Positions 1 to 25,251 of a DNA stretch of 25,251 bases are shown in pieces. The first letter of the stretch is position 1. Each line of letters opens with the position of its first letter. The position numbers were made by a program, and so were the translations under genes. Below the pieces are notes generated by a model, which was given only the letters and a program-made list of their open reading frames with translations, was not told where the DNA came from and searched no databases. Source of the DNA: a virus. The stretch is from the IMG/VR virus record IMGVR_UViG_3300042691_015260, positions 1 to 25,251 of that record. The stretch is one strand, 5' to 3'.

Positions 1-477
1 TGGCATCCCGTTATAATCAATCATTGGAAAATATATTCCCTCTGTTGCATTTCTTAAAGCAATTACGTTATTTAAATTCCATGTTGTTTTTAAATTAGGA
101 TTATTACTTAAATTAATTTGATTAATGTTTTTATTCTTTATGATTTCATAGAATCCAGCATTCCCAGTAAAGAATTGTAAACTAATATCATTATCAATTA
201 TTTCAATAGAAACAAAACCACGCTTAAATAAAAAGCCATCAATTAATATTTCACAATCTAATCTATTATAAGGTATTGTTGAGTCTGAATTTAGAAAATC
301 AGAATATCCAATTAATTGTAAATTCTTATTTGTTTTAGGTACTTTAAATGTATTTGAGTATTCGCTTTCTCTTTTGGTAATATCTTCAATATTAATTAAA
401 GAAAATGATTGCACGATTTTTTCATCATCGTATAAATCAATGATTTCGTTTTGTATTTTAATTTCGAGAATAGCCAC
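1..477 (-). CDS. Tail-tip/receptor-region structural protein, 3' end outside window
   Basis: The frame opens with GTG at 477, two bases after the stop of the upstream gene, and stays open to the window edge (159 codons). The only nearby ATG (479) is in another frame and stops after 27 codons, so GTG is preferred. The N-terminus reads AILEIKIQNEIIDLYDDEK, followed by a segment around residue 38-48 with SNTFKVPKT. I recognise this pattern (short acidic start, then a 'Tf.vPkT' segment) from large tail-associated proteins of Bacteroidota phages. That is family memory, not a search result. It is the last gene of the tail-tip run in this window and probably continues as a large protein. Confidence is high that it codes and moderate for its role. 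Confidence 0.7.
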   Translation of the reverse strand, partial: MAILEIKIQNEIIDLYDDEKIVQSFSLINIEDITKRESEYSNTFKVPKTNKNLQLIGYSDFLNSDSTIPYNRLDCEILIDGFLFKRGFVSIEIIDNDISLQFFTGNAGFYEIIKNKNINQINLSNNPNLKTTWNLNNVIALRNATEGIYFPMIDYNGMP

Positions 478-479
478 AT

Positions 480-1586
480 TTATTGTCTTTGTATGTTTAA
501 CCTTTCAGCATATAAAAAGTTCATTGATATTTCATACATATTTTCCTTTGTATTGTATTTATCAAATGAACCAATATCTAATATTAACGGAATAAAAACA
601 CCGTTTATAAACTGCCAACATTGTATTGAATATCTAAGGGTATCTAAAAAATCAATTTGATTTAAAGTTAAGCCTGTTGCGTAAACTCGAAATCCATTAT
701 GTACGTTTTTAATTTCAGAATATCTTTTAATATTATTATTTAAGTACGTGCTTGTTTTTCCTATTTCAACATTAAAATCTTTTCGCTGTGTAAAAATATA
801 ATTACCTCTTCCGCCCTGTCTGTTTAACCAAACTATATTTACATTTTCATCTGAACAGCAATTATTTATTTCTTCAAATAAAGATTCTACTACAATAACA
901 GTAATTGATGCAGTACCCTCAAAAGTATTTCTTAAATAAGCACTTGCGTTGTAATAAAAAGTTCCTGTTGATGTTGGAGCTAAACTCCAAAATTGAGTAT
1001 AAGACCCAATTGTGTTATTTGTTATCCACGCTGGCAAAGTACTATTAATTATAAGCTGTTCACCATTAGGAAATAATCCATCTGTTCCAAAACTTACTTG
1101 AGTTGTTTTATTTTTTTCAACTCTAATAACTCTATCATATTTATTATATTGAATACCTGCGTTATTATAAACATTAACTGGTGGCGGACTTACAACATTA
1201 AAAACAAATTGATAACCATTATATTGTCCTGTTGTAAATCCTTTGTAAAAATAACTATCAAATGTTAATATAAAAGTTCCTGCTACTTCTATTTTTACCT
1301 TTATTTCTTTTATATAATCAGTTCCGTTCCATAATGAACTCGGATTTAATGCAGTAATATAACTTAATGGGTAATCTAATGTATTTACGTTTTCTGAATC
1401 TGATATTATTAACCAGTTAGGTATATTACCAAATTGATTATAACTAAAATAAGTAATGACAAAGTTTTCAATGTAATTTAAATTTATATCCATTGAAGGC
1501 TCATAATCATTAATATAAACATTGTTTAAATTAATGGTTATTTCCTGCCCTACTAATAAACTAAATGTCTTACTTGGAATTGCCAT
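480..1586 (-). CDS. Tail-tip structural protein (368 aa)
   Basis: A 368-residue protein rich in Asn, Thr, Tyr and aromatic residues, with no signal peptide or membrane segment, as expected for a virion beta-structure protein. The first two thirds look like Ig-like or beta-sandwich repeats: segments ending in 'GTFILTF' (about residue 103) and 'GTFYYNAS' (about 208) are spaced like cadherin/Ig-type domains. From about residue 250 a different domain starts with 'WLNRQGGRGNYIFT', a W..GG..Y.F pattern I associate with Bacteroidota phage tail proteins. Its ATG overlaps the previous stop in a TAATG junction at 1586, so translation is probably coupled. The exact place in the tail is not known. Confidence 0.7.
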   Translation of the reverse strand: MAIPSKTFSLLVGQEITINLNNVYINDYEPSMDINLNYIENFVITYFSYNQFGNIPNWLIISDSENVNTLDYPLSYITALNPSSLWNGTDYIKEIKVKIEVAGTFILTFDSYFYKGFTTGQYNGYQFVFNVVSPPPVNVYNNAGIQYNKYDRVIRVEKNKTTQVSFGTDGLFPNGEQLIINSTLPAWITNNTIGSYTQFWSLAPTSTGTFYYNASAYLRNTFEGTASITVIVVESLFEEINNCCSDENVNIVWLNRQGGRGNYIFTQRKDFNVEIGKTSTYLNNNIKRYSEIKNVHNGFRVYATGLTLNQIDFLDTLRYSIQCWQFINGVFIPLILDIGSFDKYNTKENMYEISMNFLYAERLNIQRQ

Positions 1587-2164
1587 TATGAAGTTGTTAT
1601 TATTCTATATTTAATTGAATAATTTATAGTTCCATTACCTCCTGAAATTGGGTCTCCGCTTGTTAATATTACAGAATCATTTATTACAGCAGTTCCAAAA
1701 TCTGAATCAGTAGGGTAAGCATTATAAACTTTGCTTGTAGTTCCATTTAATATTGTATCTGTTAAAGGTTCTAATATTACAGCACTTGCAGTATTATAAC
1801 CTATTCTTAAAGGCGCAGTTGTTGTAAAACCTGTTCCACCAGCTTTGTAATGAAATGAAGTATTTTCAATAACATAATATTTATTTGCTCCTGAAACTCC
1901 TAATAAAGTAATCGGTGTTGTGTCTAAAGCATTAATTTGAGCAGCTGTTAAACTTCCTGTTAATTCACTTACTGGAAATGTTTGCCATGTTTTATCACCT
2001 CTCCAATATTGTGAGGTTGTTCCTGCTGTAATTAAATCTTCGTACGAATCAGTAATGTCATTAACAACTGTTCTTACATCGTTTGCTGAAATATCGCCTG
2101 TTGTGTTATCTGCCAACAAAGAAGCGATTTCGCTTAATATCTGTGCTTTTGTTTTTACTGCCAT
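1586..2164 (-). CDS. Virion-associated fibre-like protein (192 aa)
   Basis: A 192-aa protein. The N-terminus carries an 'AQILSEIASLLADNTTGDISANDVRTVVND' type segment, broken by the reporting limit here but visible over residues 8-37. Similar N-termini occur on phage fibre and adsorption proteins of Bacteroidota. It is followed by 'QYWRGDKTW', typical of fibre stalk proteins. The C-terminal 110 residues are Gly/Thr/Ser rich with alternating hydrophobic residues, which fits a beta-structured head. It lies between two tail-tip structural genes, 6 bases after the upstream stop and overlapping the downstream ATG by one base. Function is inferred from composition and position; no catalytic motif is visible. 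Confidence 0.65.
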   Translation of the reverse strand: MAVKTKAQILSEIASLLADNTTGDISANDVRTVVNDITDSYEDLITAGTTSQYWRGDKTWQTFPVSELTGSLTAAQINALDTTPITLLGVSGANKYYVIENTSFHYKAGGTGFTTTAPLRIGYNTASAVILEPLTDTILNGTTSKVYNAYPTDSDFGTAVINDSVILTSGDPISGGNGTINYSIKYRIITTS

Positions 2165-2170
2165 TTGTAA

Positions 2171-2974
2171 TTATGTTATATCAAAACCTTGTGTAAATTG
2201 ATTTGTTTGAAATGCATTATTGAATCCTGTTACTGCTGGATTATAACCGTTAAATATATTTAATTTAGGATATCCATTTTCAAATATAGTAAAGAATGTG
2301 TTTCCGCATCCCCATAATAATTGTTCGTCTACATTTGTTAAAGGTAATCCACTACTAATATGTAAAGCATTTAATTGGTCTGTAGGTATACTTGAATTTA
2401 ATACTAAAACTAAATCACTAACTTCGTCATCCCATTGTAACCTTACTGCATTAAATACGCTAAAATCATAATCCTGATATAAGTCAGGAGGTAGTATTTG
2501 AAATATCTTTTGAGCTAATCCTTTTATGTTTATTTCAACTTGAATATCACGATTAAATGTATAAGAAAAAGAACTTACTAATGTATAAGGTAAATTGTCA
2601 GGAAATTGTTCGCCTGTTTCAAAACCTTTATATAAACTAAATGTTGGTAATCTTAAATGTTTAATAAATACATTTCCTGTTATATTTGAACTAAATTCAT
2701 TGTCAATTACAATCGTATTATTTGTTGCTGTTAATACTCTATGAATTCCTGAATAAATACCCGATGAAATCCATACATAATCATTTTTTACTGGAGTAAT
2801 ATCAAACGTATAATAAAGATTTAATTGTGTTTTTCCAGTTCCAACACTTGAAACTATTTGCTCACTTGCTGAAAATATTTGATATTGTTTAAAATCAAAC
2901 GTAAATATAATTTCGGAATAAGCTGAATTCCAAAGATAATCGGGTGCATTTGATAAATATATATTTGTAGCCAT
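2171..2974 (-). CDS. Tail-tip/distal tail structural protein (267 aa)
   Basis: A 267-aa protein starting 'MATNIYLSNAPDYLWNSAY', then 'SEIIFTFDF' at residues 20-28. The pattern 'S.YS.IIFtFD' near the N-terminus recurs in structural proteins of Bacteroidota siphoviruses, which supports a tail-tip assignment from memory. The rest alternates hydrophobic and polar residues with many aromatics and has no enzyme motif. It starts in a TAATG overlap with the upstream gene. With the next three genes it forms the tail-tip run that ends the window. Confidence 0.65.
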   Translation of the reverse strand: MATNIYLSNAPDYLWNSAYSEIIFTFDFKQYQIFSASEQIVSSVGTGKTQLNLYYTFDITPVKNDYVWISSGIYSGIHRVLTATNNTIVIDNEFSSNITGNVFIKHLRLPTFSLYKGFETGEQFPDNLPYTLVSSFSYTFNRDIQVEINIKGLAQKIFQILPPDLYQDYDFSVFNAVRLQWDDEVSDLVLVLNSSIPTDQLNALHISSGLPLTNVDEQLLWGCGNTFFTIFENGYPKLNIFNGYNPAVTGFNNAFQTNQFTQGFDIT

Positions 2975-3510
2975 TAACCTATACTCTTTTTAAATTCAGC
3001 AGCAATATCCGCTTCTATTTGTTTGGTAAATTTATCATTAAAATCATTTATCATTTGTTGTGTTATTACATTATCTAATAACCCTGTATTATTTTTACCG
3101 CTAAATAAATAAATTGAATTTCCTTCTCTATGTATTTTGCGACTAATTAAATATGCTAATTGATTTTCTGAAATATCACTTGTTATTCCTTTATCTTTAA
3201 TCCATTGTTTTATTTTATCCTTAACTGCTCCGCTTCCTGTTTTAGTTGTTGGAGCACGTCCATAAATAGAATAATAAATATAATCCTCACTATAAATAAT
3301 TAATTGATTATCAGTTATTTCATAACGTAAACTATCTGCTAATTTACCACTGGCTGAAATTGGTGCTGAAAATACAGATTCATTTCTTTCACCATTTATA
3401 TACTTTACTGATTTTCTTTGAATTGGTTTTGTCTTTAAAACAATTTTTAAATCTGCAATAACCTTTTGAGCAAATTGTTCGATTAATATTTGTTGGCTAA
3501 GACTTAACAT
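2974..3510 (-). CDS. Neck/head-closure or tail-completion protein candidate (178 aa)
   Basis: A 178-aa basic protein. Residues about 50-125 contain 'ASGKLADSLRYEI' and then 'YYSIYGRAPT', the layout of HK97 gp10-like/minor tail completion proteins: a 'tG.L..Si' segment, a strand with 'iyS.dYi.Y.iyGR', then an amphipathic C-terminus. The sequence shows this layout but not proof of the fold. It overlaps the preceding gene by 7 bases and is followed by a tail-tip gene, which agrees with a neck or tail-completion role. Confidence 0.6.
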   Translation of the reverse strand: MLSLSQQILIEQFAQKVIADLKIVLKTKPIQRKSVKYINGERNESVFSAPISASGKLADSLRYEITDNQLIIYSEDYIYYSIYGRAPTTKTGSGAVKDKIKQWIKDKGITSDISENQLAYLISRKIHREGNSIYLFSGKNNTGLLDNVITQQMINDFNDKFTKQIEADIAAEFKKSIG

Positions 3511-3947
3511 TTATTAGGTTCAATTATTGTTAAAGTTAAAAGCACTCCAGTCATAACTCCTTTAATTCTATAAACAGGCTGTAATGTGAAAGTTCCTTGA
3601 ATAGCATAATTGTAATTGTCAAGAAAATAATTAATCCACGAAATTGCTTGGGTTTCCATTTGTGCTGTTTTTTCTTCCATAGACAATTGGCTTTCCTCAT
3701 TTATAACCTCATCACTTTCCGAATCAGGTTCATCTTGTGTTAAGAATCCAATTACAACAGCATCCGTTTTAAATTGGTCTGTAATCCCTATTGTTTTGGT
3801 AATTGGCTCTAAATAAACAAACGTACCAATATTAAGTTCCTTTGCTGAATCCAATGCTGTATCTGAACTCCTACCATGTACGAATAAAGGATTAGTTAAT
3901 GATGGGCAGTTATTTACGCTTTGCCTTATATCTTGAATTATAGTCAT
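3504..3947 (-). CDS. Tail terminator-like protein candidate (147 aa)
   Basis: A 147-aa protein. The C-terminal half, 'QAISWINYFLDNYNYAIQGTFTLQPVYR', is visible from about residue 100 to 127: a helix with conserved aromatics, then strands ending in 'GVLLTLTI'. Size and location, directly before the HK97 gp10-like gene, match the tail-terminator/neck slot of siphoviruses. An acidic loop (DEPDSESDEVINEES, residues 72-86) interrupts it. It starts in an ATGA overlap with the 57-aa gene upstream. The assignment rests mainly on order and is tentative. Confidence 0.5.
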   Translation of the reverse strand: MTIIQDIRQSVNNCPSLTNPLFVHGRSSDTALDSAKELNIGTFVYLEPITKTIGITDQFKTDAVVIGFLTQDEPDSESDEVINEESQLSMEEKTAQMETQAISWINYFLDNYNYAIQGTFTLQPVYRIKGVMTGVLLTLTIIEPNKC

Positions 3948-4117
3948 AATGTTCTAATTATATCTTTTACATTTTCCCAATACTCAAATCGTTGAGTATC
4001 TTTTTGTAATTCTTCAATGGCTAAAATACAACATATTTTTGCTTCATCTTTACTTCTTATTACACTACTCATGTAAAACTTACCTATTAAATAAAAGGCA
4101 CATTCTATTTCGCTCAT
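3944..4117 (-). CDS. Small unknown protein (57 aa) in tail operon
   Basis: A 57-codon frame bounded by ATGA overlaps at both ends: its ATG (4117-4115) shares bases with the stop of the upstream chaperone-like frame, and its TGA shares bases with the next ATG at 3947. Such double coupling strongly suggests a genuine gene. The protein starts MSEIECAFYLIGKFYMSS and is helical and mildly acidic, with three Cys (positions 6, 29, 30). I do not recognise a family. Position in the tail-assembly run suggests an assembly or structural accessory role, but this is only context. Confidence 0.65.
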   Translation of the reverse strand: MSEIECAFYLIGKFYMSSVIRSKDEAKICCILAIEELQKDTQRFEYWENVKDIIRTL

Positions 4118-4362
4118 TTCTGTTTCATTAATTCACGTTCGTAATCTGATTTTAATTTATCGTATAATAGTAAATGGTAAACCACCCTTGTAGGCTGTTT
4201 TAATACTTCATCAATGGTACTACCCAATGCTCCACGTCTTGCTAATTCAACGTAAGTACCGAAACTTCCGAATCTGTCAAGCCTTTCAACTCCTGCCATG
4301 ATTGATTTTTCATCTCTACTGCTTTCGTTGAGTTCATCATACTTGCTGTAGAAACTATCCAT
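4114..4362 (-). CDS. C-terminal extension of tail assembly chaperone, -1 frame (82 aa as a separate frame)
   Basis: This 82-codon frame overlaps the 3' end of the chaperone-like gene (4242-4793) by 121 bases in the -1 frame. It is joined to that gene through a nine-T run (minus strand, 4377-4369): slipping on T TTT TTT continues as ...FFFKAM and then this frame, giving a fusion of about 226 residues. The C-terminus 'LLLYDKLKSDYERELMKQK' is a charged helix. The layout is that of the lambda G/GT tail chaperone pair, where a minority product is extended by -1 frameshifting; that is established for many siphoviruses. An independent start at ATG 4362 is the alternative. Confidence 0.6.
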   Translation of the reverse strand: MDSFYSKYDELNESSRDEKSIMAGVERLDRFGSFGTYVELARRGALGSTIDEVLKQPTRVVYHLLLYDKLKSDYERELMKQK

Positions 4363-4793
4363 TGCCTTAAAAAAAAATCAACTGTTCCGATTATTTCGGC
4401 AAAAGGTTCTTCGCTTATATCGTCACCAGTTAGCATTTTAATTACTTCTGGTGCTAACTCTAAAAAGTTGCATTCTTTATTATTAGAAATATATTGTCTT
4501 ACTTTTTCCGTATCTCCATAAGGTAATGAACCATAATCAAATGTTTTATATTTTTCCAATACATCGTTTTTTTCCATTATTGAATTATCTTCAATAAATG
4601 AAACGCAATTATAAATAGTGGCTACTGATTTATTTTGTAAACTGTTTAATGTATCTAAATCAATTCCAATTAATAAACATAAAGCATTGTCAGGTTCTTT
4701 TTCCTTAATTACTTTAATTGCTGTTTTGTAAGGTACATCATACCATGTTGTTGGTATATCGTACATCATTCCTTTTATTTCTGCTTTTATCAT
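4242..4793 (-). CDS. Tail assembly chaperone-like protein (183 aa)
   Basis: The frame is open from 4892, but the start is taken at ATG 4793 because it forms an ATGA overlap with the terminase stop; the upstream extension lies inside the terminase gene. The protein begins MIKAEIKGMMYDIPTTWYD. An N-terminal strand followed by 'iP.tW.dv.y' and a helical domain mentioning 'ALCLLIGIDLDTLNSL' resembles tail-chaperone-like proteins of Bacteroidota phages. Zero frame ends at 4242; the -1 frame continues to 4114 (see slippery site). Tail chaperones bind the tape measure protein before tail assembly; no tape measure gene is visible in the window. Confidence 0.6.
   Translation of the reverse strand: MIKAEIKGMMYDIPTTWYDVPYKTAIKVIKEKEPDNALCLLIGIDLDTLNSLQNKSVATIYNCVSFIEDNSIMEKNDVLEKYKTFDYGSLPYGDTEKVRQYISNNKECNFLELAPEVIKMLTGDDISEEPFAEIIGTVDFFLRQWIVSTASMMNSTKAVEMKNQSWQELKGLTDSEVSVLTLN
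4369..4377 (-). promoter_or_regulatory. Putative -1 ribosomal frameshift site T TTT TTT
   Basis: In the chaperone-like gene the zero-frame codons here are GAT TTT TTT TTA, so the heptamer T TTT TTT (4377-4371) is in the correct phase for simultaneous -1 slippage. The -1 frame is then open for 85 codons. Both frames remain open for about 120 bases downstream. A homopolymer miscount in the assembly could imitate this, but the result, two coupled frames in a tail gene next to the terminase, is the expected biology. Confidence 0.55.
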
Positions 4794-5953
4794 GTGTAAG
4801 TATTTCGTTTTCCAAAGGTAGTTATTTTCGGCTTCATAAATGTAATTTGTGGTTCTTTCCAAGTATGTATGCAATAACGTAATGCATCGCATCCGTCATC
4901 TAAAGTTTTAACTGGTTCTTCAAGTAACTTTTCGTTCCTGTCTTTTTTCCATGAATAAGACCTTAATTCTTTAATTAAATCAATTGAGCCTTCATGTATG
5001 TAAAGGTCTTTTGATTTAACGGAGTCAATTCCTTTTTTAACGTCTTTATTTGCATCCTTAATATTAAACCCTGCTAAATAAATTTCACGTATGCTTTCAG
5101 GTCTTGAATAGTCAGCAAAGATTTCCGCACTTCTGTTAATGTTTAGTTGTTTTAATCGTTCAATTAGTTGCTGATTAGTTAAATGGCTTTCATAAATCAA
5201 TTGTTCAGCATAAAATCTTCCATCGTTCTCGGTTACTTTTATTAATGCAGTAGGGTGGTTATATCCAAAGTCAAGTCCGTATGCAACGTTACCTTCAGGA
5301 ATGTTTTTTGTTTGTCTCCAATGGGTGAAAATTAAGCTTTCACTAAAACCGAGTTCACCCTCACCGAATACTCGCCACCAGTTTAAGTCTGTGTACCTTC
5401 TACTTTCAATTGACTTAACAATGTTTGCATCTAAGTATGGATTATCTTTGTAAGTTGATTTAATAAAGGTATGTTCAATTTCTTTTTTTAAAAGGTATTC
5501 ATGTACCCAAAACTCATGTGAAGGATTGTAATCTAAATATATTTGGTTCTTTGTTCTTACTTCCAACTGGTTATAAGTTTCAAAGCTTACATTGTTACAC
5601 TCATTAATAAATAAGTAATCACGTCTTGCACCTCTTACTTTGTCTCCATTATCAGCACTAAAAAATTCAATCATTGAATCGCCAACATGATAAATGTTTC
5701 CTGACTTGTTATGATTTTTTTCTGTATAGATTCCTTCCTTTTTAATTATGTTAAAGAAATCACGCATTGCTCCTCTTTTTAAATGTGGGAGTGTTTCACT
5801 AACTATTGAAATGTGAGTGCCTTGCTTTTTGAAGGCTATAAGAAAAAGTAATTGTAGTGTTGAATATGTTTTACTGGATGAAGTACCACCCTGACTTATT
5901 ACAAGCCTTGTATCTGCGGTTAATAATTTACTGAATACATTTGTTGTGTTCAA
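4790..5953 (-). CDS. terL: Terminase large subunit (PBSX/Terminase_3 type)
   Basis: The DNA-packaging motor ATPase and nuclease, 387 aa, a normal length for the PBSX-like group. Walker A is GGTSSSKT at residues 22-29. Walker B is YLFINE at 113-118, with Glu as the expected catalytic carboxylate. The C-terminal RNase H-like nuclease has GLDFGY (about 227-232), FADYSRPESI, and DDGCDALRY near the end, which supply the metal-binding acidic residues. The start codon is TTG (5953) in a TTGA overlap with the small subunit stop; no ATG fits better. It follows the small subunit directly, so both are likely made together. Assembly needs the portal, which here lies about 15 kb upstream in transcription order. 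Confidence 0.95.
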   Translation of the reverse strand: MNTTNVFSKLLTADTRLVISQGGTSSSKTYSTLQLLFLIAFKKQGTHISIVSETLPHLKRGAMRDFFNIIKKEGIYTEKNHNKSGNIYHVGDSMIEFFSADNGDKVRGARRDYLFINECNNVSFETYNQLEVRTKNQIYLDYNPSHEFWVHEYLLKKEIEHTFIKSTYKDNPYLDANIVKSIESRRYTDLNWWRVFGEGELGFSESLIFTHWRQTKNIPEGNVAYGLDFGYNHPTALIKVTENDGRFYAEQLIYESHLTNQQLIERLKQLNINRSAEIFADYSRPESIREIYLAGFNIKDANKDVKKGIDSVKSKDLYIHEGSIDLIKELRSYSWKKDRNEKLLEEPVKTLDDGCDALRYCIHTWKEPQITFMKPKITTFGKRNTYT

Positions 5954-6333
5954 ATCTTATTTATATTATCAATATCCTCTTTATTTACTACATTGATATT
6001 TAAACCACCGCTCATTTTAGTTTCGTTATCAGTATAAGTCATTGACAATCTTTTTAATTCTTCGGGACTTGCAATTAATTTCATTAAAGCCATTTGAAGT
6101 GCTGGAGCGTTTGACTTAAACCACTTTGAACGCATTGATACCTTTAATTCTGTTTTATTTAGATTTAATAATTCTTTTAGCTCGTTACATTCGTTACTTT
6201 CTATTGGAAAATATTCATAAAATGTTTTTTTTGCAATAGGTAAAAAGGCAACAATATCTTCAATAAAAAACAACTTGTGTTTAACTATAACTTCCTTTGC
6301 TTGTTCGTATATCTTTTTTTTATCGTATGCCAT
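5950..6333 (-). CDS. terS: Terminase small subunit
   Basis: A 127-aa basic protein ending four bases into the large subunit start. Residues about 5-45 form a helix-turn-helix-like segment, with 'FFIEDIVAFLPIAKKTFYEYFP' spanning about residues 22-43, that would recognise the packaging site. It is followed by a long helical region with 'KWFKSNAPALQMALMKLI', the pattern of small terminases of Bacteroidota phages. The C-terminal tail (GGLNINVVNKEDIDNINKI) is typical of the peptide that contacts the large subunit. The gene begins 30 bases after the ParB-methyltransferase stop. Assignment rests on position plus this pattern. Confidence 0.8.
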   Translation of the reverse strand: MAYDKKKIYEQAKEVIVKHKLFFIEDIVAFLPIAKKTFYEYFPIESNECNELKELLNLNKTELKVSMRSKWFKSNAPALQMALMKLIASPEELKRLSMTYTDNETKMSGGLNINVVNKEDIDNINKI

Positions 6334-6363
6334 TTGCCTTTTTTAATATGTCCGAATTTGTTG

Positions 6364-7530
6364 TCATTTTAATTCAACTCCGTTCTTTTTAATTTTAATC
6401 GTTGGGTCTAACTTCTTCATTCTATCAATAATTACTTGACAATATTTCGGATCTAATTCCATTCCGTAACATTTTCGTTTAAGTTGATGTGATGCTACCA
6501 TTGTTGAGCCTGATCCGAGAAAACCATCAAAACAAATTTTAAATTCAAAATCTTTAAAAATATCACCGAATAAACCTACTGGCTTTTGCGTTGGGTGAAC
6601 TCTTGTTTTTCCTTCTATATTTTTATCCCCTTTTCTTATCATCCCATTCCATTGCCATTTATATAATTTAGCCGCTTTATTAAATGAAGTCCAAGCTAAT
6701 TCAACATCTGCAAAATTTCCTGTATTTTCTTTATCCCACACAATCCAACACATAGATGGATTCAGAAAATCTGTAAAATAATTCCCTCCCCAAATAACAA
6801 AATTTTCCATCCCTAAACTAACACAAGTTTGATAAAACTCTTTTGCGGTTTCAGTTGTATCATCTCCTATAATTTCAGAATAATTTTTAGCTTTTACAAT
6901 CTTACCACCGCCTACACTTCCAAAACCTTTGTTAACTCCTATTTTACTCCCTTGTACTACACTAATACCATAAGGGGGGTCTGTAAATACTAAATCAATC
7001 ACATTGTTATTCATTAACTTTGCAACTGAATCTGAATCCGTACTATCCCCACACAACAACCGATGCTCCCCGATTTCAAATAGATCACCTAAAACAATAT
7101 CCGTTTCAATACCACCTTCAGGCACATCAAAGTCATCTTCTTCAGCTTCTAAATGAGTTTCCATTTCAATAGGTAAATCTAATCCCCATTCTTCTAAACT
7201 TTCTGCATCCCATTCATTTGCTAAAATATCCCAATCCCATTCACCAAATCCAACATTGTCTTTAATTATAAATTCTTTTTGTTGCTCTTCTGTTAAATCA
7301 CTTGCTTTTACTATTGTTACTTCTTTCAAACCAGCTTCAATACAAGCTTTGTGCCTCATGTTACCTCCAAGTATAACCATTTCATCATTTACAACAATAG
7401 GTCTTAACTCAAGCATTTGAGGAAATTCTTTTATTGACTTGACTAATTTATGGAACTTGTCATCCTTAATTAATCGTGGATTGTTTGGATTGCTTTTTAT
7501 CGCAGTAATTTTTACTTTTTGGATTTTCAT
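6364..7530 (-). CDS. ParB-like domain / DNA (adenine-N6 or cytosine-N4) methyltransferase fusion
   Basis: A 388-aa two-domain protein. Residues 1-90 are a ParB/Srx-like domain: NPNNPR (14-19), GGNMRH (55-60), and a following helix with EEQQKEF. Residues about 140-388 are a beta-class amino-methyltransferase: catalytic DPPYG at 184-188, WGGNYF, a W..W.K segment, VHPTQKP, then the SAM-binding FDGFLGSGST near 335. It would methylate phage or host DNA on an exocyclic amine; ParB-type domains in such fusions are commonly linked to DNA binding. It lies directly upstream of the terminase pair and has its own promoter (7548-7578). Two further methyltransferases in the window share the DPPYG/WGGNY/HPTQKP order. 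Confidence 0.9.
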   Translation of the reverse strand: MKIQKVKITAIKSNPNNPRLIKDDKFHKLVKSIKEFPQMLELRPIVVNDEMVILGGNMRHKACIEAGLKEVTIVKASDLTEEQQKEFIIKDNVGFGEWDWDILANEWDAESLEEWGLDLPIEMETHLEAEEDDFDVPEGGIETDIVLGDLFEIGEHRLLCGDSTDSDSVAKLMNNNVIDLVFTDPPYGISVVQGSKIGVNKGFGSVGGGKIVKAKNYSEIIGDDTTETAKEFYQTCVSLGMENFVIWGGNYFTDFLNPSMCWIVWDKENTGNFADVELAWTSFNKAAKLYKWQWNGMIRKGDKNIEGKTRVHPTQKPVGLFGDIFKDFEFKICFDGFLGSGSTMVASHQLKRKCYGMELDPKYCQVIIDRMKKLDPTIKIKKNGVELK

Positions 7531-7547
7531 TCTCAGCTATTTAACAA

Positions 7548-7578
7548 CAAAGATATAATTAAAAAGATAGCAAACAAA
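7548..7578 (-). promoter_or_regulatory. Bacteroidota-type promoter before ParB-methyltransferase
   Basis: On the minus strand TTTG (7578-7575) is followed by 19 bases and TATCTTTG (7555-7548), a full match to the TTTG-N19-21-TAnnTTTG pattern. Transcription would begin near 7541, about 11 bases before the ATG at 7530. The box TGATTATCA lies just upstream (7593-7585) and also occurs near two other promoters of the window. Confidence 0.7.
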
Positions 7579-7590
7579 ATTAATTGATAA

Positions 7591-7734
7591 TCACTTTTTT
7601 TCATTTCGTTTTATTTCAATTAGCTTCATGTATAGTTTCCAATTAAAGTTACCTCTTACTTGGTTTACTTCTGTTTTCTTTACCCACCATTCAGCTTGGC
7701 TAATTAGTGAAGTCATGTTGTTTTGTGTTTTCAT
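7591..7734 (-). CDS. Small unknown protein (47 aa)
   Basis: A 47-codon ATG frame in the gap between the zinc-ribbon gene and the ParB-methyltransferase. The protein starts MKTQNNMTSLISQAEWWVKK and ends EIKRNEKK. It is basic with a Trp pair and otherwise unrecognised. Its TGA overlaps the TGATTATCA box of the downstream promoter. The amino-acid composition looks like a real small phage protein and 300 bases would otherwise be empty, but there is no coupling or motif to prove it. Confidence 0.4.
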   Translation of the reverse strand: MKTQNNMTSLISQAEWWVKKTEVNQVRGNFNWKLYMKLIEIKRNEKK

Positions 7735-7830
7735 TTTGTCATTAATAATTTTAATTATTTGATATTCTAATTGTTTTGATGTTAACTAAGTCGCTATAAA
7801 TATTCGCTAAGATGTAAGTTAGCGGTAATG

Positions 7831-8079
7831 CTAAAACAACAAGTCAATAGTTTCTTTGTCGTAATATCTGACCGTGTTTTTACTTCCACAATTACCACAT
7901 TCATCATTAAAAGGTATATTACACCCTTCCATTCCACAATCCTTACACCAAGTAAAAACACTATGTATGTTCTTACCAACAAGTTCTTTTTCCCAAGCAC
8001 TACCGCTAACATTGGTTTGTGGCAAGTGCGGATGACGCTTTTTAATTATCTTTAGTTTTTCTAATAATCTTCGTATCAT
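7831..8079 (-). CDS. Zinc-ribbon-like small protein (82 aa)
   Basis: An 82-aa protein with four cysteines arranged as two CxxC knuckles (WCKDCG about residue 44-49 and CGNCGS about 61-66), plus an extra Cys in 'EGCN' between them, as in rubredoxin/zinc-ribbon domains. The N-terminus is basic (RRLLEKLKIIKKR). The ATG (8079) sits in the loop of an attC-like palindrome, and the first 20 or so codons contain that palindrome's second arm, so the N-terminal part may be an extension and the start is uncertain. No in-frame start is seen closer to the Cys region. It may bind nucleic acid, but that is inferred only from the ribbon. Confidence 0.6.
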   Translation of the reverse strand: MIRRLLEKLKIIKKRHPHLPQTNVSGSAWEKELVGKNIHSVFTWCKDCGMEGCNIPFNDECGNCGSKNTVRYYDKETIDLLF

Positions 8080-8137
8080 AATTTTAATTTTTGTGTTTCA
8101 AATTCCGCACCTGACCACAAGCCAAGTACCGTTATGC
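8004..8137 (+). repeat. attC-like palindromic site C
   Basis: Plus strand: box CGCTAAC (8004-8010), one base, arm TTGGTTTGTGG (8012-8022), then GTGCGGA (8026-8032). On the far side TCCGCAC (8104-8110), arm CCACAAGCCAA (8115-8125), five bases (GTACC) and box GTTATGC (8131-8137). The 11-bp and 7-bp helices are separated by a 3x4 internal loop; one pair is a G.T wobble at the fifth position. The site is 134 bases and begins 16 bases after the methyltransferase stop in transcription order. The strand given is the one that folds best, with the gene on the other strand. The palindrome is seen; its use by an integron integrase is inference. Confidence 0.55.
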
Positions 8138-8153
8138 GCAATGCCACAGCGTT

Positions 8154-8846
8154 TCAAAATAAAGTTTGTTGTGAAATTACGGCATTAAAGCGTTTTTCCT
8201 GCGCTTCAAAGTAGCCCTTATCTATTTCAAATCCCACAAAATCCAACTTGTGCTTATGCGCTGCAATCCTACTGCTTCCGCTTCCAACGTGTGTATCTAA
8301 AATCAAATTGCCTTCCTTCGCAAATCGGTTAAATATCCAGTCATATAAGTAAATTGGCTTCTGTGTGGGGTGTATTCGTTCCAAGCCATCTTTTGCATTA
8401 GCACCAACCCAACTCTTGGTTATTTTGCGTAATGCTCCATTATAGCTTGTCCAAGCTAATTCACCATCAGCAAAGTCATTTTCGCCTGTTCCTTTATCCC
8501 AAAATAACCAAGCACCTGTCGGCTTCAGGTATTCAGTCATATAATTTCCACCCCACACAATTTGATTTTTTGATACCCTAAACAACTGCTCCCAATATTC
8601 AGCAGTAGGTATTGCGTTATCCCAATCGGCTTCACCTCTGTAAATCTTCTTCTTGCCGTTACCAAGTTGCATTTTGTTAGCCCCAATTCCATAAGGTGGG
8701 TCTACTACTGCAATATCAAAATACCCATCGCTAAAACGCTTTAATGCCTCAGTGCAGTCTTCTAAATAAACTTTATTGGAAGGCACAGCGCATAACACGG
8801 GTTTTGCGTCATTGGGGTCTTTCGTTTTCAAATCAAGTTCTGTCAT
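8154..8846 (-). CDS. DNA methyltransferase, adenine-N6/cytosine-N4 type (230 aa)
   Basis: A beta-class amino-methyltransferase: VDPPYG at about residues 48-53, WGGNYM, 'DGELAWTSYN', HPTQKP, then SAM-binding LDTHVGSGSS near residue 190. It would methylate DNA, probably against host restriction. The conserved core starts at about NKVYLEDC (residue 24). The ATG at 8846 lies in the loop of palindrome B, and codons 13-19 are its second arm; GTG at 8786, just beyond the box, is an alternative start. A hand count of one 60-base line gave about 43% G+C against about 32% in the 218-aa paralogue at 11102, so it looks recently acquired. It is related to, but clearly different from, the two other methyltransferases in the window. 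Confidence 0.9.
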   Translation of the reverse strand: MTELDLKTKDPNDAKPVLCAVPSNKVYLEDCTEALKRFSDGYFDIAVVDPPYGIGANKMQLGNGKKKIYRGEADWDNAIPTAEYWEQLFRVSKNQIVWGGNYMTEYLKPTGAWLFWDKGTGENDFADGELAWTSYNGALRKITKSWVGANAKDGLERIHPTQKPIYLYDWIFNRFAKEGNLILDTHVGSGSSRIAAHKHKLDFVGFEIDKGYFEAQEKRFNAVISQQTLF

Positions 8847-8922
8847 ATTATTAAGTTTAGTTTTTCAAATGAGCTTTAGTGTTGGTAATCCCCAACGAAC
8901 GCAAAGCCCGAAAACGTTATGC
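8790..8922 (+). repeat. attC-like palindromic site B
   Basis: Plus strand: box GCATAAC (8790-8796), one base, arm CGGGTTTTGCGT (8798-8809), then TTGGGG (8812-8817). On the far side CCCCAA (8890-8895), arm ACGCAAAGCCCG (8899-8910), five bases AAAAC and box GTTATGC (8916-8922). The helices are 12 bp (one G.T wobble, again at the fifth pair) and 6 bp with a small internal loop. Total 133 bases, almost the same as site C. The stop codon of the 54-aa gene lies inside the far box, and the start of the methyltransferase gene lies in the loop. Confidence 0.6.
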
Positions 8923-9081
8923 ATCACCTTGCAGACGCTCCGAAACGTAATCCTTGACTATTTTTTTAATCGGCTCGACAAATTCAACACGGACACGGAA
9001 AGCAATAGTTTTTGTTTGGTAAGGAGCAGGTTTGCGACCTGCTCCTTTTCTTTTTCCGCCTTTTATTCTATTATTTTCCAT
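8917..9081 (-). CDS. Small basic protein, GAGRKP type (54 aa)
   Basis: A 54-codon frame whose ATG (9081) overlaps the end of the preceding gene by 19 bases and whose TAA lies inside the GCATAAC box of palindrome B. The protein has a basic N-terminus (KGGKRKGAGRKPAPY), then TKTIAFRVRVEFVEPIKK and a helix to the end. The GAGRKP.PY..kT..fRV pattern is familiar from small ribbon-helix-helix-like or HTH-like proteins of mobile elements; a strand 'TIAFRV' followed by helices fits a small DNA-binding regulator. This is inferred from pattern only. Compactness against the palindrome is typical of cassette genes. Confidence 0.7.
   Translation of the reverse strand: MENNRIKGGKRKGAGRKPAPYQTKTIAFRVRVEFVEPIKKIVKDYVSERLQGDA
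9021..9056 (+). terminator. Perfect hairpin with T-run on plus strand, inside a minus-strand gene
   Basis: AAGGAGCAGGT (9021-9031) and ACCTGCTCCTT (9037-9047) form an 11-bp perfect stem with a five-base loop, followed on the plus strand by TTCTTTTT. It has the form of an intrinsic terminator for plus-strand transcripts, yet it is within the coding sequence of the 54-aa gene, where it encodes KGAGRKPAP. It may be a coincidence of codon choice. Confidence 0.35.
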
Positions 9082-9269
9082 TTCCCATTTTTGATATTAT
9101 TTTCAAATCTATCATGCCCAACATAAAATTTTGATGAGCTTCTACCAGTTGAAGTCGTGTACTTACAGCCGGGTTGGTCTAAATTAATTCGCTTTTCTGT
9201 TACAGATGTAATAATGTAAGTATTATTAAATACTGTGTCAAAAATTTGTGTGTTTGCTATTGCTTTCAT
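9063..9269 (-). CDS. Small unknown protein (68 aa) of cassette-like region
   Basis: A 68-aa protein starting MKAIANTQIFDTVFNNTYI. It is mixed beta/alpha with 'TSVTEKRINLDQPG' and 'TGRSSSKFYVGHDRF', and has no recognisable motif. It resembles small 'conserved hypothetical' proteins that sit behind a strong promoter in the early regions of Bacteroidota phages. It is driven by the promoter at 9293-9323 and overlaps the 54-aa gene downstream, so the two probably form a unit. Function unknown. Confidence 0.6.
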   Translation of the reverse strand: MKAIANTQIFDTVFNNTYIITSVTEKRINLDQPGCKYTTSTGRSSSKFYVGHDRFENNIKNGKWKIIE

Positions 9270-9292
9270 TTTGTTTGTTTTTAATTATATAG

Positions 9293-9323
9293 CAAATATA
9301 CAACCTATTTTGATAACTGCAAA
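9293..9323 (-). promoter_or_regulatory. Bacteroidota-type promoter P2
   Basis: Minus strand: TTTG (9323-9320), 19 bases, TATATTTG (9300-9293), then a leader of about 20 bases to the ATG at 9269. From the -7 box to the start codon it closely matches the promoter at 15468-15499 (both read TATATTTGCT, TATAATTAAAA, ACAAACA, ATGAAA), and both share a further 17-base sequence upstream. Confidence 0.75.
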
Positions 9324-9365
9324 CTTTTTTCAAAGTATTTTTCATTTATTTTAAAAATAGTTTCT

Positions 9366-9382
9366 AACTTGCTGATAATCAA
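9366..9382. repeat. 17-base repeat with TGATTATCA core, copy 1 (copy 2 at 15521-15537)
   Basis: AACTTGCTGATAATCAA occurs here and, identically, at 15521-15537, each upstream of a strong minus-strand promoter (43 and 22 bases beyond the -33 box). The core TGATAATCA is an odd-length palindrome (TGAT, one base, ATCA) and occurs a third time at 7585-7593 near the promoter at 7548. It is a candidate operator. Confidence 0.5.
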
Positions 9383-9402
9383 CACGAAAAAATAAGGCGA
9401 AC

Positions 9403-9466
9403 GCATAACAGCAAATAAGCAAAACTCCGCTATCGCTACGCTTCGCCTATTTGCAAAACGTTATAT
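9403..9466 (+). repeat. attC-like palindromic site A (short)
   Basis: Plus strand: box GCATAAC (9403-9409), one base, arm GCAAATA (9411-9417). On the far side TATTTGC (9448-9454), five bases AAAAC, box GTTATAT (9460-9466). The boxes and the 1x5 internal loop are the same as in sites B and C; the loop is shorter (30 bases). In transcription order the far box begins 8 bases after the stop of the gene at 9475. Just outside, GTTATATCCATAAC (9460-9473) forms a further small inverted repeat. Confidence 0.55.
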
Positions 9467-9474
9467 CCATAACA

Positions 9475-10332
9475 TCATTTTAAAGGTTTTAAGTTATCGT
9501 ATGTTTTGCCCTGCTCTTTAAGTTTTAAAGTTAAGAATATTAAAGCCTGCGTTTTCAGATACCACTCAAAAGTTAAATTATTACTTTCAATTACTGATTG
9601 AACTATTGTTTCAAAACCTTTCGGGTCTGATTCTTTTATTTTAGACTTAACTATAAATTTATGATACCTTTCCTTTGCCTTTTGTTTTATTATTGCTTTG
9701 CTTTCATCTGAGAATGATATTTGAAAGTTATCGTATAGAAACATATAAATACTTGGTAGATGCATTACATTGTCATCGTGATTAACTACTGTATCAAATC
9801 GCTCACTTAATTTTTCAGTACAAATATTAAAAAAGTAGTTTGCTATTTCCATGTTTTTCTCAAAGAATTTATACACTGGCTTATTAGTTGTTTGAGGTAC
9901 ATTTTGAAATTTTAACCAAGCTTTTATTGATGCATCACGCTGTGGTGAATTAAAGTAACCTTTTATGAATTTACCAAAGGTAATTACTCCATAGCCTACA
10001 AAGTCCCCAAAATTACCAAATAAACCCATTTTAAAAGCACTTTGCAGTTCAGACATAGTTGCACCTTTATACTGCTCTAAAACTGTTTCATAAATAAAAT
10101 TAGCCACTTTTTTAGTTTGCTCATTATCTAAGTTGTATTTTTTGTTTTCACCTGATAATTCAATTGTATTAATTATTAAGGCAAATAACTTAGTTAAGGC
10201 ATCCTGTTTATCCATGTGGATAATCTTCTGTTCATTTTTAACTTGAATATACAGCCTTTGATATTCAGGTAGTTTCTGCATGGCTTCAACTTCTAAAGGT
10301 GAAAATCCATTTGTTGTCGTTATGTTACTCAT
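9475..10332 (-). CDS. Replication-associated protein of unknown function (285 aa)
   Basis: A 285-aa mostly helical protein in ATGA overlap with the putative replication initiator upstream. Around residues 105-125 it has 'GLFGNFGDFVGYGVITFGKFIKGYFNS', a Gly/Phe-rich segment (positions 104-130) that I associate with proteins next to replication initiators in Bacteroidota phages and plasmids. No Walker motif is visible, so it is not a DnaC-type loader by motif. The C-terminus is amphipathic helix (LIFLTLKLKEQGK). Gene pairing suggests help with replication initiation; this is an inference. Confidence 0.55.
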   Translation of the reverse strand: MSNITTTNGFSPLEVEAMQKLPEYQRLYIQVKNEQKIIHMDKQDALTKLFALIINTIELSGENKKYNLDNEQTKKVANFIYETVLEQYKGATMSELQSAFKMGLFGNFGDFVGYGVITFGKFIKGYFNSPQRDASIKAWLKFQNVPQTTNKPVYKFFEKNMEIANYFFNICTEKLSERFDTVVNHDDNVMHLPSIYMFLYDNFQISFSDESKAIIKQKAKERYHKFIVKSKIKESDPKGFETIVQSVIESNNLTFEWYLKTQALIFLTLKLKEQGKTYDNLKPLK

Positions 10333-10955
10333 AATAATTTATAATCATCCCAGTTAATATTTTCTATTGATTTCATTGCTGTTGCTATTCTTACCTCCGA
10401 AGTATTATTATCTTTTATAAAATCAACTTTTGCTTTTCTGAAAGCATCTTTTACCCACATATTGATTGCATGGTAATCTGACTTGTATTGAACACCCTTA
10501 CTTGCTTTGTAGTCGTTTAGTTTATCCAGCATCCAATTAACTTCGTGTTCAGAAAATTCAGAATTTAATTTATCTAATTCAGTTTGAGAAATAAATACAT
10601 ATTCACGAAGTTGAATTTTTTTACTTACGACTTGTACTTTTACTTTCTCTTGTTCTTTCTCTTTCTCTTTCTCTTGTTCTTTATCTTGTAGGTAAGGGGG
10701 TTGTGTACCCCCTACAATAGGGGGTTGGTTAGGGTTAAATTGTTCATCTTTAGTTATATCATAATAACCTTTTATCTGAGCATCAATTGAATGTTTTTGT
10801 GATATATAGGCAAATTTTGCCATTCCTTTTAAATTAGGTTCTATGTTTTTAAATTGCTTATTAAATAAAGCATCATAAAAAGCTAATCTATCTTTATCAT
10901 TTAATTCAGTTGCAACCTCAAAATAACTTATATAAAATTTAATTGCTTTCCTCAT
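10329..10955 (-). CDS. Putative replication initiation protein (DUF6291-like N-terminus, 208 aa)
   Basis: A 208-aa protein. Residues 1-60 (MRKAIKFYISYFEVATELND..RLAFYDALFNKQF) match the DUF6291-like N-terminus of phage replication proteins as I remember it. Then comes a linker with paired QPP motifs and a highly charged KE repeat (KEQEKEKEKEQEK, residues 92-104). The C-terminal half, 'LREYVFISQTELDKL' and 'EVNWMLDKLNDYKASKG...YKSDYHAINMWV', has the DnaD-like layout with a YK.dY.ai..W motif seen in replisome organisers. A structured leader (10971-11061) precedes it. The linker DNA carries strong palindromes that could be the replication origin, as in lambda O. Confidence 0.7.
   Translation of the reverse strand: MRKAIKFYISYFEVATELNDKDRLAFYDALFNKQFKNIEPNLKGMAKFAYISQKHSIDAQIKGYYDITKDEQFNPNQPPIVGGTQPPYLQDKEQEKEKEKEQEKVKVQVVSKKIQLREYVFISQTELDKLNSEFSEHEVNWMLDKLNDYKASKGVQYKSDYHAINMWVKDAFRKAKVDFIKDNNTSEVRIATAMKSIENINWDDYKLL
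10695..10724. repeat. Competing G5/C5 palindromes within replication gene, possible origin element
   Basis: AGGGGGT (10695-10701) pairs with ACCCCCT (10707-10713) across a five-base loop, and CCCCCTA (10708-10714) pairs alternatively with TAGGGGG (10718-10724). The runs of five G or C are striking in DNA that is otherwise about two thirds A+T. They encode the QPPIVGGTQPPY linker of the replication protein. Position inside an initiator linker is where lambdoid phages keep their origin; the function here is inferred. Confidence 0.35.
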
Positions 10956-10970
10956 TTATTTAAATTTAAA

Positions 10971-11061
10971 AGCCCCTAAATGTTCGATTGACTTACGAGG
11001 TCAGTACAGCATCTACTCTGTACATCGAACATTTAGAGGCTAAATGTTTTTAATGTAGATG
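10971..11061 (-). ncRNA. Structured 5' leader of the replication gene (putative cis-regulatory RNA)
   Basis: Outer arms 10971-10988 and 11024-11041 form an 18-bp stem with one non-Watson-Crick pair (U.G on the minus-strand RNA). Exactly between them lie two hairpins with no unpaired bases: TGAC/GTCA (10989-11003) and GTACAG/CTGTAC (11004-11023), a perfect three-way junction. The arm segment 11028-11035 can instead pair with 11041-11048 (8 bp, five-base loop), and the second hairpin's loop (11010-11017) can pair with 11055-11061 (7 bp). The stem ends 15 bases before the ATG, followed by TTTT. A promoter lies just upstream. The architecture suggests a switching leader; I recognise no known riboswitch class. 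Confidence 0.5.
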
Positions 11062-11093
11062 TTATGTGAAATCGGTTCGTTACTCCGATAGTG

Positions 11094-11125
11094 CAAATAT
11101 ACTAAATTAATTTTAATTGTGCAAC
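11094..11125 (-). promoter_or_regulatory. Probable promoter for the replication genes
   Basis: Minus strand TATATTTG (11101-11094) with GTTG (11125-11122) 20 bases upstream: a perfect -7 and three of four bases at -33. It lies at the 3' end of the methyltransferase gene. Transcription would start near 11087, giving a leader of about 130 bases that contains the small hairpin ATCGG/CCGAT (11071-11089) at its very start and then the three-way junction. Confidence 0.5.
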
Positions 11126-11758
11126 ATGATTGTTAATTCTTTTTATTGCCTTATCAAAGTATTCTTTGTCTAATTCACAAGCTGTTAATTCAAAACCATA
11201 ATCATGGCATGCTATTGCTATTGAGCCACTACCTAAATGGGTGTCAAGTATTTTATCCTCTTGCTTTGCATATTTGTCAAGGAGCCATTTATAAAGTTCT
11301 TTTGGTTTTTGTGTTGGATGTATTTTTTCATCTCCATTATTTATATAAGCATCTGCTCTTGACATTGAAAATATTTTAAAAGTATTAAATGAAGTTTTCG
11401 CTAATTCTCCGTCTTTAAAAGTTCCACTTCCTAATTTATTCCAAATAATAACACCGCTTAAATCTATATCAAAAAAATAGTTGCCGCCCCAAATAATTTG
11501 ATTTTTACTAACTCTAAATAATTCGTTAAAATACTCTTTGCTTGGTATTTCATTATCCCAGTTTGTTAAATGATATTTTTTATAAGTTCCTGCATTTTTT
11601 GTAAAACCTTTTTTATTACCTAATTTATTTTGAATTATATCTGCGTTAATCCCATACGGAGGGTCAACAATAGCCAAATCAAAATATTTATCTGGGTATC
11701 TTGCCATTAAAACCATGTTATCTTCATTAGTAATTTCTATTTTATCAGTTAATTTCAT
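11102..11758 (-). CDS. DNA methyltransferase, adenine-N6/cytosine-N4 type (218 aa)
   Basis: A beta-class DNA amino-methyltransferase: VDPPYG at residues 31-36, WGGNYF near 92, 'DGELAKTSFN', HPTQKP near 147, then LDTHLGSGS (about 170) for SAM. It is the same size and motif order as the protein at 8154-8846, but with the base composition of the surrounding phage genes, which suggests it is the older resident. Its start (ATGA) overlaps the stop of the 94-aa gene upstream. Expected to modify phage DNA and protect it from host restriction, or to change gene expression; the target sequence cannot be read from the protein. Confidence 0.9.
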   Translation of the reverse strand: MKLTDKIEITNEDNMVLMARYPDKYFDLAIVDPPYGINADIIQNKLGNKKGFTKNAGTYKKYHLTNWDNEIPSKEYFNELFRVSKNQIIWGGNYFFDIDLSGVIIWNKLGSGTFKDGELAKTSFNTFKIFSMSRADAYINNGDEKIHPTQKPKELYKWLLDKYAKQEDKILDTHLGSGSIAIACHDYGFELTACELDKEYFDKAIKRINNHVAQLKLI

Positions 11759-12039
11759 GATTCCAAACCTTTGTAAAATTCTTCACGCATATTTGAATTC
11801 ATAGTGTGATAAATATCTCCTATTTTATCTAAGTATTCACCTTGAGTTATATTTCTTGTTTCAAGTTGTTCTAATAGTTTAAAACCGATTCTTTGCCACA
11901 AATTAAAGTCAGCCAGCATCTTCTGTTTATATTTTCCTGTTAAGTGAGTGCTTTGCTCAATTGTTGCCTTGAATAAACCAATTAATAAATGGCTTTCAAA
12001 TTCAAGTTTTGCCTGTTCAGGTGTTAGTTGTTTTTCCAT
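11755..12039 (-). CDS. Unknown helical protein (94 aa)
   Basis: A 94-residue, almost entirely helical protein starting MEKQLTPEQAKLEFESHLL, with 'GKYKQKMLADFNLWQRIGFKL' spanning about residues 35-55. No motif or membrane segment. It overlaps NinG by 23 bases and couples to the methyltransferase. Small helical proteins at this place are common next to recombination genes of Bacteroidota phages, but no function can be assigned. Confidence 0.6.
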   Translation of the reverse strand: MEKQLTPEQAKLEFESHLLIGLFKATIEQSTHLTGKYKQKMLADFNLWQRIGFKLLEQLETRNITQGEYLDKIGDIYHTMNSNMREEFYKGLES

Positions 12040-12556
12040 GTTCTTTTGTTTTTAGTTTATAATATTTAATTAATCCTTTTATTTCATCGAGTGTAAGTTT
12101 TAAAGCATCCCCTCTTTTATTCATTAGTCTTGTGTAATGGTATTCTCCTATTCTTAAAGGTAGCCTAACTCCGTATTCAATATGGTTACCATGTTGATGT
12201 TGGTTGCAGTAAACACATTGCCCATGTACATTACTTTCATCAAATCGCAAGTTTGGATAACTGCCAACTGAAAAATAATGACCAGCATCGAATTTAGCAC
12301 CTAATGGTCTATCGCATGATATACATGGTTGTTTTGAATCCCTTGTTCTGATATACTTATTAAACACTACTTGAAGAATACAAAGCCATTCAGTTCGTGT
12401 TCTTAGGTTCTCAACAAGTATCTTTTTTTTCTCAATCCATGTTTTCTTTTCAGCACCTATTAAAGCACATTTAGGACTGCACACTCTTTGAGTTGATTTA
12501 TAAGGAGTGAAGTCTGCACCGCACTCCTTACATTTTTTATTTTTTATTAAACGCAT
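12017..12556 (-). CDS. ninG: NinG/Rap-like recombination protein
   Basis: A 179-aa member of the NinG (Rap) family, a structure-specific endonuclease that acts on branched DNA during recombination. N-terminal zinc knuckle CKECGADF..., then VCSPKC (Cys at about 9, 12, 27, 31). The second half has CISCDRPL, then DAGHYFS and 'NVHGQCVYCNQHQHGN', the HNH-like Cys/His core of the family. Length is within the usual range. It lies next to ERF and YqaJ, so the three form one recombination module. Its stop lies within the start region of the 94-aa gene. Confidence 0.9.
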   Translation of the reverse strand: MRLIKNKKCKECGADFTPYKSTQRVCSPKCALIGAEKKTWIEKKKILVENLRTRTEWLCILQVVFNKYIRTRDSKQPCISCDRPLGAKFDAGHYFSVGSYPNLRFDESNVHGQCVYCNQHQHGNHIEYGVRLPLRIGEYHYTRLMNKRGDALKLTLDEIKGLIKYYKLKTKEHGKTTNT

Positions 12557-13184
12557 TTAGATAATCGTTAAATAAGTTTCTTGAAATAGTTACTTTCTCA
12601 ATCATTCGCTCCTGTACCTCTTCATTAGCTTCCCATCTTCTGATATATAAACCAGCATCGGAGTTAAGAATTAAACGAGGGTCAAAGGATATAAAGTCGC
12701 ACCATTTACGACCGCTTAATAAAAGATAGCATTGCATTTGATAATAATAATCATTGTTTTCACTTTCAAAAGTATCTTCATTAAAAAAGAAATTCAAGTG
12801 ATTACTTCCTACAAATGGGCATTTTATTTCAATCATACCTTCCTCACCTACTAAGCCATCAGGACTGCCTGTTAATCCCTCTATATTTTCACTTATAAGC
12901 AATTTAGATTCGATAACCTCATTACCAGTCCTTGCAGTATAATATCGTTTCGCTATTGGCTCATTTTCGTGTCCCCATGCTGTCGCATAATTATCAATAC
13001 TTTGTTTAGGCTGACCGCTTAACCTTTCGTAAACTTTCTCACGAATGTAAGTTTCTGCACCTTTGCTTAATAAATCTTTTTTTGAACGTGGTTCAGTCAT
13101 AAGTTTCCAAATCTCACTTCCGGTGAAATTACCTAATCTGTTTTCCCACCACGTAGGTGAATATATTTCTATTGTTGATTCCAT
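12537..13184 (-). CDS. YqaJ-family viral recombinase exonuclease
   Basis: A lambda-exo-like 5'-3' exonuclease, about 215 aa. Motifs: FTGSEIWKLM (about residues 20-30), a conserved 'AWGHENEPIAKRYY', and the catalytic TGSPDGLVGEEGMIEIKCP with Asp, Glu and Lys of the PD-(D/E)xK core, followed by YYYQMQCYLLL. It would resect double-stranded ends for the ERF annealing protein. The frame extends to a TTG at 13205, but the ATG at 13184 is preferred because the extension falls inside a perfect palindrome (13198-13214). It overlaps NinG by 20 bases. Confidence 0.9.
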   Translation of the reverse strand: MESTIEIYSPTWWENRLGNFTGSEIWKLMTEPRSKKDLLSKGAETYIREKVYERLSGQPKQSIDNYATAWGHENEPIAKRYYTARTGNEVIESKLLISENIEGLTGSPDGLVGEEGMIEIKCPFVGSNHLNFFFNEDTFESENNDYYYQMQCYLLLSGRKWCDFISFDPRLILNSDAGLYIRRWEANEEVQERMIEKVTISRNLFNDYLNAFNKK

Positions 13185-13197
13185 AGTTTTAAAGGTA

Positions 13198-13214
13198 GGG
13201 GACAAATTGTCCCC
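13198..13214. promoter_or_regulatory. Perfect 17-bp palindrome between ERF and YqaJ genes
   Basis: GGGGACAA, one central base, TTGTCCCC: eight perfect pairs in the short gap between the ERF stop (13220) and the YqaJ ATG (13184). It contains the TTG that would extend YqaJ. It might be a repressor operator or an mRNA hairpin controlling YqaJ translation. No T-run follows in the direction of transcription, so it is not a typical terminator. Confidence 0.45.
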
Positions 13215-13219
13215 ATTTG

Positions 13220-13744
13220 TTAAAGTAATTTTTTAATATGATTTTCTATTTCATTACTTACTCTATATTTTTTTCGTACTTCGTCCATTGTGCCACCATT
13301 ACGAATGTACTCAACTACTTTTAAAAAGTTTTCATGTTCAATAGTTAATTCAGGTTTTGAAGCATCTGTGTCTTTATCAGTTACAAGCCCTAATATTGAA
13401 CTTAAAGCATATCTGCGAATGTAAGTAATTGCACTTCCTAATATTTGATAGTCATTCATTCCTTTTAATTCAACTTCTTTAGGAATATTAATTAAGGATT
13501 CTAATGTTTCTCCTGTTTCAACGTGGAATACAATTGTCTTAACACAATCGCCCATGATAGGTTGAGTAAAGCCTAATTGATGTTTAGCAAGTAAAGGATT
13601 AATAATATTAAAGATAGTTGGAAGGTCTGCATAGGAATATCCATAACCTTTTGTTTCTTTGTGAATCACTGGCACTTCTTGTTGGAATGATGCTAAACTT
13701 TTAAATAGTGATTTTGTTTCTGTTGTTTGTTCTTTTGTTTTCAT
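13220..13744 (-). CDS. erf: ERF-family single-strand annealing protein
   Basis: A 174-aa ERF-superfamily recombinase that anneals complementary single strands. Typical N-terminal part: YGYSYADLPTIFNIINPLL from about residue 34, then GFTQPI. The signature 'GSAITYIRRYALSSILGL' appears at about residues 102-119, followed by the acidic end DKDTD. The C-terminal 40 residues are a small helical extension (VRKKYRVSNEIENHIKKLL), less conserved. The neighbouring YqaJ exonuclease is the usual partner. It follows the SSB-tip protein by about 20 bases. Confidence 0.9.
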   Translation of the reverse strand: MKTKEQTTETKSLFKSLASFQQEVPVIHKETKGYGYSYADLPTIFNIINPLLAKHQLGFTQPIMGDCVKTIVFHVETGETLESLINIPKEVELKGMNDYQILGSAITYIRRYALSSILGLVTDKDTDASKPELTIEHENFLKVVEYIRNGGTMDEVRKKYRVSNEIENHIKKLL

Positions 13745-13765
13745 TGTTCTTTGTTTTATTAGTTA

Positions 13766-14029
13766 TTAAAATGGCAGTTGGTCATCTATTATGTTTGGAG
13801 TGTACTTTGTTTCGTTTGGATAAGTCTTTGTTTCACTATCTTTTTTATAAGGCTCTTGAAATGATGCACTGAAATACTTTGTACCTTTTTGCGATTCCTT
13901 AAACCATAAAGATATTTCCATGTCCTTACCATTTACGTTTACTGTTCCTTTGTAGTCAGGTTGTTTCTCATTTGTTTTTTTTGCATTCTTGAAGATTGCG
14001 CCTGAATTGTTTTTGTTTTTACTTTCCAT
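13766..14029 (-). CDS. Small protein with SSB-like acidic C-terminal tip (87 aa)
   Basis: An 87-aa protein. The centre, 'YKGTVNVNGKDMEISLWFKES' (split across residues 25-45) and 'GTKYFSASFQEPY', looks like a DUF736-type or compact OB-like beta domain. It ends in DDQLPF, the acidic-Pro-Phe tip used by bacterial SSB proteins (consensus DDDIPF) to recruit repair enzymes. It lies directly upstream of ERF and YqaJ. A single-strand DNA-binding or partner-recruiting role is inferred from tip plus context; the fold is not proven by sequence alone. Confidence 0.6.
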   Translation of the reverse strand: MESKNKNNSGAIFKNAKKTNEKQPDYKGTVNVNGKDMEISLWFKESQKGTKYFSASFQEPYKKDSETKTYPNETKYTPNIIDDQLPF

Positions 14030-14261
14030 GTTTCTGTTTTTTATTTGTTATTGTAAATTCTTTGAATCGTGTATTGCTTTTAGAGTTGATGCACCATTGC
14101 TCATTAATGGTATAACCTTTTTCTCTAATCTTAGCCAATACTTTGTGCAGGTTTAATGTACCGCAGTTACATTCTTTTTTTGTGATAGCATAGGCATTTG
14201 AGCCTGTTATCACTTGCCCTGATAATAGAGCATCGAGGATTGCTTGTTCTTGTGTTTTCAT
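14019..14261 (-). CDS. Helix-turn-helix domain protein (80 aa)
   Basis: An 80-aa HTH protein of the small phage type: 'TQEQAILDALLSGQVITGSNAYAIT' runs over residues 3-27, then 'LHKVLAKIREKGYTI', the recognition-helix and wing pattern (R/K..L...GY.I) of the HTH_39-like family. The C-terminus is basic. It is the first gene behind the promoter at 14278 and overlaps the SSB-tip gene by 11 bases, so it probably regulates the recombination operon or acts on DNA with it. Confidence 0.7.
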   Translation of the reverse strand: MKTQEQAILDALLSGQVITGSNAYAITKKECNCGTLNLHKVLAKIREKGYTINEQWCINSKSNTRFKEFTITNKKQKHGK

Positions 14262-14277
14262 AGTTATTAATTTATTG

Positions 14278-14285
14278 CAAATATA
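14278..14285 (-). promoter_or_regulatory. Probable promoter -7 element of recombination operon
   Basis: TATATTTG on the minus strand, 17 bases upstream of the ATG at 14261, in a very AT-rich gap. A recognisable TTTG at the expected distance is missing (only T runs), so it is a weaker match than the other promoters. Confidence 0.4.
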
Positions 14286-14295
14286 AAATAAATAT

Positions 14296-14502
14296 TTAAT
14301 ATAAAAAATTATAAGTTAATATTTTCATATCATTTTTTAATTTGATGTATCTTTCAATTAATTCAGCATCGTAAATTTCTAATCTGTTATTAATACCTAC
14401 TTGTTTAGATACATCTAAAAGTTCACTTTCACAATTATTTATTTGCTTTAATTTATCAATACCAAAAGTCGATAAATTGTCTACATTAAAATTATTTTCC
14501 AT
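14296..14502 (-). CDS. Small unknown protein (68 aa)
   Basis: A frame open from TTG 14532, but ATG 14502 (MENNFNVDNLSTFGIDKLKQ) is preferred because it overlaps the upstream gene by only 11 bases and is a standard start. The protein is helical and acidic with no cysteine motif apart from 'NNCESELLD', and is unrecognised. It is the last gene before the next promoter. Confidence 0.5.
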   Translation of the reverse strand: MENNFNVDNLSTFGIDKLKQINNCESELLDVSKQVGINNRLEIYDAELIERYIKLKNDMKILTYNFLY

Positions 14503-14701
14503 ACTTTTCTTTTTTATATAAATAAAATTCAATTATTAAATCTAAAAGTTCATCATTACAGTTTCCTGTTTTAAAAGCCTTGTTAATAGTTACAAGGCTG
14601 AACTTTTTTCCTTTTTCAATTCCGTATCTACGGATTCGAGTTTGGTCTCCAAATGAGTAATACTCATTAATCTGCTCTTTAATTTTGTCTGTGATAATCA
14701 T
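14492..14701 (-). CDS. Small DNA-binding-like protein (69 aa)
   Basis: A 69-aa basic protein. 'TRIRRYGIEKGKKFSLVTINKAFKTG' (visible over residues 21-46) has the helix-turn-helix rhythm of small Cro-like phage regulators, with a final helix 'DELLDLIIEFYLYKKEK'. It overlaps the preceding gene by 23 bases. It could be a regulator of the early operon; this is pattern-based only. Confidence 0.5.
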   Translation of the reverse strand: MIITDKIKEQINEYYSFGDQTRIRRYGIEKGKKFSLVTINKAFKTGNCNDELLDLIIEFYLYKKEKYGK

Positions 14702-15032
14702 AATCTGTTGTGTATGTTGGATGAATGGTTGAAAGATAATCTAAAATGTTATTGTTAATTTGTTTTGCTATTTCAATCGTATCTCTATCGGTTACTTCAA
14801 TTACTATTTTATCTCTGTTTTCGATTTCTTCATACTCAGGCGGATTCTCATAATCGCCTGCTCTTAATAGCTTATCATATCGTTCGTAGCAATAATCGCA
14901 AGTTATTTTAAGCATTCCGTTGCCTATCTGTTCACATTCCCACTCCATAAGTAAATGGTAATCTAAACTGCTACCTAATTGGTACATGGCTACAACTCCG
15001 TTGATGAATCCATGAAATACATCTTTGTTCAT
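14679..15032 (-). CDS. Unknown acidic protein (117 aa)
   Basis: A 117-aa acidic protein starting MNKDVFHGFINGVVAMYQLG. A single CDYCYERYD motif (about residue 45-53) offers a CxxC that could bind metal but lacks a second pair. 'DKIVIEVTDRDTIEIAKQI' suggests a beta-alpha unit. No family is recognised. It starts in a four-base overlap with the gene upstream and belongs to the early run of small genes behind the promoter at 15468. Confidence 0.55.
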   Translation of the reverse strand: MNKDVFHGFINGVVAMYQLGSSLDYHLLMEWECEQIGNGMLKITCDYCYERYDKLLRAGDYENPPEYEEIENRDKIVIEVTDRDTIEIAKQINNNILDYLSTIHPTYTTDYDYHRQN

Positions 15033-15268
15033 ATAAATGATTTTACTTTGGTTATTACTTCGTTAAATTGTTCTTCTGTTATTTGCTCAAAACCGCATGG
15101 ATAATTCATTGCCCAGTCTATTTTTTTAATGATTACTTCATCAGACCATAGGCAAATATGAATTGTTTGATGTTCTTCAATCTTCCAATACCTGTTGCCA
15201 TCTTTTGTGAATAGAGGTAGTTGCACCTCTATTTCAACTTTTTCTGTTTTGTCAATTGTTACTTTCAT
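15029..15268 (-). CDS. Unknown small protein (79 aa)
   Basis: A 79-aa beta-rich protein starting MKVTIDKTEKVEIEVQLPLF, with 'YWKIEEHQTIHICLWSDEVI' in the middle. It resembles the small beta proteins often found in early operons of Bacteroidota phages and has no catalytic motif. It begins 9 bases after the stop of the first gene of the operon. Confidence 0.55.
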   Translation of the reverse strand: MKVTIDKTEKVEIEVQLPLFTKDGNRYWKIEEHQTIHICLWSDEVIIKKIDWAMNYPCGFEQITEEQFNEVITKVKSFI

Positions 15269-15277
15269 TGTGTTTTG

Positions 15278-15445
15278 TTATTTATATATTTTCATTACTT
15301 TATCAATATCGCTGGCAATTCTTGTTAAAAAATTACCTAATGTTTCATCAGGCATTGAATACCATTTAGCAAGTTCATTTAATAAACTGCCTTTAATAAT
15401 TACTACCTCATGAACTCCGTTAGTTGTGTTAATTAGTGTTTTCAT
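15278..15445 (-). CDS. First early gene, unknown protein (55 aa)
   Basis: A 55-codon ATG frame directly behind the best promoter of the window (15468-15499), about 15 bases from the predicted transcription start. The protein begins MKTLINTTNGVHEVVIIKGS and ends SDIDKVMKIYK, a short beta hairpin followed by helices. It is unrecognised. First position behind a strong promoter and a clean distance to the next gene argue that it is real. Confidence 0.6.
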   Translation of the reverse strand: MKTLINTTNGVHEVVIIKGSLLNELAKWYSMPDETLGNFLTRIASDIDKVMKIYK

Positions 15446-15467
15446 TGTTTGTGTTTTAATTATACAG

Positions 15468-15499
15468 CAAATATAAAGAGTTTTTAAATAACTTGCAAA
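15468..15499 (-). promoter_or_regulatory. Bacteroidota-type promoter P1 for early operon
   Basis: TTTG (15499-15496), 20 bases, TATATTTG (15475-15468): exact consensus. It follows the late-operon terminator by about 55 bases, so it marks the late/early boundary. Box and leader are near-copies of promoter P2 at 9293-9323, and the 17-base repeat with the TGATTATCA core lies upstream at 15521-15537. Confidence 0.8.
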
Positions 15500-15553
15500 T
15501 AAATTTTAAATATATTTTATAACTTGCTGATAATCAAATCAATTATTTTCAAT

Positions 15554-15578
15554 AAAAAAAGCCACGATTAAGTGGCTT
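15554..15578 (-). terminator. Intrinsic terminator of the late/lysis operon
   Basis: On the minus strand AAGCCAC, six-base loop, GTGGCTT, followed by five further T. A seven-pair stem plus T-run, 25 bases after the holin-candidate stop. It is the clearest terminator in the window. Confidence 0.8.
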
Positions 15579-15602
15579 AATAAAGAAATATAGAAATATA
15601 GG

Positions 15603-15809
15603 TTAGTTATTTGCTTTCCTTTTGATTTTTCTTTTTTCAAAGTATCTAATTATTCCTGCTACTAATAAAGTAACTATTGATCCAACAACTCCATTATCAA
15701 CCCCCTGAATAATTGCACCACCTCCAGTAACTTCATGAATGGCCACTGCTGTATTAACTACTTCACTAACTGCTGTTGTTAATGTATCTTGTACTACTTG
15801 TAATAACAT
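15603..15809 (-). CDS. Holin candidate (68 aa)
   Basis: A 68-aa protein with one clear membrane span (about residues 40-56, GVVGSIVTLLVAGIIRYF) preceded by a weakly hydrophobic Ala/Val/Thr helix (2-27), and ending in a strongly basic tail EKRKIKRKANN. Small size, 1-2 membrane helices, charged C-terminus and position right after the endolysin are the usual marks of a holin. No sequence family is recognised, so the role is inferred. A second small membrane protein lies upstream of the amidase (16543-16740). Confidence 0.6.
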   Translation of the reverse strand: MLLQVVQDTLTTAVSEVVNTAVAIHEVTGGGAIIQGVDNGVVGSIVTLLVAGIIRYFEKRKIKRKANN

Positions 15810-15840
15810 TTGTATATTGTTTTAAATTGTTTTATATTTG
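15809..15840 (+). promoter_or_regulatory. Plus-strand Bacteroidota-type promoter
   Basis: TTTG (15809-15812), 20 bases, TATATTTG (15833-15840): an exact consensus on the strand opposite to all the genes, in the gap between amidase and holin candidate. It points toward the hairpin at 15876-15903, with only about 30 bases between predicted start and hairpin. Confidence 0.55.
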
Positions 15841-15845
15841 CTCAG

Positions 15846-15910
15846 TTCTTTGTGTTTTTCATTTATTAGTTAAACAAGACCTGCTTAGAAATAGGCAGGT
15901 TTTCCTTTTT
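15846..15910 (+). ncRNA. Putative plus-strand small RNA with terminator hairpin
   Basis: About 65 bases from the predicted start of the plus-strand promoter to a T-run. The 3' hairpin is a 12-bp stem (15876-15887 with 15892-15903) closed by a GAAA tetraloop and followed by CCTTTTT. Two G.U pairs (15878/15901 and 15885/15894) exist only on the plus-strand RNA, and the tetraloop is of the stable GNRA type only on that strand. Both observations say the RNA is made from the plus strand. Its 3' end touches the 3' end of the amidase gene, so antisense pairing with the lysis mRNA is possible. Confidence 0.45.
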
Positions 15911-16556
15911 ATAAGCTTTTCAACATTTCAATTAATTTCGGGTGAGGGTACATATCAACTTTATCTTTTCGGATTGAGTTATGAGTAAACACTCCATTAA
16001 CTCCTAATAAAGCTCTTTTACTTATTGCCCAAATATCGTCATTATACGTTAAATCAATATTGTATTTTGCTTTTAAATGTAATAATAAAACTTTTAAAGA
16101 TGCTATCTGTGCATCTGTGTAATTATGCCAATACAAATAACCTTTAAATGCTTTATCAAGTTTTATTACATCTGTAACTTCTCTATTTACATAATTATAA
16201 TATTTACCATCTTTTTTTAAAGTAAGCTGTCCCCAGTTACAAACTTCAATACCGATTGATATTTTATCTAATGGTTGGTAAGGTATATTGTTTGCAGTAA
16301 ATTGTTCTTGTTTTAATCCTAAATGGTAAGCCCAGAATTTATCATTAAAACATTCTACAATTTGTCCATCCGTTTCACCTTTTGCTTTTCCTGTTATAAT
16401 GTATGAGGTTGCTATCCTATCTGCGTTTGTATTCCACCAATTTACAACACCTTTGCCACTTTCATTCCCTGCGGTATGATGTAAATAAATTTGTTTTTTA
16501 GCAGTTACTTCTTCTATAAACTGCCCTTTGTTTAATGGGTAGTTAAGTATGTTCAT
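15909..16556 (-). CDS. N-acetylmuramoyl-L-alanine amidase endolysin (Amidase_2)
   Basis: A 215-aa zinc amidase that cuts the bond between muramic acid and the stem peptide to lyse the host. Zinc/active-site features: YLHHTAG at residues 24-30, GIEVCNWG (about 100-107) with the catalytic Glu, and the C-terminal 'THNSIRKDKVDMYPHPKL', where the second zinc His and a Pro-rich turn are placed. No signal peptide and no separate wall-binding domain, so it needs a holin to reach the wall. It overlaps the preceding membrane-protein gene by 14 bases. Confidence 0.92.
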   Translation of the reverse strand: MNILNYPLNKGQFIEEVTAKKQIYLHHTAGNESGKGVVNWWNTNADRIATSYIITGKAKGETDGQIVECFNDKFWAYHLGLKQEQFTANNIPYQPLDKISIGIEVCNWGQLTLKKDGKYYNYVNREVTDVIKLDKAFKGYLYWHNYTDAQIASLKVLLLHLKAKYNIDLTYNDDIWAISKRALLGVNGVFTHNSIRKDKVDMYPHPKLIEMLKSL

Positions 16557-16740
16557 AGCTTATTTCTTTTGGAAGTATTGCTTCAGGTAAATGTGTTGGA
16601 TTAGGATTATATTTATTGTTCTGTAAACAATTATAAAGCTTAGCTTCCAAGTCATTTACTCTCATGTTTGTATGAAGTAACCATGCTAATAAAACTGCTG
16701 TTGCTCCATACTTTTTTATTAATTCTAATGTATCTTTCAT
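16543..16740 (-). CDS. Small membrane protein next to endolysin (65 aa)
   Basis: A 65-aa protein with a single membrane helix at about residues 11-25 (YGATAVLLAWLLHTN) followed by a polar tail 'RVNDLEAKLYNCLQNN'. The form 'LI.kyG.tAvLLAWL..tN.r...LE..Ly.C' is common beside endolysins in Bacteroidota phages, where it may act as a holin, antiholin or spanin-like partner. It overlaps the amidase start by 14 bases, which supports a lysis role, but which one cannot be told. Confidence 0.65.
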   Translation of the reverse strand: MKDTLELIKKYGATAVLLAWLLHTNMRVNDLEAKLYNCLQNNKYNPNPTHLPEAILPKEISYEHT

Positions 16741-16742
16741 AA

Positions 16743-16952
16743 TTAATTATTAGGTGGAGTGTAAGGACTTAAAGGTATATTTAATAAATATGAATATTGA
16801 GTTTTTGCAATATCCTGTTCATCCTGTTCACTTAAAAATAAAAAATAAACTCCGTTTATATCTTGAACAAAATTAAAAAAAGTATCACTATCAATAAACA
16901 CTCCTTGTAATTGTTCTGCTTCTTCGTTTGTAACTATTCTGCCGTATTCCAT
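16743..16952 (-). CDS. Unknown small acidic protein (69 aa)
   Basis: A 69-aa acidic protein starting MEYGRIVTNEEAEQLQGV and ending LNIPLSPYTPPNN. No membrane segment. It sits between the LamG-like fibre protein and the lysis genes with gaps of two bases on each side, so it is surely translated. It may be a fibre accessory or chaperone, judged by position only. Confidence 0.55.
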   Translation of the reverse strand: MEYGRIVTNEEAEQLQGVFIDSDTFFNFVQDINGVYFLFLSEQDEQDIAKTQYSYLLNIPLSPYTPPNN

Positions 16953-16954
16953 TA

Positions 16955-17785
16955 TTAAAAAGTATTTAAACCAAAATAAGTCATTAAAGCATTTACATTA
17001 TTAGTAAAATTAGTTGCTTCCGTATCTGTTAAACCTTCCCCAATTGATGAAAATCTACACTGTTTATTTGAATAATATAAAGTACCACTTGGATTATTCC
17101 AACGACCTATATTTATACTATTTGCACTCCTTCCAGTTGAATTTACAGATGAACTTGTTTTAGTTCCGTTTTTAAATATTTGTTGAGTGTTTGAAACTAA
17201 TCTTGATGTAATATAAAAACCTTGTGCGTTTGTGTTTGTGGCTTGTGTATTGGTTTGTGCGTTTACTCTACCCGCAAAAACATCACCCGTAAACCTTGAA
17301 TATAAAACTATTGAATTTGTGCCAGTTGTTGGGCTTCCACTTGCGCCTATATCAAAATGATTACCTACTGAATTTGTACCACTGTAAAAACTTAAATGAG
17401 CATTATCTTGCGTTAAATTTGTAGACGGTATTAAATATGTATCTGCAAAGGCACTTGTTCCGTTTGGTGTCATGCCTGAACTTGAATGAGTCCAGCCAGT
17501 TGAAAAAGTTAATCGAAATGCTCCGTTTGTATCTAAAGGATTTACTAAATTCCATTTATTATTCGTTGCTGTGCTCCAAAGTGGTAAAATCATTTCTTTT
17601 ATTTTACTGTAATAACCTTGACTTTTAGCATTTACAAATAAATAAGTATTAATTGCGTTTTTATCTGCATCACTTGTTATTGCTGTGTTAGCAGTAAAGT
17701 AAGCCTGTGCATCGGTATCATAAGCAGGTGCTACCGAAACAGGTTTATTCCTTTGTTTAAATATACTATTTAAATTGCCTATCAT
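16955..17785 (-). CDS. LamG/concanavalin-like virion protein (276 aa)
   Basis: A 276-aa protein with an N-terminal helical part (residues 1-70, including 'DADKNAINTYLFVNAKSQG') and then a domain of Thr/Ser/Asn-rich strands: 'HLSFYSGTN', 'DVFAGRVN', 'NSINIGRWN', and the final 'FSSIGEGLTDTEATNF'. This order is the laminin G/concanavalin-like jelly-roll that closes many Bacteroidota phage fibres and binds sugars. It follows two other fibre genes, so it probably helps attach to host surface glycans. The 'IGEGLTD.E...' end is typical of LamG-3-like phage proteins. Confidence 0.65.
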   Translation of the reverse strand: MIGNLNSIFKQRNKPVSVAPAYDTDAQAYFTANTAITSDADKNAINTYLFVNAKSQGYYSKIKEMILPLWSTATNNKWNLVNPLDTNGAFRLTFSTGWTHSSSGMTPNGTSAFADTYLIPSTNLTQDNAHLSFYSGTNSVGNHFDIGASGSPTTGTNSIVLYSRFTGDVFAGRVNAQTNTQATNTNAQGFYITSRLVSNTQQIFKNGTKTSSSVNSTGRSANSINIGRWNNPSGTLYYSNKQCRFSSIGEGLTDTEATNFTNNVNALMTYFGLNTF

Positions 17786-18060
17786 ATATTTTTTTCTAAA
17801 TAAGCAATTATACTTCCGCTTGTTAAAGTAATTGCTGTGATATATTCAAAGTAAGGCAAATAATAAGTATCACCAGCTTTTAAAGTTTTTCCACTTAAAC
17901 CTAATGAAGTTAAATAATTATTACCTCCTCCAGTTGCAACACTTACAACTGTATCTTCACGAACATAAAAAGCACATATTTGTTTTCCTGTTCTTGCGTT
18001 TGTATCTGCAATAAGTTCCGAACCTCCTGAAACTCCTGCTCTATTTGCGAATGTTATCAT
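17782..18060 (-). CDS. Small fibre/tail accessory protein (92 aa)
   Basis: A 92-aa Gly/Thr-rich beta-type protein starting MITFANRAGVSGGSELIADT and ending TSGSIIAYLEKNI. Low charge, no cysteine pair. In series with the tail fibre and LamG gene, with a four-base overlap at its end. Such short trailing proteins often cap or trim fibres; this is not proved here. Confidence 0.55.
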   Translation of the reverse strand: MITFANRAGVSGGSELIADTNARTGKQICAFYVREDTVVSVATGGGNNYLTSLGLSGKTLKAGDTYYLPYFEYITAITLTSGSIIAYLEKNI

Positions 18061-18064
18061 TTTT

Positions 18065-19786
18065 TTATTCTATATAAATTATACAATTAATTGAAACAGC
18101 TATTGGATTTGTTACCCATGCTGGTGTTTGTAATCTTAAAGTAATATAATCACCTGCATTTACACTTCTTGAAAGTCCTGTTATTAAAGAATTATTTAAT
18201 GGATTACTATTAAATAAAATACTTGTTGATATGTTAGTATAAGAACCATTAACTCCTAATGCAAGAGTTGAACTTTCGCCACTTCCGAATGTTTGTCTTG
18301 AAGAAAATACAACCGATTTAATTGTTCCGCTTTTAGGGCAAATTAACCTCGTATTTGTATCAGTTGTAAATGGTACTGTTTGAATTGAACCAATAAAATA
18401 ATTTTGATTATCGGCTAAATTAATCGAACTCGTACAAATCATTTGTAGTGAATAACCCTTTACATAACTTACTAAGTCTGTTTGGTTAGTAATTGTTCCT
18501 GTTATTGCACCCCAAACTCCACTATTTGCTGAAACTTCTATATAAACACTTCCTGACCATCTGTAAACCTTATTAGTATCTAAAGCTACATAAATTTTAT
18601 TTGATGCTCCAGTCACAGGAAACGCTGCTAAGTTTGCATATTCTAAAACATCACTTACATAACTTGGTAAATAAGCCGCATCTATTTTAGAATCACTTTC
18701 TAATGGAGCATAACCATTTGCAACACCTTTATTTGCTATATTTTCAGGAGTGTAACCTAATGCAGTTGCAACTGATTTATTCTTCCATAAGTCTGTTGAA
18801 CTTTCATAAGTTAATATTTGATTATTTGAAAGACTTGAAATATAACAATCATGAAGCTCCGATAATTCCCAACCGTTCATTATCTTAACATAAATCTTAC
18901 CATTGTTTTGATGAGCATATTCCACATAACCAATAACAACAATATGACCAGTACTTCCATCAGGTTTTATATTTGTTAAGCTTCCAGCAGTTGTTGGACT
19001 TAAATAAATAACATCGCCATCAGTCCACGTTTCACCCTGTAAAGTTCCTGTTGTATCTAAGTTTTCTATCTGCCCAACTGTAATTACAAAACCTTCCTGA
19101 TTATTATTTATATTTTCAGCAACTATTCCAATTGTATCTGCGCTGTTTAAATCATTATTAGCTTGTGCAAAATTTACTGCTAATCTTTGCCCCTGTGCGC
19201 TTTGAACTTTTACAGCTTGGTAATTTGCTCTTAATAAATTTTGAGTTGTTTTATTAACTACTCTTGCGTATAAATCCTGTGCTAATTTTGCATTGATGTT
19301 ACCGCCTTTTAAACCTATTTCACCAGTTCCTAAAGTATCATTCCAAACTACTTTACCAACTGCATTTGTATTTGTTGCTGTTGTATCTAATTGTAAATAA
19401 TCACTTGTAACACCGCCTGTATTAATTGCGTTTGTTGTTGTTGAACCTAAGTCAGTAACGCTTTGTAAATCTTGACTTCCACCAGCACCACCACCAACGT
19501 AAGACAAAGCACTCCATAAATTAGTGCCATTACCTATTTTAAGTTTAAATGAAGTATTAACTGTATCTTCTATACCTAACTGCCCCTTTAATAAAATAGT
19601 TGTTGTATCGGCATTCCATTGCGCTGTAGTCTTTGTTAAATGCTGAATGCTCCAATCTATTAAGCCATCATTAACATTTCCAGTTTGAGTTCCTAAATCC
19701 TTTATTCCAAAGATATTTAAAACCACATCCGCAAATGATTTTAACTTCAACACCCCATTTAATATTTTAAGCTTATAAGGTGTCAT
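18065..19786 (-). CDS. Tail fibre protein (573 aa)
   Basis: A 573-aa fibre. Residues about 50-95 carry 'WNADTTTILLKGQLGIEDTVNTS' and 'KLKIGNGTNLW', the N-terminal unit (W..d...iLl.GE.gieTdT.. fKiGdG...W) found on many phage fibres and the Mtd-type proteins. A long Asn/Thr/Gly-rich stalk follows, with 'NNNQEGFVITVGQIENL' and 'GETWTDGDVIYLSP' (a pattern seen in fibre shafts). Then comes 'NKIYVALDTNKVYRWSG' (about residues 395-412) and a C-terminal beta head. It is coupled by ATGA to the BppU-like gene upstream. It would decide host attachment. Confidence 0.8.
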   Translation of the reverse strand: MTPYKLKILNGVLKLKSFADVVLNIFGIKDLGTQTGNVNDGLIDWSIQHLTKTTAQWNADTTTILLKGQLGIEDTVNTSFKLKIGNGTNLWSALSYVGGGAGGSQDLQSVTDLGSTTTNAINTGGVTSDYLQLDTTATNTNAVGKVVWNDTLGTGEIGLKGGNINAKLAQDLYARVVNKTTQNLLRANYQAVKVQSAQGQRLAVNFAQANNDLNSADTIGIVAENINNNQEGFVITVGQIENLDTTGTLQGETWTDGDVIYLSPTTAGSLTNIKPDGSTGHIVVIGYVEYAHQNNGKIYVKIMNGWELSELHDCYISSLSNNQILTYESSTDLWKNKSVATALGYTPENIANKGVANGYAPLESDSKIDAAYLPSYVSDVLEYANLAAFPVTGASNKIYVALDTNKVYRWSGSVYIEVSANSGVWGAITGTITNQTDLVSYVKGYSLQMICTSSINLADNQNYFIGSIQTVPFTTDTNTRLICPKSGTIKSVVFSSRQTFGSGESSTLALGVNGSYTNISTSILFNSNPLNNSLITGLSRSVNAGDYITLRLQTPAWVTNPIAVSINCIIYIE

Positions 19787-20118
19787 GAAGTTCTTATTGT
19801 AACGTGATTTTCAAAAATAATTTTATCAGTAATAACAGAATAAATAATATTATTTGTGTCTTTTACTTTTACATCATAAAGAAACAAACCAACCAAACTT
19901 GTATTTGCAGAAGTCATAGTAAATTCTGTAATTCCTTCCAAAGCTGTTACATGAGTAGTTGTACTCAAACTAATTAAAGCTTGTGCATCTGTATCTTCAT
20001 ATCTTTTCTTAACAGTAAAAAAGCAAGTGCACCCTGTTAAATTGAATGCAGTGCCATCTTCAGAAAGTATCTGAATTTTTACTGGATAAGTATCACCAAC
20101 AATCCTTCGGATAACCAC
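19783..20118 (-). CDS. BppU-like N-terminal domain protein (111 aa)
   Basis: A 111-aa protein whose whole length resembles the N-terminal domain of the lactococcal baseplate protein BppU: 'VGDTYPVKIQILSEDGTAFNLTGCTCFFTVKK' is readable across residues 8-39, then 'TEFTMTSANTSLVGLFLYDVKV' and 'ITDKIIFENHVTI'. In other phages this domain attaches fibres to the tail. The start is GTG at 20118, giving a 26-base overlap with the connector gene. It is directly followed by the tail fibre, with which it probably assembles. Confidence 0.75.
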   Translation of the reverse strand: MVIRRIVGDTYPVKIQILSEDGTAFNLTGCTCFFTVKKRYEDTDAQALISLSTTTHVTALEGITEFTMTSANTSLVGLFLYDVKVKDTNNIIYSVITDKIIFENHVTIRTS

Positions 20119-20647
20119 AAAACCCCCTTCCTTTTTTAATTAATTTTCTTTGCCCTAATTGTCTAATGTTTTGTTCTTGCATTAACTCCCTTTTATCATA
20201 GGTATCATAAAAGTTATATTGCACAGAATCGTAAGTGAAATTATCATTAAATAATTTATCTTTTAATTTATTTAAATAAGCGTTCTTTTTGCTTTGAACA
20301 TCGCCCATTAATTCAGCACGTCTTTTATCAGTAACCTCAACGCTTGTATCTTCATTGTTTTGTCTTATTCCGTACTGGCTAACATTAGCACCATGCCATA
20401 ATAAGAAACGATAATAAGAACCTAAAACTAAAAAAGGTTTAATGTATTCATTAAATAAAGCTGTTAATTGTGGCTTTGTTGCAAGGTTATCCATTAAATC
20501 AGTATAAAACTCATTTGAAACCCATGATTCAAATTCTACTTCTTGAGTATCACGAATGTGAATATCTAAGTCAGAATCTTTTATATTCTTACTCATTCTG
20601 CAATAAGCATCAAAGTCGCTTTTAATTATTAGTGGTTTGTATGCCAT
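20093..20647 (-). CDS. Head-tail connector-like protein (184 aa)
   Basis: A 184-aa helical protein: 'DLDIHIRDTQEVEFESWVS' (residues 25-43), then 'FYTDLMDNL', 'YIKPFLVLGSYYRFLLWHGANV', and 'YDKRELMQEQNIRQLGQRK'. The order of helices around 'yikpfl...yyrfl' resembles the DUF6712-like connector proteins of Bacteroidota phages as I remember them, in the position right after the portal. The C-terminus has two Cys in a basic, aromatic tail. It overlaps the portal by 26 bases. Assignment by position plus this resemblance. Confidence 0.6.
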   Translation of the reverse strand: MAYKPLIIKSDFDAYCRMSKNIKDSDLDIHIRDTQEVEFESWVSNEFYTDLMDNLATKPQLTALFNEYIKPFLVLGSYYRFLLWHGANVSQYGIRQNNEDTSVEVTDKRRAELMGDVQSKKNAYLNKLKDKLFNDNFTYDSVQYNFYDTYDKRELMQEQNIRQLGQRKLIKKGRGFCGYPKDCW

Positions 20648-21833
20648 TGTTTGTATTTAAATGTTCATAACCAGCTATCTGTCTGCGTTCATCAACTGTT
20701 AAATCTTCTAATATTTTACTATCAATAAACTTAATAGGTTTTAATTGAGTTAAAGTAAAATCTAATTGTGGAAAGCATTGATGTAAAGCATCACTAATTA
20801 AACTTTGTAATACTTTAACTCTATTATTAAAAAGTTCAATATTATCTGCTATTATATTTGTTGAGAAACCTACATTACCACCTAATCCAATTAAAAATGG
20901 TGGCACTCCAAAGGCTCTTGCAACTTTATCAGCAACTCTTTTAGTGCTGTTTTCTATTGCGTTTAAAATACCTTCATTACTCAATGGTTGATAAACAGCA
21001 AGTTCCTCTTTTGTCTTTGCTTGTAATATTAAAAGCTTTTGTCTTCCACTTGCTCCTGTTTCATCTTTTACATTACCTGTAAATTGTTCTAATGTAGCAT
21101 CTAAATAATCCTGTTGAGTCATTCCGTTTTCATCTTCCTGTGAATTATCATAGTTTCCTACTATGTTTAAAATTCCACTCGGTAAAAATGAATTTGTTAC
21201 TGATTCAAGTTCGTATTTGCTATTCTCACTATCTGTATTAATATCTTCTATTGCACTATAAAATGTTGGAATAGGATAATAATTTTTCATTGGCTTTTTC
21301 CTAAAATAATAAAGGATTTCACCTGTATTTTCACCCCACTCTAAAACGTGTTCCCTTAATTGTTCAGGAGTTATTTCTGCACCATAAAAAGCAGGAAACT
21401 CTTTGTCCTTTTCCTTTTTATATTTATTACTTCCAAAAGTATTATTGATAATAAAAGTACCTCTATCTGTTTTTCTTATCTGTTCAAAAGGTACAATTTT
21501 TAATTCCTTTACTTTACCATCTAAACCCCTCATTACATACAAAGAAACAGCCTGAAAAGGCGCAACGTAACTTGTAATTTCTGAAATAAGTTCGTTAAAT
21601 GTTTGCTTTTCATTAATCTTAAATTCTCCTAACTGCTCATTAACTAAACCATCAGCATAAATATATTGACTTAATACATCAATACATGCTGTTGCAGTTC
21701 CGCTTTCATCTAATTGTTGTATTAACTTTTGAGGAAAGTCATTATTTGCACCGTATTTTATTAAGTCTGTATTGTTATCTTTTGTGATTTTAACAATACG
21801 ATTTTTATACGTTAAAGTGCGAGGTTTAAACAT
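20622..21833 (-). CDS. Phage portal protein (HK97/PBSX-like)
   Basis: A 403-aa portal, the ring through which DNA enters the capsid. Starts with KYGANNDFPQKLIQQLDES (from residue 26), the first conserved part of this portal group; further 'LKIVPFEQIRKTDRGTF', then 'LPSGILNIVGNYD' around residue 220 and the signature 'VARAFGVPPFLIGLGGNVGFSTN' (about 307-329), which ends with helices 'LFNNRVKVLQSLISDALHQ'. Length is usual. Remarkable: no terminase or capsid gene is adjacent; instead a glycosyltransferase cluster lies upstream and fibre genes follow. Confidence 0.9.
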   Translation of the reverse strand: MFKPRTLTYKNRIVKITKDNNTDLIKYGANNDFPQKLIQQLDESGTATACIDVLSQYIYADGLVNEQLGEFKINEKQTFNELISEITSYVAPFQAVSLYVMRGLDGKVKELKIVPFEQIRKTDRGTFIINNTFGSNKYKKEKDKEFPAFYGAEITPEQLREHVLEWGENTGEILYYFRKKPMKNYYPIPTFYSAIEDINTDSENSKYELESVTNSFLPSGILNIVGNYDNSQEDENGMTQQDYLDATLEQFTGNVKDETGASGRQKLLILQAKTKEELAVYQPLSNEGILNAIENSTKRVADKVARAFGVPPFLIGLGGNVGFSTNIIADNIELFNNRVKVLQSLISDALHQCFPQLDFTLTQLKPIKFIDSKILEDLTVDERRQIAGYEHLNTNNGIQTTNN

Positions 21834-21873
21834 GATTTCAAATTTAAGTTATTATAAATAAGTGTAAAGATAG

Positions 21874-22479
21874 TTAATATAAATCTTTATAATCTACCCA
21901 CTTGTTTAATATAGTACTTTGATTAGGTGGATGCAAAACAAGTTTTTCTTTTGTTTTAAACCATTTTAGTTGTGGCATTAAGCCAGCAATGTAAGTATCA
22001 ATTTGTTTTTCTTCGTTTTCTATTTCTTGAAGTATAATCGGAATTGCCGATTTATTTACTATGTAACCATAACCGCCCCAACTTGCAAAACACTTATTTA
22101 ACATAATTGAATAATTAACTGTACTTCCATTAGGTGAATAACCACCTAAGTGGATGCCATCCCAATCTTCAGGCAATTCTTTTAAACAATCTTTTAATTT
22201 ATTAATAAAGTCATCTGTAAAATCAACGTCATCTTCTAAAATAAAAACACTCTCCAAACCTAAGTTCAAAGAGTGTTGAAGTATTGCCTTATGACTGCGA
22301 AGCGTTGCTATTTCAGTCGGCAATAAAAAACCATTATGATTTATACCTTCGGCTTCTGTTGCCTTCCACGTTTCCGCTTTGATTCCTGCTCTTTCGGAAT
22401 TTCTTCTGAATTGTTTTCTCCTACCTGCAGAGGATTGTAAGTTAATGCAATAACATTTTCCGATATTTGCTCGAAAGTT
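21874..22479 (-). CDS. Glycosyltransferase family 25, N-terminus in the -1 frame of the upstream gene
   Basis: A GT25 (LPS/collagen-type) glycosyltransferase. The C-terminal part, with FILEDDVDF (DxD-type), ELPEDWDGIHLGGY, SWGGYGYIVNKSA and ending 'PPNQSTILNKW', is open from a TTG at 22323. But the family's N-terminus CYCINLQSSAGRRKQF...AGI...KATEAEGI lies upstream in the same frame (22458-22326), overlapping the 110-aa gene. This frame has no ATG, GTG or TTG between its upstream stop (TGA 22506-22504) and CYCINL; only ATT/ATC. A -1 slip at A AAA AAA (22485-22479) would join it to the 110-aa gene. The exact start is therefore unsettled; coordinates give the slip-joined reading. Confidence 0.75.
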   Translation of the reverse strand, partial: NFRANIGKCYCINLQSSAGRRKQFRRNSERAGIKAETWKATEAEGINHNGFLLPTEIATLRSHKAILQHSLNLGLESVFILEDDVDFTDDFINKLKDCLKELPEDWDGIHLGGYSPNGSTVNYSIMLNKCFASWGGYGYIVNKSAIPIILQEIENEEKQIDTYIAGLMPQLKWFKTKEKLVLHPPNQSTILNKWVDYKDLY

Positions 22480-22673
22480 TTTTTTTCTTCCTGTAATTGT
22501 GCATCATACAAAGGATTCAATTCAATCAAATGCCCCTGACCACTAACAAACATTAAGTTTGCAAAGTAATCATTAAAGTTTAAATGATTTACTAAAACAT
22601 CATTTCCTGATTTATCTTTTGTAATAATATCACAAGTAATAAATTCTTGTTTAATTTTAAATTTTAAATTCAT
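22341..22673 (-). CDS. Unknown protein (110 aa), possible frameshift partner of GT25
   Basis: A 110-aa protein starting MNLKFKIKQEFITCDIITK, with an N-terminal beta part and an unstructured basic tail (SKRKRGRQQKPKV, a KRGRxxKPK form common at the ends of phage proteins). No family recognised. It starts in an ATGA overlap with the SAM methyltransferase. Its last 46 codons overlap the GT25 N-terminus in another frame. The tail looks real in zero frame, so this seems to be dual-coding DNA, not a plain frameshift mutation. Confidence 0.65.
   Translation of the reverse strand: MNLKFKIKQEFITCDIITKDKSGNDVLVNHLNFNDYFANLMFVSGQGHLIELNPLYDAQLQEEKKTFEQISENVIALTYNPLQVGENNSEEIPKEQESKRKRGRQQKPKV
22479..22485 (-). 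promoter_or_regulatory. Putative -1 frameshift site A AAA AAA before GT25
   Basis: In the 110-aa gene the codons are GAA GAA AAA AAA ACT, so A AAA AAA is in phase for -1 slippage; the -1 frame continues into the GT25 domain 14 codons before its conserved INL. The A-run is nine long, so a sequencing indel must be excluded. A weak stem (TTTC.GA with TC.GAAA) starts one base downstream; I do not regard it as convincing stimulation. Confidence 0.45.
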
Positions 22674-23242
22674 AATCTTTTTAAAATAGTTAATCCGTTG
22701 TTATTTGTATATTGTCTGTAAATATACCAATCTTTATTTGCTTCTAAAAATTCATTTACAGCTGGCATCAATCCTTTTTTGTTTTCCGTTTGGTAGTTTT
22801 CCATGATTTCAGGAGTTTGCCAATCAGTCGGTTCATCACTTGCCCCATAAGTAGTTGTATCATGAAGCACGATGTATTTTTTCGCTTTATAGCCATGTTT
22901 AAACAATTCTTTTTTAAGTTGTGAGTAAATATGTAAGGTATCAATAAAAAGTAAATCAGTAGGCTCTATATCAATTTTAAGCGTATCTGCTTGTATGAAG
23001 TTCCAATTAGGATAAGCATTTAAAGCAATATCAATGTTTGGATGAATATGTAAATCTATTCCTATTAAAACACTTGGGTTTCTGTACATAAAAGCCCATG
23101 TGCTAACAACTGAACGCACTCCCATTTCTGTAATGTGGCTACATTCTTTTGCTAAATCGTAAAGAACTTCTAAATGTTCGTTTATATCACTTGGAGTTTT
23201 ACAAGCTTGTTGGTAATTGTCTCTAATTAATAATTGATTCAT
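22670..23242 (-). CDS. SAM-dependent methyltransferase, class I (190 aa)
   Basis: A 190-aa Methyltransf_24/cephalosporin-hydroxylase-like protein. SAM-binding strand I is 'HITEMGVRSVVSTWAF' (about residues 36-51, E-x-G-x-R form), strand II 'LIGIDLH' (Asp for ribose), then 'FIQADTL', 'LLFIDTLHIYSQLKKEL' and 'IVLHDTTTYG', the metal-binding D/H set of the family. It is placed in the middle of a glycosyltransferase cluster, so it probably methylates a sugar or a surface glycan and not DNA. It overlaps the gene upstream by 20 bases. Confidence 0.85.
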   Translation of the reverse strand: MNQLLIRDNYQQACKTPSDINEHLEVLYDLAKECSHITEMGVRSVVSTWAFMYRNPSVLIGIDLHIHPNIDIALNAYPNWNFIQADTLKIDIEPTDLLFIDTLHIYSQLKKELFKHGYKAKKYIVLHDTTTYGASDEPTDWQTPEIMENYQTENKKGLMPAVNEFLEANKDWYIYRQYTNNNGLTILKRL

Positions 23243-23975
23243 ATTGCTTTTTTATTTCTTTTACTTTTTTATATTCTGTTTCTAAATTCATTTCTTTAAT
23301 CAAATAATAAAATTGTGAATTTTCTTTTATTAATCCTTCATAATTATGTTTTTTAATAAATTCTTTTACAAAATCATTATCATTTAATAAATGAATATTA
23401 TCATTATGTTTCCATGTATTTTTATGAGTTGATAAATGCCTTTTACATTGGTTAATTGTCAAGTAACCTATATCTATTGTTTCAGCAATATATTTATCTT
23501 TTGTATAATCATTTATGCCTTCGCCAATATAAGCACCGTCACCAGTATATTTATAATAAGCATTTCTGCCAATTGCATTAACTCCAAAATAAGAATAACC
23601 ACATAAGTGAAATAATTTAATATGTAACAATCCTAATGCTTTTGTTTTATCTAAATTTTCTTTAATACAAAATTCATTTATTACTTGTTTACCTAATTCA
23701 GTTATAATAATATCTGCCTGATTCCAAATAACAAAGTCCACAGATTTATCCAAAAAAATATCTTCAATACATTTATTTTGAGCAATTGAAATATCTATTG
23801 GTTCATTAATTTTATGGTTTATTATTTTAGATTCTATTCCTTTTGACTTTAAATAATTGTAATTTTTTTCATCTGAACAATAAATAATTAAATCAGAAAA
23901 TTTTGACAATAAAAACTCCAAAGGGTAATTTATTTCCTCTTGGTTATCCACGTATGTAGCGTGTTTAATTATCAT
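23223..23975 (-). CDS. Glycosyltransferase-like protein, GT-A type (250 aa)
   Basis: A 250-aa protein with the order of a GT2-like fold: 'LIIYCSDEKNYNYLKSKGIE' (residues 29-48), a central helix 'SIAQNKCIEDIF' followed by 'DFVIWNQADIII', the position where GT2 proteins carry 'DaDe'. Here it is QAD, so the metal motif is atypical. C-terminal segments 'YTGDGAYIGEG' and 'RHLSTHKNTWKHND' might hold acceptor-side residues. The last codons and next start contain a 28-base direct repeat shared with the gene upstream. Glycosyltransferase is inferred from fold rhythm and neighbours. Confidence 0.55.
   Translation of the reverse strand: MIIKHATYVDNQEEINYPLEFLLSKFSDLIIYCSDEKNYNYLKSKGIESKIINHKINEPIDISIAQNKCIEDIFLDKSVDFVIWNQADIIITELGKQVINEFCIKENLDKTKALGLLHIKLFHLCGYSYFGVNAIGRNAYYKYTGDGAYIGEGINDYTKDKYIAETIDIGYLTINQCKRHLSTHKNTWKHNDNIHLLNDNDFVKEFIKKHNYEGLIKENSQFYYLIKEMNLETEYKKVKEIKKQYESIIN
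23239..23266. repeat. 28-base direct repeat, copy 1 (copy 2 at 23972-23999)
   Basis: The two copies differ at one base (T/G at position 21 on the plus strand). Each covers the EIKKQY end of a surface-cluster gene and the ATG of the next gene. It suggests a duplication or recombination seam between the two gene ends. Confidence 0.7.
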
Positions 23976-24567
23976 ATTGCTTTTTTATTTCGTTTACTTG
24001 TTCTAAAGTTAAATATTTTTCGATTGCATGATAGCCTAAAGTTCCTAAATGGTATTGAGTTTCACAGCTAAATTTATTTGCAACTTCTACTGGTGCAATA
24101 TTTAATTTTAAAAAGCTACAACCCCACGCATAAAAAACGTCTTCATTCATATCAGTTTCAGGATTACAAACGTCTAATATTTTTAACATTGCAGATTTAT
24201 GCCTAAATGATAAACCACCATTTCCAACAAAAGGGTGAAAATTCCAACATGCTCCAATATAATCATATTGGTAAAAATCTTCAATCCCTTCTCTTAATAA
24301 CCTGCTATCTTCTTGAAATATTAATATATTTTCCTCTTTTATTTTATTCCAAAATTCAATTGATTTTAAAAGCTTGTTATATCCTCTAATATCATTTATT
24401 TCTACTACATGAAATTCACAATTAAGCATTTCTTGTAGGTGCCTATTATCTTCTGTGCTAAAAATATAAAGCTTTGTATATTTAGGTAAGTAATATAAAT
24501 GCTCTGTTATAACCTGATATAAACTTAACCTTCTTGTTTCGACTATTACCGCTGCTAATTCATGCAT
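23965..24567 (-). CDS. DUF5672-like glycan-related protein (200 aa)
   Basis: A 200-aa protein with the core of DUF5672: 'NILIFQEDSRLLREGIEDFYQYDYIGACW' spanning residues 79-107, then 'GNGGLSFRHKSAML' and 'NEDVFYAWG'. The form 'iliFQ.DS.l.r.gIe.fl.yDYIGApW....vGNGGlSlRrk..ml' with a downstream 'EDvff' is that family, which is found in surface-polysaccharide clusters and is thought to be glycosyltransferase-like. The ending YLTLEQVNEIKKQYDN is partly shared with the next gene. Starts 64 bases after the previous stop; a 26-codon frame lies in that gap. Confidence 0.8.
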   Translation of the reverse strand: MHELAAVIVETRRLSLYQVITEHLYYLPKYTKLYIFSTEDNRHLQEMLNCEFHVVEINDIRGYNKLLKSIEFWNKIKEENILIFQEDSRLLREGIEDFYQYDYIGACWNFHPFVGNGGLSFRHKSAMLKILDVCNPETDMNEDVFYAWGCSFLKLNIAPVEVANKFSCETQYHLGTLGYHAIEKYLTLEQVNEIKKQYDN

Positions 24568-24635
24568 AGTTGTATTGTATATAATTTACATTTCCAAACT
24601 TCAAATATTCCATCATAAAAATGATAAATTATCAT
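24555..24635 (-). CDS. Very small frame (26 aa), doubtful
   Basis: ATG at 24635 forms an ATGA overlap with the stop of the upstream GT2 gene; after 26 codons it stops inside the start of the DUF5672-like gene. The peptide begins MIIYHFYDGIFEVWKCKLYT. It could be a real leader peptide that keeps ribosomes moving between the two genes, a remnant, or chance. Confidence 0.25.
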   Translation of the reverse strand: MIIYHFYDGIFEVWKCKLYTIQLCMN

Positions 24636-25251
24636 ATTAAAGTTTTGTCAAAATTAGGATGTTTTTTAAGAAAATCAGGCATTTTATTTTTATCAAATTT
24701 AACAGCATTCCATAGGTTTATTGAAACTGGATGCAAATCACCAAAGTTATTTTCTGGAGTCCATTTGTAAAATACTTTTTCTAAATAATCAGCTTTAATT
24801 TCATTAGCATGTCCAAAACATGAGTATTTATATTCCATTACCGCTTTACTTTGTGCTGTACTAAAATGATAAATAGTTAAAGGGCAGTTTAAATTCTGTA
24901 ATGAATTATGATTATTTAAATTCTCAATCCTTATTGGTCTGAAACCGTCCAAACAAACATAATCAAAACACCTCCAAAAGTTAAGATAGCCATTTATTCC
25001 ATAATACCTTTCATTATGCGTATAAGCGTAATTTAAAGCATTATTTATTTCTGTAGGCTCAAACACTTCGTCCGCATCAATAGTTAGTATTAAATCAAAT
25101 CCTTGTGAATATTTTTTTGCCACACTTCTATGTATATTTTCTGCTCCATAAAATTCAGCTTCATCCCAAATTAATTTATTTCCTAAAACTTCCTCACAAA
25201 CTTTTCTAATATCTTCTGCTTTGTCAGGACAATTCAAAATTGTTTTAAATC
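24632..25251 (-). CDS. Glycosyltransferase family 2-like, 5' end outside window
   Basis: The frame is open through the window edge (reading in from F-K-T-I-L-N-C-P-D), so the TTG at 25237 is not its real start. The part seen (206 codons) has 'GFDLILTIDADEVFEP' (DxD-type metal motif), then 'RYYGINGYLNFWRCFDYVC', 'RPIRIENL' and 'YHFSTAQSKAVMEYKYS', the order of GT2 proteins of the beta-glycosyltransferase type that end with a HFS/W.h region. It is the first of five surface-modification genes. The N-terminal nucleotide-binding part should lie upstream of the window. Confidence 0.85.
   Translation of the reverse strand, partial: FKTILNCPDKAEDIRKVCEEVLGNKLIWDEAEFYGAENIHRSVAKKYSQGFDLILTIDADEVFEPTEINNALNYAYTHNERYYGINGYLNFWRCFDYVCLDGFRPIRIENLNNHNSLQNLNCPLTIYHFSTAQSKAVMEYKYSCFGHANEIKADYLEKVFYKWTPENNFGDLHPVSINLWNAVKFDKNKMPDFLKKHPNFDKTLI

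Follow-up and report, generated by a model that had tools for sequence, protein, structure and literature searches.

Evidence for reversed integron-type cassettes at an attI-like docking site in a phage genome

In canonical integrons a G usually stands beside the AAC of the recombination site, and the cassette gene is carried on the strand that does not recombine. It is the bottom strand alone that recombines, between the C and the A of the R' box (Bouvier 2009). Integron components have also been reported from phages: Qi et al. 2023 (PMC9892861) describe them in 21 phages, find methyltransferase cassettes among them and test attC x attI1 recombination functionally. The study outdates the view, expressed in an earlier note on the DNA analyzed here, that integron-type cassettes captured by a phage are rarely if ever described.

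The DNA we analyzed (the window) is a single IMG/VR record of 25,251 bases. All its main genes are on the minus strand, among them those for a terminase, a portal-like protein, methyltransferases and an amidase. The GC content of positions 8001-9000 is 0.40, compared with about 0.30 across most of the window. No tyrosine recombinase was found within the 25,251 bases, which bears out the earlier remark that the window holds no integrase. We propose, with a probability of roughly 85%, that the segment 9460-7819 consists of three reversed integron-type cassettes inserted at one attI-like docking site, the enzyme being provided in trans.

Three attC-type sites on the gene strand

The three sites are all read on the minus strand: site A (9403..9466) is of a short attC type and 64 nt long, site B (8790..8922) has 133 nt and site C (8004..8137) 134 nt. 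Their predicted crossovers lie at 9461/9460 (AA|C), 8917/8916 and 8132/8131, respectively. Re-examination showed that the positions and the anatomy first described for them are correct. Each has TAAC and GTTA boxes, spacers of 1 nt and 5 nt and paired arms; B and C have a second inner helix, and at position 5 a T/C difference was confirmed. In a palindrome-and-box score the sites reach 36.1 (B), 32.5 (C) and 27.7 (A), whereas the top scores of 300 dinucleotide-shuffled windows have a median of 20.3, a 95% point of 24.2 and a maximum of 30.6; one shuffled match in total scored at least 27.7, the level of A. Moreover, we trained a covariance model (CM R1) on 23 sites from other phages, excluding A, B and C. 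It detects site B with 103.8 bits (E 1.1e-20), site C with 88.8 bits (E 2.1e-17) and site A with 45.5 bits (E 5.6e-8), in each case on the minus strand only, and its runner-up elsewhere in the window scores 19.8 bits. In the alignment of the 23 sites, 88.8% of the cells are paired, a count biased towards structure since the training sites were chosen by palindrome score, and covariation amounts to 0.667; shuffling gives 0.156, and no slid control exceeds 0.123. Scans of the window against Rfam and for tRNAs returned no match.

Sites A, B and C are attC-type recombination sites. As in attC, a hairpin structure with an unpaired central spacer (5/1 nt) is conserved without conservation of sequence, and the ends are formed by inverted RYYYAAC and GTTRRRY boxes. 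GTTA and YAAC are near invariant and the outer three box bases variable, A, B and C each having one mismatch from the strict consensus; a G directly follows AAC in 113 of 119 sites. The extra-helical bases that define the polarity of canonical attC, located in the bottom strand on the R''-L'' arm, are absent in their canonical form. Most sites show a conserved mismatch and a G.U pair in their place, and in B and C a single extra base is found on the R'-L' side. Finally, single-strand DNA folding favors the minus strand in all three sites (-10.2 vs -4.5, -20.4 vs -16.5 and -21.7 vs -17.5 kcal/mol for minus vs plus). Contrary to the initial claim that the strand opposite to the gene folds, the better-folding strand, which is also the one matched by the covariance model, is the gene strand.

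Unit boundaries, gene orientation and docking site

Three units can be delimited on the minus strand. Unit 1 (8917..9460) comprises site A and two ORFs of unassigned function (9269-9063 and 9081-8917); a promoter of Bacteroidota type, TTTG-N19-TATATTTG, lies upstream of 9269. Unit 2 (8132..8916) comprises site B and an N6/N4 DNA methyltransferase (8846-8154; Pfam PF01555), and unit 3 (7819..8131) site C and an ORF of 82 aa (8079-7831) with no assigned function. Unit 2 recurs at 95% in L002, L003 and L004, where it is surrounded by unrelated DNA. The part common to these genomes and the window extends only from 8920/21 to 8128/31, and its ends are the TAAC box before site B and the TAAC box before site C. 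The counterpart of unit 3 in L285 is 81% identical and has a different left flank and a different docking-site variant; the arms of its site C homologue are altered, yet still complementary. A 19-base piece of site B is present in 47 IMG/VR stretches. In nearly all site-B stretches (more than 40 copies) the sequence on the left shows no relationship until YAACG is reached, and the genes after the site vary, including N6/N4 and C5 methyltransferases, HNH-type genes and others. From the boundaries in L002-L004, in the site-B family and in L285 it follows that the mobile unit is a site and then a gene, not a gene and then a site. When the exact site-B pattern was searched in 85,000 bacterial and archaeal genomes, there were three matches, two due to chance and one real, in a Bacteroidetes MAG; the exact site B is thus mainly phage-borne.

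A canonical layout, in which the gene comes first, the attC follows and the plus strand folds, would agree with box sequences and sizes that fit attC, with the phage CALINs already known and with the genes that stop just before the first boxes. The latter observation holds for each site, but the gene that ends there is not the partner of the site; it is the downstream gene that travels with it. Nor does an attC follow its gene at once, as had been assumed, since in independent genomes each unit begins at the box that precedes the site and ends at the box that follows the gene. Covariance model and folding also select the gene strand, and the bacterial control arrays are oriented the opposite way, making the canonical layout highly improbable. 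Of 115 genes in phage arrays, 110 are encoded by the folding (bottom) strand. Bacterial XerA-like arrays scored identically have 5 of 58 there and 53 of 58 on the other, canonical strand (Fisher p 1e-32), which further contradicts a canonical orientation of the phage cassettes. The usual attC cassette, with its gene on the top strand and read towards attC, is thus not what the phages carry. In IntI arrays, which served as the positive control, genes are on the other strand at 31 of 32 sites and in 24 of 29 intervals. As a separate count, the larger ORF is on the other strand at 24 of the 94 viral sites that have a clear neighbor gene.

The left end of the array is formed by an attI-like docking site on the plus strand (7776..7822), GATGTTAAC(T)AAGTCGCTATAAATATTCGCTAAGATGTAAG|TTA.., which contains direct CGCTA repeats 13 nt apart and is conserved as array end in tens of IMG/VR stretches. 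A possible fourth site at about 7784-7828 turned out to be this docking site and has no hairpin. The other docking half (9461..9479, minus strand), TGATGTTATGGATATAA, overlaps and follows the stop codon of gene 10332-9475, and we compared the DNA downstream of 28 relatives of this gene. In L132 the two halves are contiguous and form an empty site, ..GATGTTATGAATATAA|CTTACATC.. (also written ..GATGTTATGAATATAA|CTTACATCTTAGCGAATATTTATAGCGACTTATTTAACATC...), a form likewise found in L233, L237, L250, L261, L265, L276, L277 and L282. In the window they are split by the array between 9461 and 7818, the insertion being exactly at TAA|C of the docking site. L130 and L131, whose neighbor gene is 98-99% identical, have a unit-1-like segment alone, with a homologous leader and a g8917-like gene ending TTAA|CTTACAT. 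L130 is without site A and reads GATG|TTATGCGTTCGCC, with one GTTATG rather than two; such a loss would place the crossover in the other box, an outcome not foreseen by a simple one-strand model. L134, L141 and L147 carry different cassettes at the identical ATATAA|C. Moreover, the right-half pattern occurs in 67 IMG/VR stretches, mostly as docking sites in empty and filled forms. Judged by these sequence comparisons, the docking site appears to behave like an attI. Among 50,697 phage records, its sequence gave chance matches only.

By sequence, all junctions are at YAA|C(G), the putative crossover point. A fixed tetranucleotide at the junctions and a hairpin at one end would also be expected of HUH or IS200-IS605-like single-strand units that insert 3' of TAAC via a hairpin end. 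We give this explanation hardly any credence, since every hairpin is followed by a matching GTTR box at fixed spacing, the boxes pair, and the arrays in bacteria are accompanied by a tyrosine recombinase.

Cassette differences between cultured phages and starts within sites

Isolated virulent Flavobacterium phages also carry this type of site; in hemulen6-1 and in filifjonk9-1 there are about 14, without exception on the gene strand. Over the 14-16 kb compared, four pairs of these phages are 97.7-100% identical except for an additional segment of 506 bp (mumin6-1/6-3), 439 bp (sniff9-1/9-2), 1181 bp (hemulen6-1/stinky9-1) or 342 bp (snork6-1/6-2). Each segment consists of one or two site-then-gene units, and in all four pairs the junctions lie in a shared, YAAC-containing sequence of 6-16 nt. 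Gain and loss of whole units, as expected for attC cassettes, is therefore seen in the four cultured pairs as well as between L132, L130 and the window. The comparison of related phages, which the earlier note had set as its own refutation test, shows that these exact segments are gained and lost, and its proposal that this phage carries integron-type cassettes delimited by attC-like sites is supported. Five cultured phage genomes were searched for a tyrosine recombinase (PF00589), and none was found.

LMO9 phages that plate poorly on LMO6 are reported to lack a specific methyltransferase (Nilsson 2020, PMC7077304). The methyltransferase of the 1181-bp hemulen segment is present in 27 Flavobacterium phage records, including LMO6 isolates, and its cassette is absent from morran9-1, lillamy9-2 and stinky9-1. 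We infer that it is the gene of Nilsson 2020. Cassette exchange would explain how close phages rapidly diverge in methyltransferase content, a known cause of host-dependent plating. Since cultured phage pairs that are one cassette apart exist, together with their hosts, this can be tested directly.

The genes of units 2 and 3 start within their sites. The methyltransferase (8154..8846, minus strand) starts at 8846 inside site B, which holds the start codon and the first 19 codons in the hairpin loop and the 3' arm and would thereby encode the N-terminus MTELDLKTKDPNDAKPVL; the start of ORF 8079-7831 lies inside site C. In the site-B family, one and the same arm is used in two reading frames (M..PNDAKPVL or M..APMTQNHCYT) at the head of different proteins, and the leader runs into the differing proteins exactly at the GTTA box. 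For hemulen6-1 the predicted peptide from a hairpin arm is MNDIFNENVSLKTETPAFAKHVLPAV. Counted by interval, 56 of 110 folding-strand phage genes start inside the preceding site. A comparison of starts in sites with random windows (40% vs 29%) was discarded as a poor test, since random windows fall within genes, and the interval count was used instead. The leader from the hairpin arm is predicted to be translated as the N-terminus of the protein, and a DNA recombination hairpin would double as a coding start.

Start codons in loops, and arms that could control translation, would equally suit RNA or transcript structures marking gene borders; phages are mosaic, and cassette differences would then arise by ordinary homologous recombination. 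Such an account is extremely improbable, because near-identical phages differ by just one segment with junctions in the short shared sequence around YAAC, because the many copies of site B have unrelated flanks, and because bacterial arrays of the same site type carry their genes on the other strand.

A candidate recombinase and comparison with described integrons

No PF00589 domain was found in 27 of 30 array phage records. In phage G016, a XerA-like gene starts about 50 nt from the end of the array. Its product matches the XerA and IntI models below their cut-offs; it scores 162 bits compared to the IntI family cut-off of 265, and is without about 42 residues present in IntI4. Neither the window nor G016 thus shows an IntI above the cut-off with the IntI-specific insertion, as a complete integron would have. 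In a tree, XerA-like enzymes flank a single IntI clade, and the relatives of the G016 recombinase found in IMG/VR are its own near-copies only. Bacterial arrays, in contrast to those of most phages, adjoin relatives of this recombinase, and the docking end faces the recombinase in the 12 loci read for polarity. Thirteen of 20 XerA-like loci contain 26 sites, and seven have none nearby; eight rounds of shuffling gave 0-2 sites, and 15 other bacterial loci none. In a sample from the phylum of a Bacteroidetes MAG, the covariance model finds the site type in 53 of 118 genomes. The presence of the site type beside XerA-like genes in Bacteroidota, which is a neighborhood association, makes these the likely enzymes acting in trans on phage cassettes.

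Alternatively, the cassettes could be the same but their mover a classical host IntI. Of 396 genomes in the sample of the same phylum, 105 encode an IntI that exceeds the family cut-off, and according to Qi 2023 (PMC9892861), IntI1 can recombine attC of other virulent phages, among them one of Polaribacter. However, it is XerA-like genes that the phage site type adjoins. The covariance model scores at best 35.9 bits on IntI arrays of the sample and up to 110 bits on arrays in genomes with XerA-like genes, and in the sole phage platform that carries an enzyme, this enzyme is XerA-like, making a host IntI unlikely. Three low-GC IntI genomes (L214, L215, L225) contained no such sites.

With a XerA-like enzyme as the mover, a cassette would be a circle-type unit in which a gene is combined with a hairpin site about 64-134 nt long. 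Its folded minus strand, exposed by phage replication, would be taken up as a single-stranded hairpin by the tyrosine recombinase, cut at AA|CG and joined in fixed orientation to the docking site or to another site. The enzyme would come from the host in trans, most likely as the XerA-like IntI relative that accompanies arrays of the same type in Bacteroidota chromosomes. A start codon in the hairpin would allow the gene to be expressed wherever it is inserted, the 3' arm being read as N-terminus. Because the docking site imposes the orientation and this phage region is read leftwards, only reversed cassettes would be expressed, which would explain why phage arrays differ from bacterial ones. 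The payload is mostly DNA methyltransferases, whose turnover probably alters the host restriction systems that a phage can pass; if so, anti-restriction genes would be swapped within phage populations as plug-ins. We consider it more probable than not that a separate XerA-like integron lineage exists across Bacteroidota and that virulent phages exploit it, via integrase-less docking sites with reversed, start-encoding cassettes, as an anti-restriction plug-in system. Integrons would then include a second recombinase family, and this in a phylum believed to have few of them; IntegronFinder 2.0 lists only few for Bacteroidetes.

A search of the literature outside subscription journals found no description of reversed cassettes with a start in attC, of phage docking sites, of isolate pairs differing by a single cassette or of XerA-like integrons. 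The reversed start-in-attC design, the phage docking site, the link to a non-IntI recombinase and the one-cassette differences between isolates thus appear to be new. The phage CALINs of Qi 2023 (e.g. Polaribacter phage P12002L) resemble the window in having attC-bounded cassettes and methyltransferases in phages without integrase. Its main text mentions neither start codons within sites nor reversed cassettes, and in the parts consulted we encountered no gain/loss pairs, no docking site and no link to XerA-like enzymes. Our scan detects two short sites in P12002L, both on the gene strand, and the reversed layout may be present there unremarked. The Baltic Lillamyvirus and Muminvirus phages have the same reversed arrays with up to about 14 sites, in a paper that mentions neither integrons nor cassettes (Nilsson 2020, PMC7077304); a search of the phage collection did not reveal the docking site that the window phage has. 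The XerA-like arrays of Bacteroidota match the same covariance model, with sites of about 132 nt and up to 10 or more per array, but they differ in their canonical gene orientation and in the recombinase encoded beside the array. Finally, the sedentary chromosomal integrons with IntI (Vibrio, Shewanella) are like the phages in attC geometry, in the G after AAC (bottom strand) and in forming arrays. They have the integrase beside the attI end and their genes on the other strand, and their IntI contains an insertion of about 40 aa that is missing in the XerA-like enzymes.

Unit 1 and a variant of the array

Since a predicted Bacteroidota-type promoter (TTTG-N19-TATATTTG; 9270-9330) lies upstream of ORF 9269-9063, unit 1 of the array may carry a promoter of its own. 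A variant array, in which site A is missing, is found in a related viral stretch (L130:5856-6520). Its junction, GATG|TTATGCGTTCGCC, suggests from its sequence a crossover at the other box, that is, a top-strand event.

The phage outside the array

An inverted repeat at 10971-11041 occupies the intergenic gap between genes 11102 and 10955. Its 18-nt arms (AGCCCCTAAATGTTCGAT / ATCGAACATTTAGAGGCT; 94%) are separated by 35 nt, and its ends lack the TAAC/GTTA boxes. Methyltransferases are abundant in the phage backbone: besides the cassette enzyme, the window encodes two more of the N6/N4 type (6364-7530 and 11102-11758), one of which is fused to a ParB N-terminal domain. Finally, a run of genes at the end of the record (21874-25237) resembles glycosyltransferases and sugar or methyl transferases, which look like unusual cargo given the size of the phage.

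Arrays associated with recombinases

In a 71-kb viral record (L166:6581-9455), a reversed three-site array has a XerA/IntI-like recombinase approximately 50 nt beyond its end. This is a phage-borne and complete integron-like platform. In a bacterial genome, approximately 20 such sites span 30 kb (G088:C1:112610-141935; L351, L352) and lead towards a XerA-like gene at 146596, forming a large, undescribed integron-like array.
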